Assembly: GCF_004358095.2 (NCBI RefSeq)
Contig: NZ_SMZJ02000006.1
Coordinates: 1-64,000, forward strand
DNA: 64,000 bases
Direction: 5' to 3'
Source of the DNA: Seonamhaeicola sediminis
Lineage (GTDB): Bacteria; Bacteroidota; Bacteroidia; Flavobacteriales; Flavobacteriaceae
Shown: one piece after another, positions 1 to 64,000 of the stretch
Numbering within the stretch: position 1 is the first letter of the stretch
Layout: every line of letters begins with the position of its first letter
Made by a program: the position numbers and the translations under genes
Notes under the pieces: model-generated
Seen by the model: only the letters and a program-made list of their open reading frames with translations
What the model was told of the DNA's origin: nothing
Databases searched by the model: none

Positions 1-64
1 TTGTTATGGCTCTTGTATATATGCTCATCTTCCACAATCGAAATATACACTTTTTCAAAGCGTT

Positions 65-122
65 ATGAAAAACCAACCGTTTTTCATACTTTTCCTTTTC
101 TACACCCGAGGCAAGCCTCGGG
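65..122. repeat. Inverted repeat plus REP-like palindrome at a gene break
   Basis: Two dyads lie side by side. Positions 65-73 and 79-87 form a perfect 9-bp inverted repeat (ATGAAAAAC / GTTTTTCAT, loop CAACC), followed by a T-rich stretch, so it could terminate a gene lying to the left. Positions 105-122 form a GC-rich palindrome, CCCGAGGC AA GCCTCGGG. The GC content stands out from the AT-rich surroundings and resembles dispersed REP-type elements. The element abuts the broken 5' end of the next gene. Confidence 0.6.
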
Positions 123-227
123 GAATTCTATTGGATTAAAAATCCAGATTTAGTTCCAAAATTACTTGATATTCTTTTTAAAGTAAATGATAAAATATCT
201 CACAGAGCTGCTTGGGTTTTTGAGTTT

Positions 228-620
228 ATGTGTACAGATAACATTGAAAATATAATTCCATATTTAGACCTATTTACCAAAAACATGCATAAGGTTCATT
301 TAGATTCTGCTGTAAGACCTGTAGCTAAAATTTGTGAGCTTATTGCTAAAGCATATGCTTCGAAAAACGATAATAAAATAAAAACAGTCTTAACTCCAAT
401 TCATAAACAACGTATTATTGAAACCTGTTTTGATTACATGATTAACGATGAAAAAATAGCACCTAAAGCCTACTCGATGAATACACTATTTATACTTGGA
501 AAGGAATACGATTGGGTACACCCAGAATTGGTTCTTATACTTGAGCGCGATTTCCAAATGCAAAGTTCTGGTTTCAAAGCTCGAGCAAGACATATTCTAA
601 AAAAACTAAAAAGATATTAG
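228..620 (+). CDS. Conserved hypothetical upstream of purB, probably 5'-truncated
   Basis: Function unknown. Proteins of this type are commonly found just upstream of adenylosuccinate lyase in Flavobacteriaceae and are, as I recall, about 190-210 residues long; this one has 130 from its first ATG. The helical, HEAT-like character (regular amphipathic helices, basic C-terminus) suggests a protein-interaction scaffold, but that is inference. The reading frame stays open and family-like upstream of 228 (for example NPDLVPKLLDILFKVNDK read from 141), back to about position 126, where it runs into the GC-rich palindrome. No ATG, GTG or TTG is available in that extension. The gene therefore looks damaged at its 5' end by a repeat insertion or rearrangement, and may be a pseudogene or start at a rare codon. 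Confidence 0.6.
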   Translation: MCTDNIENIIPYLDLFTKNMHKVHLDSAVRPVAKICELIAKAYASKNDNKIKTVLTPIHKQRIIETCFDYMINDEKIAPKAYSMNTLFILGKEYDWVHPELVLILERDFQMQSSGFKARARHILKKLKRY

Positions 621-665
621 TTAAAAACTTAGGTTTGTATGCTTCTGTCTTCTTTATAAAAAACT

Positions 666-673
666 TATCTTTG
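666..673 (+). promoter_or_regulatory. -7 promoter box for purB
   Basis: TATCTTTG matches the Bacteroidota -7 consensus TAnnTTTG and lies 26 bases before the purB ATG. A clean -33 element is not obvious; TTTG at 634-637 is too far away. This means purB probably has its own promoter and does not depend on the truncated gene upstream. Confidence 0.5.
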
Positions 674-698
674 CAACTTCTAAAAATCACATAAAAAT

Positions 699-2042
699 AT
701 GTCATTATCTGTTTTAAATGCCATCTCTCCAATTGACGGACGCTATAGAAGTAAAGTCAGTGAATTAGCACCTTTCTTTTCTGAAGAAGCCCTCATAAAA
801 TATCGTGTTCTAGTTGAAATTGAATATTTTATTGCGCTTTGTGAATTGCCTTTACCTCAACTTTCAGATGTTGACCACAATATTTTTGATGATTTAAGAA
901 CCATTTATAAAGAGTTTTCTACTGATGACGCTTTAGCAATAAAAAAAATTGAAAGCGTAACTAACCACGATGTTAAAGCTGTTGAATATTTTATAAAAGA
1001 AAAATTTGATGCTTTAGGTTTATCACAATATAAGGAGTTTATTCACTTTGGATTAACCTCTCAAGACATTAACAACACAGCTATTCCTTTAAGTATTAAA
1101 GAAGCAATGAATGGTGTTTATGTTCCTGAATATTTTACGGTTTTAAATAAACTTAAAGAATTAGTTGAAGCCTGGAAAGATATTCCTATGTTGGCAAGAA
1201 CACATGGGCAACCAGCTTCTCCAACGCGTTTAGGTAAAGAAATAGCGGTTTTTGTAACGCGTTTAGAAGAGCAGTTTAATTTGTTGAACGATATACCAAG
1301 TGCTGCAAAATTTGGTGGTGCTACAGGAAATTTCAACGCACATCATGTAGCTTATCCTGATATTGATTGGAAAGCTTTTGGAGATTCCTTTGTTCAAGAA
1401 AAATTAGGGCTTCACCACTCGTTTCCAACAACTCAGATTGAACATTATGACCATATGGCAGCGCTCTTTGATTGTTTAAAACGGATAAACACGATTTTAA
1501 TTGATTTAGACCGAGATGTTTGGACTTATGTATCTATGGATTACTTCAAGCAAAAAATAAAAAAAGGTGAAGTTGGTAGTTCTGCAATGCCTCATAAAGT
1601 AAATCCAATCGATTTTGAAAATAGTGAAGGAAATTTAGGGATTGCCAATGCCGTTTTTGAGCACTTATCTGCTAAATTACCAATCTCAAGATTACAACGT
1701 GATTTAACTGATAGCACCGTTCTAAGAAATGTTGGTGTTCCATTTGGACATACCATTATTGGGTTTAAAGCAACTTTAAAAGGCTTAAATAAATTACTTT
1801 TAAACGGAACTAAATTTGCTCAAGATTTAGAAAACAATTGGGCCGTAGTAGCAGAAGCTATTCAAACCATTCTTCGTAGAGAAGGCTATCCTAATCCCTA
1901 TGAAGCTTTAAAAGGACTAACAAGAACCAACGAAGCCATAAATAAAAATTCCATTTCAAATTTTATTGATACCTTAGAGGTGTCTAACAAAATAAAAGAC
2001 GAATTGAAACGTATTACACCTAGTAATTACACCGGAATATAA
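699..2042 (+). CDS. purB: Adenylosuccinate lyase
   Basis: Cytosolic enzyme of purine synthesis. It splits SAICAR to AICAR plus fumarate and adenylosuccinate to AMP plus fumarate. The 447 residues match the usual bacterial length. The fumarase/aspartase-superfamily signature GSSAMPHKVNP is at residues 293-303 and carries the mobile catalytic serine; the HTHGQPA-type motif appears as RTHGQPASPTRLGKE near residues 167-181. The N-terminus (LNAISPIDGRY) is complete and family-typical, and a -7 box precedes it. The next small membrane-protein gene begins only 7 bases after the stop, so both are probably on one transcript ending at the hairpin at 2237-2273. Confidence 0.97.
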   Translation: MSLSVLNAISPIDGRYRSKVSELAPFFSEEALIKYRVLVEIEYFIALCELPLPQLSDVDHNIFDDLRTIYKEFSTDDALAIKKIESVTNHDVKAVEYFIKEKFDALGLSQYKEFIHFGLTSQDINNTAIPLSIKEAMNGVYVPEYFTVLNKLKELVEAWKDIPMLARTHGQPASPTRLGKEIAVFVTRLEEQFNLLNDIPSAAKFGGATGNFNAHHVAYPDIDWKAFGDSFVQEKLGLHHSFPTTQIEHYDHMAALFDCLKRINTILIDLDRDVWTYVSMDYFKQKIKKGEVGSSAMPHKVNPIDFENSEGNLGIANAVFEHLSAKLPISRLQRDLTDSTVLRNVGVPFGHTIIGFKATLKGLNKLLLNGTKFAQDLENNWAVVAEAIQTILRREGYPNPYEALKGLTRTNEAINKNSISNFIDTLEVSNKIKDELKRITPSNYTGI

Positions 2043-2049
2043 TTTATTT

Positions 2050-2238
2050 ATGCTAACTGACAAACAATCGTTGATACTCTGTGGATTTATGGCCGTTGGT
2101 ATTTTTGTTGCCGGGGTGCTTGATATTCTAGATAACTTTGTAATCTTAACGGTTCTCACTATTACTTTTTTAGCTATTATACTAAATTTAGTTGTAGCAA
2201 AATCATTTGTTAAAAAAGAAGAAGAATTGGAAGAATAA
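2050..2238 (+). CDS. Small two-helix membrane protein
   Basis: A 62-residue protein I cannot assign. It has two hydrophobic segments, about residues 8-24 and 29-49, and a charged C-terminal tail (KSFVKKEEELEE), so it is probably a small inner-membrane protein with both ends in the cytoplasm. It follows purB by 7 bases and its stop codon is embedded in the A-tract of the rho-independent terminator, so it is the last gene of the purB transcript. Codon use looks ordinary. It may be a lineage-specific membrane peptide; no catalytic residues are visible. Confidence 0.7.
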   Translation: MLTDKQSLILCGFMAVGIFVAGVLDILDNFVILTVLTITFLAIILNLVVAKSFVKKEEELEE

Positions 2239-2273
2239 AAAAGCTTATCTAAATATCTTAGATAAGCTTTTTT
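2237..2273 (+). terminator. Rho-independent terminator after purB operon
   Basis: A 12-bp perfect stem (AAGCTTATCTAA 2241-2252, complement 2258-2269) with loop ATATC, preceded by an A-tract and followed by a T-run. The symmetry allows termination from both sides, so it may also serve the convergent DUF4252 operon. Confidence 0.9.
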
Positions 2274-2303
2274 ATTATTGCTTCAAATATTAGTATAATT
2301 TAT

Positions 2304-2846
2304 TTATTTAAAGAAATTCATAATATTTTGCATTTGATTTTCATCAACATTAGCGTTTTGTAAACTGTGAATTAATACTCCCATTTTTTCGGGGTTCATA
2401 TCATCTCCCAAAATCCTTACAATGGCAAAACCCATTTCTTTTGCACTGCCAAATACAATTATTTCATCGGCTGCTTCATCGGTACCTATATACTTAATGG
2501 TAATCTTTCTTCCTCTATCACTAACATCCATTAAATCATTATACTTCTGGTCACTTAAAATGGTTTTAACCTTAGCTAATTCAGTATTATACGTTTCTAA
2601 ATCATTTTCAGAAGTTTTATAGCCCAAAAAATTTAACCTTTTAACAGAATTATAGGCCTCTTCCTGTTCTTCAGTAAAATTAGATTTATCAATTTCTAGC
2701 ATCGATATTGGAATATCTTGAGTTATGAAATTTTTTGTTTCTTGATTATCTACATAATACCGCTGTAAACTAACACCATCACCACAGCTTACAAAAAAAG
2801 CTGTGGTTAAAATGGCACATAAAATATATTGGATTGTCCGCTGCAT
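2304..2846 (-). CDS. DUF4252 lipoprotein
   Basis: A 180-residue DUF4252-type protein. The N-terminus is a lipoprotein signal (hydrophobic stretch then FVSCGD, lipobox Cys at about 21), so it is expected to be membrane-anchored in the periplasm. The rest is soluble and mixed alpha/beta; the family has no established biochemical function. It is the last gene of a four-gene minus-strand operon: ECF sigma factor, anti-sigma-like protein, a second DUF4252 protein, then this one. The two DUF4252 proteins share the pattern of a short positively charged middle (SDRGRKITIKYIG) and an acidic, Met-rich end, consistent with tandem duplication. They are likely outputs or sensors of this sigma system. Confidence 0.85.
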   Translation of the reverse strand: MQRTIQYILCAILTTAFFVSCGDGVSLQRYYVDNQETKNFITQDIPISMLEIDKSNFTEEQEEAYNSVKRLNFLGYKTSENDLETYNTELAKVKTILSDQKYNDLMDVSDRGRKITIKYIGTDEAADEIIVFGSAKEMGFAIVRILGDDMNPEKMGVLIHSLQNANVDENQMQNIMNFFK

Positions 2847-2863
2847 GATTGATGATGTCTTTT

Positions 2864-3424
2864 TTATTTATTTTTTTCTAAATGTTCTCCTGCTGGGATA
2901 TTCATTTTATCTGTAAGCTTTGATATTTCGTTCAAATCAATGTCACCAGTAAAGGATACAACTACCGTTTCTATTTTCCGTTCTTTCCCATTTATCTGGA
3001 TTTTGTCATCCATATGTTTATCAATACCATTTACAAAGATTAAGAGTTCCTCTACATGATCTGCATCTCTACCTTCTTTTACATAAAATTTCACTTCACT
3101 TCCATCATCTCTAACTTCCATTAATTCTTCTAAAGAGCTAGATCTAGATTTTACCCATTTAGAGATATCAGAAGAAATATCTTTATTATCAGTCACTATA
3201 GTTTTAAAACTGGTAATACTTTTTACCATATCCATAAATGCCTTTGCTTCAGGATCAGAAGTATCAACCCCTACTTTGGCTATCATTTGAAACATTTTGG
3301 GTTTAATGTTTACATACGTTACATTGGGATCATCACTATACTTATCAAAAATATTTTTTTGAGCCATTCCCGCTAATGGCATTAACATAATTGCCATTAC
3401 AAATACTATTAATCTTGTTTTCAT
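2864..3424 (-). CDS. DUF4252 secreted protein
   Basis: Second DUF4252 protein of the operon. I place the start at the internal ATG that gives MKTRLIVFVMAIMLMPLAGMAQ, a normal Sec signal peptide cut after MAQ; an upstream ATG at 3454 would add ten residues before the signal. The mature part contains VKFYVKEGRDADHVEELLIFV and a long acidic segment, similar in layout to its downstream paralogue but without a lipobox, so it should be soluble in the periplasm. It begins about 50 bases after the anti-sigma-like gene. Its function is unknown; the conserved sigma/anti-sigma/DUF4252 arrangement in flavobacteria suggests an envelope-stress role. Confidence 0.85.
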   Translation of the reverse strand: MKTRLIVFVMAIMLMPLAGMAQKNIFDKYSDDPNVTYVNIKPKMFQMIAKVGVDTSDPEAKAFMDMVKSITSFKTIVTDNKDISSDISKWVKSRSSSLEELMEVRDDGSEVKFYVKEGRDADHVEELLIFVNGIDKHMDDKIQINGKERKIETVVVSFTGDIDLNEISKLTDKMNIPAGEHLEKNK

Positions 3425-3474
3425 TTTTTCTGTATTTAATTTTATTGTATTCATTTTGTTCGTTTTTTTGATTG

Positions 3475-3957
3475 TTACTTTTTGAAAATAATTTTGGTGG
3501 TATTTTCTATTTCGTTTAAATATCCTAACGTTGCTGTTCCTTTGTCAACTTCATTTAAATATCCAACGGCTTGAGTACCTTTATTGAAATGATTTGAAAT
3601 CATTGCTAGTTGCTTTGAAACTTCCTCTAAAGCCTCTTCTGGTTCACAATACGTACCTAAATCATTGCAATTATTATCAATAATTGAAGTGGTAAAGTAA
3701 AACCCTATCATAAGAACCGCTACAGCTGCAACCGATAACCATTTATAATTAAATCGATTCTTAGGTTTTAATGGAAGGTCTTTAGTAAACTGTTCTTTTT
3801 GATTTCCCAAAAAATACTGAAACATTGGCTTATACATTTCTAAATGTGGCGCAACAGTTTCCTGAGAAAAATAGTTTTTTAACTGGGCTTCTTCCTTTAG
3901 TGTAGTTTCACCGTTCTCGTACTTTTCAAGTAATTTTTCTATATTATCTAACACCAT
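3475..3957 (-). CDS. Anti-sigma factor-like membrane protein
   Basis: A 160-residue protein coded directly after, and overlapping by 14 bases, an ECF sigma factor. The N-terminal cytoplasmic part (residues 1-70) has the helical pattern LEKYENGETTLKEEAQLKNY, seen in Bacteroidota anti-sigma proteins, then one membrane helix (about 74-92, WLSVAAVAVLMIGFYFTTS). The periplasmic C-terminus has two Cys close together (NNCNDLGTYC) and two near-identical copies of a YLNEV/IDKGT-type segment. I infer that it holds the sigma factor at the membrane and releases it on an envelope signal. A classical zinc-binding ZAS motif (HxxxCxxC) is not visible. Confidence 0.75.
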   Translation of the reverse strand: MVLDNIEKLLEKYENGETTLKEEAQLKNYFSQETVAPHLEMYKPMFQYFLGNQKEQFTKDLPLKPKNRFNYKWLSVAAVAVLMIGFYFTTSIIDNNCNDLGTYCEPEEALEEVSKQLAMISNHFNKGTQAVGYLNEVDKGTATLGYLNEIENTTKIIFKK

Positions 3958-4453
3958 AATTATGTGTTTTAGTTAACTTTTCTCTTATTGTTTTTCTTGC
4001 TCTAGATAAGGTCACACGTACCGCAGTATTATTCATATCAAGCATTTTTGCAATCTCATCATAATCATACGCTTCAATATCTCGCAACTGAATTATCATG
4101 CGCTGTTGCTCTGGTAATTCTTCTATTATTTTTCCTACCCAACTTGCACTGTCATTTAATTCAACTTGCCTTTGTAAAGGGGTATTTTTTTCTTCGTAAT
4201 TGCTATGAACAATCTTTAAATTTTGTGCTTGTTTAGATTTTAACTTATCAAAACAAAAATTCTTGGTCATGGTCATAGAAAAGGCTTCTACATTCTTATA
4301 CTCTTGAATTTTAGCCTTATTATTCCATAATTTTAACAGAACCTCTTGAGTTGCATCTTCAGCCTCTTCAGTCGATACCAGTAATCGTTTTGCTAATCGA
4401 TACACTTTATCTTTAAAAGGCATTACAATATTTAAAAACTCTGTTTGAGTCAT
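3944..4453 (-). CDS. ECF RNA polymerase sigma factor
   Basis: A 169-residue extracytoplasmic-function sigma-70 factor. Region 2 is recognisable near residues 14-45 (DKVYRLAKRLLVSTEEAEDA, then TQEVLLKLW), and region 4 near 112-157 (LPEQQRMIIQLRDIEAYDY, then the helix-turn-helix and SRARKTIRE). It heads the operon, and its 3' end overlaps the anti-sigma-like gene by 14 bases, implying translational coupling. The 146-base gap to the divergent S41 protease gene holds the promoters of both. ECF operons are usually autoregulated; I see no clear -35/-10 ECF motif. Confidence 0.93.
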   Translation of the reverse strand: MTQTEFLNIVMPFKDKVYRLAKRLLVSTEEAEDATQEVLLKLWNNKAKIQEYKNVEAFSMTMTKNFCFDKLKSKQAQNLKIVHSNYEEKNTPLQRQVELNDSASWVGKIIEELPEQQRMIIQLRDIEAYDYDEIAKMLDMNNTAVRVTLSRARKTIREKLTKTHNYGVR

Positions 4454-4599
4454 TCTTGGTCTGGTTTAGTTAATAGCTATTTTGGCTATTTGATATTACG
4501 ACGAACTACTTCCTAATTTGTTACAAAAATTTTTTATTGTACAATAATGTAAGTAAATTTAGAGTTTGTTAGACTATCTATTGTACTAAAAATTGCCTT

Positions 4600-6036
4600 A
4601 TGAAAAAATTCAAGCACTTTATCCTGTGCCTTATAGCCATTTGCTTAACAGGTTGTTTTACTGATAATGATGATAATATTGTCCAAGCCAGTGAGATTAA
4701 TGACTTTATTTACAAGGGTATGAGTATTTTTTACCTTTATAAAGATAATGTTGATGTGCTATCAAATGACAGATTTTCAAGTGATGCAGAATATGCCGAT
4801 TATTTGAATGGCTTCTCTAGTCCGTTTGATTTATTTGAAAGTCTAATTTTCGATAGACAAAATGTAGACAGGTTTAGTTGGCTGGTTGATGATTATTTTG
4901 AGCTAGAAAGACAATTTCAAGGAATAAGTGGCACCAATGGTATGGCATTCACCTTGTTTCCAGAACCTAACACTACAAATGGTGTTTTTGGTGTGGTAAG
5001 GTTGGTTTTACCAAATTCTGATGCCGATTTACAAGGTATAAAACGTGGTGATATTTTTTATGCCATTAATGGTGAAGAATTATTCTTTGATGCTTCTACA
5101 GGAAACAATAATTTCAATTTATTTGACCCTCAATCCTACACGTTAAATCTAGGCGTATACGATGATAAAGGTACTCCAGATGATAATGATGACACAGTAG
5201 AATCCCTCAATCAAAATGTGTTACTTTCAAAATCAGATTACACTGAAAATCCTATATATGAAACTGGGATTTTTGATGTTGGTGGTGAAAAGGTTGGTTA
5301 CTTAATGTTTAACGGATTCACATCTGGTTATGATGACGAACTAAATTCGGTATTTAGCAATTTTAAAGCCAATAATGTGCAGCATTTAGTTTTAGATTTA
5401 AGGTACAACCCTGGCGGACGTGTTTCCATTGAAACTTCTTTGGCCAGCATGATTACGGGGCAGTTTACTGGTCAATTATTTACTAAACTTATACGTAATA
5501 GTAATTTTGAGAATACCAATTATAACTTTGAAGATAAAATTAGTGATGGGTCTACTATAAATAGTTTAGGTCTCATTAAAGTGTATGTGTTAACAACTCA
5601 AAGATCAGCATCAGCCAGTGAAGGACTCATAAATGGTTTAAATCCGTATATTGATGTCGTTCAAATAGGCACAAACACTACAGGTAAAACACAAGCATCT
5701 ATTACACTTTATGACTCCCCTGATTTTACTAGAGAAGGTGTTAACCCAAACCATACGTATGCTATGCAACCGCTTATTGCTGATGGTGTAAACAAAGATG
5801 GTACAAAGGTTCCAAATACTGGTTTAATACCAGATATTGAATTTAGAGAAAATGGTTTAAACTATGGGGTTATTGGTGATGAAAATGAACCATTTTTAGC
5901 AGTAGCTTTGGCCGAAATAGCCAATGGCATCACCAAATTCGATTTTACCAAATTTGAATCTTTACCAACTTTAAAACAACCTATTAAGGACAGTAACGAT
6001 TTTATTCCTCACAAAGGAGGAATGATAATAGACTAA
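4600..6036 (+). CDS. S41 family C-terminal processing peptidase, lipoprotein
   Basis: A 478-residue tail-specific protease relative. The N-terminus is a lipoprotein signal (CLTGC, lipid-modified Cys19), so it acts on the periplasmic face of a membrane. A PDZ-like segment covers about residues 105-165 (VRLVLPNSDADLQGIKRGD). The catalytic dyad is probably Ser338 in SASE and Lys363 in TTGKTQ; the spacing of 25 equals that of Ser430/Lys455 in E. coli Prc. The surrounding motif LDLRYNPGG is also typical. It is divergent from the ECF sigma operon and 11 bases upstream of the PP-loop gene, so those two may be co-transcribed. Its substrate is unknown. Confidence 0.92.
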   Translation: MKKFKHFILCLIAICLTGCFTDNDDNIVQASEINDFIYKGMSIFYLYKDNVDVLSNDRFSSDAEYADYLNGFSSPFDLFESLIFDRQNVDRFSWLVDDYFELERQFQGISGTNGMAFTLFPEPNTTNGVFGVVRLVLPNSDADLQGIKRGDIFYAINGEELFFDASTGNNNFNLFDPQSYTLNLGVYDDKGTPDDNDDTVESLNQNVLLSKSDYTENPIYETGIFDVGGEKVGYLMFNGFTSGYDDELNSVFSNFKANNVQHLVLDLRYNPGGRVSIETSLASMITGQFTGQLFTKLIRNSNFENTNYNFEDKISDGSTINSLGLIKVYVLTTQRSASASEGLINGLNPYIDVVQIGTNTTGKTQASITLYDSPDFTREGVNPNHTYAMQPLIADGVNKDGTKVPNTGLIPDIEFRENGLNYGVIGDENEPFLAVALAEIANGITKFDFTKFESLPTLKQPIKDSNDFIPHKGGMIID

Positions 6037-6047
6037 AATCAACCTTT

Positions 6048-6770
6048 TTGAAAAAACAAAAAACCTACTTTAACTGGAGTTCTGGTAAAGACTCTGCTTT
6101 ATCACTATATTATTTGTTACAAAATGATCAATTTTCAGTTGAGGAACTTATTACAACTGTTAATACTCATTATAATCGTGTATCTATGCACGGTCTTAGA
6201 AATGAACTTTTAATTGCTCAAACCCACGCAATAGGTATATCCGCAAGTTTTATTGAACTTCCTGAAATGCCAGATATGGAAACTTATGAGCAAAAAATGA
6301 ATGCAACTGTTTCTAGATTAAAACAAGAGGGCTTTACACACTCGGCATTTGGCGATATATTTCTAGAAGATTTAAGGCAATACAGAGAAACCAAATTAGC
6401 AAAACAAGGTTTTAAAGCTGTGTTTCCTATTTGGAAACGTGACACCAAGGAATTATTAAACGAGTTTCTGGATTTAGGTTTTAAAACTATTATTGTTTGT
6501 GCTAATTCTAAACACTTTGATAGCGATTTTGTTGGTACGGTTATAGACAAAAACTTTATTAATAACTTACCCGATGACGTTGACCCATGTGGTGAAAATG
6601 GAGAATTTCACACCTTCTGTTTTGATGGCCCTATTTTTAAAAAACCCATAGACTTTAGCATTGGAGAAAAAATTTATAGAGAATATAAAAATCCAAATAC
6701 CGATAATTCGGTCTGTAACAATGACAAACATCAATATGGTGTTTGGTATTGCGATTTAATTCCAAAATAA
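6048..6770 (+). CDS. DUF71/COG2102 PP-loop ATP pyrophosphatase, B12-salvage type
   Basis: A 240-residue member of the Dph6-related (diphthine-ammonia ligase) family. The ATP PP-loop SSGKDS is at residues 11-16. In bacteria diphthamide is absent, and published comparative genomics of DUF71/COG2102 proposed a subgroup acting in B12 salvage next to cobalamin transport genes. The C-terminal motif DPCGENGEFHTF (from residue 179) differs from the EGGE-type motif of the diphthamide branch. The gene lies tail-to-tail with btuB, which fits that proposal. It uses a TTG start at 6048, 11 bases after the S41 stop, with an A-rich coding start. The reaction and substrate remain unproven; an amide-forming step on a corrinoid is one possibility. 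Confidence 0.85.
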   Translation: MKKQKTYFNWSSGKDSALSLYYLLQNDQFSVEELITTVNTHYNRVSMHGLRNELLIAQTHAIGISASFIELPEMPDMETYEQKMNATVSRLKQEGFTHSAFGDIFLEDLRQYRETKLAKQGFKAVFPIWKRDTKELLNEFLDLGFKTIIVCANSKHFDSDFVGTVIDKNFINNLPDDVDPCGENGEFHTFCFDGPIFKKPIDFSIGEKIYREYKNPNTDNSVCNNDKHQYGVWYCDLIPK

Positions 6771-6805
6771 AAAGCCGCTATAATCCAAAATCATAGCGAC
6801 CTTTC
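6771..6805 (+). terminator. Probable terminator after PP-loop gene
   Basis: Stem AAAG-C-CGCTAT (6771-6781) pairs with ATAGCG-A-CTTT (6793-6803) with one C-A mismatch and an 11-base loop. It follows the stop codon immediately and separates the gene from convergent btuB. The trailing T-run is short, so strength is uncertain. Confidence 0.5.
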
Positions 6806-6905
6806 TAGTGTTTATTATAATGTACCGGTAAGGTAACTATCGGGATTGTTAAAGAGTGTCGATGAGAACCTGAAATTAATTAAGTTTACATAAAAAAGAT
6901 ACTTC

Positions 6906-8777
6906 TTACAAATTCAAATTCAATCCTAAATTCACATTTCTACCTCTGGTAGTATATCCTAAAATTTCAAAATAATCTTCATTAAATAAATTGGTAATGT
7001 TTGTAAATACCTTCACCTTATTCTTTAAAATTTTATGGCTGAAGTGTAAATCTACCAAAGAAAAAGCACTTAAATCTTCATTTGTAAAAGTTGAGAAGTT
7101 AGTATCAGTTCTTTCTCCAACAAATTGATAGTTTAATGAGGCAAACGTGTTTTCACAAAAATCATAACCTATACTCGCATTGGCTTTGTGTTTTGGTATT
7201 CTTAAGCGCACGCCATCTTTTACTTCTGTAAATGTATAGTTGGCACTAAAGGTTAAGTTATCAACTAAATCAACTTGAACTTCAGCTTCAAGGCCATGTA
7301 CCGTGGCATCTGTGGTTGCATTTTCATAGGCCGTAGTGTAAATTATGGTGTTTTCTTCATTTCTATTAAAATAAAGTGCATTAACGCGTAAACCTTTTTT
7401 AGTATTAAACTCTAAACCACCTTCAACGGTAATATTTTCTTCAGGTTCTAAATCTGGATTAGCCCCAAAAAAGCCAAATAATTGAGATAAGTTAGGAGCA
7501 ACAAAAGACGAGGCATAAGAGCCAAAAACTTTGGTATAACCTTCACCAACAGAAATAGTATAAGATGGGTTTAAACTGTAAACAAAATGAGAGCCGTATT
7601 CACTATGATTATTTAATCTACCTCCTGCGTTTAAGTTAAAACCATAATCTGAAACATAAACAACGTTAAAATAAGGATCGGTATTTGTGAAACTTTGTTC
7701 TGTAGCAAAAAGACTATTATAATGGCCATAATTTATACCAATAATAGTATAAAACTTATTTTTGAAATTGTACTTATTAAATGCATCAATAACATAACTA
7801 TCAGCTTCATTAATAGAACTAAAAGCAGAAATGGTTTCTCTATTAATTTTGGTATAAGCTGCATTTACCTGAAAACTTCCATTCTTGTAGGTAAACTTTG
7901 GAGCAACCCCTACTCGCTTCTGTTCTGAAATAAATTCATCATTAGTATCTGCAAACGCAAACGTAGGTGGCGGAAACCCATCAATATCGGTTTTAAATCT
8001 ATCTAAACTCTTGTATGCTGATAATTCAAAAGCCTTAGAGAATTGATAACCCAATTTAAAATTCAAGTTATATCTAGAAAAAGGATCTTTTTCAGGTGTT
8101 TCAGATTTAGCAGCAGATAAGCCGTCTACATACTGATTTCCAAAACTTGTCAAGTAGGTAAATTTATTCAAAGTTCCATTAATAGAAACATTATTGGTAA
8201 AACTAGCGCCATTATAATTTAAATTGTCTTGGGTTTGATTGGTACCCACAACCGACAAAAAATTTCCCGAAATCTTTTCTTTTGAAACTTTTTTTGTTGT
8301 GATATTAATAACCGCGGTGGCTGCAGCATTACCATAAAGTGTACTTGCAGCTCCTTTTATAATTTCAATGGATTCAATAGTATTTAAATCCATCAACCTT
8401 AAATCAAATTCGTTATTAACTAATGAAGGGTCGTTTACTTGTACCCCATCAATCAATACCAAAACTTGTCTGTTGTTTCCTCCTCTAACAAAACTAGAAA
8501 TATTTTGTCCTGCAACACTTCGGCTTCCATTAATTTCAATACCACTTTTAGTGTTAATTAGTTCTGAAATGCTTCTACCTTGGTTACGTTCAATGTCCTG
8601 CCTTGAAATTTTAACAACCGTTTTTCCAGAATTTTCACGCTTTAGTGCAAAGCGAGAATCTGAAATTACAACCTCATCTAGTTGTTCTAACTTTGTTGAA
8701 TCTGCTTTTTGTTCTTGTGCAAACCCAAACATTGATATACCAATACACAGTACACCAAAAACATTTATTTTTTTCAC
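6906..8777 (-). CDS. btuB: TonB-dependent vitamin B12 receptor (BtuB-like)
   Basis: A 623-residue outer-membrane TonB-dependent receptor. A Sec signal (MKKINVFGVLCIGISMFGFAQ) is followed by a TonB-box-like segment LDEVVISD at about residues 33-40. The plug domain covers about 45-160 (IKGAASTLYGNAAATAVINI), then a 22-strand barrel ending in the aromatic C-terminus LGLNLNL. The length is close to E. coli BtuB (about 590-614). Cobalamin specificity is supported by the cobalamin riboswitch in its leader and by adjacent divergent btuFCD. It would be repressed when B12 is plentiful. It lacks the N-terminal carboxypeptidase-like domain common in SusC-type receptors. Confidence 0.93.
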   Translation of the reverse strand: MKKINVFGVLCIGISMFGFAQEQKADSTKLEQLDEVVISDSRFALKRENSGKTVVKISRQDIERNQGRSISELINTKSGIEINGSRSVAGQNISSFVRGGNNRQVLVLIDGVQVNDPSLVNNEFDLRLMDLNTIESIEIIKGAASTLYGNAAATAVINITTKKVSKEKISGNFLSVVGTNQTQDNLNYNGASFTNNVSINGTLNKFTYLTSFGNQYVDGLSAAKSETPEKDPFSRYNLNFKLGYQFSKAFELSAYKSLDRFKTDIDGFPPPTFAFADTNDEFISEQKRVGVAPKFTYKNGSFQVNAAYTKINRETISAFSSINEADSYVIDAFNKYNFKNKFYTIIGINYGHYNSLFATEQSFTNTDPYFNVVYVSDYGFNLNAGGRLNNHSEYGSHFVYSLNPSYTISVGEGYTKVFGSYASSFVAPNLSQLFGFFGANPDLEPEENITVEGGLEFNTKKGLRVNALYFNRNEENTIIYTTAYENATTDATVHGLEAEVQVDLVDNLTFSANYTFTEVKDGVRLRIPKHKANASIGYDFCENTFASLNYQFVGERTDTNFSTFTNEDLSAFSLVDLHFSHKILKNKVKVFTNITNLFNEDYFEILGYTTRGRNVNLGLNLNL

Positions 8778-8854
8778 TTAATAAAAATTACTCGAGAATC
8801 GCGTATATTATCTAACACAAACTTTTATCCCGAAAGTTTAACCTATTTGTTTTG

Positions 8855-9048
8855 AAAATGGCAGGTCTCCTGACTTATTTAATGTTATTTCACCTTCCCA
8901 GTATTACCCAGTGGTTTTGTAGTAAACAACACCCTCAAAAGAGGTACTGAATTTAGTTCAGCATAAACTTACAGTTGCGGGAACAGCTCTGGATTTACAC
9001 CAGATTCCCTTTTAATCTACTCAGCAGAAACTAAGCAGAACCAAATGT
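8855..9048 (-). promoter_or_regulatory. Cobalamin (AdoCbl) riboswitch
   Basis: On the minus strand this leader shows the conserved cobalamin-riboswitch landmarks in order: GGGAATCTGGTGTAAATCCA, GAGCTGTTCCCGCAACTGTA, and at the 3' side the B12 box AGTCAGGAGACCTGCC at 8860-8875. It ends about 80 bases before the btuB start codon, so ligand binding should block btuB expression. The predicted promoter at 9054-9082 would start the RNA at about 9048. Only btuB is on this transcript; btuFCD is divergent and has no riboswitch. Confidence 0.95.
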
Positions 9049-9053
9049 CGCAT

Positions 9054-9082
9054 CAAAAATACTCCTTTTAATTATATAGCAA
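9054..9082 (-). promoter_or_regulatory. Promoter of the riboswitch-btuB transcript
   Basis: On the minus strand TTG (9080-9082), an 18-base spacer, then TATTTTTG (9054-9061), matching TTG-N-TAnnTTTG. It ends a few bases before the riboswitch aptamer begins. Confidence 0.75.
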
Positions 9083-9091
9083 TTGTAAAAA

Positions 9092-9199
9092 CTACTTTTT
9101 CTTATTCAATTTGTAAATAAGATAAATAAAGCCTGCAAGAAAATGAGCTATTATAACTCCGGCTACTATATATATTGTTAAATTTGAACCGTCTCGCAT
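9092..9199 (-). CDS. 35-residue single-pass membrane peptide
   Basis: An open frame encoding MRDGSNLTIYIVAGVIIAHF and then LAGFIYLIYKLNKKK. It has a short polar N-terminus, one membrane helix (about residues 8-29) and a lysine-rich cytoplasmic end, fitting a type I orientation by the positive-inside rule. It has its own promoter-like sequence (TTTG-N16-TACTTTTG, 9213-9240), 13 bases of leader, and an A-rich stretch before the ATG, which argues that it is a real gene. It sits between the riboswitch-btuB transcript and btuF. Its function is unknown; it may be a small subunit or stabiliser of a membrane complex. It is short, so a chance frame cannot be fully excluded. Confidence 0.6.
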   Translation of the reverse strand: MRDGSNLTIYIVAGVIIAHFLAGFIYLIYKLNKKK

Positions 9200-9212
9200 G
9201 GTTTAATTTTTC

Positions 9213-9240
9213 CAAAAGTAGATATCTTTAAAATGACAAA
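9213..9240 (-). promoter_or_regulatory. Promoter of the 35-residue peptide gene
   Basis: On the minus strand TTTG (9237-9240), 16-base spacer, TACTTTTG (9213-9220). The spacer is slightly short for the consensus. The palindrome at 9243-9256 is centred about 42 bases upstream of the predicted start, the position of a class II activator site. Confidence 0.55.
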
Positions 9241-9242
9241 AC

Positions 9243-9256
9243 GTGACAATTGTCAC
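9243..9256. promoter_or_regulatory. Perfect 14-bp palindrome, candidate operator
   Basis: GTGACAATTGTCAC reads the same on both strands and lies in the intergenic region between the divergent peptide gene and btuF. The TGACA/TGTCA half-sites resemble Crp/Fnr-type sites but are not a match to E. coli CRP or FNR consensus. It ends 8 bases before the btuF ATG, so it could also act in the btuF leader. Confidence 0.6.
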
Positions 9257-9264
9257 ATTTATTA

Positions 9265-10413
9265 ATGAAAGACAAATTATTTTTTTTCATAATCTGCATA
9301 TTCTTTTTTGCTTGTAAAAGCGAACCTAAAAAGCAATTAATAGAAATTGTTACAGGTACTCCTATTCCCCTTAAATATGCTTCCGGTTTTTCTGCCAAGG
9401 ATTATGGAACTTATAAGATTATTGAAATAACTCAACCGTGGCCAAATGCTAATCAGCATTATCGTTTTGCTTTACTAAAACCAAATTATGATACTGACAT
9501 ATGGAGTCATAAAAAAACAAGATTTGATGATGTTATAGAACTTCCCATCAAAAAAATAGTGGTTACCTCAACAACGCATATACCAGCGCTCGAGCTTCTA
9601 AATATTGAAGAAACATTAATAGGGTTTCCGGGAACAGATTTTATTTCTTCAAAAAAAATTAGAAAAAGAATTGATGCTGGTTTTATTAAAGAATTGGGTA
9701 AAAACGAAAGTCTAAACACTGAAATATTATTAGGGCAAGATCCAGATTTAGTCGTTGGTTTTGGTATTGATGGAAGCAATAGAGCGTTCAAAACACTAAA
9801 AAACTCTGGTATTCCAGTTATATACAATGGAGATTGGACTGAAAGCTCTCCTCTAGCTAAAGCCGAATGGATTAAGTTTTTTGGAATACTTTTTAATAAA
9901 GAAAAAACAGCCGATTCTATTTTTAACACTATTGAAAAAAACTATTTAGCAGCCAAAAAAGTTGCTAAAAAAGCAGACACAAAACCAACCGTATTAAGTG
10001 GTGCCATGCATAGTGATGTTTGGTATTTACCCAATGGCAAAAGTACTGAGGCTCAATTATTAAATGATGCTAATGTAAATTATCTCTGGTCAAATTCTGA
10101 GGGTAGCGGAAGCTTAAAACTTAACTTTGAATCGGTTTTTGAAAAAGCAAAAGATGCCGACATTTGGTTAAGTCCATCAAATTATAGTAGTTTACAAAAA
10201 CTTAAAAATGCCAACTCGCATCATACCATGTTTAAAGCTTTCAATAATAAAACCATCTATTCGTTTACAAATACAACTGGAAATACTGGTGGTGTTATGT
10301 ATTATGAATTAGGTTATGCCAGACCTGATTGGGTTTTAAAAGATATTATAAAAATTTGTCACCCAGAACTTCTAAAAGATTATAAACCCTTTTTTTTTAA
10401 ACAATTACTTTAA
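9265..10413 (+). CDS. btuF: Cobalamin ABC transporter substrate-binding lipoprotein (BtuF-like)
   Basis: Periplasmic binding protein of the helical-backbone (TroA/BtuF) class. I choose the ATG at 9265, which gives a compact lipoprotein signal MKDKLFFFIICIFFFACKS with lipid-modified Cys17; a TTG at 9250 would put the start inside a perfect palindrome. The body contains the two-lobe pattern, with KKIVVTSTTHIPALELL, ETLIGFPGTDFISS and LLGQDPDLVVGFG in the first lobe. With btuC and btuD directly downstream it forms an importer. The family also contains siderophore-binding proteins; the riboswitch-btuB neighbourhood supports cobalamin. Confidence 0.9.
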   Translation: MKDKLFFFIICIFFFACKSEPKKQLIEIVTGTPIPLKYASGFSAKDYGTYKIIEITQPWPNANQHYRFALLKPNYDTDIWSHKKTRFDDVIELPIKKIVVTSTTHIPALELLNIEETLIGFPGTDFISSKKIRKRIDAGFIKELGKNESLNTEILLGQDPDLVVGFGIDGSNRAFKTLKNSGIPVIYNGDWTESSPLAKAEWIKFFGILFNKEKTADSIFNTIEKNYLAAKKVAKKADTKPTVLSGAMHSDVWYLPNGKSTEAQLLNDANVNYLWSNSEGSGSLKLNFESVFEKAKDADIWLSPSNYSSLQKLKNANSHHTMFKAFNNKTIYSFTNTTGNTGGVMYYELGYARPDWVLKDIIKICHPELLKDYKPFFFKQLL

Positions 10414-11445
10414 TTGTCAAATAAAAAATCATATAAAATTTTATTTCTTCTATTAACAATAATTCTAATTGTTTGTTTCTTCGTAAATATTAGTTTAGGT
10501 TCGGTTTCTATTCCGCTAAAAGATGTTTTTAATAGTCTTATTAGTGGTTCAACAGAACGAGAAACCTGGCAACATATTATTCAAAATTATAGGTTACCTA
10601 AAGCAATTACAGCTATTTTAGTAGGTTCTGGTTTAGGTATTTCAGGATTATTAATGCAAACACTTTTTAGAAATCCTTTAGCAGGACCTTTTGTATTAGG
10701 AATAAGTTCAGGAGCAAGCTTAGGGGTTGCTCTAATTGTTTTAGGTTCTAGTGTTTTTAGTGGTATTTTGACTTCTTCTTTTATGGGTCAATGGAGTATT
10801 GTTATTGCTGCCAGTTTAGGAAGTTTACTAGTGTTATTGGCTGTATTGATTATATCTTTAAAAGTAAGAGATACTATGGCCATTCTTATTATTGGACTTA
10901 TGTTTTCTAGTATTACAGCTGCTATTGTAAGTGTATTGTCATACTTTGGATCTGCCGAACAATTACAACAATACATTTTCTGGGGATTTGGTAGTTTAGG
11001 AAATTTAAGTTGGAACGAAATTCTAATTTTTGCCATTGTTTATGTTTTAGGATTATTGATTAGTGTTTCTGCCATTAAATCACTTAATACCTTACTTTTA
11101 GGAGAAAACTATGCTAAAAGTTTAGGGTTAAACATTAAAAGAAATCGGTTAACCATTATTTTGGCAACTAGCTTATTAGCTGGAACTATTACGGCCTTTT
11201 CTGGCCCCATAGCTTTTATCGGTTTAGCAATTCCTCACATAGCGAGACAAATATTTAATACCTCAAATCATAAAACTTTGCTACCAGCAGTTTTTCTTTT
11301 TGGTGCTATTGTAATGCTAATATGCGATAGTATTTCACAGCTTCCAAATACCGAGAAAACTTTACCTATAAATGCAATAACCTCTTTATTTGGTGCTCCA
11401 ATAGTTATTTGGTTATTAGTAAGAAAAAGAAAAATGATATTTTAA
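10414..11445 (+). CDS. btuC: FecCD/BtuC-type ABC transporter permease
   Basis: A 343-residue polytopic inner-membrane protein of the FecCD family (vitamin B12 and siderophore importers), with about nine to ten hydrophobic segments. Family motifs include RLPKAITAILVGSGLGISG, LMQTLFRNPLAGPFVLGIS and, near the C-terminus, GPIAFIGLAIPHIARQIF. It starts at a TTG directly adjacent to the btuF stop codon (TAATTG), with no intergenic base, implying translational coupling. It ends overlapping btuD by one base. It forms the transmembrane channel through which the substrate released by BtuF passes. Confidence 0.92.
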   Translation: MSNKKSYKILFLLLTIILIVCFFVNISLGSVSIPLKDVFNSLISGSTERETWQHIIQNYRLPKAITAILVGSGLGISGLLMQTLFRNPLAGPFVLGISSGASLGVALIVLGSSVFSGILTSSFMGQWSIVIAASLGSLLVLLAVLIISLKVRDTMAILIIGLMFSSITAAIVSVLSYFGSAEQLQQYIFWGFGSLGNLSWNEILIFAIVYVLGLLISVSAIKSLNTLLLGENYAKSLGLNIKRNRLTIILATSLLAGTITAFSGPIAFIGLAIPHIARQIFNTSNHKTLLPAVFLFGAIVMLICDSISQLPNTEKTLPINAITSLFGAPIVIWLLVRKRKMIF

Positions 11446-12239
11446 TGAATTACAAAGCATCAAATATTGTTTTAAAAACCAAAAATCTATCGGTTGGCTA
11501 TACGTCTAAAAAGAAAGCAACCGTTGTAGCTTCAAACATAAATATTGAACTAAAAAAAGGGGAACTAGTTGGGTTAATTGGCGCCAATGGTATTGGCAAA
11601 TCAACACTATTGAGAACACTCACAAATGTTCAGCCCAAACTAAAAGGGAGTATTTCAATAAACGGAAACTTATTACAGGACTACTCTAGCTTAGCATTAG
11701 CAAAAGTGATGAGCATTGTTCTCACAGAATCTTTAGCCTCTAAAAATCTCACTGTTTTTGAACTAGTGGCTTTAGGAAGGCAACCCTACACCAATTGGGT
11801 TGGTAATTTAACTAAAAACGATATAGCTCTAATCAATAAAGCTTTAGAGCAAACCAATATTTTAGAATTAAAAAACAAAAAATGTTTTGAGTTAAGTGAC
11901 GGACAATTACAAAAAGTAATGATTTCACGTGCCTTAGCTCAAAGCACAGATATCATCATTTTAGATGAGCCCACAACGCATTTAGACATGTATCATAAGG
12001 CTTATATTTTAAAGCTTCTTCAAAAATTAGCCAAAGAAACCAATAAAACAATACTGTTTTCAACACATGAAATAGATTTAGCCATTCAATTGAGCAATAA
12101 GTTGGTTATAATGACTAACAATCAAGTAGTTTATGATGAACCTTGCAGCCTAATTCAAAAAGGTACTTTTGATGAACTCTTCCCTAAAGACTTAATCGCT
12201 TTTAATAATAAAACTGGAAGTTTTAGAATAAAAAAATAG
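11445..12239 (+). CDS. btuD: ABC transporter ATP-binding protein (BtuD-like)
   Basis: ATPase subunit of the importer, 264 residues. Walker A GANGIGKST is at residues 46-54, the signature LSDGQLQKV precedes Walker B IIILDEPTTHLD, and the switch histidine is in STHEIDLA. The ABC signature is LSDGQ rather than the usual LSGGQ, a small deviation also seen in this subfamily. I choose the ATG at 11445 (TAATG overlap with btuC), which gives the normal N-terminus; a longer frame from 11409 lies inside btuC. It closes the btuFCD operon. Confidence 0.93.
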   Translation: MNYKASNIVLKTKNLSVGYTSKKKATVVASNINIELKKGELVGLIGANGIGKSTLLRTLTNVQPKLKGSISINGNLLQDYSSLALAKVMSIVLTESLASKNLTVFELVALGRQPYTNWVGNLTKNDIALINKALEQTNILELKNKKCFELSDGQLQKVMISRALAQSTDIIILDEPTTHLDMYHKAYILKLLQKLAKETNKTILFSTHEIDLAIQLSNKLVIMTNNQVVYDEPCSLIQKGTFDELFPKDLIAFNNKTGSFRIKK

Positions 12240-12345
12240 TTTTTATTTCTAACCAAAATTCACTAAATTAACTTGCCTGAAATTCAAGTCTTTAGAATTT
12301 TATTACTTATGGAATGTTTTTTCGCAAACTCAAAACCTTCCAATC

Positions 12346-14073
12346 ATGAAAACCAAATTAAGTTTTATTCTTTCAGGAACTATAATAGCAATTTTAATCT
12401 TTTTTGTACTAAATAAAAGTAATAACGAATTAACGGTTCACCCTAAACTGATTGTTAGCAATATTAAATGTATTCCTCCAACTTTTTTACTAGAAGAGGT
12501 AGATACCACTAAACAAATTTCTCCTCTGTTTGAAAATCTGGGAAACCTCACTTATAAGATTAGTACTAAAAATAAAAACACACAAATTTTTTTCAATCAG
12601 GGATTAAAGCTTACTTATGCTTTTAACCACGCTGAAGCACACCGTTCGTTTTTAGAAGCTTCTAAATTAGACCCTAGTGCTGCTATGGCATATTGGGGAC
12701 AAGCTTATGTTTTAGGTCCAAATATTAACGACCCTATGCCAGATGATGAGCGAAAAACCAAATGTAACGAAGCTATTGAAAAAGCCAAAGAACTCCTTGC
12801 TAAAGCGTCTCCCAAAGAACAAGCTCTTATTAATGCTTTATCAAAAAGATACTCTCTCAACTTATCTAAAGGCATTGACACCCTCAATTTAGAATACATG
12901 CACGCTATGGAAAAAGTTGTAGAGCAATATCCTAAGGATGCTAATATTTTAATACTCTATGCAGCTTCCGTGATGAATACCACACCTTGGAATTATTGGG
13001 ATAAAGAAGGTAACCCACAGCCAAAAATAAAAGAAGCTAAATTGGCCTTGGAAAAAGCTATTGAATTAGAGCCAGATAATCCTGGAGCGCATCACTATTA
13101 CATTCATATGGTAGAATTACCAAAACCTGATTTGGGTGTACCTTCTGCTGATAAACTAGGAAAGCTAATGCCCGCTGCTGGCCATTTAGTTCACATGCCA
13201 TCTCATATTTATATTAGAGTGGGTAGGTACAAAGATGCCGTTACCGTTAACCAAAAAGCTATTCTAGCTGATGAAGATTATATTTCTCAATGCTATGCTC
13301 AAGGCATGTATCCTTTAGGATATTACCCACATAATATTCATTTTTTATGGTCAGCTTCCAGTTTACTTGGAGCTAGTGACATTGCTATTGATGCTGCTAA
13401 AAAAACCGCTGAAAAAGTTCCCATTGGCGAAATGAAAGACCTTCATTTTCTTCAAAATTTTGCCGCAACACCATTATTAGCTTATACCCGCTTTGGTAAA
13501 TGGAATGATATTTTAACATATCCTAAACCAAACGACGATATTAAACATTTAAAATTGATTTGGCACTATGCCAGAGGAATAGCATTCATAAAAAAGAATA
13601 ACTTAAAAGAAGCTGAGGAAGAACTCGAATCTATTAAGGCTTACACTATAGATATTGATTTTGAAATCAACATGGCAACCGGATTTGACCCCGGAACCAC
13701 CATTGCCAAATTAGCTTATGAAATTGTTTCTGGTGAAATGGCATTAGCAAAAGGTAACCTAGATTTGGCTATCAGTCATCTAGAAGAAGCTGTTAAAATT
13801 GAGGACGGGTTAACTTATAACGAACCTTCTGCGTGGCATATCCCACCAAGACAAAACTTAGGTCATGCTTTGATGAAAGCAAAAAAATATGAAGCTGCCG
13901 AAATAATCTATCAAGAAGATTTAAAAGTGTTACGACAAAACGGTTGGTCATTAATGGGGCTATATAATAGTTTAAAGGCTCAAGATAAAATGGAGGAAGC
14001 TGCCAGAATTAAAGAGGAATTCAATCAAGCTTGGAAAGAAGCTGATATTGAAATCAATACATCTGTTTTATAA
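12346..14073 (+). CDS. Tetratricopeptide-repeat protein, membrane-anchored
   Basis: A 575-residue protein. One N-terminal hydrophobic segment (about residues 6-23) acts as signal or anchor, so the rest is periplasmic. TPR-type helical repeats appear from about residue 85 (AEAHRSFLEASKLDPSAAMA, then AYWGQAYVL), again near 210-240 and 460-560 (DLAISHLEEAVKIE). A conserved segment YYIHMVELP and the nearby HMPSHIYIRVGRYKDAV belong to a family often called tetratricopeptide-repeat protein of unknown function. It is probably monocistronic. No catalytic motif is visible; a scaffold or adaptor role is inferred. Confidence 0.8.
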   Translation: MKTKLSFILSGTIIAILIFFVLNKSNNELTVHPKLIVSNIKCIPPTFLLEEVDTTKQISPLFENLGNLTYKISTKNKNTQIFFNQGLKLTYAFNHAEAHRSFLEASKLDPSAAMAYWGQAYVLGPNINDPMPDDERKTKCNEAIEKAKELLAKASPKEQALINALSKRYSLNLSKGIDTLNLEYMHAMEKVVEQYPKDANILILYAASVMNTTPWNYWDKEGNPQPKIKEAKLALEKAIELEPDNPGAHHYYIHMVELPKPDLGVPSADKLGKLMPAAGHLVHMPSHIYIRVGRYKDAVTVNQKAILADEDYISQCYAQGMYPLGYYPHNIHFLWSASSLLGASDIAIDAAKKTAEKVPIGEMKDLHFLQNFAATPLLAYTRFGKWNDILTYPKPNDDIKHLKLIWHYARGIAFIKKNNLKEAEEELESIKAYTIDIDFEINMATGFDPGTTIAKLAYEIVSGEMALAKGNLDLAISHLEEAVKIEDGLTYNEPSAWHIPPRQNLGHALMKAKKYEAAEIIYQEDLKVLRQNGWSLMGLYNSLKAQDKMEEAARIKEEFNQAWKEADIEINTSVL

Positions 14074-14122
14074 TTTTTTTTAACATGCCCTATTTGAATC
14101 CCTTTTTTTAGTGCTAAAAAAT

Positions 14123-14130
14123 TATCTTTG
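14123..14130 (+). promoter_or_regulatory. -7 promoter box for rmuC
   Basis: TATCTTTG matches TAnnTTTG and sits 19 bases before the rmuC ATG. No well-spaced -33 TTG is visible. Confidence 0.45.
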
Positions 14131-14148
14131 GTTAAACTTAATTTTTAA

Positions 14149-15465
14149 ATGAACGAAAGTATAATTTTAATCCTAGCCATACTAGTTTCTGGAGTTATTG
14201 GTGTATACATTGGTAAAACTATTGACAAACTTAAAAGCAAAAGTGAACAAAGCACTTTAAAAGAACGTCAAAACCAAATGCAATTGATTATAGATGACTT
14301 GAAACAAAATCTTACCAAAATTGAAAATGAACGAGAGAATATACGAAAGGAAAAAGAATTTTTAAATACAGAATTAGTAAGACGTAATTCTGAATACGAA
14401 AATTTACAAGAACAAAACCTAAAACGCGATAAAGAACTAGAAGAACGTCAAGAACAGTTACGTAAAGATTTTGAACTTTTAGCCAATAAAATACTTGAGG
14501 AAAAATCAAATAAATTTACTGAACAGAATAAGGAGAATATCAAGAATATTTTAAATCCGCTTCAGGAAAAAATTCAAGGTTTCGAGAAGAAGGTAGAGGC
14601 TTCCCAAAAGGAAAGTATTAGTATGCATTCGGCCTTAAAAGAACAGCTTTTAGGATTAAAAGACCTCAACCAACAAATGACCAAAGAGGCTACCAACCTT
14701 ACCAGAGCGTTAAAAGGTGATAGTAAAATGCAAGGAAATTGGGGTGAATTAGTTTTAGAACGTGTACTTGAAAAATCTGGACTAGAAAAAGATCGCGAGT
14801 ATTTTGTACAACAAAGTTTTACTAGGGATGATAATTCGCGCGTAATGCCCGATGTGGTTTTGCACTTACCAGATGGCAAAAAAATGATTATAGATTCTAA
14901 AGTATCGCTTACTGATTATGAGCGTATGGTAAATGCTGATGAAGATGATAGACCTCAATTTTTAAAAGCACATATAAACTCTGTTAGTAAACACGTAGAG
15001 CAGCTATCGTCTAAAAACTATCAGGATTTATATGATATTGAATCACCAGATTTTGTGCTCATGTTTATTCCTATTGAACCCGCTTTTGCTGTGGTTGTGA
15101 ATGAAGATAACAGCATTTACAATAAAGCTTTTGAAAAAAACATTGTTATTGTAACACCATCTACCTTGCTGGCCACATTGCGCACCATTGATACCATGTG
15201 GAATAATGAGAAACAACAACGTAACGCTATTGAAATTGCTAAACAAGCTGGAGCACTCTACGATCAGTTTGTTAACTTAACCGACGATCTTTTAAAAGTT
15301 GGTAATCAACTAAATACTGTTAAAGGAAGTTATGATTCTACAATGAAAAAATTAACAGGTAAAGGCAACTTACTTAAAAAAGTTGAAAACCTAAAAAAAC
15401 TAGGTATTAAAGCTAATAAACAAGTAAACGAAAAACTACTCAATAAAGCTGAAGAAAACGAATAA
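14149..15465 (+). CDS. rmuC: DNA recombination protein RmuC
   Basis: A 438-residue RmuC protein. It has an N-terminal membrane helix (about residues 3-22), a long charged coiled coil (about 30-190), then the RmuC nuclease-like core (about 190-390) with LKGDSKMQGNWGELVLERVL, MPDVVLHLPDGKKMIIDSKV and FVLMFIPIEPAF. The D...DSK arrangement matches the restriction-endonuclease-like fold assigned to the family. RmuC limits DNA inversions at short inverted repeats in E. coli. The gene stands alone, with the satD promoter beginning right after its stop. Confidence 0.95.
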   Translation: MNESIILILAILVSGVIGVYIGKTIDKLKSKSEQSTLKERQNQMQLIIDDLKQNLTKIENERENIRKEKEFLNTELVRRNSEYENLQEQNLKRDKELEERQEQLRKDFELLANKILEEKSNKFTEQNKENIKNILNPLQEKIQGFEKKVEASQKESISMHSALKEQLLGLKDLNQQMTKEATNLTRALKGDSKMQGNWGELVLERVLEKSGLEKDREYFVQQSFTRDDNSRVMPDVVLHLPDGKKMIIDSKVSLTDYERMVNADEDDRPQFLKAHINSVSKHVEQLSSKNYQDLYDIESPDFVLMFIPIEPAFAVVVNEDNSIYNKAFEKNIVIVTPSTLLATLRTIDTMWNNEKQQRNAIEIAKQAGALYDQFVNLTDDLLKVGNQLNTVKGSYDSTMKKLTGKGNLLKKVENLKKLGIKANKQVNEKLLNKAEENE

Positions 15466-15497
15466 TTTGCTTTTCACGTAAAAACGTGATATATTTG
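15466..15497 (+). promoter_or_regulatory. Promoter of the satD-DUF3307 operon with palindrome in spacer
   Basis: TTTG (15466-15469), 20-base spacer, TATATTTG (15490-15497): a full match to the Bacteroidota consensus. The spacer carries an inverted repeat CACGT-AAAA-ACGTG (15475-15488). The predicted transcription start, about 15502-15504, falls at the beginning of the iteron array. Confidence 0.8.
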
Positions 15498-15500
15498 AAT

Positions 15501-15584
15501 ATTCCTTAAAAAAGGAATAATTTAAAATATTCCTTTAAAAGGGAATTTTAAAGTTTATGCTTTTAATACGGAATATCAAAAAAG
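15501..15584 (+). repeat. Three 28-bp iterons with ATTCC-N8-GGAAT dyads, candidate operator
   Basis: Units begin at 15501, 15529 and 15557, exactly 28 bases apart. The first two contain ATTCC at offset 0 and GGAAT at offset 13 (15501/15514 and 15529/15542). The third keeps GGAAT at 15570 but has ATGCT in place of ATTCC. Each full unit is an inverted repeat (unit 1: ATTCCTT-AAAA-AAGGAAT). They lie between the predicted start site and the satD ATG, so they could be repressor sites or hairpins in the leader RNA. Confidence 0.75.
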
Positions 15585-15590
15585 TATATC

Positions 15591-16199
15591 ATGACAAGTG
15601 TTATAACAGGTGATATTATTAAATCTAGACAAGCAAATCCTGAAACATGGATTACTATTCTTAAAAATGCTTTATCCTTTCTTAGTTCAGATAACTCGAG
15701 ATGGGAAATATATCGTGGTGACAGCTTTCAAATAGAAATAACCGATATTTCTGAAAGTTTTTTAGCCGCAGTATATTTAAAAGCATGTATTAAAACCATA
15801 AAAGGATTGGATGTAAGACTTGCTATAGGCATTGGAAACAAAGCCTACCAAGGAAAAGATGTAACCGAATCTAATGGTGAAGCTTTTGTTTTCTCTGGTG
15901 AAACCCTAGAATCTCTAAAAAAGGAAAAACAAAACCTTAGAGTTAAAACCAGTAATACTAAATTTAACGTCGAACTTAACCTCTACTTTAAACTTGCATT
16001 GGTAACTATGGATAATTGGACTGTTAATTCTGCAGAAGTTATTAAGTTAAGTATTGAAAATCCTAATGCTTTACAACAAGAATTGGCACAACTAATTGGC
16101 ACCAAACAAGATGCCATTAGTAAACGTCAAAAACGAGCAGGATTAGAACATATATTAGAATTAAACCAAATGTACCAACTCAAAATAACATCTTTATGA
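15591..16199 (+). CDS. SatD-family protein: nucleotidyl-cyclase-like domain plus C-terminal HTH
   Basis: A 202-residue SatD-family protein (named from a Streptococcus acid-tolerance locus; biochemical function not established). Seen: ITGDIIKSR with Asp8, EIYRGDSFQIEI with Asp44, LDVRLAIGIG at 73-82 and GEAFVFSGE at 96-104. In order and spacing these resemble the class III nucleotidyl-cyclase landmarks: first metal Asp, GD hairpin with second metal Asp, the RxGIxxG strand, and the helix that carries the transition-state Asn and Arg. That Asn/Arg pair is not evident here, so activity is uncertain. Residues about 163-184 (QELAQLIGTKQDAISKRQKR) form a helix-turn-helix. The stop overlaps the next start by 4 bases. 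The upstream iterons suggest autoregulation. Confidence 0.8.
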   Translation: MTSVITGDIIKSRQANPETWITILKNALSFLSSDNSRWEIYRGDSFQIEITDISESFLAAVYLKACIKTIKGLDVRLAIGIGNKAYQGKDVTESNGEAFVFSGETLESLKKEKQNLRVKTSNTKFNVELNLYFKLALVTMDNWTVNSAEVIKLSIENPNALQQELAQLIGTKQDAISKRQKRAGLEHILELNQMYQLKITSL

Positions 16200-16900
16200 T
16201 GCTTTTCTTAAAACTATTCTTAGCCCATATTATTGGTGATTTCTTTTTACAACCAACTAAGTGGGTGAAAGAAAATGAAAAGAAAAAGCTAAAATCGCCA
16301 AAACTCTACATTCATGTAGTCATCCATATAATTCTGGTAACACTTATTCTTTGGGATAAATCGTTATGGCCAATATTTGCAGTCATAGGTATTACACATC
16401 TTGCTATTGATGCCATGAAGCTTTCTTTTCAGAAGAAGAAAAGTAAAAGACTTTGGTTCTTTATAGACCAGTTATCTCATATTGTAGTAATTGCTATCTG
16501 CTATTATATCTTTTCAGAAAACACATCAACAATAAAAATTGAGTTCACTGAAAATTCTATTTTACTTGTAACCTGCTTATTGTTTTTAACAATTCCGGTA
16601 TCTATAATTATGAAAACTATTTTTTTAAAGTGGAATATTTCAGAACTCACTAAAAATAATGAGTCCCTAGAGGATGCTGGTAAATATATTGGTATTTTAG
16701 AGCGCATTTTAGTGTTCATTTTTATTGTATTGGGCCATTGGGAGGCGGTTGGATTTTTAATTACTGCTAAGTCGGTTTTTCGCTTTGGAGATCTAAGAGA
16801 ATCGAAAGACAGACAACTTACTGAATACATTTTAATAGGTACATTAATAAGCTTTGGCATAGCCATTATAACAGGAATACTTTATAATTTATTAGTTTAA
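16196..16900 (+). CDS. DUF3307 polytopic membrane protein
   Basis: A 234-residue inner-membrane protein with about six hydrophobic segments, DUF3307 family, function unknown. Conserved polar residues sit in or near membrane helices: HIIGDFFLQ (residues 11-19), THLAID (about 68-73) and FIDQLSH (about 88-94), then ILERILVFIFIVLGHWEAVG. The HxxGD, HxxID and DQxxH patterns look like a metal site or active site inside the membrane; this is inference. The start ATG overlaps the satD stop (ATGATG at 16196), so the two proteins are translationally coupled and probably made in fixed ratio. The SatD-DUF3307 pairing is found in other phyla as well, which argues for a shared function. Confidence 0.85.
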   Translation: MMLFLKLFLAHIIGDFFLQPTKWVKENEKKKLKSPKLYIHVVIHIILVTLILWDKSLWPIFAVIGITHLAIDAMKLSFQKKKSKRLWFFIDQLSHIVVIAICYYIFSENTSTIKIEFTENSILLVTCLLFLTIPVSIIMKTIFLKWNISELTKNNESLEDAGKYIGILERILVFIFIVLGHWEAVGFLITAKSVFRFGDLRESKDRQLTEYILIGTLISFGIAIITGILYNLLV

Positions 16901-16905
16901 GAAAT

Positions 16906-17442
16906 ATGTTCAAAAGTGCAATAGAATCACAGGTTACTATAACGGAATTAATGTTACCAGCTCATTCTAACTTTAGTGGTAAAATTCACGGAGGTTATAT
17001 TTTAAATTTAATGGACCAAATAGCCTTTGCTTGTGCATCAAAACACTCTAGACATTATTGTGTTACAGCTTCGGTAAATCGTGTAGATTTTCTTAACCCC
17101 ATTGATGTTGGTGAATTAGTTACCCTTAAAGCTTCAGTAAATTATACTGGTAGAACTTCTATGGTTATAGGTGTAAGAGTAGAGGCCGAAAATATTCAGA
17201 CAGGTGAAAAAAAACATTGTAATTCATCTTATTTCACTATGGTGGCCAAGGATGAAAATGGCAATAATGCTCCCGTTCCAGGATTAATTTTAGATAATGA
17301 ACAGAGCGTACGTCGTTTTTCAAGAAGCATTGCCAGACAAGAACAAGCAAAACATAGAACTACAAAATTTAAATCTACTGAATTTAAAGTTGCTGACCAC
17401 TTAGAGGCTTTAAAACCTCATAATGTGAAAATCGTATTATAA
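16906..17442 (+). CDS. Acyl-CoA thioesterase, hotdog fold
   Basis: A 178-residue YciA/acyl-CoA hydrolase type thioesterase. The hotdog domain is clear: LMLPAHSNFSGKIHGGYIL, then LMDQIAFACASKHS, with the HGG segment preceding the catalytic Asp of LMDQ at about residues 36-39, then the strands TASVNRVDFLNPIDVGELVT and GRTSMVIGVRVEAE. It hydrolyses acyl-CoA to free acid and CoA; chain preference cannot be read from sequence. It follows the DUF3307 gene by 5 bases and may be the third gene of the satD operon, although a functional link is not obvious. Confidence 0.92.
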   Translation: MFKSAIESQVTITELMLPAHSNFSGKIHGGYILNLMDQIAFACASKHSRHYCVTASVNRVDFLNPIDVGELVTLKASVNYTGRTSMVIGVRVEAENIQTGEKKHCNSSYFTMVAKDENGNNAPVPGLILDNEQSVRRFSRSIARQEQAKHRTTKFKSTEFKVADHLEALKPHNVKIVL

Positions 17443-17469
17443 AATTGTAAGTTTTCATTTATTTTAACG

Positions 17470-17495
17470 ACATTGCTTTATAATTAAAGCAATGT
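17470..17495 (+). repeat. Perfect 11-bp inverted repeat ending one base before a start codon
   Basis: ACATTGCTTTA (17470-17480), loop TAAT, TAAAGCAATGT (17485-17495), then A and the ATG at 17497. No T-run follows, so it is a poor terminator. In RNA it would place a hairpin right against the start codon. Confidence 0.65.
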
Positions 17496-17496
17496 A

Positions 17497-17877
17497 ATGC
17501 GCAAATACATAATTCTTATTGTATTATTGATATTAGCCATAATTGGATATAATTATATATATCAAGAACATAGAAATATTGAAGCCGAACCACCTGAATT
17601 TACACTATCCTCTGAATCTTTATTTAATCAATTCGTCGAAAATGCCTCAGATTCTGAAAAAAAATATTTGAATAAAACTATTGAAGTGTCTGGTGTAATA
17701 ACAGAATTAGATAAGTCTAATTTAGTTTTAAACGAAAAAGTATTTTGTCAGTTTCAAAACCTCAACAATAAAAATATTTCAAAAAGCATAACAATTAAAA
17801 TTAAAGGACGTTTTATAGGTTATGATGAACTACTTGAAGAGGTTAAACTGGATCAATGCGTAATTTTAAACCATTAA
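17497..17877 (+). CDS. OB-fold (tRNA_anti-like) membrane-anchored protein
   Basis: A 126-residue protein with an N-terminal membrane anchor (MRKYIILIVLLILAIIGYNY) and a small periplasmic domain. The C-terminal 75 residues have the OB-fold pattern of the tRNA_anti-like family: KYLNKTIEVSGVITELDKSN, VFCQF, SKSITIKIKGRFIGYDELLEE and DQCVIL. Two cysteines (in VFCQF and DQCV) could pair. The family has no known function in bacteria; ligand binding is inferred from the fold. A perfect hairpin lies immediately before the start codon. It stands between the thioesterase gene and the DUF5777 operon with short gaps on both sides. Confidence 0.75.
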   Translation: MRKYIILIVLLILAIIGYNYIYQEHRNIEAEPPEFTLSSESLFNQFVENASDSEKKYLNKTIEVSGVITELDKSNLVLNEKVFCQFQNLNNKNISKSITIKIKGRFIGYDELLEEVKLDQCVILNH

Positions 17878-17926
17878 ACCTTTTATTATTTATAAAGTCT
17901 AGTTAAACAACCAACCATTTTCCTTT

Positions 17927-18775
17927 ATGAAAAAAACTATACTACTATTCTTTTTAATCCCTTTTTTAAGCCTATCACAAGAAGATTTGCTTGATGAGAT
18001 AGATATTGATTCTACTGGTATTCAGTATGAAACTGCCACCTTTAAAGGTCTAAAAATTGTAAACTTTGAATCTACCAAATTAGTTGCTGATAATGAATTC
18101 ACCTTAGTAGTTTCTCATAGGTTTGGAAGTTTAAAAAACGGTATTGATACTTTTTTTGGATTGGACGATGCCGTTACTAGAATCAATTTTATTTTTGGAA
18201 TTACCGATGGTCTAAATGTTAGTGTTTCTAGAAGTTCTTTCATGAAAATTTATGAGGGTTCCTTAAAATACAGACTGTTTAGACAGGAAAAAAATGGATT
18301 TCCTTTTACCATAGTTGGTTACAATTCAGTCTTAATCAATACAGCAATAGATAAGGTTAGTTACCCGCTTCTTGAATTCAAACACAGAGTGGGATATACC
18401 TCTCAAGTTTTAATTGCCCGAAAGATAAATTCAAATCTTTCTCTAGAATTAGCACCTACTGTCTTTCACGAAAACTTTGTGGTTTTAAATGAACAAGATA
18501 ATACACAATACGCTTTAGGTATTGGAGGACGTTATAAATTGAGTAAACGCTGGTCTCTAAATGCTGATTATGGTTGGCATTTTAATAGAGCAGACAATTC
18601 ACCGTTTAAAAACCCGTTATCTATAGGAGTAGATTTGGAGACTGGTGGCCATGTTTTCCAAATGCATTTTACAAATGCACAAGGTATGAATACAAACTCT
18701 TTTTTAGGTCAAACTTTTGGGGACTGGGGTGATGGTAACATTTATTTTGGTTTTAATTTAAGCAGACGATTTTAA
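17927..18775 (+). CDS. DUF5777 family beta-barrel protein
   Basis: A 282-residue outer-membrane-type protein. The signal peptide is MKKTILLFFLIPFLSLSQ. The mature part alternates polar and hydrophobic residues through repeated strands (VSHRFGSLKNGIDTFFGLDD, WSLNADYGWHFNR) and ends in a C-terminal aromatic residue (FNLSRRF), both typical of barrels. The opening ETATFKGLKIVNFESTK is characteristic of DUF5777. It is the first gene of a three-gene run with a haem-binding lipoprotein and a YceI protein. The conserved grouping suggests a common role, possibly in periplasmic electron transfer or lipid handling, but the function is unproven. Confidence 0.88.
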   Translation: MKKTILLFFLIPFLSLSQEDLLDEIDIDSTGIQYETATFKGLKIVNFESTKLVADNEFTLVVSHRFGSLKNGIDTFFGLDDAVTRINFIFGITDGLNVSVSRSSFMKIYEGSLKYRLFRQEKNGFPFTIVGYNSVLINTAIDKVSYPLLEFKHRVGYTSQVLIARKINSNLSLELAPTVFHENFVVLNEQDNTQYALGIGGRYKLSKRWSLNADYGWHFNRADNSPFKNPLSIGVDLETGGHVFQMHFTNAQGMNTNSFLGQTFGDWGDGNIYFGFNLSRRF

Positions 18776-18809
18776 TAAGTATTAACATAAACTATAAAAA
18801 CAATTAGCT

Positions 18810-19193
18810 ATGAAAACAAAACACTTATTGTACATTCTTGGTTTTTCAATTTTACTTTTTGCTTGCTCTAGTAGTAGTAGTGATGACTTAACGGGTCAAA
18901 ACCCAGACCCCAACCCTAATCCAGACCCGGATCCAGACCCAACCGCCAAAGTAACTTATAAAGATGATATTAAGGGTATTATTGATGGTAATTGTATTTC
19001 TTGCCATGGTAGTCCAACAAATGGTCCTTCTAATTCCCTACATACCTATAATCTAGTAAAAAATGATGTTGACAAAATTATTGACCGTATAAATAGAACT
19101 GGAGCTGGAAAAATGCCACCTAATGGAACATTATCCAATTCTGCAAAAGCATTAATCCAGCAATGGAAAGATGATGGTTTATTAGAAGAGTAG
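18810..19193 (+). CDS. Cytochrome c-type lipoprotein
   Basis: A 127-residue exported lipoprotein. The lipobox is FACSS (Cys at about 19), followed by a serine-rich stretch, then a flexible linker of alternating Asp/Asn-Pro pairs (about residues 32-45). A single haem-attachment motif CISCH follows, with a downstream KMPP whose Met may be the distal haem ligand. The small domain ending in IQQWKDDGLLEE is like other short Bacteroidota cytochromes annotated near YceI. Its role is probably one-electron transfer at the outer face of a membrane. It lies 34 bases after DUF5777 and one base before yceI, so the three are one operon. Confidence 0.88.
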   Translation: MKTKHLLYILGFSILLFACSSSSSDDLTGQNPDPNPNPDPDPDPTAKVTYKDDIKGIIDGNCISCHGSPTNGPSNSLHTYNLVKNDVDKIIDRINRTGAGKMPPNGTLSNSAKALIQQWKDDGLLEE

Positions 19194-19194
19194 A

Positions 19195-19743
19195 ATGAAA
19201 CATTTAATTTACATAGCATTTTTGTTTTTAAGCGTTAATATTTTTTCTCAATCAAAATATCTGACTAAAACAGGAACCGTAGGTTTTGAAGCCTCGGTGC
19301 CTTCTTTTGAAGAGGTTAAAGCCAGTAATAACTCAGTGACCGCAATTATAAATACTGATAATGGTGAATTTGCTGCCTTGGTTTTGGTTAAAGGCTTCCG
19401 ATTCAAAAATGCTTTAATGGAAGAACATTTTAATGAAAATTATGCTGAATCTGATACCTATCCAAAAGCTGCTTTTAAGGGTAAAATTGAAGATTTTCAA
19501 TTGGCCAGTTTATCAAACACGAATATGTCTTTTAAAATAAGTGGTGAGCTAAGCTTTCATGGCAAAACCAAACAGTTTCATAATTTAGATGTAGAAATTT
19601 CAAAAGAAAATGATGTTATAAACCTAATGGGAAGCTTCAAAACACTAGCCTCATACTTCGACATTAAAATCCCAAAAATTGTAAAAAACAAAATTGCCGA
19701 GGATATTCAGGTTTTTTATGATTTTAAGTTAAAGAAAAAGTAA
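19195..19743 (+). CDS. YceI family protein
   Basis: A 182-residue periplasmic YceI-like protein, an elongated lipocalin-type beta-barrel that binds polyisoprenoid or quinone-like lipids in characterised relatives. Signal peptide MKHLIYIAFLFLSVNIFSQ. The YceI features are present: the mid-section MEEHFNENYAESDTYPKAAF, a signature of the family, and the strand GELSFHGKTKQF, close to the usual GxLTxxGxTK pattern. It starts one base after the cytochrome stop. A quinone-binding YceI next to a monohaem lipoprotein suggests the two work on a shared electron-transfer step; that is inference. A second YceI gene occurs at 55.6 kb. Confidence 0.92.
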   Translation: MKHLIYIAFLFLSVNIFSQSKYLTKTGTVGFEASVPSFEEVKASNNSVTAIINTDNGEFAALVLVKGFRFKNALMEEHFNENYAESDTYPKAAFKGKIEDFQLASLSNTNMSFKISGELSFHGKTKQFHNLDVEISKENDVINLMGSFKTLASYFDIKIPKIVKNKIAEDIQVFYDFKLKKK

Positions 19744-19767
19744 CAACAAAATAGTTTAAAATTAAAA

Positions 19768-20469
19768 TTAATTGAAGAACCCTGTTTTGGGTTTTAAAGC
19801 ATTTGGTGCCCAAACTTTTATATCATCAAACTTCCCCGTGTCATCAAAAGAGCCAAAACCCAAATAACCTGATTTAAAATGGGTATCTACAGCTTTCATA
19901 ATAGGTTTAGACATGTCATCAAAATAAATTTCAATAATACCATCTTCAACTTTTCTAACAACTCTTACAGTATGCCATGAATCCATAGCCCCCCAATTAG
20001 TTCCATCGGTTCTTTCAGAAACAATACTCACTCTTGGCGCATCATTTACAATAAAAATACTATTGGCATGTGCATCTGACTTTGATGCAATATGGGTGTA
20101 ATAAAAATTTGAAGGATTATTTATGCCAAACATTAAACACAAATCCCTATGACCATACTCTCTCCCGTTTTGGTTTAACCTTATTTCAAAAATAAAATCA
20201 CCCACCAAAATATCTTTTATCATAGCAATATTAAATGGCGAACGAACTACCGGTTTGTATTCACTTTGTTTAAAAAGCTCCATACAGTTATCATTGTCAC
20301 CTTTACCAATTCTCCAAGCGTCAGGATCTGTCATTTCTAAATCAATAATAGCCTGAGGTTGCTCAAAATCTTGAGCATAAACCAGTTTGTAATTATTTGG
20401 GATATCAGCCTGAGCATTTAGTTTTAAACAAAATACAAGTGCTAATAGAACAACAAAATATAATTTCAT
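19768..20469 (-). CDS. Secreted concanavalin/DUF1080-like protein
   Basis: A 233-residue exported protein, signal peptide MKLYFVVLLALVFCLKLNAQ. The remaining domain resembles the beta-sandwich of DUF1080/LamG proteins: GDFIFEIRLNQNGREYGHRD, LCLMFGINNPSNFYYTHIAS, SWHTVRVVRKVEDGIIEIYF and the ending FGSFDDTGKFDDIKVWAP. It probably binds or acts on a carbohydrate at the cell surface or in the periplasm. Active-site residues cannot be identified with confidence. It is monocistronic and convergent with yceI. Confidence 0.75.
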   Translation of the reverse strand: MKLYFVVLLALVFCLKLNAQADIPNNYKLVYAQDFEQPQAIIDLEMTDPDAWRIGKGDNDNCMELFKQSEYKPVVRSPFNIAMIKDILVGDFIFEIRLNQNGREYGHRDLCLMFGINNPSNFYYTHIASKSDAHANSIFIVNDAPRVSIVSERTDGTNWGAMDSWHTVRVVRKVEDGIIEIYFDDMSKPIMKAVDTHFKSGYLGFGSFDDTGKFDDIKVWAPNALKPKTGFFN

Positions 20470-20502
20470 GAAGTAAATATTTAATTTGTTCGAAGTTATT
20501 AT

Positions 20503-20537
20503 AAAAAAAATCCCCTTCCAAATTCATGGAAAGGGAT
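20503..20537 (-). terminator. Terminator of the sigma-MscS operon
   Basis: Read on the minus strand: ATCCCTTTCC, 8-base loop, GGAAGGGGAT, then a run of T (the A-run at 20503-20510 on the plus strand). One mismatch in a 10-bp stem. It lies about 59 bases after the mscS stop. Confidence 0.8.
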
Positions 20538-20595
20538 AAAGTGAGTCTTTCAAATTACAGAACCTAACCAACCAAATTTTAACCCTAACTTAAAG

Positions 20596-21423
20596 TTAAT
20601 CCTGTATTTTTACTTGACTCTCAACCAAGTCTTTAATTGGTATAACCAATCTACCTTTATCTGTTTTTAACATTATGCGCATGTTATCAATTGCCTCAAC
20701 TTCTCCCGTTATATCATTAAACTCAATAATTTGTCCAATTTCATAGGTTTTTCTGGCATAAAATGTTTTTAATATATCTGCTACTACTTTTTGGGCTCCT
20801 AAACCAAAGGCCAAAGCAAAGGCCAATAAAAATGCCGCCAAAATCATGGTGATATTACTGGTAATAATGTCGGTATTAATACCCGCTACATTTAATGCTG
20901 TAATTGATGTGAATATGAAAATTATAAAGAAGACTACCTGACTAATAATTTTTGCCCCAGATAAATCCATAGACTCAAAAAAGGATTTTAGGCCTTTTTT
21001 GATAACATTAGCTAAAACAAGTCCAATTGTAAAAATAACTAAAGCAGCAAATAATTGCGGTAAATACCCTAGTAGATTACTTATTTGCTCTGATATCATT
21101 TTTAGATTTAAAATATCAGACACCATGATAATTATCATGATATACATTATCCACTTAACAAATTTTGAAACAATTTTAATGGTATCAAAGTTTAGATTTT
21201 TGCCTTCTATAATTTCAATTTCATTTAGTTTATTATCTAACTTATTTGCTTTTGCAAGTTTTAAAGCCTTCTTTATTAACCGAACCAACAATTTGGTAAT
21301 TAACCAGCCAAATACAAGAACAATTAAAGCTCCTAATATACTTGGAAACACTTTAGTTATTTCTAGCCACATAGCTTGTAGAGACTCAACAGCTATATTT
21401 TTCCACTCTGTTGCTTTTTCCAT
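20596..21423 (-). CDS. Mechanosensitive ion channel, MscS-like
   Basis: A 275-residue small-conductance mechanosensitive channel relative. The N-terminal part carries the conserved TM-helix repeats (FPSILGALIVLVFGWLITKL and LPQLFAALVIFTIGLVLANV), which are typical of Bacteroidota MscS proteins. Then comes a pore-lining helix, LAAFLLAFALAFGLGAQKVV, and a short beta-domain (YEIGQIIEFNDITGEVEAID, MRIMLKTDKGRLVIPI). The large cytoplasmic vestibule of E. coli MscS is largely missing. It is the third gene of an operon headed by an ECF sigma factor, separated from the 62-residue gene by 11 bases. The context suggests the sigma factor responds to membrane tension or osmotic stress. Confidence 0.9.
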   Translation of the reverse strand: MEKATEWKNIAVESLQAMWLEITKVFPSILGALIVLVFGWLITKLLVRLIKKALKLAKANKLDNKLNEIEIIEGKNLNFDTIKIVSKFVKWIMYIMIIIMVSDILNLKMISEQISNLLGYLPQLFAALVIFTIGLVLANVIKKGLKSFFESMDLSGAKIISQVVFFIIFIFTSITALNVAGINTDIITSNITMILAAFLLAFALAFGLGAQKVVADILKTFYARKTYEIGQIIEFNDITGEVEAIDNMRIMLKTDKGRLVIPIKDLVESQVKIQD

Positions 21424-21431
21424 GATTACTT

Positions 21432-21620
21432 TTATTTGTTAGGGTTGTTTTTTTCTCGTTGTTTCATAACCGTTTCTATAATATCTCCAATATTATAAGA
21501 AAATAACGCCGCCAATTCCATTAACAATTTTGCTATGGCAATATCATTCATAACCTTAGATTTAAGTTCTGGTGGAACTTCCTTAAGCGGCTTATTTACG
21601 TATTCAAACGGGTTATCCAT
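21432..21620 (-). CDS. 62-residue protein between ECF sigma and MscS
   Basis: A soluble 62-residue protein without signal or membrane segment. The sequence PLKEVPPELKSKVMNDIAIA, followed by KLLMELAALFSYNIGDIIETV, is predicted to be helical with an amphipathic second half. PPELKxxVMxDI is reminiscent of the sigma-binding helix of Bacteroidota anti-sigma proteins. The start codon overlaps the sigma factor stop by one base (TAATG), as expected for a sigma/anti-sigma pair made in fixed ratio. I infer a small anti-sigma or adaptor that links the sigma factor to the channel, but no domain match is certain. Confidence 0.7.
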   Translation of the reverse strand: MDNPFEYVNKPLKEVPPELKSKVMNDIAIAKLLMELAALFSYNIGDIIETVMKQREKNNPNK

Positions 21621-22192
21621 TATTTAAGGTTATTATAAACGGTTATTAATTTGTCTTTTGCACGCTTAATTCGCATTTTTACGGCGCTTGGTCCAATATC
21701 TAAAATATCTTCTAAATCTTTTATAGAAAGTTGGTCTTGGTATTTAAGCAATAGAATCATTTTTTCATCTGGTGAAATTTGTTCTAAAGCTATTTTTAAT
21801 TTATCAACCTTCATACTCAACAATCCGGAATCTTGTTCATCACCTTCTGAAAGGTTTTCAATATCTTTATAATCAACTGCTTTTTTCTGAAATTTTTTAG
21901 CAGTATTTCTAGTTACATAGTTTACACAGTGGTTATAAGTAAACGCATATAACCAAGTTGAAAATTTAGACTTGCCTTTAAAGCTAGCCAGCTTAACAAA
22001 GAGTTTCAAAAACACATCTTGTGTTAAATCTTTGGCTTCATCTTCATCTTTAGCAAACCCTAAACACTTGTTATATACAAGCATAGCATACCTGTCATAT
22101 AAAATTTCAAAAAGCAATGTGTCATTAGTTTTGACAATTACTTTTACAAGATCTTCATCTGGTGTTTTATTAATATTCTCTAGGGTTTCCAA
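21620..22192 (-). CDS. ECF RNA polymerase sigma factor
   Basis: A 190-residue ECF sigma factor, second in the window. Region 2 shows LFEILYDRYAMLVYNKCLGF, AKDEDEAKDLTQDVFLKLF and FSTWLYAFTYNHCVNYV at about residues 28-95. Region 4 shows ISPDEKMILLLKYQDQLSIK followed by DLEDILDIGPSAVKMRIKRA near 138-177. The downstream genes, a 62-residue protein and an MscS channel, overlap or follow closely, giving an operon 22192-20596. The promoter region upstream (22193-22260) has no clear recognisable element. Confidence 0.93.
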   Translation of the reverse strand: METLENINKTPDEDLVKVIVKTNDTLLFEILYDRYAMLVYNKCLGFAKDEDEAKDLTQDVFLKLFVKLASFKGKSKFSTWLYAFTYNHCVNYVTRNTAKKFQKKAVDYKDIENLSEGDEQDSGLLSMKVDKLKIALEQISPDEKMILLLKYQDQLSIKDLEDILDIGPSAVKMRIKRAKDKLITVYNNLK

Positions 22193-22330
22193 TTCTAGCT
22201 TTTGGCTATTTGTTTTGATCTTCTTTTAAGACACAAAAATATTTGTGCGGTCACAAAGAAACATAAATTGTAATAAAAATCAGTAAAACAATTTTTTTTA
22301 AAAGACTAGGATAATGCACAATAAGGGCAA

Positions 22331-22361
22331 AAAATGAAAAGTAACTACTTAAGTTACTTTT
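22331..22361 (-). terminator. Terminator of the LRR gene
   Basis: Stem AAAAGTAAC (22337-22345) pairs with GTTACTTTT (22353-22361), loop TACTTAA. On the minus strand it is followed by ATTTTTTG. It lies 29 bases after the stop of the LRR gene. Confidence 0.7.
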
Positions 22362-22390
22362 CTAAATTGGTTAATGTAAAAACTATTTTA

Positions 22391-23965
22391 CTAGTTCTTC
22401 AATATTTTTTTAACATGGCTTCCATCTGGTGATTCAAGGTTTAAAAAGTACAAGCCTTGCGGCAGATTGGATAAATCCATTTCATTCATTCCAATACTAA
22501 AATGGCCTTTAAACATTTCTTGACCTTGAATATTCAATAAGTTATAAGAAACACTTAATACAGTTTCTAGGAAAACTTTATTCTTTGTGGGATTGGGGTA
22601 AAGTGAAATTGATTCTTTAAGAAATTCATCCACACTTAAAGAACAGTTTAAACTAAATTCTGTATCAAAATCACGCTTCCAATTTGGCTGTGACTTACCA
22701 TAAGCTTTTGTTTCATCATCTACTTGAATGCAATCTAGCAAGGGATTTTCATCAGCCCACATCCAATCAAAACTATCAATGTTTCCATTAGCAATGTTCA
22801 ATGAGGTAAGCAAATTACTTTTATTACAATATAACTGGGTTAGGTTAGTGAGCATACTAACATCAATATCACTAAAATTTCCTCCGGCTATATCCATTCT
22901 TTGTAAGCCAGTATTAGTGGTAAAATCAAGAGTTGATAAGCCATTTTGAAAAAACCAAATATTTTCTAGCGTTGTTGAATTTGTTGGAAGTGTTAAACTA
23001 TTTAAATTTAAAGTATCATAACCCCAAACTGTAACTAAATTAGCTAGCATTGAAAGATTTATATTGGTCAAGCCAGAATTACCTCCAAAATCTAAGCTCT
23101 GTAGCAAAATATTATTTGAAAAATCTAAACTTGAAAGATTATTGTAATAGCACCATAAGGTTTCAATATTAGGAAATTTTGCAAGTTCTAAAGAGTTTAA
23201 ATTATTACTCCCACAGTCTATAAAAGTCATATTGTTATATGGACTAGCTGAATAAATAATTGTATTAAGACCTATATTATAGCACCTAACTTCTCTTAAC
23301 TTGGTATTAGCAGAAATGTCGAGAGTTGATAAATTATTAGCATTTGAAAATTCATTTGTTGTAAAACAATGTAAAAGATCTAAGTCAGTGCATGTTGATA
23401 TGTCTAACGAAGTAACACCCGAATTATGAAGATACAAAGTAATCAATTTAGTGTTAGGCTTTAAATCCATTACTCCCAAATCGCCATTAAGATTATTTGC
23501 ACAAGCCAAATATGTAAGATTAGGATATCCACTTACATCAAGCCCTGGTAAGTTATTATTACCACAGCTTAAATAAGTTAATGTGTTATTGTTAGGCAAT
23601 GTTAAATTGTTTATGCTACAATTAAAAATGCGCAATTCTGTAATAGAAGTATTATTAAACACATTTAAGGAAGTTAATAGGTTGTTACTGCTACAATTAA
23701 GATTTTGTAAAGCTGTAAAGGCTTCTATACCATTCATTGATTTAATGCCTTGCGCTGATACATCAAGATCAGTGACAACTTGAATTCGAGATGTAAAAAC
23801 CAAGTCATTATTAGGAATGTCATCTCCTAATCCAGCAGACTCAAGATAAGCCTCAAATTGATCATCTTCAATACAAGTTTTATCTGCCGGTGGTACACAC
23901 TGACCTAAAATCATAGAATAGTTACCAAGAAAAAGGGCTAATGAAAGTAGTAATTTTGTTTTCAT
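22391..23965 (-). CDS. Secreted leucine-rich-repeat protein with T9SS sorting domain
   Basis: A 524-residue exported protein. A signal peptide (about residues 1-21, ending SMILGQ) is followed by a short Cys-containing segment. Then come about fifteen leucine-rich repeats of the LxxLDxSxNxxL kind (ALQNLNCSSNNLLTSLNVFN), which form a bacterial-type curved solenoid. The C-terminus (about 445-524, ISLYPNPTKNKVFLE and LSNLPQGLYFLNLE, ending KKILKN) is a type A T9SS sorting domain, so the protein crosses the outer membrane by type IX secretion and is likely cell-surface attached. It probably mediates binding; no catalytic domain is seen. It is monocistronic. Confidence 0.92.
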   Translation of the reverse strand: MKTKLLLSLALFLGNYSMILGQCVPPADKTCIEDDQFEAYLESAGLGDDIPNNDLVFTSRIQVVTDLDVSAQGIKSMNGIEAFTALQNLNCSSNNLLTSLNVFNNTSITELRIFNCSINNLTLPNNNTLTYLSCGNNNLPGLDVSGYPNLTYLACANNLNGDLGVMDLKPNTKLITLYLHNSGVTSLDISTCTDLDLLHCFTTNEFSNANNLSTLDISANTKLREVRCYNIGLNTIIYSASPYNNMTFIDCGSNNLNSLELAKFPNIETLWCYYNNLSSLDFSNNILLQSLDFGGNSGLTNINLSMLANLVTVWGYDTLNLNSLTLPTNSTTLENIWFFQNGLSTLDFTTNTGLQRMDIAGGNFSDIDVSMLTNLTQLYCNKSNLLTSLNIANGNIDSFDWMWADENPLLDCIQVDDETKAYGKSQPNWKRDFDTEFSLNCSLSVDEFLKESISLYPNPTKNKVFLETVLSVSYNLLNIQGQEMFKGHFSIGMNEMDLSNLPQGLYFLNLESPDGSHVKKILKN

Positions 23966-24132
23966 AATGTTAGGTTTAAAAGGTTAAACATAACATTCAT
24001 AGTACATAGAACAGGTAGGAATCATTTCTAAACAATTCCATAAGGGGTTAGTTGCGCTATTAACTGTTCTCAGAGCCTAATTTACTAAATATTAGACTTT
24101 TAAACAAGAGTCTAGTGAATTTATAATGATTA

Positions 24133-24160
24133 CAAAAAAAAGGGAGCCAGTGGCTCCCTT
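24133..24160 (-). terminator. Terminator of lpdA
   Basis: Stem AAGGGAGCC (24140-24148), loop AGT, GGCTCCCTT (24152-24160). On the minus strand a T-run follows (the A-tract 24133-24140). It lies 24 bases after the lpdA stop and is GC-rich and strong. Confidence 0.9.
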
Positions 24161-24183
24161 TTTATTATATTAAAAGGCAATTA

Positions 24184-25584
24184 CTAAATATGTAATGCTC
24201 TATCATCTGTTGCCGCTAAAGCAGCTTCTTTGATAGCCTCTGTAAATGTTGGGTGTGCATGAGACATTCTAGAGATATCCTCTGCACTTGCTCTATATTC
24301 CATAGCAACAACTGCTTCAGCAATCATATCGGCTGCTCGTGCACCTACCATATGCACCCCTAAAATTTCATCGGTATTCTTATCAGCCAAAATTTTCACA
24401 AATCCGTCAATATCCATACTGGCTCTACTACGCCCTAAAGCTCGCATTGGGAATTGTCCAACTTTGTAGGCCACTCCTGCTTCTTTTAATTGCTCTTCAG
24501 TTTTACCAACTGCAGCAACCTCAGGCCATGTATAAACTACTCCCGGAATTAAATTATAATCGATGTGTGGTTTTTGTCCTGCCAAGGTTTCAGCAACAAA
24601 CACGCCTTCTTCTTCTGCCTTATGAGCTAACATAGCACCTTTAACAACATCGCCTATAGCATAAATATTAGAGGCACTGGTTTGTAAGTGTTCATTCACT
24701 TCTACTCGACCTTTTTCATCTAACTTTACACCTGCAGCTTCAGCATTTAATCCATCGGTGTATGGGCGACGTCCCACAGACACTAAACAGTAATCTCCTT
24801 TAAACTCTACTTCCTCTCCTTTTTTGTTATCGGCTTTTACGATAACCTCATCACCTGCTCGCTCTACAGATTTAACTTTATGAGAAGTATTTATTTTAAA
24901 CTTCTGTTTCTTCAATACCTTATTGAGCTCCTTAGATAAACCAGCATCCATGGTTGGGATAATTCTATCCATAAACTCAACTACAGAAACCTCAGCTCCT
25001 AATCGTTTATAAACCTGACCAAGCTCTAAACCAATTACACCACCTCCAATAACAATTAAATGCTTTGGCACTTCTTTAAGTTTCAAAGCTTCGGTAGAAG
25101 TAATGATACGTTCTTTGTCTATATTGATAAACGGTAAACTTGAAGGTTTACTTCCTGTAGCTATAATCGTGTTTTTGGCTTCAATTTCAGCAGTCTTATC
25201 ACCTGAAATTGTAATATGAGTGGCATCTTTAAAGCTTCCAAGGCCTTGATAAACATCTATATTATTATTCTTCATTAAAAAATCGATTCCACCAGTGGTT
25301 TGATCTACAACAGCTTGTTTACGGGCAATCATTTTTTCTAGGTTCACTTTTACCTCACCTGGAATTTCAATGCCGTGCTCCTCAAAATGTTTAACCGCAT
25401 CTTCATAATGATGAGATGAATCTAAAAGCGCTTTGCTAGGAATACACCCTACGTTTAAACATGTACCCCCAAGTGTAGAATACTTTTCTATTAATGCTGT
25501 TTTCATACCTAATTGTGCACAACGTATGGCTGCCACATATCCGCCAGGACCAGATCCAATAACAGCTACTTCATATGAATTCAT
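24184..25584 (-). CDS. lpdA: Dihydrolipoyl dehydrogenase (E3)
   Basis: A 466-residue flavoprotein that reoxidises dihydrolipoamide in the pyruvate, 2-oxoglutarate and branched-chain 2-oxoacid dehydrogenase complexes and the glycine cleavage system, using NAD+. FAD-binding GSGPGG is at residues 10-15, the redox-active disulfide Cys42-Cys47 is in GGTCLNVGCIPSK, the NAD-binding GGGVIGLELG is near 181-190, and the C-terminal HAHPTFTEA contains the active-site His base. The length and N-terminus are standard. Its own promoter (25621-25650) and strong terminator make it monocistronic. Confidence 0.97.
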   Translation of the reverse strand: MNSYEVAVIGSGPGGYVAAIRCAQLGMKTALIEKYSTLGGTCLNVGCIPSKALLDSSHHYEDAVKHFEEHGIEIPGEVKVNLEKMIARKQAVVDQTTGGIDFLMKNNNIDVYQGLGSFKDATHITISGDKTAEIEAKNTIIATGSKPSSLPFINIDKERIITSTEALKLKEVPKHLIVIGGGVIGLELGQVYKRLGAEVSVVEFMDRIIPTMDAGLSKELNKVLKKQKFKINTSHKVKSVERAGDEVIVKADNKKGEEVEFKGDYCLVSVGRRPYTDGLNAEAAGVKLDEKGRVEVNEHLQTSASNIYAIGDVVKGAMLAHKAEEEGVFVAETLAGQKPHIDYNLIPGVVYTWPEVAAVGKTEEQLKEAGVAYKVGQFPMRALGRSRASMDIDGFVKILADKNTDEILGVHMVGARAADMIAEAVVAMEYRASAEDISRMSHAHPTFTEAIKEAALAATDDRALHI

Positions 25585-25620
25585 ATTTTGAATTGAATTT
25601 CGTTAATTTTAAGACAGTCT

Positions 25621-25650
25621 CAAAAATACAAATGTTTTACAGTACAGCAA
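25621..25650 (-). promoter_or_regulatory. Promoter of lpdA
   Basis: On the minus strand TTG (25648-25650), 19-base spacer, TATTTTTG (25621-25628): a full consensus match, about 37 bases before the lpdA start. Confidence 0.75.
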
Positions 25651-25760
25651 TAAAAAAATATGCTTTATACTTTATATTACAGTTTAATTGATACAGAGAA
25701 GCTAAAACCTTTTTTTATTCAAAAAAAACAGTTTTAAAAAGTAAAGAATGTAAATTTACG

Positions 25761-25768
25761 TAGTTTTG
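25761..25768 (+). promoter_or_regulatory. -7 box directly before smpB
   Basis: TAGTTTTG matches TAnnTTTG and ends only 6 bases before the smpB ATG at 25775. If used, the mRNA would begin at or next to the start codon and be leaderless. A good -33 element is not seen. Confidence 0.5.
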
Positions 25769-25774
25769 TGCTCC

Positions 25775-26233
25775 ATGCAAAAAAAGATCAACATACTTAA
25801 CAAAAAGGCACGCTTTCAATATGAAATATTAGACAAGTATACGGCTGGCATTGTATTGTCTGGAACCGAAATAAAGTCTATTAGAAATAGTAAAGCCTCT
25901 ATTGCAGAAAGTTTTTGTGAATTTAATGACCGTGGTGAACTTTTTGTTGTTAATATGACTATTGAAGAATACAGCCATGGCACATATTACAACCACAAAC
26001 CCAAGGCTACCCGAAAGCTTCTTTTAAACCGAAAGGAGCTTAAAAAATTAGAAAAAGAAGTTCAAAATACAGGACTCACTATTATTCCGTTACGTTTGTT
26101 TATAAATGAAAAAGGCTTTGCTAAATTAGACATTGCTCTTGCTAGAGGTAAAAAATTATATGACAAACGAGAAACCATTAAAGACCGGGATAACAAACGT
26201 AATTTGGATAGGATTAAAAAAAACTTCAAATAA
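25775..26233 (+). CDS. smpB: SsrA-binding protein SmpB
   Basis: A 152-residue partner of tmRNA in trans-translation, rescuing stalled ribosomes. The family core is intact: [58 protein letters not shown], and the basic C-terminal tail [20 protein letters not shown] that enters the mRNA channel. I start at the ATG at 25775; an upstream in-frame TTG (25766) lies inside the promoter box and would add three residues not found in the family. The ssrA gene itself is not in this window. Confidence 0.97.
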
Positions 26234-26238
26234 TTTAT

Positions 26239-26265
26239 GAAAGACTTAACCTTTTAAGTTTTTCA
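26239..26265 (+). terminator. Weak terminator-like hairpin after smpB
   Basis: ACTTAA (26244-26249), loop CCTT, TTAAGT (26254-26259), extended by A-T pairs on both sides and followed by TTTTTC. The stem is AT-only, so strength is doubtful. Confidence 0.4.
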
Positions 26266-26308
26266 AATTCATTAATTTTCCTTCTTAGGACATCAATTTA
26301 TTCTTAAA

Positions 26309-26857
26309 ATGAAGCAGATACTCATCGTATTACTATTTATTACTGTTTTTTCAGCTCAAGCACAAAAAAAATCGAAAGACGAAACTCCAAAAGTTTACGC
26401 CATAGACACTACAAAAGTTATTACTTTAGATAAAACCATTAAAACACTTTACGACGTTATTTCTGGAGAAAAAGGTAAAAAACGCAACTGGGGACAGTTT
26501 AAATTTCTGTTTCATAAAGATGCCAAATTGATTCCATCTGGAAAAGGTAAAGAAGGCTACTACAGAGTAAGATATATGAGTCCTGATGACTATGTGAAAA
26601 GTTCAGGTTCGTGGTTAGTTGAGAACGGTTTTTTTGAAAAAGAAATAAACCGCGAGGTTAGTATTTTTGGCAATATTGCCCATGTATTTAGTACTTATGA
26701 AGCATTTATGAGTGAATCTGACGAATCCCCATTTATGAGAGGTATTAATAGCATTCAGCTTTTACATGATGGAAAAAGGTGGTGGATTATAAATATTTAC
26801 TGGACACAGGAGACTGAGGACAACCCAATTCCAGAAGTTTATTTGCCAAAAAATTAA
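26309..26857 (+). CDS. Exported NTF2-like protein
   Basis: A 182-residue protein with a Sec signal (MKQILIVLLFITVFSAQAQ). The mature domain fits the NTF2-like/DUF4440 fold: an N-terminal helix with KTIKTLYDVISGEKGKKRNW, the mid-part FKFLFHKDAKLI, then the strands INREVSIFGNIAHVFSTYEA and GINSIQLLHDGKRWWIINIY. Such proteins are small-ligand-binding cones or enzymes of unknown specificity. It is followed 4 bases later by a flavin-dependent PNPOx-like protein and then a second DUF4440 protein, so the three look like one operon. Confidence 0.8.
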   Translation: MKQILIVLLFITVFSAQAQKKSKDETPKVYAIDTTKVITLDKTIKTLYDVISGEKGKKRNWGQFKFLFHKDAKLIPSGKGKEGYYRVRYMSPDDYVKSSGSWLVENGFFEKEINREVSIFGNIAHVFSTYEAFMSESDESPFMRGINSIQLLHDGKRWWIINIYWTQETEDNPIPEVYLPKN

Positions 26858-26861
26858 AAGT

Positions 26862-27404
26862 ATGGCTACGTTTTTCACAGAGATTTCACCAGAGCTAAAA
26901 ACCTTTATTGAAGCCCAAAAAGTTTTTTTTGTGGCCACAGCTGCTACCGAAGGTAGAATTAATTTATCACCCAAAGGTTTAGATACTTTTAGAGTTATGG
27001 AAGGTGGCAATAAAGTGTTATGGTTAAACCTAACTGGTAGCGGTAACGAAACCGCAGCACATATATTGAAAAATAACCGAATGACAGTGATGTTTTGTGC
27101 TTTTGAAGGTAAACCCCTTATTCTTAGACTATATGGGCATGCTAAAATATATCATGAGCGCGATAGTGAATTTCATTATCTTATTAATTTATTTCCTAAA
27201 ATTGCTGGTACCAGACAGGTGATTGAAATGACCATAGACTCTGTACAAACCTCTTGTGGTTACGCTGTTCCTTTTATGGACTTTAAAGAAGAACGGTTAC
27301 AGCTAAATAGTTGGGCCGAAAAACAAGGTGAAGAACGCTTAAAAAACTATAGAAAAGAGAAAAACTCTAAAAGTATTGATGGGTTTGAAACCAATATTAT
27401 ATAA
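26862..27404 (+). CDS. Pyridoxamine 5'-phosphate oxidase-like flavoprotein
   Basis: A 180-residue cytosolic protein of the split-barrel PNPOx-like superfamily. Motifs: TFIEAQKVFFVATAATEGRI, NLSPKGLDTFRVM and VLWLNLTGSGNETAAHILKN, the usual segments around the FMN site. Many members are not vitamin B6 enzymes but F420- or FMN-dependent reductases; the specific reaction cannot be assigned. It starts 4 bases after the NTF2-like gene and precedes a DUF4440 lipoprotein gene by 4 bases. Confidence 0.88.
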   Translation: MATFFTEISPELKTFIEAQKVFFVATAATEGRINLSPKGLDTFRVMEGGNKVLWLNLTGSGNETAAHILKNNRMTVMFCAFEGKPLILRLYGHAKIYHERDSEFHYLINLFPKIAGTRQVIEMTIDSVQTSCGYAVPFMDFKEERLQLNSWAEKQGEERLKNYRKEKNSKSIDGFETNII

Positions 27405-27408
27405 AACG

Positions 27409-27846
27409 ATGAAGTTATCAACGGTATTAATTCTTGTTATTTTTATCTTGTTTTCATGTCAAACAAAAGATAATAAAAAAAAGGTTGAAAAATGGAAAGA
27501 AGAAATTATAAAAACTGAAACTGAGTTTAGTAATTTATCAAAAGAGGAAGGTATGAATGTGGCTTTTCTAAAATATGTTGCAGATGATGGTATACTTCTA
27601 AGAAATAATAGGTTAATAAAAGGTAGAGACAGTATTAAACAATATATGATAAATAATACCTCTAAAGGTCTATCTTGGAAGCCAGATTTTGTAGATGTTT
27701 CTCTTTCGGGTGATTTAGCTTATACCTACGGAAAATACAATTTTGTTTATAAAGACTCTCTTGGTAACACTAAAATTAGGAAAGGTATATTTCATACTGT
27801 TTGGAAAAGACAACCCGATAATAATTGGAAATTTGTTTGGGATTAA
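27409..27846 (+). CDS. DUF4440 (NTF2-like) lipoprotein
   Basis: I place the start at 27409, giving MKLSTVLILVIFILFSCQ, a lipoprotein signal with the lipid-modified Cys at residue 17; a longer frame from 27376 overlaps the preceding gene. The 145-residue product carries a SnoaL/DUF4440 domain: KTETEFSNLSKEEGMNVAFL, YVADDGILLRNNRLIKGRDS and the C-terminal GIFHTVWKRQPDNNWKFVWD that is typical of the family. It is likely periplasmic and ligand-binding; function unknown. It ends 3 bases before the convergent pcm gene. Confidence 0.85.
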   Translation: MKLSTVLILVIFILFSCQTKDNKKKVEKWKEEIIKTETEFSNLSKEEGMNVAFLKYVADDGILLRNNRLIKGRDSIKQYMINNTSKGLSWKPDFVDVSLSGDLAYTYGKYNFVYKDSLGNTKIRKGIFHTVWKRQPDNNWKFVWD

Positions 27847-27849
27847 ATC

Positions 27850-28491
27850 TTAATTCTTATCCTCCAAAAGTGGTACGAATCTAAAATCACCAAACTCGTG
27901 TTTTTCAAATTCCTTAGAGCCTTTTCTAATAAAAAGCGTCATGGTTTGCACCTCTGTTCCAACAGGAATTACTAATCTCCCCCCCTCTTTTAATTGACTC
28001 AATAAAGGTTTAGGTACAAATGGCGCTCCTGCAGTTACTATAATACCGTCAAAAGGCGCTTCTTCAGGAAACCCTTTATAGCCATCACCAAAAATTAATT
28101 TTTTAGCTCGGTAACCCAATTTTGGCAAAAACTTACTGGTCTTTTTAAATAATTCTTGCTGGCGCTCAATACTGTAAACTTTTGCTCCCATTTCACACAA
28201 AACAGCACATTGGTAGCCACTACCTGTTCCTATTTCTAATATTTTGTCACCTCGTTTTACTTGCAACAACTCGGTTTGAAATGCCACAGTGTAAGGTTGT
28301 GAAATAGTTTGATCTGCTGCAATAGGAAAAGCTTTATCTTGATAGGCATGGTCTAAAAAACTAGAATCCATAAATAAGTGTCTTGGTATGTTACCTATGG
28401 CTCTTAATACATTTTCATCAGTTATTCCTTTGGCTTTTATAACATTAACCAACTGCTGTCTTAGGCCTTTATGTTTAAATGTGTCTTTCAA
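27850..28491 (-). CDS. pcm: Protein-L-isoaspartate O-methyltransferase
   Basis: A 213-residue SAM-dependent enzyme that starts repair of isoaspartyl residues in aged proteins. The SAM-binding motif I is ILEIGTGSGYQCAVL; the family-specific active-site segment FPIAADQTISQPYTVAFQTE precedes it; DGIIVTAGAPFVPKPLLSQL is the post-motif. Length and domain order are normal. It is monocistronic, with an AT-rich 160-base gap to the divergent Gfo/Idh gene. Confidence 0.95.
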   Translation of the reverse strand: MKDTFKHKGLRQQLVNVIKAKGITDENVLRAIGNIPRHLFMDSSFLDHAYQDKAFPIAADQTISQPYTVAFQTELLQVKRGDKILEIGTGSGYQCAVLCEMGAKVYSIERQQELFKKTSKFLPKLGYRAKKLIFGDGYKGFPEEAPFDGIIVTAGAPFVPKPLLSQLKEGGRLVIPVGTEVQTMTLFIRKGSKEFEKHEFGDFRFVPLLEDKN

Positions 28492-28626
28492 TAGTTAGTG
28501 AAGTTTGCAAGCCTAAAATTAGTCAAACATTTTAAAGCTTAAAATAAATTACAAAATAATTTAATCTTATAGGATTTAAACATGATTTCGAAACCGAAAA
28601 TTTAGTCAGAAATCATTAAATTCATG

Positions 28627-28634
28627 TATTTTTG
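28627..28634 (+). promoter_or_regulatory. -7 box before the Gfo/Idh gene
   Basis: TATTTTTG, 18 bases before the ATG at 28652, fits TAnnTTTG. It probably drives the plus-strand run of genes that begins here. Confidence 0.45.
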
Positions 28635-28651
28635 TTGAAAACCCTTTTATT

Positions 28652-29611
28652 ATGCTAAACGCTGGTGTTCTTGGTGCTGGCCACCTTGGAAAAATTCACT
28701 TAAGACTTCTAAATCAATCCAATAAATATAATCTAGTAGGCTTTTATGATGCCGATGAAGAAAACGGAAAAAAAGTAGAAACTGAATTTGGATTCAAGTT
28801 TTTCAATTCTATGGATGCTCTTATTGATGCTGTTGATGTGGTTGATATTGTAACACCAACTTTATCACACTATGACTGTGCAAAAAAAGCCATAGCCAGT
28901 GGAAAACATATTTTTATTGAAAAACCCATCACTAATACTGTAGAAGAAGCAGAACATATTAGAGAACTTTTAGCAGAAAATAATTTACGAGGACAAGTTG
29001 GTCATGTAGAGCGGTTTAACCCAGCATTTTTAGCGGTGAGAGAAGATATCAAGAACCCTATGTTCATTGAAACACATCGCTTAGCAGAATTTAACCCAAG
29101 AGGTACTGATGTTCCGGTAGTTTTAGATTTGATGATTCATGATATTGATATAGTGCTAAGTCTTGTAAAATCTAAGATAAAGCATATTTCTGCCAGTGGA
29201 GTTGCCGTAATTAGTGATACTCCCGATATTGCAAATGCCAGATTAGAATTTGAAAATGGCTGTGTTGCCAATTTAACGGCTAGTAGAATATCACTCAAAA
29301 AAATGCGAAAGGCAAGGTTTTTTCAAAAAGATGCTTATATCTCGGTGGATTTTTTAGAGAAGAAGTGTGAGGTAGTTAAAATGAAGGATGCTCCAAAAAA
29401 TCCTGGAGATTTTGATATGATTCTTCAAAATGCCGAGGGTGTCAAAAAACAAATTTATTTTGACAATCCTAAGGTTGATAACAATAATGCCATTTTAGAC
29501 GAGTTGGAAACCTTTGCAGATGCCATTAACAATAACACGTCTCCAGTAGTAACACTTCATGATGGTACAGAAGCATTAAGAGTAGCAAATCAAATAATAA
29601 ACAGTTTTTAA
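28652..29611 (+). CDS. Gfo/Idh/MocA family NAD(P)-dependent oxidoreductase
   Basis: A 319-residue Rossmann dehydrogenase. The dinucleotide motif GAGHLGKIHLRLL is at residues 7-19 and the family motif EKPITNTVEEAEHIRELL at about 90-107; HDIDIVL near 165-172 holds the catalytic-region His. Substrate (sugar, aminosugar or inositol type) cannot be told from sequence. The 3-hydroxybutyryl-CoA dehydrogenase gene begins 2 bases after its stop, and YggS follows with overlap, giving a coupled operon. Confidence 0.9.
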   Translation: MLNAGVLGAGHLGKIHLRLLNQSNKYNLVGFYDADEENGKKVETEFGFKFFNSMDALIDAVDVVDIVTPTLSHYDCAKKAIASGKHIFIEKPITNTVEEAEHIRELLAENNLRGQVGHVERFNPAFLAVREDIKNPMFIETHRLAEFNPRGTDVPVVLDLMIHDIDIVLSLVKSKIKHISASGVAVISDTPDIANARLEFENGCVANLTASRISLKKMRKARFFQKDAYISVDFLEKKCEVVKMKDAPKNPGDFDMILQNAEGVKKQIYFDNPKVDNNNAILDELETFADAINNNTSPVVTLHDGTEALRVANQIINSF

Positions 29612-29613
29612 AT

Positions 29614-30504
29614 ATGAAACATGTTGCTGTTATTGGTGCAGGTACCATGGGTAATGGTATTGCACACTCTTTTGCGCAATCTGGTTTTAAAGTTCGGCTA
29701 ATCGATATCAATGAAATTTCTCTTAAGAAAGGTCTTGATACGATTGTTTTGAATTTAGACCGAATGATTGCCAAAGAAAAAATATTGGTAACTGATAAAG
29801 TTAATACACTTGCCAATATCTCAACCTTTACAGATTTAAAAGATGGTGTTACAAATGCTGATTTAGTTGTTGAAGCAGCCACAGAAAATATAGAGTTAAA
29901 ACTCAATATCTTTAAACAATTAGACGAATCTTGTTCTAAAAAAACAATTTTAGCAACGAACACCTCTTCCATTTCTATTACACAACTTGCAAGTATAACC
30001 TCAAGACCAGACAAAGTAATAGGTATGCATTTTATGAATCCTGTACCTATAATGAAATTGGTTGAAGTTATTAGAGGATATAACACCAGTAATGATGTGA
30101 CCAAAACCATCATGGAACTATCTAAAACCTTAGGAAAAGTAGCGGTAGAGGTCAATGATTACCCTGGCTTTGTTGCCAATCGTATTTTAATGCCCATGCT
30201 TAACGAATCTATAGAAACCTTGTATAATGGCGTAGCAGGTGTTAAGGAAATAGACACCGTAATGAAACTAGGAATGGCTCACCCTATGGGACCATTACAG
30301 TTAGCTGATTTCATTGGATTAGACGTTTGTTTATCAATCCTTAACGTTATGTACGATGGCTTTAAAAACCCTAAATATGCTCCTTGCCCGTTATTAGTCA
30401 ATATGGTACAAGCTGGAAAGTTAGGTGTGAAATCTGGTGAGGGTTTTTATGACTACTCAGAAAGCAAAAAAGCAGATAAAGCGTCTTCTCAATTTTTGAA
30501 ATAA
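29614..30504 (+). CDS. 3-hydroxybutyryl-CoA dehydrogenase
   Basis: A 296-residue 3-hydroxyacyl-CoA dehydrogenase of the single-domain (Hbd) type. NAD-binding GAGTMGNGIAHSFAQSGF is at residues 7-24. The conserved NTSSISITQLASITSRPDKV and GMHFMNPVPIMKLVEVIRG are present, including the catalytic His of MHFMNP, and PGFVANRILMPMLNE leads into the C-terminal helical domain. It interconverts acetoacetyl-CoA and 3-hydroxybutyryl-CoA, in fatty-acid degradation or butyrate-type metabolism. Its start lies 2 bases after the oxidoreductase stop, and its end overlaps yggS by one base. Confidence 0.95.
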   Translation: MKHVAVIGAGTMGNGIAHSFAQSGFKVRLIDINEISLKKGLDTIVLNLDRMIAKEKILVTDKVNTLANISTFTDLKDGVTNADLVVEAATENIELKLNIFKQLDESCSKKTILATNTSSISITQLASITSRPDKVIGMHFMNPVPIMKLVEVIRGYNTSNDVTKTIMELSKTLGKVAVEVNDYPGFVANRILMPMLNESIETLYNGVAGVKEIDTVMKLGMAHPMGPLQLADFIGLDVCLSILNVMYDGFKNPKYAPCPLLVNMVQAGKLGVKSGEGFYDYSESKKADKASSQFLK

Positions 30505-31175
30505 TGATGTCGATAGCAAACAATCTTTTAAATATAAAATCGACTATTCCTGAACATGTAACCTTAGTAGCAGTTTCTAAAACCAAACCCGTTAGTGATA
30601 TTATGGAAGCCTATAATGTAGGGCATAAAATTTTTGGTGAAAACAAAATTCAGGATATGGTTGAAAAATATCATGCCATGCCCAAAGATATTAAATGGCA
30701 TATGATTGGTCATGTTCAGCGTAATAAAGTTAAGTATATGGCTAGTTTTGTGAGTTTAATTCATGGTGTTGATAGCATTAAACTTCTTGAAGAAATTAAT
30801 AAACAGGCCTTGAAAAACAATAGAGTGATTGACTGTTTAATCCAAATTAAAATTGCTAAAGAAGACTCTAAATTTGGAATATATCCAGAAGAAGCTTTAA
30901 AAATTATTCAATCTCAACAATTTTCAGAATTAAAAAATATTAGAGTTGTTGGCTTTATGGGAATGGCAACATTTACAGAGGACAATGAACAGATAAAAAA
31001 AGAATTTAATTTACTTAAATCAACCTTTGATAGTTTAAAAGAACTTGAAATATTCAACTTTAAACCCGAAACTATAAGCATGGGCATGAGTGGAGATTAT
31101 AAACTAGCTATTGAATGCGGAAGTACTATGGTTAGAGTTGGAAGTGGTATTTTTGGCGCCAGGTATTATAACTAA
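30504..31175 (+). CDS. YggS family PLP homeostasis protein
   Basis: A 223-residue PLP-binding protein of the YggS/PROSC family, a single TIM-barrel domain resembling alanine racemase. The PLP lysine lies in LVAVSKTKP near residue 27; the barrel strands appear as WHMIGHVQRNKVKYM, LKNIRVVGFMGMATFTED and SMGMSGDYKLAIECGSTMVR. It buffers vitamin B6 and amino acid balance in characterised relatives. The ATG overlaps the previous stop (TAATG at 30504), with a second in-frame ATG at 30507. Confidence 0.95.
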   Translation: MMSIANNLLNIKSTIPEHVTLVAVSKTKPVSDIMEAYNVGHKIFGENKIQDMVEKYHAMPKDIKWHMIGHVQRNKVKYMASFVSLIHGVDSIKLLEEINKQALKNNRVIDCLIQIKIAKEDSKFGIYPEEALKIIQSQQFSELKNIRVVGFMGMATFTEDNEQIKKEFNLLKSTFDSLKELEIFNFKPETISMGMSGDYKLAIECGSTMVRVGSGIFGARYYN

Positions 31176-31205
31176 ACAAAAAAGGACCTTAACGCATAAA
31201 CATTT

Positions 31206-32567
31206 TTGTACGCAATACTAGACATAGAAACTACTGGAGGTAGATATAATGAAGAAGGCATTACCGAAATTGCCATTTATAAATATGACGGTCATAAAGT
31301 TGTTGATCAGTTTATAAGCCTAGTAAATCCAGAACGAGACATTCAACCTTTTGTTGTAAATCTTACAGGTATTAACAATAACATGTTACGTAGTGCTCCT
31401 AAATTTTATGAGGTTGCCAAACGCATTGTTGAGATTACAACAGACTGTATTATAGTGGCTCATAACGCCCAATTTGATTATAGAATTTTATGTACCGAAT
31501 TTAGGCGTCTAGGTTTTGAATACGAAAGAAAATCACTTTGTACTGTTGAATTATCTAAAAATCTAATTCCAGGACAGCAATCCTATAGTTTGGGTAAATT
31601 AGTGAGGTCTTTAGGAATTCCTGTTTCTGATAGGCATCGTGCATCTGGTGATGCACAAGCAACCGTTAAGCTTTTTAAAATGCTTATGGATAAAGACTCT
31701 GAAAAGAGTATTATTCAAAATTCTGTACGAGCCAATCCAAAACTCCAATTAGAACCCCGACATATTGATATTATTGATGAACTTCCATCGGTTACGGGTG
31801 TGTATTACATTCATAAAGCAGACGGTGAAATCATTTATATTGGTAAGAGTAAAAATATTAAGAAACGTATCAATCAACACTTTACTAATACCAACCCTAA
31901 GTCAAAAAAAATACAAGCCTTAGTTAGCACAGTAACTTACGAAGAGACGGGTAGTGAGCTAGTAGCTCTTTTAAAGGAAAGTGAGGAAATAAAACGACTC
32001 AAGCCTATTTTCAATAGAGCCTTGAGGAGAACAATTTTCACGCATGCTCTATATAGTTTTATTGATGAACACAACTACATAAACCTAAAGATTGATATTG
32101 TTGATGGGCGTAAAAAACCAATAACCACATTTAGCAACAGACAAAGTGGCAAAAGCTTTATTTTAAATGCTATTGAAGAATATCAATTATGTCAAAAACT
32201 CACAGGTTTTTATAAAACTAAAACCAGTTGTTTTAATTATGATATAAAAATGTGTGAAGGAGCTTGCATACAAGAAGAACCTCCTGAAGTATATAACAAA
32301 AGAGTAAACGCTCTTATTTCAAAAAACAGTTATTCTAATAAAAATATGGTCATTATTGACAGAGGACGTGATATTGACGAGCGCAGTGCTATTTTAATTG
32401 AAAATGGTATATTTGTTGGTATAGGATTTTTCAACCTTAATTATCAGATAAATAATATAGATATTCTCAAGTCAATCATTACTCCTATGAGTAACAATAG
32501 GGATACTCAACATATTATTCAATCTTATCTAAGGAAAAACAAAAAAGTAAAACAAATTACATTATAA
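31206..32567 (+). CDS. DnaQ-type exonuclease fused to a GIY-YIG (UvrC/Cho-like) nuclease
   Basis: A 453-residue two-nuclease protein. Residues about 1-165 are a DEDD 3'-5' exonuclease: Exo I LDIETTGG, Exo II HNAQFDYRIL and Exo III HRASGDAQAT. Residues about 195-275 are a GIY-YIG domain (GVYYIHKADGEIIYIGKSKN). The C-terminal third has a UvrC/Cho-like cysteine cluster (CQKLTGFYKTKTSCF, MCEGAC). E. coli Cho is a UvrC-like incision enzyme; comparable exonuclease fusions are annotated in several phyla. It uses a TTG start at 31206, giving the family N-terminus MYAILDIETTGG. The next gene overlaps its stop by one base. Confidence 0.9.
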   Translation: MYAILDIETTGGRYNEEGITEIAIYKYDGHKVVDQFISLVNPERDIQPFVVNLTGINNNMLRSAPKFYEVAKRIVEITTDCIIVAHNAQFDYRILCTEFRRLGFEYERKSLCTVELSKNLIPGQQSYSLGKLVRSLGIPVSDRHRASGDAQATVKLFKMLMDKDSEKSIIQNSVRANPKLQLEPRHIDIIDELPSVTGVYYIHKADGEIIYIGKSKNIKKRINQHFTNTNPKSKKIQALVSTVTYEETGSELVALLKESEEIKRLKPIFNRALRRTIFTHALYSFIDEHNYINLKIDIVDGRKKPITTFSNRQSGKSFILNAIEEYQLCQKLTGFYKTKTSCFNYDIKMCEGACIQEEPPEVYNKRVNALISKNSYSNKNMVIIDRGRDIDERSAILIENGIFVGIGFFNLNYQINNIDILKSIITPMSNNRDTQHIIQSYLRKNKKVKQITL

Positions 32568-34537
32568 TGAACATTATGAGAATTATCCAAATTTTGCTAT
32601 TACTACCTACGCTCGTTGCTTTTTCTCAAACACCCTTCAATTCAGAATCTCACCAAGTTACCTTAGCAGATATTAAGACCAATACTTTTGAAAAAGATAC
32701 TACAGCTAATGCGCTCATCATATATGAACATGGCAAAAGTTGGGTTCACCCGGGCACTTATAAGTTAACGACTAATGAAATACGTAAAATAAAAATACTT
32801 AGCAAAGAAGGTTTTGACCAAGCCACAGTTAAACTGTATTTGCACAAAAAAAGCGGAAACGATTATCAAAAAGTTGAAAATATTGTAGGTACAACCTACA
32901 ATATGGTAAATGGTAACGTAGTAAAATCTAAACTAAGTAAAAAAGACATTTTTGAAGAAGATTATAATGAAAATTATGACCTTGTAACATTTACATTACC
33001 TAACATTAAAGAAGGCTCTGTGATTTCTTATAGCTATACTTTGTCAACTCCTCAATATCTTATGTGGAATTACAAAGGCTGGGATTTTCAGCACAAAATA
33101 CCTACGCTTTACAGCGAGTATGAAACCAGTATACCCGGTAATTGGGAATACAATATAAAACTAGTTGGAGGTAAAAAACTAACAGTTAATACCGTTGATG
33201 TAAAAAAAGATTGTTTGGAAGTATCTGGGGGAGGCAAAGCTAATTGTTTAGAGAGTGTTTATGCCATGAAAGATATTCCCGCTTTTATTGAAGAAGATTA
33301 CATGACCACCGAAGATAATTATTTAGCTAGAGTAGAATATGAATTAAAGACTTTTAGAGGTTTTGACGGAACAGTAACTAACTATACTAAAGAATGGAAA
33401 GATGTTGATAAAGAATTAAAAACAGACCCAAATATTGGAAAGCAACTTTCTAAATCCATTAAATTAGAAGACGTACTTCCCATCAGCTTAATAAACAACA
33501 TAAATTCAAAAGAAAATGCTGCATTAATTTATGAGCATATTCAAAAAAACTTTACATGGAACGAAAAATTAGAGATTTTTAAAGATGTTTCTATCAAAGA
33601 CTTAATAAAGGATAAATCTGGTAATGTGGGTTCTATAAATATTTTACTTCATAATATTTTAAATGAAAAAGGCTACAGTGTTAAACCGTTATTAATTTCA
33701 ACAAGACAAAATGGGCATCCAACTAAAATATATCCTGTAATTTCAGATTTTAATTATTTAGTAGTACACTTAAACATAGATGAGGAAAACTATCTACTTG
33801 ATGCCACCGATAAATATCTTAGCTTTGATGAAATTCCGTTTAGATGCTTAAACCAATATGGAAGACTTCTAGATTTTAATGCTGGTAGCGAGTGGTTTGA
33901 TATTGTTCCAAAAAAATCGGATGTATTCTATGAAGCCAAACTACATATTGATGATAATGGAGATATTGTTGGCAAAATAGTATCAAAAAGAACTGGTTAT
34001 CACGCTTACAACTATAGGAAATCTTATTTTAAAAATAAGTCAGCTTACATAGAAAATCTTCAAAACAACACAGCCTATGTCAATATTTCTAATCATAATA
34101 CTGTTGAAAGTTCTCCTATCCACCCTGTTTTTAACGAACAATACAATGTTAAATATCAAAGCGAAATAACTGGTGATAATATGTATCTAAACCCATTTTT
34201 TGTGAAGTTCTTTTCCGAAAATCCTTTTAAACTTCAGGAGAGGAGTTATCCTATAGATTTTGGTTACAAAGACTCTTACTATTATACCTTAAAGCTTGAT
34301 TTAGGAGATCAATACGAAATAATAGAAAAACCAAAACCTGTAGTTACTAGTTTACCTAATAAAGCAGGGATACTTTTCTATTCTTCCAGTACGTTTGATA
34401 ATGAACTTTCCCTTACCTTTAGAATTGACTTTAAAGAAGCCGTTTATACCCCTGAATACTACCCCTATTTAAAAAAATTCATGAACAAAATAGTTGATGT
34501 TCAGAACAATTCGCTTGTTTTATTAAAGAAAAAGTAA
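32567..34537 (+). CDS. DUF3857 and transglutaminase-like domain protein
   Basis: A 656-residue exported protein, signal peptide at about residues 1-21 (IIQILLLLPTLVAFSQ). The DUF3857 domain covers about 50-240, then a transglutaminase-like domain about 285-420. In canonical members the core has a catalytic Cys; here the equivalent segment reads KSGNVGSINILLHNILNEKG with no Cys, whereas the later His (YLVVHLNI) and Asp (LLDATD) positions are retained. It is probably a binding or structural pseudo-enzyme. The start overlaps the exonuclease stop by one base (TAATG). Confidence 0.85.
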   Translation: MNIMRIIQILLLLPTLVAFSQTPFNSESHQVTLADIKTNTFEKDTTANALIIYEHGKSWVHPGTYKLTTNEIRKIKILSKEGFDQATVKLYLHKKSGNDYQKVENIVGTTYNMVNGNVVKSKLSKKDIFEEDYNENYDLVTFTLPNIKEGSVISYSYTLSTPQYLMWNYKGWDFQHKIPTLYSEYETSIPGNWEYNIKLVGGKKLTVNTVDVKKDCLEVSGGGKANCLESVYAMKDIPAFIEEDYMTTEDNYLARVEYELKTFRGFDGTVTNYTKEWKDVDKELKTDPNIGKQLSKSIKLEDVLPISLINNINSKENAALIYEHIQKNFTWNEKLEIFKDVSIKDLIKDKSGNVGSINILLHNILNEKGYSVKPLLISTRQNGHPTKIYPVISDFNYLVVHLNIDEENYLLDATDKYLSFDEIPFRCLNQYGRLLDFNAGSEWFDIVPKKSDVFYEAKLHIDDNGDIVGKIVSKRTGYHAYNYRKSYFKNKSAYIENLQNNTAYVNISNHNTVESSPIHPVFNEQYNVKYQSEITGDNMYLNPFFVKFFSENPFKLQERSYPIDFGYKDSYYYTLKLDLGDQYEIIEKPKPVVTSLPNKAGILFYSSSTFDNELSLTFRIDFKEAVYTPEYYPYLKKFMNKIVDVQNNSLVLLKKK

Positions 34538-34561
34538 TACATCTTTACTATTTTTGGGTTA

Positions 34562-35392
34562 ATGAGTAGATATACAAGAAATAAATGGCGTTTGAAACTT
34601 CAAAAAATTATTTATGAAGCAGATACTCCTGCTGGTAAATTATTTGATGTTGTACTACTTATAACTATTTTAGCTAGTGTTATCCTAGTAATGTTAGAAA
34701 GTGTACATAGTATTGATCGCAAGTTTCATTCGTTTCTAAACATTTCAGAGTGGGTTATCACAATTCTCTTTTCTATTGAGTATATCTTAAGAATTGTTAC
34801 TGTAAAAAAGCCATTAAAATATGTACTTAGTTTTTATGGTATCATTGATTTACTGTCTACTATACCAAAATACATATCCTTAATTGTAGGTGGGGTACAT
34901 GCTCTTGCAGCTTTACGTGCCTTACGCCTGCTCAGGGTTTTTAGGATCTTAAAGTTAGCAAGGTATCTAGGTGCCTCAAATAATTTAATGAGTGCTATTA
35001 AAGCAAGTAGAGCTAAAATTTCGGTCTTTTTGTTTGCAGTCATCATTATTTCCATAATACTAGGTACCATTATGTACTTGGTTGAAGGTGAAGAACATGG
35101 TTTTACCGATATACCAAGAAGTGTTTACTGGTGTATTGTAACACTTACTACGGTTGGCTTTGGTGACATTGCTCCACAAACTCCACTGGGACAACTTATA
35201 GCTTCGCTTGTTATGATACTAGGTTATGGAATTATTGCGGTGCCAACTGGCATAGTTTCCGCTGAATACACGGCTCAAGCTAAAAAAGAAAAACCTTTAT
35301 CTAATCCGCAAATTTGTTCTAAATGCCTTGCAGAAAACCACAACAATAAAGCTCAATATTGTTATAATTGTGGAGAACGTATACACTCTTAA
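34562..35392 (+). CDS. Voltage-gated potassium channel with C-terminal zinc ribbon
   Basis: A 276-residue six-helix ion channel. The voltage-sensor S4 is visible as ALRALRLLRVFRILKLARYL (about 119-138), with Arg spaced every three residues. The selectivity filter TTVGFGD is at residues 196-202, TVGFG indicating K+. After S6 (ASLVMILGYGIIAVPTGIVS) the cytoplasmic tail ends in a CxxC...CxxC motif (CSKC, CYNC) about 19 residues apart, a zinc-ribbon-like knuckle unusual for a bacterial channel and possibly redox- or metal-sensitive. It precedes miaA by 42 bases. Confidence 0.93.
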   Translation: MSRYTRNKWRLKLQKIIYEADTPAGKLFDVVLLITILASVILVMLESVHSIDRKFHSFLNISEWVITILFSIEYILRIVTVKKPLKYVLSFYGIIDLLSTIPKYISLIVGGVHALAALRALRLLRVFRILKLARYLGASNNLMSAIKASRAKISVFLFAVIIISIILGTIMYLVEGEEHGFTDIPRSVYWCIVTLTTVGFGDIAPQTPLGQLIASLVMILGYGIIAVPTGIVSAEYTAQAKKEKPLSNPQICSKCLAENHNNKAQYCYNCGERIHS

Positions 35393-35434
35393 TTTAAGCC
35401 TAAAATAAAAACGAAAACTAAATATTTAATTTCA

Positions 35435-36343
35435 GTGATTGGGCCTACTGCTATAGGAAAAACAAACCTTAGCATACAATTGGCAAAACACTTTAAAACC
35501 GAAATAATTTCGGCAGATTCCCGTCAGTTTTTTAAAGAAATGCAAATTGGTACGGCGGCTCCAACAGATCAAGAATTAGCTGCTGCAAAACATCATTTTA
35601 TTCACCATAAATCTATTCATGACGAATATAGTGTTGGCTCTTTTGAAAAAGAGGTACTTCAAAAACTAGATGCACTTTTTAAAACACACGACATAGTTAT
35701 CATGGTAGGCGGTTCTGGCTTATATGTTGACGCTGTTACTAAAGGCTTAGACCATTTTCCTGATATTGATTCAAGTATAAGAGAAAGATTGAATAAGCAA
35801 TTGGAAGTTGAAGGTTTAGAATCATTGCAAAAACAACTAAAAGAGTTAGATGAAACATCATATAATTCTATTGCTACAGATAATCCGCATAGGGTTATTA
35901 GAGCTTTAGAAATTTGTATTGGCACTGGCAAATCTTATTCTTCATTTTTGAACAAAGACAAAACCCAAAGAAATTTTAAAACCATAACAGTTGGGCTTAC
36001 CGCCGAAAGAGAAACTATTTATAACCGTATTAACAAGCGTGTTAATATTATGGTAAAGGAAGGTTTGTTAGAAGAAGTTGAAACACTTATACCTCATAAA
36101 AACTTAAATGCTTTAAACACGGTAGGCTATAAAGAAATATTTAAATATTTTGGTGGTGAATGGACCTTAGATTTTGCCATTTCTGAAATCAAAAAAAATA
36201 CCCGAAGGTTTGCAAAACGCCAACTTACTTGGTTTAAGAAAAGTGAAGATACCCTTTGGTTTGACTACACAACTGATTTAAATACAATAATAAATTCAAT
36301 TAATAATAAAATAAACCATGATAAAAGTAAACGAGTATTTTGA
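35435..36343 (+). CDS. miaA: tRNA dimethylallyltransferase MiaA, start uncertain
   Basis: Adds the isopentenyl group to A37 of tRNAs that read UNN codons, the first step of ms2i6A. P-loop GPTAIGKT, substrate-binding ISADSRQFFKEMQIGTA and GGSGLYVDAV are clear. The GTG at 35435 would start at VIGPTA and remove the first beta strand. In-frame codons upstream read KTKYLISVIGPTAIGKT, like other MiaA proteins, but contain no ATG, GTG or TTG back to the previous stop at 35390-35392. The real start may be a rare codon (ATA at 35405, ATT at 35429). The 3' end overlaps ppnP by 26 bases. Confidence 0.94.
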   Translation: MIGPTAIGKTNLSIQLAKHFKTEIISADSRQFFKEMQIGTAAPTDQELAAAKHHFIHHKSIHDEYSVGSFEKEVLQKLDALFKTHDIVIMVGGSGLYVDAVTKGLDHFPDIDSSIRERLNKQLEVEGLESLQKQLKELDETSYNSIATDNPHRVIRALEICIGTGKSYSSFLNKDKTQRNFKTITVGLTAERETIYNRINKRVNIMVKEGLLEEVETLIPHKNLNALNTVGYKEIFKYFGGEWTLDFAISEIKKNTRRFAKRQLTWFKKSEDTLWFDYTTDLNTIINSINNKINHDKSKRVF

Positions 36344-36596
36344 AGGAAACGTAAAATCTTTAGGTCTGAATAACTCTCAAGGAAATTATACTGTAGGGGT
36401 TTTATTAAAAGGCACTTATGAGTTTAGTACTTCAACCAAAGAATGGATGACGTTAACCTCTGGTAATTGGGATTTGGAACTTCCAGGAGAAGAAAAAAAA
36501 TCTTATGCCATTTGGGAATCATGTGAAATACCATCAGGAATTGTATTTAAAGTATATGTAAATGAAGATTCTTCTTATTTATGTAGATATGAATAA
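36318..36596 (+). CDS. ppnP: Pyrimidine/purine nucleoside phosphorylase (DUF1255)
   Basis: A 92-residue PpnP/DUF1255 protein, a small cupin-like barrel shown in E. coli relatives to cleave several nucleosides with phosphate. The family start MIKVNEYFEGNVKSLG is present, then the core GVLLKGTYEFSTSTKEWMTL and the ending VNEDSSYLCRY. It overlaps the 3' end of miaA by 26 bases in another frame, so the two are coupled. A GNAT acetyltransferase gene follows after 13 bases. Confidence 0.93.
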   Translation: MIKVNEYFEGNVKSLGLNNSQGNYTVGVLLKGTYEFSTSTKEWMTLTSGNWDLELPGEEKKSYAIWESCEIPSGIVFKVYVNEDSSYLCRYE

Positions 36597-36609
36597 ATAG
36601 TAAAATAAG

Positions 36610-37290
36610 ATGAAACCCTTCCCAGAAGATCCTTTAGATAACCCTGTTTGGTCCTCGCTAACCAATATACATTATGAAACATGCATAGATTATGGCAACA
36701 TAAAGTTTTACCATCCAGACTTCACACCTTTTGGAGCTTTTGTAAATAATGTAGATACTTGTAATGCTATTGAAAAACATTCAAAATTATTAGACCGTTT
36801 TTTCATTGTTGGCAATAAACCAAAAATACCTACTAATTTCAATCTTAAAAAATACGTTGGGCTACAAATGATTATTTACAATGAAATTGATTACCCAATT
36901 TCCGAGAATATTGTAGAACTCAATGAAACTCATTATCATGACTTAATGGATTTAATTGCCTTAGTGTACCCGCATTTTTTTAAAACTAAAACCAATTTAT
37001 TAGGACGCTATTGGGGTATTTACAAACAAAACAAGTTAGTTGCTGTTGCTGGGGAACGTATGCAAACAACTAATTTCACAGAGATTAGTGCAGTAGCTAC
37101 GCATCCTGAATATACTGGAAATGGCTATGCTAAACAGTTAATTACGCACGCTGTTAAAAATATATTTAAAAAAAGTAAAGTTCCTTTTTTACATGTAGAT
37201 GAAACTAACTTGGGGCCAATTAACCTTTACAAGAAATTAGGTTTTACAGAACGAAGAAAAATGCTGTATTGGTTAATTACTCGCAATTAG
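36610..37290 (+). CDS. GNAT family N-acetyltransferase (FR47-like)
   Basis: A 226-residue acetyltransferase. The C-terminal half (about 120-226) is the GNAT fold: GRYWGIYKQNKLVAVAGERM, EISAVATHPEYTGNGYAKQL with the acetyl-CoA-binding (R/Q)xxGxG/A-type loop in TGNGYA, and VDETNLGPINLYKKLGFTER. The N-terminal half is a less conserved partner domain (PFGAFVNNVDTC). Substrate unknown. It is the last gene of the plus-strand run and converges on parC, 13 bases apart, with no obvious terminator. Confidence 0.88.
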   Translation: MKPFPEDPLDNPVWSSLTNIHYETCIDYGNIKFYHPDFTPFGAFVNNVDTCNAIEKHSKLLDRFFIVGNKPKIPTNFNLKKYVGLQMIIYNEIDYPISENIVELNETHYHDLMDLIALVYPHFFKTKTNLLGRYWGIYKQNKLVAVAGERMQTTNFTEISAVATHPEYTGNGYAKQLITHAVKNIFKKSKVPFLHVDETNLGPINLYKKLGFTERRKMLYWLITRN

Positions 37291-37303
37291 GTTAACCTCA
37301 TTA

Positions 37304-39955
37304 TTAAAACAATGTAACCTGTCCTTCGTTACCTACTTCAAAATCACCCTCATCATCAGTATCAGAATCTGATTTAGAAACCTTGTTTTCTGATGACACC
37401 TCGGTTTCATCCACTACCTCTATTTCACTTGCTGGTGTTTCTTTTGGGGCCTCATAAGGTAAAGGATCCAGTATATTTATTTGATTGATACGTTCTTTAG
37501 TTAATTGATTTCCAAGGGCATTAATACCCTTAATAGCTATAAACTCTTCAAGATTAATTTCCAAATTTTCACGTCTATCTTTGCCGCGCTCCTTGGCAAA
37601 TACTACCTCTGCCATTGGTCTCCAATCTGTAGAAACAATCTCTAATTGTGAGTCTGTATGCTCCGAAATAAATATTTCTTCCTTGTTTTCATTTTCAACA
37701 AGAAAGCGTTTCACATAATAGCGCTGTTTTTCTCCATCATAATAAATAGCAGAAATTGGCTTTTTTGGAATCCATTTCTCAAGAACAATCATATCACTAT
37801 CAAAATGGGTAGTAAGTTCTGGAATAATTGTTTTTAATCGCCCAGATTGTGAAATAATTAACAAACGATCCTCTCCTCTAAACTCACCTATAAGTTCTCC
37901 TCTACCATCTACATTTAATCTTTGAACAGAGTCATCAAACCATATTTTACGTGGTTTCAACGTTGATACCCCCTTCTCCTTAAGTTCGATACGCTTGACC
38001 GAATATTTAGTAACCAAATTTCCTTTAGACACTCTTCCTTTAATGAGAATATCAGCAAAATCAATATCCCATTTCAACTTTTTAATACTACCTGCTTGTC
38101 TTAAGTTAACAGTAACCACTTCGGCTTCCCCATTAGGGTTAGCTGAAAAGTATAGAACAGTAGACTGCTTATTTCCATTGGTTAAGTCATATTCTCGATC
38201 TCTTGTAATCGAAGTTACAGCAAAACGCTTTATGTAAGACGGCCCTCCTTTACCGTCTCTATATATCATATTATAAATGGTGCGCTTATCTTTTTTCTTA
38301 AACACGGCTACATGAATGATTTCTTTACCAACAAAGGTTTTACTATCAACTTTTGTAACCATCATTTTACCTGATTTGGTAAATACAATAATATCATCAA
38401 TATCACTACAATCACACACGTATTCATCTCTACGAAGTGAAGTACCAATAAAACCTTCTTCTCTATTTACATAGAGTTTGGTATTTCTAATAACTACTTT
38501 TGTGGCATCAACATCATCAAAAATTCTAATTTCTGTCTTACGCTCACGCCCTTCGCCATAATCATCCTTTAATCTTTTAAAATAGGTTATAGCATAATCT
38601 ATTAAATTTTCGAGATTATGTTTTACTTGTGCAATTTGTTCTTCTAAAGCATCTATTTTTTGTTGTGCTTTATCGATATCAAACTTAGAAATACGTTTGA
38701 TGCGAATTTCCGTTAAACGCACAATGTCATCTTCTGTTATAGCGCGTTTTAAATGTTTAATGTATGGCTGAAGCCCCTTATCTATAGCATCAATAACGCC
38801 TTGCCAAGTTTCTTCTTCCTCAATATCCCTATAAATTCGATTTTCAATAAAAATACGTTCTAAAGACGCAAAATGCCATTGTTCTTCTAATTCTCCCAAC
38901 TTGATTTCCAATTCCTGCTTTAAAAGTTGAACGGTATTATCGGTAGAACGACGGAGCATTTCAGAAACCCCAATAAACAATGGTCTATTGTCTTCTATCA
39001 CACAGCCTAAAGGAGAAATTGACGACTCACAACTGGTGAAGGCATACAAGGCATCAATAGTCTTGTCTGGAGATAAACCTGAAGGCAAATGAACTAAGAT
39101 TTCAACCTCAGCAGCTGTGTTATCTTCAATCTTTTTAATCTTAATTTTACCCTTATCATTAGCCTTCAAAATTGAATCTATTAAAGATGAAGTAGTTGTT
39201 CCAAACGGAATTTCAGAAATTACTAGGATGTTTTTATCAAACTGCGAAATTTTGGCTCGTACCCTTACTTTACCACCCCTATTACCATCATTATAATTTG
39301 TAAAATCAGCTATTCCAGCCGTTGGGAAATCTGGTAAAATAGTAAATCGTTTTCCTTGAAGATGCTTTATGGAAGCCTCAATAAGCTCTATAAAATTATG
39401 AGGTAATATTTTTGTTGAAAGTCCAACAGCAATTCCTTCGCCTCCTTGAGCCAACAGCAAAGGAAACATAACTGGTAAATTAACAGGTTCTTTTCTACGG
39501 CCATCATAACTAGCCTGCCATTCTGTTATTTTCGGATTATAAACAACATCTAAAGCAAATTTTGAAAGGCGAGCTTCTATATACCTAGAAGCTGCTGCAC
39601 TATCGCCTGTTAGTATGTTTCCCCAGTTACCTTGAGTATCAATTAGCAAATCTTTCTGGCCTATCTGTACCATTGCATCTGCTATACTAGCGTCACCATG
39701 CGGGTGGTATTGCATGGTATGCCCTACAATGTTAGCTACCTTATTGTAACGCCCATCATCAAGATCTTTCATAGAATGCATAATACGACGTTGCACTGGT
39801 TTAAAACCATCTTCAATAGCAGGAACGGCTCTTTCTAAAATAACATACGATGCATAATCCAGAAACCAATCTTTGTACATTCCCGTAACACGTGTAATGG
39901 TTTCATTGTGTTCATCATTTTGCTCGTTTTCTAAGCTATCATTCTCTTCCATCAT
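37304..39955 (-). CDS. parC: DNA topoisomerase IV subunit A
   Basis: An 883-residue type II topoisomerase breakage-reunion subunit. The winged-helix and tower part starts at about residue 30 (YASYVILERAVPAIEDGFKP, VQRRIMHSM). The active-site tyrosine is in AASRYIEARLSKFA near residue 125. The C-terminal pinwheel region is present, with an acidic tail at the end (about 830-883). Together with ParE it decatenates replicated chromosomes. It overlaps the end of a membrane-protein gene by 17 bases, and parE lies upstream, giving the operon parE-X-parC. Confidence 0.96.
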   Translation of the reverse strand: MMEENDSLENEQNDEHNETITRVTGMYKDWFLDYASYVILERAVPAIEDGFKPVQRRIMHSMKDLDDGRYNKVANIVGHTMQYHPHGDASIADAMVQIGQKDLLIDTQGNWGNILTGDSAAASRYIEARLSKFALDVVYNPKITEWQASYDGRRKEPVNLPVMFPLLLAQGGEGIAVGLSTKILPHNFIELIEASIKHLQGKRFTILPDFPTAGIADFTNYNDGNRGGKVRVRAKISQFDKNILVISEIPFGTTTSSLIDSILKANDKGKIKIKKIEDNTAAEVEILVHLPSGLSPDKTIDALYAFTSCESSISPLGCVIEDNRPLFIGVSEMLRRSTDNTVQLLKQELEIKLGELEEQWHFASLERIFIENRIYRDIEEEETWQGVIDAIDKGLQPYIKHLKRAITEDDIVRLTEIRIKRISKFDIDKAQQKIDALEEQIAQVKHNLENLIDYAITYFKRLKDDYGEGRERKTEIRIFDDVDATKVVIRNTKLYVNREEGFIGTSLRRDEYVCDCSDIDDIIVFTKSGKMMVTKVDSKTFVGKEIIHVAVFKKKDKRTIYNMIYRDGKGGPSYIKRFAVTSITRDREYDLTNGNKQSTVLYFSANPNGEAEVVTVNLRQAGSIKKLKWDIDFADILIKGRVSKGNLVTKYSVKRIELKEKGVSTLKPRKIWFDDSVQRLNVDGRGELIGEFRGEDRLLIISQSGRLKTIIPELTTHFDSDMIVLEKWIPKKPISAIYYDGEKQRYYVKRFLVENENKEEIFISEHTDSQLEIVSTDWRPMAEVVFAKERGKDRRENLEINLEEFIAIKGINALGNQLTKERINQINILDPLPYEAPKETPASEIEVVDETEVSSENKVSKSDSDTDDEGDFEVGNEGQVTLF

Positions 39956-40439
39956 TAACTATTTGCTTTTTTCTATTAATCCTCACCATTTTTCTTAAGG
40001 ACTGCCTTATATATTTTCTCTTTTTTTTTGACACCAATGTAACATTAAAGTATACATGCTTTACTTTACCATTATTATTTTGAATACCCAACCTAAGACC
40101 TCTATAAATTAAAAAATTACGAAATTTATAAGATACTAAATTGTGTTTCTCAAACTCAACTTTGTACTCTCTGTAATTTAGATAATCTGACAACAAAAGC
40201 CCTCTGTTAATTATAACCACTTTCATACCGTCACTGTCATACTCAAAATACTTTGATATCCAGTGCACTAAGAAAAATAAAGCTACAAAACCAAATAGGA
40301 ACAGGAAGAATGTTAAGATTGGCGTACCGGTTACATCTTTAAACGCACTAAACACAGTAGATAGAATAATAGCTATCACAATCAAGATGAAATAGATTGA
40401 AATAATAACATTCCTTACTCTGGCATTACTAGTGCGCAT
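39939..40439 (-). CDS. Membrane protein between parE and parC
   Basis: A 166-residue inner-membrane protein of unknown function. Two hydrophobic segments (about residues 11-33, VIISIYFILIVIAIILSTVF; about 40-62) precede a soluble part with alternating strands (DSDGMKVVIINRGLLLSDYL, KFRNFLIYRGLRLGIQ) that resembles a bacterial PH-like domain. The very basic C-terminus (SKKKRKYIRQSLRKMVRINR) may touch DNA or lipid head groups. Its ATG overlaps the parE stop by one base and its end overlaps parC by 17 bases, so translation of the three genes is tightly coupled. Confidence 0.75.
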   Translation of the reverse strand: MRTSNARVRNVIISIYFILIVIAIILSTVFSAFKDVTGTPILTFFLFLFGFVALFFLVHWISKYFEYDSDGMKVVIINRGLLLSDYLNYREYKVEFEKHNLVSYKFRNFLIYRGLRLGIQNNNGKVKHVYFNVTLVSKKKRKYIRQSLRKMVRINRKKQIVNDGRE

Positions 40440-42298
40440 TAATTTCTTTCTTCAATTAAATCTAATTCAACTTTCAAGTTATCAATAATAAATTCTTGTC
40501 TTGTTGGAGTATTTTTACCCATATAAAAGGACAACAGTTCTTCAATAGACATATTATCATCAAGCATTACTGGGTCTAAGCGCATATCTTCACCTATAAA
40601 ATGCTTAAACTCGTCTGGCGATATTTCACCAAGACCTTTAAACCTTGTAATTTCAGGTTTTGGTTTTAACTTTTCAATAGCATTAATGCGCTCTTCTTCT
40701 GTGTAGCAATAAATAGTTTCTTTTTTGTTTCTAACCCTAAATAATGGGGTTTGTAATATATACAAATGACCTTCTTTAATAACTTCAGGAAAAAACTGCA
40801 AAAAGAATGTAATTAACAACAACCTGATATGCATGCCATCTACATCGGCATCGGTGGCAATAACCACGTTATTATAACGTAAATCCTCAAGAGATTCTTC
40901 AATATTCAAAGCTGCTTGTAGTAGATTGAACTCTTCGTTTTCATAAACAATTTTTTTTGTAAGTCCGTAACAATTCAAAGGTTTACCTTTAAGACTAAAA
41001 ACCGCTTGTGTATTAACGTCACGTGATTTGGTAATACTACCCGAAGCCGAGTCTCCCTCAGTAATAAACAGGGTAGTTTCAAGATTTCGTTCACTTTTAG
41101 TATCTCCAAAATGCACACGGCAATCGCGTAATTTTTTATTATGGAGACTTGCTTTTTTTGCTCTATCTCTTGCTAGCTTCCTAATACCTGACAACTCCTT
41201 ACGCTCTCGTTCTGCTTGTAAAATTTTCTTCTGTATCTTTTCGGCTGTATCTGTGTTTTTATGAAGATAATTATCCAGATTTGTTTTTACAAAATCGTTT
41301 ATATAAGTACGAACCGTTGGATAATCGCCTCCCATATCGGTTGACCCCAATTTTGTTTTGGTCTGACTTTCAAAAACGGGTTCCATTACTTTAATAGCAA
41401 TAGCACTGATGATTGATTTTCTAACATCGGAGGCATCATAATTCTTACCATAAAATTCTCTAACCGTCTTTACAACCGCCTCTCTAAAGGCATTTAAATG
41501 CGTACCTCCTTGTGTAGTATTCTGTCCATTAACAAATGAATGATATTCTTCACTATATTGAGTTTTACTATGTGTAATAGCTACCTCAATATCATCCCCC
41601 CTAAGATGAATGATAGGGTACAATAAATCTGCCTCATTGGTACTCTCTGTGAGTAAATCTTTTAATCCGTTTTCGCTAAAGTACTTTTCTCCATTAAAAA
41701 CAATGGTTAACCCAGGATTTAAGTACACATAGTTCTTAAGCATTTTTACAATGTACTCACTTCTAAACTTGTAATTCTTAAAAATACTTTCGTCTGGTAT
41801 AAACGATACTTTTGTACCTTTTCTACGGGTAGTATCATCAAGTAGCTCCTTCTCTGTAAGTTCTCCTTTTTCAAACTCTGCTGATGCCGATTTACCATCT
41901 CTTGTGGATTCTACCCTAAAATAATTTGAAAGCGCATTGACAGCCTTGGTACCAACACCGTTTAGACCTACCGATTTTTTAAATGCTTTTGAATCATATT
42001 TCCCACCAGTATTCATTTTAGAAACTACATCAACCACTTTTCCTAACGGAATCCCCCGACCATAATCTCTAACAATAACCTTGTTTCCTTGAACAGAAAT
42101 CTCGATAGTCTTTCCTGCTCCCATTACAAATTCATCAATAGAGTTGTCTATAACTTCTTTTAACAGGATATAGATACCATCATCTGGTGATGACCCATCA
42201 CCGAGTTTTCCGATATACATTCCAGGACGCATCCTTATATGCTCCTTCCAATCGAGTGAACGTATATTTTCTTCGGTATAATTAGATGGTACAGCCAT
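40439..42298 (-). CDS. parE: DNA topoisomerase IV subunit B
   Basis: ATPase subunit of topoisomerase IV, 619 residues from the chosen start. The GHKL ATPase domain has [13 protein letters not shown] (metal/ATP Asn), [11 protein letters not shown] and [14 protein letters not shown]; the TOPRIM domain has [11 protein letters not shown] and [12 protein letters not shown]; the end has [11 protein letters not shown] start at the ATG at 42298 ([17 protein letters not shown]), which is family-like; a longer frame to 42364 adds a hydrophobic stretch that no ParE has. It heads parE-X-parC. Confidence 0.95.
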
Positions 42299-42563
42299 AA
42301 AATTGATAAAAATTAATGATAGAACGCTAATATAACACAACGCCTTAAAAAATGAAATAGCCAAGAAACAAAGTAATTAACAATATAAAAGCCTATTTGT
42401 TGAGAACCTAAAAAGGTAATTTAATGCACTAAGCTTTAATTAGAACTCTCAATTATTTAAAATATCATTACCTAACAACTAAAAATATGCAATAAACAAA
42501 CAACTCCCATGAAAACTCAAGCTATTTTAGATAAATAACGTAACTTAGAATGTTTTTATTCCA

Positions 42564-43586
42564 ATGACTAAACAAATGAAAAAACTAATAATTATAATTG
42601 GCATAATTGCCCTCTTTCTGTTACAATCTTTTAGTTTACACAATAGTAAACATGTAGTAAAGTTTTTAGATTCTTTAAACACTGAGCAAATAGAAAAAGT
42701 GTTGTTTCCGTTTAATGATGCCTCAAGGGAATCATGGCATTTTTTACCAAACAAATCCTATCCTCGTGAAGGTATTTCATTAAAAGAACTCAATAAAGAA
42801 CAGAAAGACCTTTTCTTTAAAATGCTTGGCTATTTTTTAAGCGAATCTGGTTACAATAAGACTAAAAAAATAATTAGCCTTGAAAGTGTTTTGGCTGAAT
42901 TGGGAGGTGACCCAGAATACAGAAATCCCGAAGCCTATTTTATAGCCATTTATGGCAATCCAAAAAATGACAAACTTTGGGCTTGGGCATTTGAGGGGCA
43001 TCATGTGGCTTTAAACTTTACCGTAGTTAATGATAACATTACGGCTACTCCCCGCTTTTTTGGGGCTAATCCTGCCATTGTAAGAAGTGGTAGTAGAAAA
43101 GGAGAGCGTACTTTGCATAGAGAAGAAGAACTAGCCTATGCACTTGTTAATTCCTTAACTGAACATCAACGTAAACAAGCTATTTTTACTAATGTTGCCT
43201 ACAATGATATTTTAACTTATAACCACTCTAAAGTAGAGCCTTTAAAACCCGAAGGTATTCTAGCAAGTGCTCTTAACGATAAACAAAGGACCAAATTAAG
43301 GGCTATTATAACTGAGTACTTAAGCGCTCTACCGGACGATTTAGCACATATTAGAGAGGCTCAAATACTACAGGAAGAATTTAATGATTTACGTTTTGCT
43401 TGGGCAGGAAGCACCGAAAAAGGTGAGCCGCATTACTACAGAATACAAGGTAAAACGTTTTTAATTGAACTGGATAATACTCAAAACAACGCTAACCACA
43501 TACATTGTGTGTGGCGTGATTTTGATGGCGATTTTGGTAGAGATTTAATTATGGAACATTACAAACATTCTAAACATCATAATTAA
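42564..43586 (+). CDS. DUF3500 domain secreted protein
   Basis: A 340-residue exported protein with a signal peptide at about residues 5-24 (MKKLIIIIGIIALFLLQSFS; a second ATG at 42576 is an alternative start). The DUF3500 core is clear: WAWAFEGHHVALNFTVVND, TPRFFGANPAIVRSGSRKGE and HYYRIQGKTFLIELDNTQ, ending in IHCVWRDFDGDFGRDLIMEH. The conserved His and Asp residues (EGHH, DFDGDFG) look like a metal-dependent active site, but no activity is established. It is monocistronic and divergent from parE. Confidence 0.88.
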   Translation: MTKQMKKLIIIIGIIALFLLQSFSLHNSKHVVKFLDSLNTEQIEKVLFPFNDASRESWHFLPNKSYPREGISLKELNKEQKDLFFKMLGYFLSESGYNKTKKIISLESVLAELGGDPEYRNPEAYFIAIYGNPKNDKLWAWAFEGHHVALNFTVVNDNITATPRFFGANPAIVRSGSRKGERTLHREEELAYALVNSLTEHQRKQAIFTNVAYNDILTYNHSKVEPLKPEGILASALNDKQRTKLRAIITEYLSALPDDLAHIREAQILQEEFNDLRFAWAGSTEKGEPHYYRIQGKTFLIELDNTQNNANHIHCVWRDFDGDFGRDLIMEHYKHSKHHN

Positions 43587-43717
43587 CAATCTTGTTAATT
43601 TAAGTCCTTTCTACACATATACTATATTTATAATTCCTAGTAAGTAATTCTTATTTTCTGTTAAGAATAAATTAGTTTCTTAGTATTACAAACACAATAA
43701 AACCTTAATTATAACAT

Positions 43718-44875
43718 CTACTTCATATACTTTCCCTTCTTACTCCCTTCATACATCACATACTTAACCAAACGAGATTCTAGTTTAGCATTGTACAGTT
43801 GTATTTTTCGTGAAGGGCGCAACCCTACATGCTTTAAAGCATCTAAGTTTGAGGTAATAAACCATGCCTCGGTGCCTGGGTAGTTTTGCTTAAGTGTATC
43901 GCCAATGTTTTTGTAAAACGTTTCCATGTCAATATTTAAGCGCTCTCCATAAGGTGGATTAAATACCATATGTAACTTACCACTTCCTCCTTTTTGAGTT
44001 TTAAAAAAGTCTTCGTGCTTTACGGTAATAAAATCATCTAATTGGGCATTCTTAATATTGTCTTTGGCTTTATACACGGCACTAGGCGCTTTATCATACC
44101 CTATAATTTTATAATGAAAATCGCGTGTTTTTTTAAGCAACGATTCTTCAATCTTTTCAAACAAATCTACGTCCCAATCTTGCCAACGCTCAAAGGCAAA
44201 TTCCTTTCGCATTAAATTGGGCGGTATATTACAGGCAATCATAGCCGCTTCAATAAGCATAGTTCCAGAGCCACACATAGGATCCATGAAATCGCTCTGT
44301 CCGTCCCAACCAGATAGCATAATCATACCTGCTGCCAACACCTCGTTAATGGGTGCAATATTAGTGGCTGTTTTATAACCGCGTTTGTGTAAAGAATCGC
44401 CAGATGAATCTAAAGACACTGTACACTGGTTGCGGTCTATATGCACATTTATCTTAACATCTGGAAACTTTAAATCTACATTGGGGCGTTGCCCAGTATT
44501 GTCCCGAAACCTATCTACAATAGCATCCTTAGTCTTTAATGCAATGAATAATGAATGTTTAAATAAATGGGAATAAACAGTGGCATCAACCGCCAAAGAC
44601 CCACTAGATTTCAGGTAGTTTTCCCATGGCATTTTGTATATGTTGTTATACAACTCTTGTTCATTATGAACCCTAAAACTATGTATGGGTTTTAAAATTT
44701 TAATGGCTGTTCTTAATCCCAAATTTGCCTTATACATAAAGCCTTTATCGCCTACAAAACTCACATTGCGTAACCCCTTCTTAACTTCTTGGGCGCCAAG
44801 TTGCGTGAGCTCATTAGCTAATAAATCTTCAAAACCAAATAAGGTTTTTGCCACCATTTTAAAATTGTCCTCCAT
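43718..44875 (-). CDS. THUMP-domain 23S rRNA (guanine-N2) methyltransferase-like protein
   Basis: A 385-residue class I SAM-dependent RNA methyltransferase (RlmL N-half/YpsC type). A ferredoxin-like plus THUMP region covers about 1-160 (MVAKTLFGFEDLLANELTQL). The methyltransferase domain follows with motif I DPMCGSGTMLIEAAMIACN and the catalytic motif FNPPYGERLNIDME. It probably makes m2G in 23S rRNA; tRNA cannot be excluded. Unlike E. coli RlmKL, it is not fused to a second methyltransferase domain. Its leader region carries the repeat at 44977-45110. Confidence 0.9.
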   Translation of the reverse strand: MEDNFKMVAKTLFGFEDLLANELTQLGAQEVKKGLRNVSFVGDKGFMYKANLGLRTAIKILKPIHSFRVHNEQELYNNIYKMPWENYLKSSGSLAVDATVYSHLFKHSLFIALKTKDAIVDRFRDNTGQRPNVDLKFPDVKINVHIDRNQCTVSLDSSGDSLHKRGYKTATNIAPINEVLAAGMIMLSGWDGQSDFMDPMCGSGTMLIEAAMIACNIPPNLMRKEFAFERWQDWDVDLFEKIEESLLKKTRDFHYKIIGYDKAPSAVYKAKDNIKNAQLDDFITVKHEDFFKTQKGGSGKLHMVFNPPYGERLNIDMETFYKNIGDTLKQNYPGTEAWFITSNLDALKHVGLRPSRKIQLYNAKLESRLVKYVMYEGSKKGKYMK

Positions 44876-44976
44876 TTTTCTGTGTGTTGCGTTAAGCTTA
44901 ACTACACAACAAAAATAGAGTAATTTTTCTGGGGTAAAAACATAATTTTTAAATGATAAAAAAACCTGTATTTTTG

Positions 44977-45110
44977 CGTTATGTTTATATTAGCAGGATT
45001 TGGGTTAAGGATTGAAGCCCTTTCACTGCGCTCAGGGTAAACTCATGCTTTTATGTCAGTTCTAGTAATACACCAAAAGTGTGATGTGTAGAGAACAATT
45101 GAATTGACTA
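44977..45110. repeat. Repeat-like insertion between divergent methyltransferase genes
   Basis: Locally GC-rich DNA in an AT-rich gap. It includes GGATTGAAGCCCTTTCACTG, followed by CGCTCAGGGT, reminiscent of dispersed flavobacterial repeats, and an imperfect hairpin at about 45058-45096 (GTTCT...AGAAC). It is flanked by inward-facing -7 boxes: TATTTTTG (44969-44976, plus) and TACTTTTG (45111-45118, minus). Confidence 0.5.
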
Positions 45111-45138
45111 CAAAAGTACAAACCCTTAAAAACAATTA

Positions 45139-45870
45139 ATGATAGCAGATAAATCAACTTGGTTTTCTTCTTGGTTTGATACACCATATTACCATATTTT
45201 ATACAAGGATAGAGATGATACCGAGGCACATGCCTTTATGGAAACTCTTACCAATTATTTAAATATTCCTGAAAACGGAACTATTTTAGATTTGGCTTGT
45301 GGACGCGGGCGACACGCTAGATATCTAAACAAGATTGGATATGATGTAACTGGTGTTGATTTGAGTGAAAGCAGTATTGCTTTTGCAAAAAAATTTGAAA
45401 ATCACAGGTTAAAATTTGACGTGCACAACATGTGTAAACCTTACCATAAAACGTTTGATGCGGTTTTTAATTTGTTCACAAGCTTTGGTTACTTTAATGA
45501 TGATGCCGATAATCTTAAGACTATCAAATCAATTAAGACTAATTTAAATGAGTTTGGTTTTGGTGTTATTGATTTTATGAATAGTGAATTTGTAATTAAT
45601 AATATAGTTCCTGAGGAAGCTAAAACTGTTAATGATATTACCTTCTACTTAAAACGTTACGTTGAAGCTGGCTATATTATTAAAGATATTAAGTTTACAA
45701 TAGAGGGTAATTTATACCATTTTCAGGAACGTGTGCGGGCATTTACACTGAGTGATTTTGAAGATTTATTTAAAAAAGCCGATGTACATTTGCTTGATGT
45801 TTTTGGAGATTATAAATTGCATAAGTTTAGTAGTAAAACCTCTGAACGTTTAATAATGATTTTCAAATAG
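45139..45870 (+). CDS. Class I SAM-dependent methyltransferase
   Basis: A 243-residue small-molecule methyltransferase. SAM-binding motif I is ILDLACGRGRHARYLNKIG (about residues 47-65), followed by DVTGVDLSESSIAFAK (motif II) and FDAVFNLFTSFGYFNDD (motif IV). The N-terminal WFSSWFDTPYYHILYKDRDD is typical of a Bacteroidota subgroup. Substrate unknown. It is divergent from the RNA methyltransferase and 46 bases upstream of the ZIP transporter start chosen here. Confidence 0.88.
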   Translation: MIADKSTWFSSWFDTPYYHILYKDRDDTEAHAFMETLTNYLNIPENGTILDLACGRGRHARYLNKIGYDVTGVDLSESSIAFAKKFENHRLKFDVHNMCKPYHKTFDAVFNLFTSFGYFNDDADNLKTIKSIKTNLNEFGFGVIDFMNSEFVINNIVPEEAKTVNDITFYLKRYVEAGYIIKDIKFTIEGNLYHFQERVRAFTLSDFEDLFKKADVHLLDVFGDYKLHKFSSKTSERLIMIFK

Positions 45871-45916
45871 CCACGAATTGGCATTAATTAGCACCATTTT
45901 TACGGATGTATTTTCA

Positions 45917-46591
45917 ATGAGTGATTATCTTTTTCCTTTTTTAGCCGTTGTTTTAGGCATTGTTATAGCAGGTTTTACTAAAAGTAGTAAATCTTGGGAC
46001 ACCAAGCTCCTACTCTCTTTTAGTGGTGCTTTTTTATTAGCGCTTACTCTTTTTGAATTGCTACCAGAAGTTTACAATCATTTGGAAGCAAAAAGTACTG
46101 GCCTTTTTATTATGTGTGGTATTTTGCTACAAATAATACTAGAGTTATTTTCTAAGGGTGCAGAACATGGACACATGCATATTCATAAAAATAGTACAAC
46201 TTTCCCATGGTTACTGTTTATTAGTTTGTGTATTCACAGCTTTTTAGAAGGTTTTGCTATTCATGAACATAATGATATGGTTTATGGTGTTTTAGTACAT
46301 AAAATACCCATTGCAATTATAATTAGTTTGTTTTTGTTTAAAGCTAAATACAGAAAACTACAAATTGTATTATTCTTATTAATATTTGCTTGTATGACAC
46401 CTTTTGGAACCTTGATTTCACAAACTTGGGAAGCAGAAGGTAACACCGTACATATTATTAATGCTGTAGTTATTGGTATTTTTTTACATATTTCTACAAC
46501 CATACTGTTTGAAAGTAGTGATGGGCATAAATTTAATATGTCTAAATTTATTGCCATTATTTTTGGTGTTGGGATTGCTTATTTGATTTAA
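45917..46591 (+). CDS. ZIP family metal transporter
   Basis: A polytopic membrane protein of the ZIP family (zinc, iron or manganese import), 224 residues from the ATG at 45917; a TTG at 45878 would add 13 residues without membrane character. About seven to eight helices. The metal-translocating helices are seen in CIHSFLEGFAIHEHN (helix IV: HSFLEG) and GVLVHKIPIAIIISLFLF (helix V: HKIP). A His-rich loop (HGHMHIH) between helices III and IV probably binds metal. It carries metal into the cytoplasm. Confidence 0.9.
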   Translation: MSDYLFPFLAVVLGIVIAGFTKSSKSWDTKLLLSFSGAFLLALTLFELLPEVYNHLEAKSTGLFIMCGILLQIILELFSKGAEHGHMHIHKNSTTFPWLLFISLCIHSFLEGFAIHEHNDMVYGVLVHKIPIAIIISLFLFKAKYRKLQIVLFLLIFACMTPFGTLISQTWEAEGNTVHIINAVVIGIFLHISTTILFESSDGHKFNMSKFIAIIFGVGIAYLI

Positions 46592-46671
46592 AAATTAAGA
46601 AGGAAGAAAATAGAATAATGACTCTATCTAACTGCATTTTTTCTTTTCTCTATACCAAAAAATAAATAACC

Positions 46672-46699
46672 TTGTCATTCCGCACTTGATGCGGAATCC
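46672..46699 (+). repeat. Left palindrome of the GIY-YIG element
   Basis: TTGTCAT then a perfect stem ATTCCGCA (46677-46684), loop CTTGA, TGCGGAAT (46690-46697), ending ATCC. The same element in inverted orientation and with a different stem sequence lies at 47011-47038. Confidence 0.85.
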
Positions 46700-46704
46700 A
46701 AAAC

Positions 46705-47007
46705 ATGTACAGAAACCATCATAATTTTTATGTTTATATTCTTTCAAATAAAAAGAATGGAACATTGTATATTGGTATGACAAATGATTTGGAGCGAAGA
46801 ATGTTTGAGCATAAACATAAATTTGTAGAGGGTTTTACAAAGAAATACGGTTTAGATAAACTGATGTATTTTGAACACTTTCAACATGTTAACGATGCCA
46901 TTAAAAGAGAAAAGCAATTGAAGAACTGGAATAGGCAATGGAAAATTGATCTTATAGAAAAAGATAATAAAGGTTGGAACGATTTATCTTCAGATTTGTT
47001 TAATTAA
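46705..47007 (+). CDS. GIY-YIG nuclease family protein
   Basis: A 100-residue single-domain GIY-YIG protein (UPF0213/YhbQ-like). The hallmark strands are YVYILSNKKNGTLYIGMTND (VYI...YIG), followed by LERRMFEHKHK with the catalytic Arg, and REKQLKNWNRQWKIDLIE with the catalytic Glu. It starts 5 bases after one palindrome and ends 3 bases before an inverted partner, so the gene is precisely bracketed. Such small GIY-YIG genes often sit among dispersed palindromes in Bacteroidota, which points to a role in spreading or cutting them; activity is not proven. Confidence 0.88.
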   Translation: MYRNHHNFYVYILSNKKNGTLYIGMTNDLERRMFEHKHKFVEGFTKKYGLDKLMYFEHFQHVNDAIKREKQLKNWNRQWKIDLIEKDNKGWNDLSSDLFN

Positions 47008-47010
47008 AGT

Positions 47011-47038
47011 GGATCCTGAATCAAGTTCAGGATGACAA
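47011..47038 (-). repeat. Right palindrome of the GIY-YIG element (inverted)
   Basis: GGATCCTGAA then loop TCAAG then TTCAGGATGACAA: stem ATCCTGAA (47013-47020) and TTCAGGAT (47026-47033). Its reverse complement gives TTGTCAT, a stem, loop CTTGA and ATCC, the same layout as the left copy but with different, compensated stem bases. Confidence 0.85.
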
Positions 47039-47047
47039 CAAGGAGTT

Positions 47048-47476
47048 ATGTTTAGCAAAGAAGAATCTAGAATATTACGACAAGAATTTTGGACCAGTTT
47101 TGGAAAGTCTTTTCCAAGGAAGTGGATTCTTTACAATACCAAATTAAAGGGGTTTAGCTTTAAATTTCATTTTGATACCAAAAAGGCTTTGGTAGCACTA
47201 GATCTTGAAGACGATTTGGAACATCGAATTAAATACTGGGAAAAGCTAACTGCTTTAAAACCCATTTTATTAGAGAACTATCTCCCAGAGGCTATTTTTG
47301 ATGAAGAATACATACTAGAGAACTATAAAGAAATCTCAAGAATATACATTCCTTTGCAGGAAAAGGTGTCTATTCACAACAAAAATTCATGGCAAACAGT
47401 CATGGCATTTTTCAATGAAAAAATGAGTCTGTTCGAGGCCTTTTTTGAGGAATACAAAGAAGTAATTGAGGGCTAG
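47048..47476 (+). CDS. DUF4268 domain protein
   Basis: A 142-residue cytosolic protein that matches the DUF4268 pattern: EFWTSFGKSFPRKWILYNTK, GFSFKFHFDTKKALVALDLE and ISRIYIPLQEKVSIHNKNSW, ending in FNEKMSLFEAFFEEYKEVIE. DUF4268 resembles the C-terminal part of some restriction-type proteins, but this stand-alone protein has no recognisable nuclease motif. Function unknown. It begins 9 bases after the right palindrome of the GIY-YIG element. Confidence 0.8.
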   Translation: MFSKEESRILRQEFWTSFGKSFPRKWILYNTKLKGFSFKFHFDTKKALVALDLEDDLEHRIKYWEKLTALKPILLENYLPEAIFDEEYILENYKEISRIYIPLQEKVSIHNKNSWQTVMAFFNEKMSLFEAFFEEYKEVIEG

Positions 47477-47558
47477 GTTTGGTATTTATTTTTTAGTTGT
47501 GAAATTTAAACTCTAAACAATGAAAAATAGTTAGGGTTAATTACACAAAAAAATTACT

Positions 47559-48050
47559 TTAAAGCTTCTTCACCATTTCAAAATCATCCATTACAAACCC
47601 TTTACCTATATCAATTACCACAGAGCCTACATTGTTAAAGCCAAATGTCTCATAAACCTTTATAGATTTAAGGTTGTTAACATTTACGGTAAGTCTAATT
47701 TTTTCTAGATTATAAATTTTTGCCTTCTCCTCTATAAAAATCAGTGCTTCTCTTCCAATATTCTTACCTCTGTATTCACTCAATACATAGAACTTACTTA
47801 AAAACAAAACTCCAGTTTCTTTTTTTATACTAATATAACCTACAGATACATTTTCATATTGCAGTAAATAGTATTCAAAGCCATTGGCAACTTGATGTGC
47901 TATTGCGTTAACAGATTGAAATTTACCCAACATGTAATTTACTTGTGGCAATCCAATCATTGGAATGTAATGTTCTCTCCAAATGATATCGGCAAGTGTA
48001 GCGATGTTTTGAAAATCTTGGGTAGATTTTGCAATTGAAATTGTTAGCAT
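47559..48050 (-). CDS. GNAT family N-acetyltransferase
   Basis: A 163-residue GNAT acetyltransferase. Key parts: LQYENVSVGYISIKKETGVL, the acetyl-CoA loop YVLSEYRGKNIGREALIFIE (RGKNIG) and LTVNVNNLKSIKVYETFGFN. Substrate cannot be assigned. It is the last gene of a three-gene minus-strand run (DUF4294 protein, PAQR protein, this enzyme) and starts 4 bases after the PAQR gene ends. Confidence 0.9.
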   Translation of the reverse strand: MLTISIAKSTQDFQNIATLADIIWREHYIPMIGLPQVNYMLGKFQSVNAIAHQVANGFEYYLLQYENVSVGYISIKKETGVLFLSKFYVLSEYRGKNIGREALIFIEEKAKIYNLEKIRLTVNVNNLKSIKVYETFGFNNVGSVVIDIGKGFVMDDFEMVKKL

Positions 48051-48054
48051 ATAA

Positions 48055-48681
48055 CTAAATTACATAAAAGAAAATCATAAAAAAATGAAAAATAGCGCCT
48101 GCCAAAACAAACAAATGCCAAATGACGTGGTTAAAAGGAATCTTTTCAATAACATAAAAAATAATACCCCCAGTGTATGCCAACCCACCGCCAAACAATA
48201 ATATTACAGCATTACTATCAACAACTTGAGAAAGATTTGAAAAATCAAACACAATCAACCACCCCATAACTAAGTACAACAAAGTTGAAAACACTTCAAA
48301 CTTTCCGGTAAAAAATAGTTTTAGAATAACACCAAAAGCGGCAATTCCCCAAACCACCCAGAATAGTAACCAACCTAGACTATCTGTTAATGTAACTAAT
48401 AAAACAGGGGTATAAGTACCAGCTATTAGCAAATAAATACTAATGTGGTCTACTATTCTAAAGTACCGCTTTAATGTTTCGTTTGTAACAGCATGATATA
48501 ACGTAGAAGCTGTAAAAAGCACTATTATAGAAATACCGTAAACAATAACACTAAATAAACTCCAAGGTGTTTTATGAGTATCAAAAACAATTAGCAAAAT
48601 TAAAGCAATTATTCCAAAAATTGCACCAAAACCATGACTTACGGCATTGAGCTTTTCTTCAAAATAGGATTGTTTTCGCAT
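48055..48681 (-). CDS. PAQR/hemolysin III family membrane protein (TrhA-like)
   Basis: A 208-residue seven-helix inner-membrane protein. The metal-binding pattern of the family is intact: EEKLNAVSHGFGAIFGIIAL (His), STLYHAV with YHA, IVDHISIYLLIAGTYTPVLL (Asp, His) and IPFNHVIWHLFVLAGAIFH (HxxWH) in the last helices. Family members are proposed hydrolases that influence membrane fluidity; true haemolytic activity is not established. It starts one base after the end of the DUF4294 gene. Confidence 0.93.
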   Translation of the reverse strand: MRKQSYFEEKLNAVSHGFGAIFGIIALILLIVFDTHKTPWSLFSVIVYGISIIVLFTASTLYHAVTNETLKRYFRIVDHISIYLLIAGTYTPVLLVTLTDSLGWLLFWVVWGIAAFGVILKLFFTGKFEVFSTLLYLVMGWLIVFDFSNLSQVVDSNAVILLFGGGLAYTGGIIFYVIEKIPFNHVIWHLFVLAGAIFHFFMIFFYVI

Positions 48682-48682
48682 A

Positions 48683-49366
48683 CTATTTCTCTTGAGAATC
48701 AGCGTTTAACCACTTATCGGTTAAATCATAGAAATCAAATTCTAAAGCCGGCTCTTGGGCTTCTAATCGGCCGCTCTGAAAGTTTCTCTGTAAAATATCT
48801 TCAATTAAATAATCTTCCTTCACATTTTCAGGATCAAACTCTTGCTTTAATGAAATATCAAACATACTAGCTGTAGTATTATACCAAAAGGCGCGCCATC
48901 CACTACGTAATTCTTTTACCAATTCAAAAGCTGTGGTTCCTGTTTGCCTATGTATTAGTTTTACTAAAATCTGACCCTCTGTTCGTGTCATTTTTTTTAA
49001 TTCATCTGAAAATTCTCCCTCAATGTATTTTTGTACACGCTTGGTATAACGCTTTTTATCGCGCTTTCGCTTCATATTTGCCATTTGCTTGTTCATTGAA
49101 TCTAAACGTACAGCAGCTAATTTGGCATAAGGGTAAACTTTAATAGTTTTTCGCCTTAAAATCAAGTATCTAATACGGTCTTCTCTATTATCAAATTTAA
49201 GCTTATGCAAAAGTCTAACTTCTGCTAGTCCAATACTGGTTCTAGGAACAGAATCTCCTTCAATAATTAAATACTCAACTGTTGAAGTAGAATCTTGCTT
49301 AACATTGTGTACTTGAGCCATTAAAAATGTTGGAAACAGAAAAAATATGTATTTAAACCTGTTCAT
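48683..49366 (-). CDS. DUF4294 domain exported protein
   Basis: A 227-residue protein with a Sec signal (MNRFKYIFFLFPTFLMAQ). The DUF4294 core follows: TSIGLAEVRLLHKLKFDNRE, RIRYLILRRKTIKVYPYAKL, AAVRLDSMNKQMANMKRKRD and LKKMTRTEGQILVKLIHRQT, with GTTAFELVKELRSGWRAFWY. Strongly basic mid-section (KRKRDKKRYTKR). Function unknown; the domain is widely conserved in flavobacteria. It is the first gene of the run with PAQR and GNAT genes and divergent from the M42 peptidase. Confidence 0.85.
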   Translation of the reverse strand: MNRFKYIFFLFPTFLMAQVHNVKQDSTSTVEYLIIEGDSVPRTSIGLAEVRLLHKLKFDNREDRIRYLILRRKTIKVYPYAKLAAVRLDSMNKQMANMKRKRDKKRYTKRVQKYIEGEFSDELKKMTRTEGQILVKLIHRQTGTTAFELVKELRSGWRAFWYNTTASMFDISLKQEFDPENVKEDYLIEDILQRNFQSGRLEAQEPALEFDFYDLTDKWLNADSQEK

Positions 49367-49504
49367 TATTCAGTGTATTGAGGCCTTTACTGTCAAAATT
49401 ACTAATTTACTCTTGTTATAACGTTTTTTTTAGGTGGTTATTTTTATGTTGTAAGGCGGTGCACTTTCTGTTTATATTATTATTTTAGTGCAAAACTTTT
49501 ACAA

Positions 49505-50593
49505 ATGGCGAAGAAGCATATACTTAATAAAAAATCTATTGAATTTCTAGAAAAATACTTAAACAATGCTGCTCCTACTGGCTATGAATGGGGTGGACAA
49601 AAACTGTGGATGAACTATCTAAAACCCTATGTTGATGAGTTTATTACAGACACCTATGGTACTGCGGTTGGTGTGATAAACCCCAAAGCAAAATACAAAG
49701 TGGTTATAGAAGGACATGCCGATGAAATTTCTTGGTATGTTAATTATATAAGTGATAATGGGCTTATCTATGTTATTAGAAATGGAGGTAGTGATCATCA
49801 AATTGCTCCTAGTAAAGTAGTAAATATTCATACTAAAAAAGGCATTGTTAAGGGTGTTTTTGGTTGGCCTGCCATCCACACTCGAAATAGAGCTAAAGAA
49901 GAGCCCCCTAAACCAGACAATATTTTTATTGACTGTGGTTGCTCTAATAAAGAAGATGTTGAAAAATTAGGGGTGCATGTGGGTTGTGTTATAACCTATC
50001 CAGACGAGTTTCACATCTTAAATGATGATAAATTTGTTTGTAGAGCTATAGATAACCGCATGGGAGGGTTTATGATTGCTGAAGTGGCGCGTTTACTAAA
50101 AGAAAATAAAAAGGAACTGCCATTTGGTTTATACATAACCAATGCGGTACAGGAAGAAATTGGGCTACGTGGCGCCGAAATGATTACGCAAACCATAAAA
50201 CCCAACGTAGCTATTGTTACAGACGTAACACATGATACTACAACTCCCATGATTGAACAGAAAAAAGAAGGTTATTTAGAAATTGGTAAGGGTCCTGTAG
50301 TGGCATATGCCCCGGCTGTTCAACAAAAGTTACGCGATTTGATTATTGATACAGCTGAGGATAAGAAGATTCCTTTTCAACGGTCTGCACTATCTAGAGC
50401 TACTGGAACAGATACTGATGCTTTTGCTTATAGTAATGGTGGTGTGGCTTCTGCCTTAATTTCGTTACCGCTTCGGTATATGCATACAACAGTTGAAATG
50501 GTTCATAAGGAAGATGTTGAAAATGTAATTAGATTAATTTACGAAACCCTTTTAAACATAAAAGACGGCGATACGTTTAGTTATTTTGAATAA
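49505..50593 (+). CDS. M42 family aminopeptidase (glutamyl/tetrahedral type)
   Basis: A 362-residue cytosolic zinc-dependent aminopeptidase. The binuclear-metal ligands appear in EGHADEISWYVNYI (His, Asp), the active-site region AIDNRMGGFM, and the catalytic Glu pair in NAVQEEIGLRGAEM, followed by VAIVTDVTHDTTT and the C-terminal PLRYMHTTVEM His. M42 enzymes form large tetrahedral particles that trim peptides. It is monocistronic; a degenerate dispersed repeat follows its stop. Confidence 0.94.
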   Translation: MAKKHILNKKSIEFLEKYLNNAAPTGYEWGGQKLWMNYLKPYVDEFITDTYGTAVGVINPKAKYKVVIEGHADEISWYVNYISDNGLIYVIRNGGSDHQIAPSKVVNIHTKKGIVKGVFGWPAIHTRNRAKEEPPKPDNIFIDCGCSNKEDVEKLGVHVGCVITYPDEFHILNDDKFVCRAIDNRMGGFMIAEVARLLKENKKELPFGLYITNAVQEEIGLRGAEMITQTIKPNVAIVTDVTHDTTTPMIEQKKEGYLEIGKGPVVAYAPAVQQKLRDLIIDTAEDKKIPFQRSALSRATGTDTDAFAYSNGGVASALISLPLRYMHTTVEMVHKEDVENVIRLIYETLLNIKDGDTFSYFE

Positions 50594-50602
50594 AACATTA
50601 TA

Positions 50603-50693
50603 GACGTCATTGTGAATAAGACCAAAGCATAGTATGGTAATCTCTTTATTTATGAATCTGTATGACCACGTCACTTTTCGCTCCTCGTAATAA
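50603..50693. repeat. Degenerate dispersed intergenic repeat
   Basis: The segment opens with GACGTCATTGTGA and closes with TTCGCTCCTCGTAATAACC, arms that resemble the widespread CGTCATTGCGAG...CTCGCAATGACG intergenic palindromes. The inner part contains TGGTAATCTC, like the usual GCAATCTC. The arms pair imperfectly, so this is a decayed copy. Confidence 0.5.
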
Positions 50694-50707
50694 CCTATAT
50701 TTCTGTT

Positions 50708-51262
50708 ATGGATGAACTTATAGATGTTGTTGATACTAATGGCAACCTAACTGGACAATCAGAATTAAAATCTGTGATACACCAAAAGGGGCTTTACCAT
50801 AACACGGCTCATATTTGGTTTTATACAAAAAATGGCCAAGTACTATTATCACAACGGTCTGCAGAAAAAACTATTTGTCCGTTAATGTGGGATGTATCAG
50901 TAGCTGGACATATAGACTCAGGCGAGACTATAGAACAAGCTGCCATCAGGGAAACATTGGAAGAAATAAGTTTGTCTATTATAGAATCTGATTTAAATAA
51001 AATTGGTGTTTTTAAGTGTTTTCAAAATTATGATAATGGCATAAAAGACTTTGAGTTTCACAACACGTTTATTGCCGAATTGCACTCGCCGCTATCAGTA
51101 TTAATTCCGCAAAAGGGAGAAGTTGATGCGCTTAAATTAGTGTCATTTAAAAAATTTCAGCAACTCATTAACACACTCGGAGATAATGGTAACCACTTTG
51201 TGCCTTCAAACAAAAGTTACTATGAGTTTGTACTTAAAAAAATAATAGAAACTGTTAGATAA
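50708..51262 (+). CDS. Nudix hydrolase, IPP isomerase-like subgroup
   Basis: A 184-residue Nudix protein with the isopentenyl-diphosphate isomerase/YfcD layout: DVVDTNGNLTGQSELKSVIH at the start, then WDVSVAGHIDSGETIEQAA and IRETLEEISL forming the Nudix box (Gx5Ex7REUxEExGU). The Cys and Glu pair of true IPP isomerases is not clear, so a nucleoside-diphosphate hydrolase of unknown substrate is likelier. Its stop overlaps the PrsW gene start by one base, so the two are coupled. Confidence 0.88.
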   Translation: MDELIDVVDTNGNLTGQSELKSVIHQKGLYHNTAHIWFYTKNGQVLLSQRSAEKTICPLMWDVSVAGHIDSGETIEQAAIRETLEEISLSIIESDLNKIGVFKCFQNYDNGIKDFEFHNTFIAELHSPLSVLIPQKGEVDALKLVSFKKFQQLINTLGDNGNHFVPSNKSYYEFVLKKIIETVR

Positions 51263-51933
51263 TGAATTTATTATTACTTGCTGTTGCACCTGTATTTATA
51301 GTCATAATTTATATTTATTATAAAGATAAATATGAAAAAGAACCTAAACGATTCTTATTATCTAATTTTTTGTTAGGAGCTATTGTTAGCATTATAGTAA
51401 CTACCATTATTTACTATATTATTGGTACCGTCATTGAGTTTAATCGTGGTAGTGTCTTTCAACAATTTATTTATGCATTTTTTGTAGTAGGTCTTTCAGA
51501 AGAGTTCAGTAAGTATATCATTGTTAGATATTTTGCACAACCTAGTAAACAGTTTGATGAACCTTTTGATGGTATTATTTATGCCGTTATGGTATCTATG
51601 GGGTTTGCTGCCACTGAAAACATTTTTTACGTTCTAGAGAGCGGTTACCAAACCGCTTTATTGAGAGCTTTTACAGCAGTTCCTGCTCACGCTACCTTTG
51701 GGATACTGATGGGTTATTTCATGGGAAAAGCTAAATTCTCTAAAAACAAAGCACTACTAAATTTAACTGGTTTATTACTGGCCTCTGGATTCCACGGCGC
51801 CTACGACTTCTTTCTGTTTATAGATTTTATTCCTGGTATTTGGTTAGGTGCATTTATTTCTTTAATTGTTGCTATAATCCTTTCTAGAAAGGCCATCAAA
51901 AGGCATCAAGCCAGCTCTAATTTCAAACCTTAA
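51262..51933 (+). CDS. PrsW family intramembrane metalloprotease
   Basis: A 223-residue polytopic protein of the PrsW/CAAX-protease-related clan. About seven hydrophobic segments. Conserved active-site residues occur in order: VVGLSEEFSKYIIVRYF (EE), AATENIFYVLESGY (E-N), AVPAHATFGILMGYFMGK (His) and SGFHGAYDFFLFID (HxxYD). In B. subtilis PrsW cuts an anti-sigma factor. Here the two ECF sigma operons are tens of kilobases away, so a substrate cannot be named. It overlaps the Nudix gene start-to-stop by one base. Confidence 0.92.
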   Translation: MNLLLLAVAPVFIVIIYIYYKDKYEKEPKRFLLSNFLLGAIVSIIVTTIIYYIIGTVIEFNRGSVFQQFIYAFFVVGLSEEFSKYIIVRYFAQPSKQFDEPFDGIIYAVMVSMGFAATENIFYVLESGYQTALLRAFTAVPAHATFGILMGYFMGKAKFSKNKALLNLTGLLLASGFHGAYDFFLFIDFIPGIWLGAFISLIVAIILSRKAIKRHQASSNFKP

Positions 51934-52069
51934 AACAGTTTGTTAACATAATGAGTCTCATATTTATAAATTGCTAGTTTAAATATATTTATGGTTCTTT
52001 TTACTTGCTAACCATTGTATTATGTCTAATACATTATAACTATATTTACCTAAACCAAGTATTCTAATT

Positions 52070-52555
52070 ATGAATAAGATTTTCAAAACTAAGGTTAATG
52101 ATACTTTTGATTTTGAAATTAATACCGAAGACATTTCTAAACTGGATGTGGTAGAGATTTCAAAATCTAAATTTCATATTCTTCAAAACAACAAATCTTT
52201 CAGAGCCACTATTGTAGAGAGTGATTTTAACCATAAAACCTATAAGGTTAAAATTAATAAAAACGTCTACAGGGTAAATATTTTTAATGATTTAGATCTT
52301 CTTATTAAAGAAATGGGGTTTGCCATAGGTACATCTAAGCATATTAATTCTATTAAAGCTCCTATGCCAGGTCTTATCTTAGAGATTAATATTACCGTGG
52401 GACAAGAAGTAAAAGAAGATGATTCATTACTTATTCTTGAGGCTATGAAAATGGAAAACGTAATTAATTCTCCAAGAGATGGCGTAATAAAATCTATTAG
52501 TGTCCAAAAAAATGATACTGTTGAAAAAAACCAACTATTAATTGAATTTGAATAG
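52070..52555 (+). CDS. Biotin carboxyl carrier protein of acyl-CoA carboxylase
   Basis: A 161-residue biotin carrier subunit. The C-terminal biotinyl domain (about 95-161) has the biotinylation motif EAMKMEN with the biotin-accepting Lys127, and the upstream IKAPMPGLILEINITVGQEV. The N-terminal 90 residues form a separate domain typical of the carrier in propionyl/methylmalonyl-type carboxylases rather than fatty-acid AccB. Three bases separate it from accC. Biotin carries CO2 between AccC and the carboxyltransferase. Confidence 0.92.
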   Translation: MNKIFKTKVNDTFDFEINTEDISKLDVVEISKSKFHILQNNKSFRATIVESDFNHKTYKVKINKNVYRVNIFNDLDLLIKEMGFAIGTSKHINSIKAPMPGLILEINITVGQEVKEDDSLLILEAMKMENVINSPRDGVIKSISVQKNDTVEKNQLLIEFE

Positions 52556-52558
52556 GTT

Positions 52559-53998
52559 ATGAAAAAAATATTAGTAGCAAACCGAGGAGAAATTGCCATT
52601 AGAGTTATGAGTACAGCACAAAAAATGGGTATTAAAACCGTTGCTGTATATTCTAAAGTTGATAGAAATGCACCTCATGTAAAATTTGCTGATGAGGCAG
52701 TTTGTATAGGCGAAGCACCATCAAGCCAATCCTATTTAAGAGGAGATAAAATTATTGAAGTTGCAAAACAACTTAATGTTGATGGTATTCATCCAGGGTA
52801 TGGCTTTTTGAGTGAAAATGCTGATTTTGCTGAGTTATGTGAAGTTAATAATATTATTTTTATCGGACCGCGGTCTAAGGCCATTAAAATGATGGGTGAT
52901 AAATTAGCCGCTAAGGAAGCTGTAAAAGGTTACAATATTCCAATGGTACCAGGTGTTGACCATGCAATTACCAACCCAAAAGAAGCCATAGACATTGCTA
53001 AAAAAATTGGTTTCCCTATTCTTATAAAGGCTGCAGCCGGTGGCGGTGGCAAAGGTATGCGTATTGTTGAGAAAGAAAAAGATGTTGAGAGTCAAATGAA
53101 ACGTGCCATAAGTGAGGCAACATCAGCATTTGGAGACGGTTCTGTGTTTGTTGAAAAATATGTAACCTCGCCAAGACATATTGAGATACAGGTTATGGCT
53201 GATATGTATGGTAATTACCTTCATTTCTTTGAGCGAGAATGTTCTGTGCAAAGACGCCATCAAAAAGTAGTTGAAGAAGCACCTTCATCTGTATTATCTC
53301 CACAACTAAGAGATAAAATGGGGCAAGCGGCAATCAATGTAGCCAAGTCTTGTGATTACATAGGTGCAGGTACGGTAGAATTTCTGCTGGATGCAGATCA
53401 TAATTTCTACTTCTTAGAAATGAACACACGCTTGCAAGTTGAACATCCGGTGACTGAATTAATTACTGGTATTGACTTAGTGGAACTTCAAATTAATGTA
53501 GCGCGCGGTGAAGCCCTAAAAATAAAACAAGAGGATTTAAAAATTTGTGGTCATGCTTTAGAGTTAAGAGTTTATGCAGAAGACCCCTTGAACGATTTTC
53601 TTCCCAGTGTTGGTAACTTAAGCACCTATGTACTTCCGGTTGGAGAGGGTATTAGAGTAGACAATGGTTTTGAAGAAGGTATTGATATTCCCATCTATTA
53701 TGATCCCATGCTTTCAAAATTAATTACCTACGGAAAAACTAGAGAAGCAGCAATACAACTCATGATTAAAGCTATAGATAACTATCATATTGAAGGAGTT
53801 CAAACCACATTGCCCTTTGGCAAGTTTGTATGTGAACATGAGGCCTTCTGCTCAGGGAATTTTGACACACACTTTGTAAAAAAATACTATGCGCCTGAGG
53901 TACTTCAAAGTGATACTGAAAACGAGTCTAAAATTGCTGCTTTAATGGCTTTAAAACAATATTTAGCAGACCAAAAACTTTTAAGAATACCAAACTAA
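52559..53998 (+). CDS. accC: Biotin carboxylase subunit
   Basis: A 479-residue ATP-grasp enzyme that carboxylates biotin on the carrier protein with ATP and bicarbonate. N-terminal ANRGEIAIRVMSTAQKMG; ATP-grasp glycine loop KAAAGGGGKGMRIVE; catalytic FLEMNTRLQVEHPVTE; and the C-terminal GRTREAA-like domain, giving the usual size. It is the middle gene of a three-gene operon: carrier, biotin carboxylase, carboxyltransferase. The symbol is by homology; the enzyme may serve propionyl-CoA rather than acetyl-CoA. Confidence 0.94.
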   Translation: MKKILVANRGEIAIRVMSTAQKMGIKTVAVYSKVDRNAPHVKFADEAVCIGEAPSSQSYLRGDKIIEVAKQLNVDGIHPGYGFLSENADFAELCEVNNIIFIGPRSKAIKMMGDKLAAKEAVKGYNIPMVPGVDHAITNPKEAIDIAKKIGFPILIKAAAGGGGKGMRIVEKEKDVESQMKRAISEATSAFGDGSVFVEKYVTSPRHIEIQVMADMYGNYLHFFERECSVQRRHQKVVEEAPSSVLSPQLRDKMGQAAINVAKSCDYIGAGTVEFLLDADHNFYFLEMNTRLQVEHPVTELITGIDLVELQINVARGEALKIKQEDLKICGHALELRVYAEDPLNDFLPSVGNLSTYVLPVGEGIRVDNGFEEGIDIPIYYDPMLSKLITYGKTREAAIQLMIKAIDNYHIEGVQTTLPFGKFVCEHEAFCSGNFDTHFVKKYYAPEVLQSDTENESKIAALMALKQYLADQKLLRIPN

Positions 53999-54004
53999 AT
54001 ACTT

Positions 54005-55546
54005 ATGGATTCAAGAATAAAGAAACTTAATGAACGTGTTGCATTGGCCCACTTAGGTGGTGGACAAAAACGTATTGATAAACAACACGCTAAGAAAAAG
54101 TTAACAGCCAGAGAACGTATTAATTATTTACTAGATGAAGGGTCTTTTGAAGAAATTGGTGTTTTAGTAACCCACAGAACGACTGATTTTGGAATGGATA
54201 AAGAAATTTATTTTGGAGATGGTGTAGTTACGGGTTACGGAACTGTTAATGGTAGATTGATTTATATCTATGCGCAAGATTTTACCGTTTTTGGTGGTGC
54301 TTTATCTGAAACCCATGCCGAAAAGATTTGCAAAATCATGGATATGGCTGTTAAGGTAGGAGCTCCAATTGTGGGTTTGAATGACTCTGGTGGTGCACGT
54401 ATTCAAGAAGGTGTTAAATCGTTAGGTGGTTACGCCGATATTTTCTATAGAAACGTAAGGGCATCAGGTGTTGTTCCCCAGATTTCAGCTATTATGGGGC
54501 CTTGTGCTGGTGGTGCAGTATACTCTCCCGCCATAACAGATTTTACAATCATGGTAGAAAACACCAGCTATATGTTTGTAACAGGGCCTAATGTGGTAAA
54601 AACAGTTACCAACGAAGAAGTGAGTAGCGAGGAATTAGGTGGAGCCCATGTACACGCTACTAAATCTGGAGTGGCTCATAAAACTTCTGCTAACGATATT
54701 GAATGTTTAGAAGATGTCAAAAAGCTTTTAAGTTACCTACCACAAAACAATAGAGAAACTACTGAAAAACTAGTGTTCAATCCAAAAGACGAAATAAGAG
54801 ATATTTTGTCTGATATTGTTCCTGAAAACCCTAATAAACCTTATGACATGCATGAGGTAATTAAAGGCATTATTGATGAAGATTCCTTTTATGAAATCCA
54901 TAAAGATTATGCCGAAAACATAATTGTAGGATTTGCACGTTTAGGTGGTAGAAGTATTGGTATTGTTGCCAACCAGCCCATGTTTTTAGCTGGTGTACTT
55001 GGTGTTAAGAGCTCAAAAAAAGCGGCTAGATTTACACGTTTCTGTGATTGTTTTAACATTCCTCTGTTAGTATTAGTAGATGTTCCTGGTTTTTTACCAG
55101 GTACCGATCAAGAATGGAATGGTATCATAGTTCATGGGGCTAAACTGCTTTATGCTTTAAGCGAAGCTACAGTACCTAGAGTCACCGTTATTACCAGAAA
55201 AGCTTATGGCGGCGCTTATGATGTGATGAATTCAAAACATATTGGAGCTGACTTTAATTATGCATGGCCCGGTGCCGAAATTGCGGTAATGGGTGCTAAA
55301 GGTGCTAGTGAAATTATTTTTAGGCGTGAAATAGCTGCCGCTGAAAATCCTGTTAAAAAACTTGCCGAAAAAGAAGCAGAATATGCCGAAAAGTTTGCTA
55401 ACCCATACAGAGCTGCCAGACGTGGTTTTATTGATGAAGTAATTTTGCCAAAAAACACCAGAAGAAAATTGATTAAAACATTTTCCATACTTGAAGGCAA
55501 ACAAGAAGAAGGGCCTAAACGAAAGCATGGTAATATTCCTTTATAG
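54005..55546 (+). CDS. Acyl-CoA (propionyl-CoA) carboxylase carboxyltransferase subunit
   Basis: A 513-residue carboxyltransferase with both crotonase-like halves, as in PccB/methylmalonyl-CoA carboxyltransferase, not split like AccA/AccD. N-terminus [20 protein letters not shown]; first oxyanion region [19 protein letters not shown]; second [19 protein letters not shown] followed by [12 protein letters not shown]. Substrate cannot be fixed from sequence, but unsplit PccB types usually take propionyl-CoA to (S)-methylmalonyl-CoA. The latter is consumed by a B12-dependent mutase. Six bases separate it from accC; the terminator follows at 55553. Confidence 0.92.
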
Positions 55547-55552
55547 AAAAGC

Positions 55553-55577
55553 AAAAGCACCTCATTAAGGTGCTTTT
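55553..55577. terminator. Terminator between acyl-CoA carboxylase and YceI genes
   Basis: A 10-bp perfect stem AAAAGCACCT (55553-55562), loop CATTA, AGGTGCTTTT. Its A and T flanks make it work in both directions, ending the plus-strand carboxylase operon and the minus-strand YceI gene. Confidence 0.92.
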
Positions 55578-55598
55578 AAATTTCATCGTTGTTTGGTA

Positions 55599-56174
55599 TT
55601 AAAACTCTAAATCTGTAATTAAATCAAATTCATCGTAAATTACTTTGTCTTGTAAGTTATCAAAAAAGCTTGATGATCCATATCTAACATCGTACTTACT
55701 TCTGTCAATTTTTAAGTTAGCAGTAGCTTTGCTACCATATATTGAAATGGTAAATTCTACAGGGTTTGTTTTTCCTTTAATAGTTAAGTCTCCTACAACT
55801 TTATAAGCATTTTTACCTGAAGCTTCAACATTTGTAAAAACTAAAGTGGCTTCTGGATATGTAGCAACACCAAAAAAATCATCAGACTTTAAGTGACCAT
55901 CTAACTTATCTTTCCAGTTTCCTTCTAAATCGGTAGTGTTAATACTGGTCATATCAATAACAAACTCACCACCTACAAGCTTATCATCTTCAAAATTTAA
56001 AACCCCTGACTTTAAGTTTATGGTTCCTTGATGAGACCCTGTTACTTTGTAACCTTTCCAAATTACTTTACTACTTTCTACTTTAATTTCTTTTTTATCG
56101 TCTTCAATTGTATTGAAAGCGAACGATAAAAATAATACTGCTACTAATCCTAATGTTTTCATTATGTTTTTCAT
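55599..56174 (-). CDS. YceI family protein
   Basis: A 191-residue periplasmic YceI protein, the second in the window. The signal peptide starts at the first or the fifth codon (MKTLGLVAVLFLSFAFN, ATG at 56162). YceI strands and motifs: ESSKVIWKGYKVTGSHQGTI at the start, DLEGNWKDKLDGHLKSDDFF and GDLTIKGKTNPVEFTISIYG. Likely lipid-binding. It is monocistronic. Confidence 0.93.
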   Translation of the reverse strand: MKNIMKTLGLVAVLFLSFAFNTIEDDKKEIKVESSKVIWKGYKVTGSHQGTINLKSGVLNFEDDKLVGGEFVIDMTSINTTDLEGNWKDKLDGHLKSDDFFGVATYPEATLVFTNVEASGKNAYKVVGDLTIKGKTNPVEFTISIYGSKATANLKIDRSKYDVRYGSSSFFDNLQDKVIYDEFDLITDLEF

Positions 56175-56308
56175 GAGTTTATGTTTTATTTATGTAATTT
56201 TTAATTAACGGCGATAAGACGCATTAAATAATTTTTTACAAATTTCAGTAATATTATCTAACAAGAAAATAAGGTAGTTTATAAAATAATGTTAAACTAG
56301 ATTAACTT

Positions 56309-56902
56309 TTATTCTGAAGCCAACTGGCTTTTAATTTTGCTAAGAAACTCCTTGGTGATACCTAAATAAGAAGCTATCATATATTGAGGAATGCGTTGTT
56401 CAATTTCGGGATATTGCTCTTTAAAATGAAGATATTGTTCCTTAGCCGTTAAACTAAAATTTCTAACAATTCTTTTTTGTGAAGCTACAAAAGCACGCTC
56501 CAACATCATTCTGAACAAACGTTCTAGTTTTGGTACTTTTTGTAGCAGTTCTTCTTGTGCGTAATATGAAAACTGAATGGTCTCTGTTGTTTCTAAGCAT
56601 TGCACATTATAATCTGCAGATGTTTGCGTTATGAAACTTCCAATATCTGAAGTCCACCAGTCTTCAATAGCAAACATAATAATATGCTCCTGCCCTTTAT
56701 CATCTACATAGAAGGTTTTGGTGCATCCAGAAAGAATAAAACTACTGTATTTACAAACATCACCTTGCTGTACAATATATTGCCCTTTTAAATATTTTCT
56801 GTACTTAACGCTAGATAATACAATGGTTTCTTCCTCATGAGTCAGGGTTACAAACCTGCGTATGTAATCCAATAATGGTTGTGCTTTTTTTTCCTGAATC
56901 AT
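56309..56902 (-). CDS. Crp/Fnr family transcriptional regulator
   Basis: A 197-residue regulator with a cyclic-nucleotide-binding-like beta roll (about 20-115, LKGQYIVQQGDVCKYSSFIL) and a C-terminal helix-turn-helix (about 165-190, QRIPQYMIASYLGITKEFLS followed by KIKSQL). No Cys cluster for an Fnr-type iron-sulfur centre is visible. The PBC Arg of cAMP binding is not obvious, so the ligand is unknown. It is divergent from the MFS exporter gene with 72 bases between, and probably regulates it. Confidence 0.9.
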   Translation of the reverse strand: MIQEKKAQPLLDYIRRFVTLTHEEETIVLSSVKYRKYLKGQYIVQQGDVCKYSSFILSGCTKTFYVDDKGQEHIIMFAIEDWWTSDIGSFITQTSADYNVQCLETTETIQFSYYAQEELLQKVPKLERLFRMMLERAFVASQKRIVRNFSLTAKEQYLHFKEQYPEIEQRIPQYMIASYLGITKEFLSKIKSQLASE

Positions 56903-56962
56903 GTGCCTAGTAATCTGCGATGATAATAACTATTTATAAAACAAAAATAAATAATATTAGGT

Positions 56963-56970
56963 TACTTTTG
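56963..56970 (+). promoter_or_regulatory. -7 box directly before the MFS exporter gene
   Basis: TACTTTTG fits TAnnTTTG and ends 4 bases before the ATG at 56975. Transcription would begin at or inside the start codon, so the mRNA would be leaderless. No clear -33 element is seen. Confidence 0.5.
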
Positions 56971-56974
56971 CTCC

Positions 56975-58180
56975 ATGCAAAACGGAAACTCTTTTAAAAT
57001 AGAATTTGTGGCTTTAATGGCCTCATTAATGTCTCTTGTGGCACTTTCTATTGATGCATTATTACCAGGATTACCAAATATTGGAAGTGACTTAGGCGTC
57101 TCTAACCCCAATGACAATCAATTACTAATTACCATGATTTTCTTAGGGCTTGGTTTTGGCCAATTAATTTTTGGTCCGTTGTCTGACAGTTTTGGAAGAA
57201 AACCTATCGTGTATGTTGGTTTTCTTGTTTTTATTATTGCAAGTATTATTTGCTTAACTACCAAAAGTTTTGAAATGATGATTCTAGGGCGTGTACTTCA
57301 AGGTGTTGGTTTGTCTTCTCCTAGAACCTTGAGTCTTGCAATCATCCGCGATTCTTACAGTGGAAACTATATGGCAAAAATTATGTCTATAGTTGTCATG
57401 GTATTTATTCTAGTTCCTGTAATTGCTCCTGCTATGGGGCAACTAGTTTTAAGTGTTTACAGTTGGCACTCCATATTCTACATTAACCTAATTTATGGGT
57501 TATTAATTATGCTATGGTTTTGGAAGCGACAAGAAGAAACATTAGTAAAAGAGAAAAGAATTAAATTGACTTCGCATTTATTTATAGATGGTGTAAAAGA
57601 ATTTGTAAAACATAGAGATGCCGTGGCGTTCACAATTGTTTCTGGATTTATTACGGGGTCTTTTATGGTGTACTTAAGTACCTCTCAACAAATATTTGAA
57701 CAACAATACAATCTAGCTGATTTGTTTCCTTATATCTTTGCTAGTTTAGCCATTTCAGTTGGTCTAGCCACTTATCTAAACAGTGTACTTGTAGTTAAAT
57801 ATGGTATGTGGAAAATTGCTTACAGAGCCGCTGCAGCTTATGCTGTTGTTTCGCTTGCTTATGTTGCTTTATTTTGGTCTGGACAAAACCCTAGTATTAA
57901 GATATTATTAAGCTTTTTTGCTTTGCAATTTTTTGCAGTAGGATTTCTGTTTGGAAATTTGAGAGCTCTAGCAATGCAACCTCTTGGGCATATAGCAGGT
58001 ATTGGAGCCGCTATTAATGGATTTGTTTCTACAGTTATGGCGGTGCCAATTGCAAACTATATTGGTGGTTTTATAACAGATTCTGTGCTGCCTCTTTTTA
58101 TTGGGTTTTCTTTATTTGGAGTACTCTCTGTACTTACTTTTGTAATTTTAAGAAAGCCAGAAAGCACTAATAAATTATAA
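56975..58180 (+). CDS. MFS drug exporter, Bcr/CflA type
   Basis: A 401-residue major-facilitator transporter with twelve predicted helices. Characteristic parts are ALSIDALLPGLPNIGSDLGV in helix 1, GPLSDSFGRKPIVYVGF (motif A in loop 2-3), RVLQGVGLSSPRTLSLAII (helix 4) and a motif C-like VIAPAMGQLVLSVYSWHSIF. It is a proton-driven exporter of the Bcr/CflA family; substrate unknown. The divergent Crp/Fnr gene suggests regulated expression. Confidence 0.92.
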   Translation: MQNGNSFKIEFVALMASLMSLVALSIDALLPGLPNIGSDLGVSNPNDNQLLITMIFLGLGFGQLIFGPLSDSFGRKPIVYVGFLVFIIASIICLTTKSFEMMILGRVLQGVGLSSPRTLSLAIIRDSYSGNYMAKIMSIVVMVFILVPVIAPAMGQLVLSVYSWHSIFYINLIYGLLIMLWFWKRQEETLVKEKRIKLTSHLFIDGVKEFVKHRDAVAFTIVSGFITGSFMVYLSTSQQIFEQQYNLADLFPYIFASLAISVGLATYLNSVLVVKYGMWKIAYRAAAAYAVVSLAYVALFWSGQNPSIKILLSFFALQFFAVGFLFGNLRALAMQPLGHIAGIGAAINGFVSTVMAVPIANYIGGFITDSVLPLFIGFSLFGVLSVLTFVILRKPESTNKL

Positions 58181-58289
58181 ATATTAAGGGCATTCATAAA
58201 TTACTGTTTACAGTTTAAATAGTTAAAACTCTGAATCTATTTTCTATGTGATTTTTATTTTTAATTACATGTAACGTATATTATGCATA

Positions 58290-58380
58290 AGGGATTGAGC
58301 GCTTGTTGGAGCTCTTTTTTAAAAGCGACTAGCGAAAGCCCGAAGACTTTATCTGTGAGAATACACAGAGAAAGGTGGAA
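58290..58380 (+). ncRNA. Flavobacterial structured repeat, Flavo-1-like (candidate)
   Basis: It contains GGGATTGAGCGCTT (58291-58304) and AGCGAAAGCCCGAA (58331-58344), a pattern that recurs as an intergenic element in Bacteroidota genomes. The GGG/CCC and CGCT/AGCG arms can pair. A second stem at 58347-58374 (CTTT-A-TCTGTG, loop AGAATA, CACAGA-G-AAAG) follows. This may be the Flavo-1 RNA or a related palindromic repeat; I cannot verify which. The rest of the 306-base gap 58181-58485 is AT-rich with no gene. Confidence 0.45.
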
Positions 58381-58485
58381 TGCCAAAACACAAATGGTTT
58401 TAAATTAATAATTTCTGTTATTATCTATTTGTCAATTCATTACTTTTATGGCTTTAAATTAATAAACTTTTTAAATAGAAATATC

Positions 58486-59103
58486 ATGAAAATAATAGGA
58501 ATTGGTAAGAACTATGCAACTGACAAAAGTGACATAGCCCATTTAAAAGACGGCAGTCAACTCATTTTTTTAAAAGCAGATAGCACATTGGTTACTGGAA
58601 ACAAAGACGTGGTTTATCCATCACATATTTCTAATGAAATTGTTTATGAAGTAGAGCTAGTTGCAAAAATTGGAAAAGTGGGTAAAAATATTTCTAAGGC
58701 TGAAGCTCCTTCTTACATAAGTGATTTTGCGGTGGGAATTGATTATACAGCCAAAGACATACTTAATGAGAGTAGAGAGAAAAAGTTACCCTGGGCATTG
58801 AGTAAAAGTTTTGATGGAGCGTCTCCTATTTCTGAGTTCAAGCCAATTTCTGAGTTTCCTGATTTGGAGAATATAAATTTTGACCTAAAAATTAATGGAA
58901 AGCAAATTCAAGTTGGAAATACAGCATTTATGATTTACGATTTTTCTGAAATTATAGCTTACATTTCTACTTTCATGACCCTAAATCCTGGTGATTTAAT
59001 ATTCACAGGAACCCCTGCTGATGGTATTGGCTTAATTAATAAAGGAGACCATTTACAAGCATCTATAGAAGGAGAATTGATGCTGGATTTTAAGATGATT
59101 TAA
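58486..59103 (+). CDS. Fumarylacetoacetate hydrolase family protein
   Basis: A 205-residue FAH-fold enzyme. I start at 58486 (MKIIGIGKNYATDKSD), which is the family N-terminus; a longer frame from 58375 runs back through the repeat element. Metal-binding and active-site parts: NEIVYEVELVAKIGKVGKNI (E...E), AVGIDYTAKDILNE (Asp) and FTGTPADGIGLINKGDHLQA. The family covers acylpyruvases, oxaloacetate decarboxylases and isomerases; the specific reaction is not clear. It is followed by a bidirectional terminator. Confidence 0.9.
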   Translation: MKIIGIGKNYATDKSDIAHLKDGSQLIFLKADSTLVTGNKDVVYPSHISNEIVYEVELVAKIGKVGKNISKAEAPSYISDFAVGIDYTAKDILNESREKKLPWALSKSFDGASPISEFKPISEFPDLENINFDLKINGKQIQVGNTAFMIYDFSEIIAYISTFMTLNPGDLIFTGTPADGIGLINKGDHLQASIEGELMLDFKMI

Positions 59104-59111
59104 ACACAATA

Positions 59112-59138
59112 AAAAACACTTCAAGAAGAAGTGTTTTT
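59112..59138. terminator. Bidirectional terminator
   Basis: An 11-bp perfect stem AAAAACACTTC (59112-59122), loop AAGAA, GAAGTGTTTTT, between the convergent FAH gene and the FKBP-like gene. Confidence 0.9.
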
Positions 59139-59143
59139 TATTT

Positions 59144-60109
59144 TTAGTTAGATTCTGTTTCCTCAGGATCTAAGTATTTAGCAATGCCATTTTTACCTAT
59201 ATCATTGGTAGGGTCTCCATCACCATCAATATCTTCATTAGCCGTTGGAACACCGTCACCATCATCATCTGGGTCAAAATAATTTGGAATACCGTCTTCA
59301 TCAGTATCATCACCGTCAATAACCCCTTCAGCTGAATTTATATTAAAATCACCGTCGTCATTTAAATCCTCTTCATGGGAAGGAATACCATCATTATCAT
59401 GGTCATTCTCAGTAGTATCAATTAATTCAAACTTAAAGATTAATGGCGAATAAGCTGGGATGAGAGATTGGGCATTCTGAAAATAACCTAGACCAGAGGG
59501 CAAAAACATAACACCTATTCCGGGATTATTAAAACTAATGGTTCCATCCCCATTGTCAACATAACCGGTAGCGACATTAAACTGTGGAAAAACTCTTCTC
59601 CAGCCCGGAATTAATGTAGTTAAATCAAAATAGGTATCAGGGTTTACTTTACTATCAAATGCATCGTCTAAATTATTCAAATCAGCATCTAAGGTATATC
59701 CTTCATAGGTAGCCAAGACATTATCAGCAAAAGTTGGTGACTCAGTTCCTCCTCCATCATTTAGGTTCAGTACGTAATACTCATAATCAGTATCTGCGAA
59801 AACCGTTTTTTTAGAAATTCCTACAGCATTTATCAATAATGAGTCGGCATCTCCAGAAATGTTAAGCCCTTGTGTACTCAGTATTCGTAAATCTGTAATT
59901 TTTGAGTTGTTATTTGCCTCAAAAGCACTTTTATTGTAATAATGAGTTTCTAAAAACTCTACTAGAGAATCATTATCTATTAGTTGTTGTTCATCTCTAT
60001 CCCTTATCTCAACAACGATTACATCGTCACTACTATCATCATCTTTATTACACGATAAAAAACAAAACACCATACATAATGTATACAGACCTATTTTTTC
60101 TAACTTCAT
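59144..60109 (-). CDS. FKBP-like lipoprotein with calcium-binding repeats
   Basis: A 321-residue exported lipoprotein (signal to CFLSC, lipobox Cys at about 20). The middle (about 110-235) fits a divergent FKBP-type prolyl isomerase: VLATYEGYTLDADLNN, FDLTTLIPGWRRVFPQF, GIGVMFLPSGLGYFQNAQSL, then IPAYSPLIFKFELID. The C-terminal 85 residues are acidic DxDxDG-type repeats (NDHDNDGIPSHEEDLNDDGD and three more) as in thrombospondin type 3/calcium-binding stalks. It is likely a surface-attached protein that is stabilised by calcium. It is monocistronic. Confidence 0.85.
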   Translation of the reverse strand: MKLEKIGLYTLCMVFCFLSCNKDDDSSDDVIVVEIRDRDEQQLIDNDSLVEFLETHYYNKSAFEANNNSKITDLRILSTQGLNISGDADSLLINAVGISKKTVFADTDYEYYVLNLNDGGGTESPTFADNVLATYEGYTLDADLNNLDDAFDSKVNPDTYFDLTTLIPGWRRVFPQFNVATGYVDNGDGTISFNNPGIGVMFLPSGLGYFQNAQSLIPAYSPLIFKFELIDTTENDHDNDGIPSHEEDLNDDGDFNINSAEGVIDGDDTDEDGIPNYFDPDDDGDGVPTANEDIDGDGDPTNDIGKNGIAKYLDPEETESN

Positions 60110-60230
60110 TTTAATATTTTTTCAACTTAAACTGAAACATTATTTTAAGTAAATGAGTAACACCTAAATTATTCTTTAAATTCTTAATAATGTTTATTTT
60201 TGAGCCGCAAGATACAATTTTAAAGCCATC

Positions 60231-60258
60231 TTGCACAACAACATTAACGTAGTTTTTG
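60231..60258 (+). promoter_or_regulatory. Candidate promoter of the S4-domain gene
   Basis: TTG (60231-60233), 16-base spacer, TAGTTTTTG (60250-60258), one base longer than TAnnTTTG. The TTG is also the start of a longer open frame, so choosing the ATG at 60270 removes a promoter/coding conflict. Confidence 0.4.
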
Positions 60259-60269
60259 CAAATAATTAT

Positions 60270-60641
60270 ATGCGTATTGATAAGTATTTATGGTGTGTTA
60301 GGTATTACAAAACCAGATCATTGGCTACTACCGCTTGTAAAAAAGGACAGGTAAAAGTAAATCTAGATAAAGTAAAACCCAGCAGGGAAGTTTTTCCTCA
60401 AGATGTTATTGAGTTAAGAAAAAACCAAATAATTTACAGGTTAACTGTTAACGATATTCCAGAGAGCAGGGTTGGTGCTAAGTTGGTTGATATTTATAGA
60501 ACAGATACCACTCCTAATGAGCATTTTGAAGCTCAAGAACTACTAAAATACTCTAAGGACTACTACCGAAAAAAAGGCACTGGTAGACCCACAAAAAAAG
60601 ATAGACGCGATATTGATGATTTTACTGATGAAAATCAGTAA
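60270..60641 (+). CDS. RNA-binding S4 domain protein (Hsp15-like)
   Basis: A 123-residue S4-domain protein, starting at MRIDKYLWCVRYYKTRSLAT (ATG 60270). The S4 alpha-L motif is at residues 1-50: RIDKYLW, RSLATTACKKGQVKVN. Hsp15 in E. coli binds peptidyl-tRNA-carrying free 50S subunits. The C-terminal part is basic and polar (YYRKKGTGRPTKKDRRDIDD). A PRTase gene follows after 28 bases and may share its transcript. Confidence 0.9.
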   Translation: MRIDKYLWCVRYYKTRSLATTACKKGQVKVNLDKVKPSREVFPQDVIELRKNQIIYRLTVNDIPESRVGAKLVDIYRTDTTPNEHFEAQELLKYSKDYYRKKGTGRPTKKDRRDIDDFTDENQ

Positions 60642-60669
60642 TTTTACCTTAATTATTTGAAATAAAGAT

Positions 60670-61173
60670 ATGACTGTAAAAGACAACGTGATTTTAAATC
60701 ACACTGAAATAAATCATAAAATAAGACGTATTGCTTTTCAAATATATGAGAGTAATGTAAATGAAAATGAAGTTATTCTAGCTGGAATTGATAAAAATGG
60801 TTACGTTTTTGCTAAAAAATTAAAAACAGCACTTGAAAAAATATCTGAAATAAAACCTATTTTATGTAAAGTAATCATCGACAAAAAAAGTCCTCAGTCC
60901 GAAATAAAAACCTCAATCCCAGAATCAGAGTACAAAAACAAATCCTTAGTACTAGTTGATGATGTTTTAAATTCTGGTACCACATTAATTTATGGGGTTA
61001 AACATTTTTTAAATGTACCCTTAAAACAATTTAAAACCGCTGTTTTGGTTAACAGAAATCATAAGAAATATCCTGTAAAAGCAGATTTTAAAGGTATTTC
61101 TTTATCCACCTCACTACACGAACACGTCAATGTAGTTCTAGAAGGAAAAGTATATGAAGCTGTTTTAGAGTAA
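60670..61173 (+). CDS. Phosphoribosyltransferase family protein (PyrR-like fold)
   Basis: A 167-residue type I PRTase. The PRPP loop VLVDDVLNSGTTLIYGV (about residues 94-110) is the signature; the N-terminal HTEINHKIRRIAFQIYESN and the later TAVLVNRNHKKYPVKADFKG fit the PyrR subgroup. It may be a regulator or a phosphoribosyl enzyme; the substrate base is not readable. Its 3' end overlaps the convergent aroK stop by 9 bases. Confidence 0.9.
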   Translation: MTVKDNVILNHTEINHKIRRIAFQIYESNVNENEVILAGIDKNGYVFAKKLKTALEKISEIKPILCKVIIDKKSPQSEIKTSIPESEYKNKSLVLVDDVLNSGTTLIYGVKHFLNVPLKQFKTAVLVNRNHKKYPVKADFKGISLSTSLHEHVNVVLEGKVYEAVLE

Positions 61174-61683
61174 CTCAATAACCTCTTTGGTGATTTTGTC
61201 TTTAGACTTATTGTCTGTATTTACAACATACTCTGCTTTATTATAAAAAGGCATTCTCTCAAATAAATGCTTACCAATAAATTCTGCTAAAGCTTCTTCA
61301 GTTTCTATATGAGCTATTAAAGGACGTTTAGCTTTCTTTTTAATTAGTTTTTTTGCAAGTTTAGGTATTGACGATTTTAAGTAAATACTTTTAGCATACT
61401 TATTACTTAAAATGATATCCATATTTTTTCCAAAACAAGGTGTACCACCTCCCAAAGATAAAATGAGGTTTTTGTCTGTTTCAAGAAGTTGTTTTAAATA
61501 TTCTGTCTCTTTCTTTCTAAAATAAATTTCACCTTTAGATTCAAAAATTTCTTTTACACTAGCATTTTCTCTTTCTTCAATAAAGTCATCTAAATCTATT
61601 AAATCAAAATCTAACCTCTTAGACAATCTACTTCCTATCGAAGACTTACCAGACCCCATATATCCTATTAAAACAACTACCAT
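61165..61683 (-). CDS. aroK: Shikimate kinase
   Basis: A 172-residue cytosolic kinase that phosphorylates shikimate at the 3-hydroxyl in the chorismate pathway. P-loop GYMGSGKSS is at residues 7-15, shikimate-binding DLDDFIE near 31-37, GGGTPCF near 78-84 and the lid KKAKRPLI near 112-119. Size and order are standard. It overlaps the 3' end of the convergent PRTase gene. Confidence 0.95.
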   Translation of the reverse strand: MVVVLIGYMGSGKSSIGSRLSKRLDFDLIDLDDFIEERENASVKEIFESKGEIYFRKKETEYLKQLLETDKNLILSLGGGTPCFGKNMDIILSNKYAKSIYLKSSIPKLAKKLIKKKAKRPLIAHIETEEALAEFIGKHLFERMPFYNKAEYVVNTDNKSKDKITKEVIELL

Positions 61684-61759
61684 TTTTACGCTATAATTTG
61701 ATTATTAAAAACATACGTTAAAGCGTGGCAAAAAAACAAAAATTTATTCAAAAAAAACA

Positions 61760-61789
61760 TTGTTTTATTAATTAAACATTATATATTTG
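61760..61789 (+). promoter_or_regulatory. Promoter of tRNA-Lys
   Basis: TTG (61760-61762), 19-base spacer, TATATTTG (61782-61789): a textbook Bacteroidota promoter 35 bases upstream of the tRNA. Confidence 0.85.
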
Positions 61790-61824
61790 CACCCGCAAAC
61801 AGCAAGCATATCTTGTTAAATGCA

Positions 61825-61897
61825 GACCGGGTAGCTCAGTTGGTAGAGCATCTCCCTTTTAAGGAGAGGGTCCTGGGTTCGAGCCCCAGCCCGGTCA
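61825..61897 (+). tRNA. tRNA-Lys (anticodon TTT)
   Basis: Full cloverleaf: acceptor GACCGGG/CCCGGTC, D arm GCTC...GAGC, anticodon stem TCTCC/GGAGA with loop CTTTTAA (anticodon TTT), T arm CTGGG TTCGAGC CCCAG. The discriminator is A and CCA is not encoded. It decodes AAA and AAG. Confidence 0.97.
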
Positions 61898-61916
61898 CTT
61901 TTTAAGATTTTATAAT

Positions 61917-61951
61917 AACCTTACTAATATTGAAAATAGTAAGGTTTTTTT
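61917..61951 (+). terminator. Terminator after tRNA-Lys
   Basis: AACCTTACTA (61917-61926), 10-base loop, TAGTAAGGTT (61937-61946), then a T-run. It separates the two tRNA genes into independent transcripts. Confidence 0.85.
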
Positions 61952-62017
61952 ATTTAAAATGAATCTTATTATAATGTATTATTCAATCTAAATTCGCTTC
62001 TTTAAGAGACTAATTTT

Positions 62018-62025
62018 TATATTTG
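62018..62025 (+). promoter_or_regulatory. -7 box of tRNA-Leu
   Basis: TATATTTG, identical to the tRNA-Lys -7 box, lies 27 bases before tRNA-Leu. The matching -33 TTG is weak (TTC at 61998-62000). Confidence 0.65.
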
Positions 62026-62052
62026 CAACCGCTACAGGTTACAATAAAAATT

Positions 62053-62136
62053 GCACACGTGGCGGAATTGGTAGACGCGCTGCCTTGAGGGGGCAGTGTC
62101 CTTAAGGATGTGGAGGTTCGAATCCTCTCGTGTGCA
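62053..62136 (+). tRNA. tRNA-Leu (anticodon GAG)
   Basis: Class II tRNA with a long variable arm (TGTCCTTAAGGATGT). Acceptor GCACACG/CGTGTGC, anticodon stem CTGCC/GGCAG with loop TTGAGGG (anticodon GAG), T arm GGAGG TTCGAAT CCTCT. The discriminator is A and CCA is not encoded. Confidence 0.97.
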
Positions 62137-62148
62137 CACTATTTAAAA

Positions 62149-62188
62149 AAGGTTTAGAATATTTTGTTTATTCTAAACCTTCTTTTTT
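62149..62188. terminator. Bidirectional terminator after tRNA-Leu
   Basis: A 13-bp perfect stem AAGGTTTAGAATA (62149-62161), loop TTTTGTT, TATTCTAAACCTT (62169-62181), flanked by A-run and T-run. It also ends the convergent VOC gene, whose stop codon touches it. Confidence 0.9.
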
Positions 62189-62604
62189 TAAGATTCAAAA
62201 ATTTCATTAGCACTTTTAAAACTCTTAAATTCAATCATATAACCATTGGGGTCTTTAATAAAAAAAGATAAGTGCTCACCTATTTTATTCTCCATAAAAG
62301 ACACCTCTGTACTAACCTCTAGCTGACTATCCTGAAAAAGTTTTGTATAAAGTTCTCCCCAATAATCAGTATCTACTATCAAACCAAAATGAAAGGAGGG
62401 TAGCACATGTTCTCCTAACCTGTAATCTTTAAAGTTGAAATTAAAATCACCTGATTTAGTAAAAGTAATCTGATTTCCATAAAGATTAATATCAATCCAT
62501 GTCTCAGTATGTCTACCTATAGGCATCCCCAAAACTTCTGTATAAAATTTCCTTGTTTCATTAATATCTTCACAAGGAAGTGCTAGGTGAAATTTTGCAT
62601 TCAT
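62188..62604 (-). CDS. VOC family (glyoxalase-like) protein
   Basis: A 138-residue vicinal-oxygen-chelate protein. N-terminal MNAKFHLALPCEDINETRKF, then YTEVLGMPIGRHTETWIDIN, and the C-terminal FFIKDPNGYMIEFKSF, the family hallmark (DPDGNxIE). The metal-ligand pattern is His (in FHLAL), His (in PSFHFGL) and Glu (in MIEF), as in dioxygenase or glyoxalase relatives. The substrate is unknown. It is probably co-transcribed with the acidic protein gene upstream (16-base gap). Confidence 0.9.
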   Translation of the reverse strand: MNAKFHLALPCEDINETRKFYTEVLGMPIGRHTETWIDINLYGNQITFTKSGDFNFNFKDYRLGEHVLPSFHFGLIVDTDYWGELYTKLFQDSQLEVSTEVSFMENKIGEHLSFFIKDPNGYMIEFKSFKSANEIFES

Positions 62605-62620
62605 TACTAATGCTTTATAA

Positions 62621-62950
62621 TTAATCTACATCTTCTTCACCTTCCAAGAGTTCTATATCCTCAACGTTAGAGTCGTTATTGGAGTCATCATCACTATCAG
62701 AATCTAGGTCTTCATCTGAAAAGTCCTCCATGGCCTTAACAAGTTTTACACCTACTTTTACCAAATACTTGGTATCCTCTGTTACGACTTCAACAGCTTC
62801 AACAATTTCATTATGTTGATTTCTGAAGGATATTATTTGATCATCATCATAACCATCTGGATATTTTTCTACTAATAAGGCAAGTATCTCAGGGGTTAAT
62901 TTTTTAAAATCAACAATGACACGCTTTAAATTATCATTTCTATTTTTCAT
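62621..62950 (-). CDS. Acidic hypothetical protein
   Basis: A 109-residue cytosolic protein. Residues 1-75 are globular (VDFKKLTPEILALLVEKYPD, then an EAVEVVTEDTKYLVKVGVKL stretch). The C-terminal third (from about residue 76) is almost all Asp, Glu and Ser (DSDSDDDSNNDS) and is expected to be unstructured. Similar proteins with an acidic tail recur in flavobacteria; no function is known to me. It starts 44 bases after the nitrilase gene ends and is likely in the same transcript. Confidence 0.75.
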   Translation of the reverse strand: MKNRNDNLKRVIVDFKKLTPEILALLVEKYPDGYDDDQIISFRNQHNEIVEAVEVVTEDTKYLVKVGVKLVKAMEDFSDEDLDSDSDDDSNNDSNVEDIELLEGEEDVD

Positions 62951-62994
62951 AGGGTTGGTTTTTATGATTGGGGTTGTTTTATTTTATAAATATA

Positions 62995-64000
62995 CTATTT
63001 ATGACTATCCTTTCTAATAACATCATAAAAATCTTTTCGTCTGTCTTTTAAATTTTTTACTGCACCAAAATAATGAAGCTCTCTTAGTAAACTAATATCT
63101 ACATCAGCCACTAAAATCATTTCTGTATTTGGCGTAGCTTCAGCTTTAATCCCATTGCTAGGAAAAGAAAAATCACAGGGTGTAAATACAGCTGATTGGG
63201 CATATTGAATATCCATATTATTAACGTTTGGTAGATTACCAACACTACCTGCTATGGCTACATAACATTCATTCTCTATGGCTCTGGCTTGAGCACACAA
63301 ACGTACTCTGGAATAGCCATTTTGGGTATCGGTTAAAAATGGAATAAAAAGAATATCCATACCTTCATCTGCCAATAATCTTGACAATTCTGGAAACTCA
63401 GAGTCATAACAAATCAAGACCCCCACTTTACCGCAATCGGTATCAAAGGTTTTTAACTGATTTCCTCTTTGCATACCCCATACTTTAGATTCATCTGGGG
63501 TAACGTGTATTTTTTCATAGCGTTCTACACTACCATCACGCTTGCATAAGTAACCTACATTGTATAGTTTATCATTAACAACCTCTGGCATACTACCAGA
63601 AATGATATTTATGTTGTAACTAATGGAAAGTTCTTTTAACTTTTCGACTATTTTATTTGTGAATTTAGCTAATTCCCTGATGGCTTCTGGTTCATACAAG
63701 TGGTTGAATTCTGCCATTAGAGGCGCATTAAAAAACTCTGGTAATAATGCAAAATCACTCCTGTAAGCAGCCACACTATCTATGAAATACTCTATCTGTT
63801 GCATAAGAGCATCTAAATTTTTGTAACTACGCATTTGCCATTGAATTAACCCCAAACGCACCACCGTTTTTGTTGTGCTAACCTTTTTTGTTGGCTTGGA
63901 ATAATAAATATTATCCCACTCCATTAACACGGCATATTCATGAGAGGCAGAATCGCCTTCTAAGTACCCTTTTAATATCCTAACTGGATGAAAATCATTA
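62995..64000 (-). CDS. Carbon-nitrogen hydrolase fused to GNAT acetyltransferase (partial, 5' end outside window)
   Basis: The 3' part of a longer gene, open to the window edge. The nitrilase domain is complete, with the catalytic triad Glu in LLPEFFNAPL, Lys in RYEKIHVTPDESK and Cys in VGVLICYDSEFPEL. Upstream of it, the edge of the window still reads in frame as NDFHPVRILKGYLEGDSASH and then EYAVLMEWDNIYY, the end of a GNAT domain. This agrees with the roughly 510-residue GNAT-nitrilase fusions known in Bacteroidota. It is an amidase or nitrilase of unknown substrate. A shorter frame starting at 63930 is only the C-terminal domain. Confidence 0.9.
   Translation of the reverse strand, partial: NDFHPVRILKGYLEGDSASHEYAVLMEWDNIYYSKPTKKVSTTKTVVRLGLIQWQMRSYKNLDALMQQIEYFIDSVAAYRSDFALLPEFFNAPLMAEFNHLYEPEAIRELAKFTNKIVEKLKELSISYNINIISGSMPEVVNDKLYNVGYLCKRDGSVERYEKIHVTPDESKVWGMQRGNQLKTFDTDCGKVGVLICYDSEFPELSRLLADEGMDILFIPFLTDTQNGYSRVRLCAQARAIENECYVAIAGSVGNLPNVNNMDIQYAQSAVFTPCDFSFPSNGIKAEATPNTEMILVADVDISLLRELHYFGAVKNLKDRRKDFYDVIRKDSHK

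Follow-up and report, generated by a model that had tools for sequence, protein, structure and literature searches.

The promoter region of satD in Seonamhaeicola sediminis carries an array of alternately inverted half-sites, and within the family the bases of these half-sites co-vary with the recognition helix of the SatD protein encoded downstream; this is the main new result of our analysis of a 64,000-nt stretch of DNA (the window; positions 1 to 64,000 of contig NZ_SMZJ02000006.1). SatD very probably binds this array of predicted sites ahead of satD and controls the promoter of that gene, a prediction that we base on the way in which half-site bases track residues 178, 175 and 174 of the recognition helix. 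Together with the DUF3307 protein encoded by the following gene, it probably forms a self-contained, autoregulated two-gene module that would respond to a nucleotide. The fold family of SatD, the conservation of its aspartates, the gene pairing, the half-site array and the co-variation between array and recognition helix constitute the computed basis of this reading. The array falls within the range quoted by the original prediction, which presented SatD as a candidate nucleotidyl-cyclase-like regulator, and was absent from it.

The two genes of the locus (Table 1) overlap by 4 bases (ATGA, 16196-16199), as had been stated before, and the motifs ITGDII with Asp8, RGDSFQIEI with Asp44, VRLAIGIG and GEAFVFSGE are all found where the original prediction had placed them. 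SatD comprises a palm/cyclase-fold domain (approximately aa 1-120), a helix (123-140), a helix-turn-helix (HTH) region (145-183) and a C-terminal helix (185-201). Its match to Pfam family SatD (PF16264) spans nearly the whole length and reaches 23.4 bits vs a gathering cut-off of 29; the cut-off was exceeded by the relatives L053 (42.0 bits), L059 (31.9) and L087 (107.6), and 43 of 68 SatD family members matched at E <= 0.1. The partner scored 101.8 bits against DUF3307 (PF11750), above the gathering score of 23. The Pfam name SatD presumably derives from the sat operon of Streptococcus mutans. A published passage on that operon names SatCDE, Ffh and YlxM (PMC12077213). Six bases past the DUF3307 gene starts a putative acyl-CoA thioesterase-like gene (16906-17442, named by eye), which may lie in one transcript with it; its neighbour cluster has six members, all from close relatives.

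Table 1. Features of the satD-DUF3307 locus (positions are those of the window).
Feature	Position	Strand	Description
Candidate -33 element TTTG	15466-15469	+	Read from sequence
Operator-like array	15472-15575	.	Eight 6-bp half-sites, exactly 14 bp apart, strands alternating
Half-site TTTCAC	starts 15472	+	By eye
Half-site TATCAC	starts 15486	-	
Candidate Bacteroidota -7 box TATATTTG	15490-15497	+	Overlaps a half-site; read from sequence
Half-site TATTCC	starts 15500	+	Without mismatch
Half-site TATTCC	starts 15514	-	Without mismatch
Half-site TATTCC	starts 15528	+	Without mismatch
Half-site AATTCC	starts 15542	-	
Half-site TATGCT	starts 15556	+	
Half-site TATTCC	starts 15570	-	Without mismatch
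satD	15591-16199	+	202 aa; ORF, Pfam, alignment and structure model
Asp8 codon	15612-15614	+	Candidate first metal ligand, motif TGDIIxS; conservation and profile alignment
Asp44 codon	15720-15722	+	Candidate second metal ligand, RGDxFQ hairpin; conservation and profile/hhalign alignment
Recognition helix, aa 173-183	16107-16139	+	Structure model and co-variation
DUF3307 putative membrane protein gene	16196-16900	+	234 aa; Pfam PF11750

In its general form, the array consists of TATNNN half-sites, inverted alternately every 14 bp, and lies over the candidate promoter. The -7 element of Bacteroidota promoters has the consensus TAnnTTTG, and 42 of 87 satD loci have a match to it in the 200 nt before the gene (a raw count). 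A period of 28/29 bp was the strongest lag in 55 of the 87 satD upstream regions vs 1 of 143 control regions. As controls we took the upstream regions of other genes in these loci, after removal of 25 that overlap satD upstream DNA; before this removal the figure was 18 of 168, since satD upstream DNA is shared by some neighbours. When half-sites were assigned with a custom fitting script, 67 of 94 loci had an array score higher than any of 188 Markov-resampled sequences, and 76 passed the 95th percentile of these (among the loci from the plasmid collection 4 of 7, with L094, L095 and L098 below). No array above the 95th percentile was found in the other 18 of the 94 loci, to which family f17 contributes 10 of its 11 members. 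This family (L074-L076, L078-L085) keeps the aspartates and DUF3307, and only L080 passes the 95th percentile, weakly. Two haloarchaeal plasmid copies (L136, L139), which stood outside the resampling test, possess arrays of GTTCGCC palindromes with a period of 29.

Searching the S. sediminis genome for three consecutive half-sites with up to 2 mismatches, we found the satD promoter as the sole place; up to 3 mismatches yielded 12 places, 5 of them at satD, and 5 for the reversed control. The single TATTCC dyad with up to 1 mismatch occurred 20 times per strand (2 at satD) vs 8 for the reversed control, and since single dyads are commoner than in the control, SatD may have further targets. Dyads elsewhere in the genome include C1:15154 and C47:210295.

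The half-sites differ between lineages (TATTCC, TATTAC, TATCGG, TATCTG, TATAAG, TATCAC and others), and so does residue 178 of the protein: Lys accompanies TATTCC, Arg TATTAC, Glu or Asp TATC(G/T)G, and Gln TATAAG. Among 184 variable columns (44 proteins), base 4 of the half-site was best tracked by 178, base 5 by 175 and base 6 by 174. With N-domain identity regressed out, K178, A175 and D174 ranked 1, 2 and 3 of 185 columns at an 80% identity filter (44 proteins) and 1, 3 and 5 of 187 at a 60% filter (27 proteins), where H187, located outside the recognition helix, came second. The partial Mantel test for column 178 gave 1 of 5001 at both identity filters. For these comparisons, array scores below 12.5, redundant loci and six loci without a TAT/TGT register (L010, L056, L065, L067, L087, L088) were dropped, leaving 58 loci and then 44 or 27, and the register of L033 was set manually. 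No strict one-to-one code emerges, because L004 and L005 share an identical recognition helix and yet differ in their half-sites, TATCAC in L005 and a mixture with TATTCC/TATGCC in L004. Mixed types (TATCAC with TATTCC/TATGCC) within one promoter were seen in the window, L002 and L004; such arrays look as though specificity were shifting.

This co-variation also bears on whether the palindromes might form RNA hairpins in the satD leader instead of DNA operators. The leader of the window does fold better than shuffled sequences (z -2.82, 1 of 200 shuffles equal). However, the array begins upstream of the candidate -7 box, the 14-bp spacing is held in both orientations, and half-site bases that follow a recognition helix are not predicted by a hairpin, so that this explanation appears very improbable.

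The HTH that would read these sites had been proposed for residues 163-184; helices at 162-169 and 173-183 in the structure model and matches to Sigma70_r4 in 34 of 68 SatD family members (E <= 0.1) support it. The view of SatD as a regulator has become stronger as well, because the array co-varies with the recognition helix. We propose that the C-terminal HTH reads the alternating inverted half-sites, spaced 14 bp apart, over the promoter of its own operon. Lined up on these sites, a SatD oligomer would keep RNA polymerase out by promoter occlusion, repression being suggested because the array overlaps the candidate promoter. Plasmid autorepressors of the KorA/TrfB type are HTH proteins that bind palindromes at promoters. 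SatD resembles them in its HTH region, where L098 and L063 gave weak profile matches (E 0.032 and E 0.047), and computationally it shows what characterizes an HTH autorepressor, an array at its own promoter that is tracked by the recognition helix. It differs from them by the addition of a palm domain and of long alternating arrays.

On the structure model and sequence profiles, the N-terminal domain of SatD belongs to the nucleotidyl-cyclase/GGDEF palm superfamily, with a palm fold and two aspartates at metal-ligand positions, where metal binding is predicted. The AlphaFold model, computed on an 11-sequence alignment (pLDDT 81.6, pTM 0.83), has the order strand-helix-hairpin-helix-strand followed by the C-terminal HTH; residues 87-104 were poorly modelled (pLDDT below 50). 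In a Foldseek search against PDB, the best 50 of 815 matches (E <= 10) were all GGDEF domains, class III cyclases, GTP cyclohydrolase III, Cas10-type Csm/Cmr complexes or mCpol, with the mCpol OptS among these 50. Each match was weak singly (best E 4.3e-3, none <= 0.001; TM by query 0.21-0.42), and those to Cas10 complexes had an rmsd of 13-17 A. A profile of 48 SatD N-domains, searched against 177,635 PDB sequences, placed cyclases on ranks 1-6 (three proteins, E 0.0034-0.014), namely four Ma1120 sequences, DosC and one further cyclase, followed by a gap to E 0.33; these alignments pair Asp8 and Asp44 of SatD with the aspartates of the DI and GD motifs in Ma1120. When the full-length profile was used, HTH proteins came first and cyclases followed at E 0.007-0.06. 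Comparison by hhalign gave E 0.0015 (probability 16%) for class III cyclases and E 2.8e-4 (probability 41%) for GGDEF, vs E 0.2 for an unrelated control and E 0.046 for cyclase and GGDEF against each other. The Pfam cyclase and GGDEF models did not match window SatD, and a search with the single protein L063, cyclase-like by eye, found no cyclase. The start motif of L098, TGDLVGSTELS, and that of some other relatives is close to the class III consensus.

Among 87 SatD proteins (L041, which is the window locus again, was omitted), Asp8 is present in 85 and Asp44 in 86, and both are near-invariant down to 21-30% identity. The remaining conserved columns are Ser12 (85), Arg42 (81), Gly43 (76), Gln47 (86), Arg76 (84), Gly80 (82), Gly82 (86), Gly96 (82), Ser102 (83) and Gly103 (84). 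The original prediction had named two outcomes that would refute it, an unrelated predicted fold and a lack of conservation of Asp8 and Asp44; both were examined, and neither arose. One deviating protein, L086, has Val instead of Asp8 in the frame used; this may be the effect of a frameshift, because TGDIIASS is readable by eye in another frame just upstream. In L058 (genome G017) both aspartates are replaced (K and N), there is no adjoining DUF3307 gene and none in the genome by PF11750, and the array is missing. Though a single event, this points to a joint decay of palm site, partner and operator, and the protein is possibly a remnant.

Class III cyclases such as Ma1120 and GGDEF proteins such as DosC share with SatD the palm fold, the second aspartate in a GD hairpin and an RxxIGxG-like strand, and the first aspartate sits in a DIxxS motif as in cyclases (TGDIIxS in SatD, DIEES in Ma1120). 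SatD differs from both in its fused HTH. The GG[DE]EF hairpin is absent from the 87 proteins, which have RGDxFQ in its place. The Asn/Arg transition-state pair of true cyclases, already described as not evident, is indeed not conserved: by alignment and eye, neither an Asn nor an Arg is kept just after Ser102-Gly103, and the nearest residue is Lys110 (70 of 87); the hhalign alignment ends before this helix. The palm domain, with both metal-binding aspartates kept, most likely holds a metal-bound nucleotide, which would be either the ligand that sets DNA binding or a substrate.

If it were a substrate, SatD could be an active synthase of a cyclic or linear nucleotide, with DUF3307 as a membrane effector gated by the product, in analogy to Pycsar, CBASS and Panoptes, and with the HTH only setting expression. 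We consider this possible, if somewhat doubtful. The near-invariant metal aspartates and the presence of OptS among the 50 Foldseek matches fit such a synthase, and the missing Asn/Arg pair argues against it. In Panoptes, the palm of OptS uses Asp6 and Asp57, and OptE, the effector, combines two TM segments with an S-2TM-beta domain (PMC12657218). The same paper describes a small two-Asp palm protein followed by a membrane protein (OptS mCpol and OptE), a synthase-effector layout like that of SatD-DUF3307; SatD, in contrast, adds an HTH and an operator array, and no S-2TM-beta match was seen for DUF3307. Pycsar likewise combines a cyclase-fold protein (PycC) with a membrane partner (PycTM), but the PycC models did not match SatD. 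None of the CBASS, Pycsar and Panoptes synthase or effector models, nor any other PADLOC model, matched window SatD or DUF3307 at E <= 0.1, which also speaks against a synthase. SatD of the E. coli plasmid matched the PADLOC models CasR, CARF, Csa3 and mad1 with its C-terminal part only.

According to the preferred reading of a nucleotide-responsive autoregulator, the output of the module would be the amount or activity of the co-translated DUF3307 membrane protein. Its label as a membrane protein is predicted from a hydrophobic, helical make-up. The N-terminal PF11750 half contains the conserved residues H11, D15, Q19, H40, H68, D72, K75, D91, Q92 and H95, the second half G166, E169, R170, G186, K192, R196, E210 and Y211. 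In an alignment of 83 loci (without the broken or cut L043 and L070 and without L058 and L067, which have no DUF3307), H11, D15, Q19, H40, H68, D72, D91, Q92 and H95 were kept in 80 proteins (gaps counted as misses), and G166, E169, R170, G186, K192 and R196 in all 83. By sequence, this conservation looks like two functional sites; the "membrane enzyme" of the original prediction is at present a candidate role. The structure model (pLDDT 65.7, pTM 0.50) did not lead to a fold, its best Foldseek match (E 0.75) not being meaningful, and there was no sequence match in PDB. A relationship to the YdjM/DUF457 membrane hydrolases was rejected (hhalign probability 0.7%, E 0.078). PHROG 2470 matched DUF3307 at 4.4e-15; the PHROG scan with SatD gave no match, and neither did phage records for DUF3307 of the window or of the E. 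coli plasmid. In genome G239 (L043), DUF3307 is broken by a TAA.

SatD was present in 76 of 296 sampled genomes of the phylum, about a quarter, with a patchy distribution within genus g2, which also fits the synthase reading. Seventy-two of these 76 genomes hold PF11750 DUF3307 as well, and in three of the remaining four our own profile detects a DUF3307-like neighbour (L086-L088). A DUF3307-like gene lies within approximately 200 bases downstream in 85 of 87 satD loci (including the broken L043, the cut L070 and the short L086). Conversely, DUF3307 was found in 75 of 292 genomes, 70 of these with SatD; one of the five without detected SatD carries a diverged SatD.

The plasmid collection contained SatD in 14 records, with DUF3307 behind it in all 8 loci examined, and DUF3307 in 19 records, where SatD stood in front in four out of four further loci, two of them haloarchaeal. 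These records belong to Pseudomonadota, Segatella, Fusobacterium (probably a chromosome, because it is 2.1 Mb long) and two haloarchaea, L136 and L139, in which the genes also overlap by 4 bases. Some small E. coli and Klebsiella plasmids carry little else: one of 3,770 bp (L093, NC_019077.1; E. coli/Klebsiella) encodes, apart from SatD-DUF3307, only MobA, a protein of the Rop family and a small hypothetical protein, and in another of 4,424 bp (L140, NZ_LR890364.1) the pair is the main cargo, again accompanied by a Rop-family protein. For the E. coli plasmid pair, no match was found in the E. coli genome collection.

The plasmid context relates to both the synthase reading and the possibility of a toxin-antitoxin-like pair. 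Scanning 8 neighbour proteins of 4 plasmid loci, we found that in a Sphingomonas insulae plasmid (L098, 1-6561) the pair adjoins a PycTM/E2/PycC Pycsar system and is flanked on its other side, at a distance of a few genes, by a ThsB-like TIR gene, and that an Enterobacter plasmid carries it near a GajB-like gene. These two loci, together with the small plasmids, favour a synthase and point to conflict biology, whereas the chromosomal neighbours do not. Among the latter no clear defence signal was seen in raw counts, with few matches (PADLOC E <= 1e-20, 92 of 145 representatives): none of the 25 of 37 families listed had more than 2 members, most were GajB/UvrD-helicase models, and the Pfam families, 25 of 110 listed, were mainly metabolic or household, which weighs against a synthase in a defence system. 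The 259 neighbour ORFs formed 159 clusters, the largest with 8 members, and neighbours were conserved among close relatives only.

In a toxin-antitoxin-like pair, DUF3307 would harm the membrane and SatD would be the neutralising, autoregulating partner. In line with it are the gene overlap, the leading position of the DNA-binding partner, the repeated operator-like sites at the promoter, carriage on small plasmids and the weak likeness of the HTH region to KorA. Yet DUF3307 is large and has many near-invariant polar residues, five of the 75 DUF3307 genomes lack a detected SatD (one has the diverged copy), and an antitoxin has no need of a cyclase active site; we regard such a pair as quite improbable.

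In full-text literature (most subscription papers were outside the scope), mentions of DUF3307 (a phage gene table) and of the "SatD family" describe neither the pair nor the fold nor the operator. The listed matches for "satd" with DUF3307 concern satellite DNA, and those for SatC/SatD/SatE are, by title, not on this gene. Although SatD and DUF3307 are so far mere family names, about one in four of the genomes sampled in the phylum has SatD, nearly always paired, and the arrangement of a cyclase-fold, probably DNA-binding protein with a putative membrane protein occurs in bacteria and archaea. It is conceivable, although we judge it unlikely, that SatD is a DNA-bound nucleotide synthase, which polymerises on the array at its own promoter and whose palm-made signal frees the promoter and gates DUF3307. 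If so, bacteria and archaea would share a conflict or stress system that unites synthase, repressor and effector control in a single two-gene unit. With the operators and key residues predicted here, both halves of SatD come within reach of small experiments. A cyclase-fold protein that would read DNA by a code visible in the sequence may combine, in a single polypeptide, the chemistry of nucleotides with the control of an operon.
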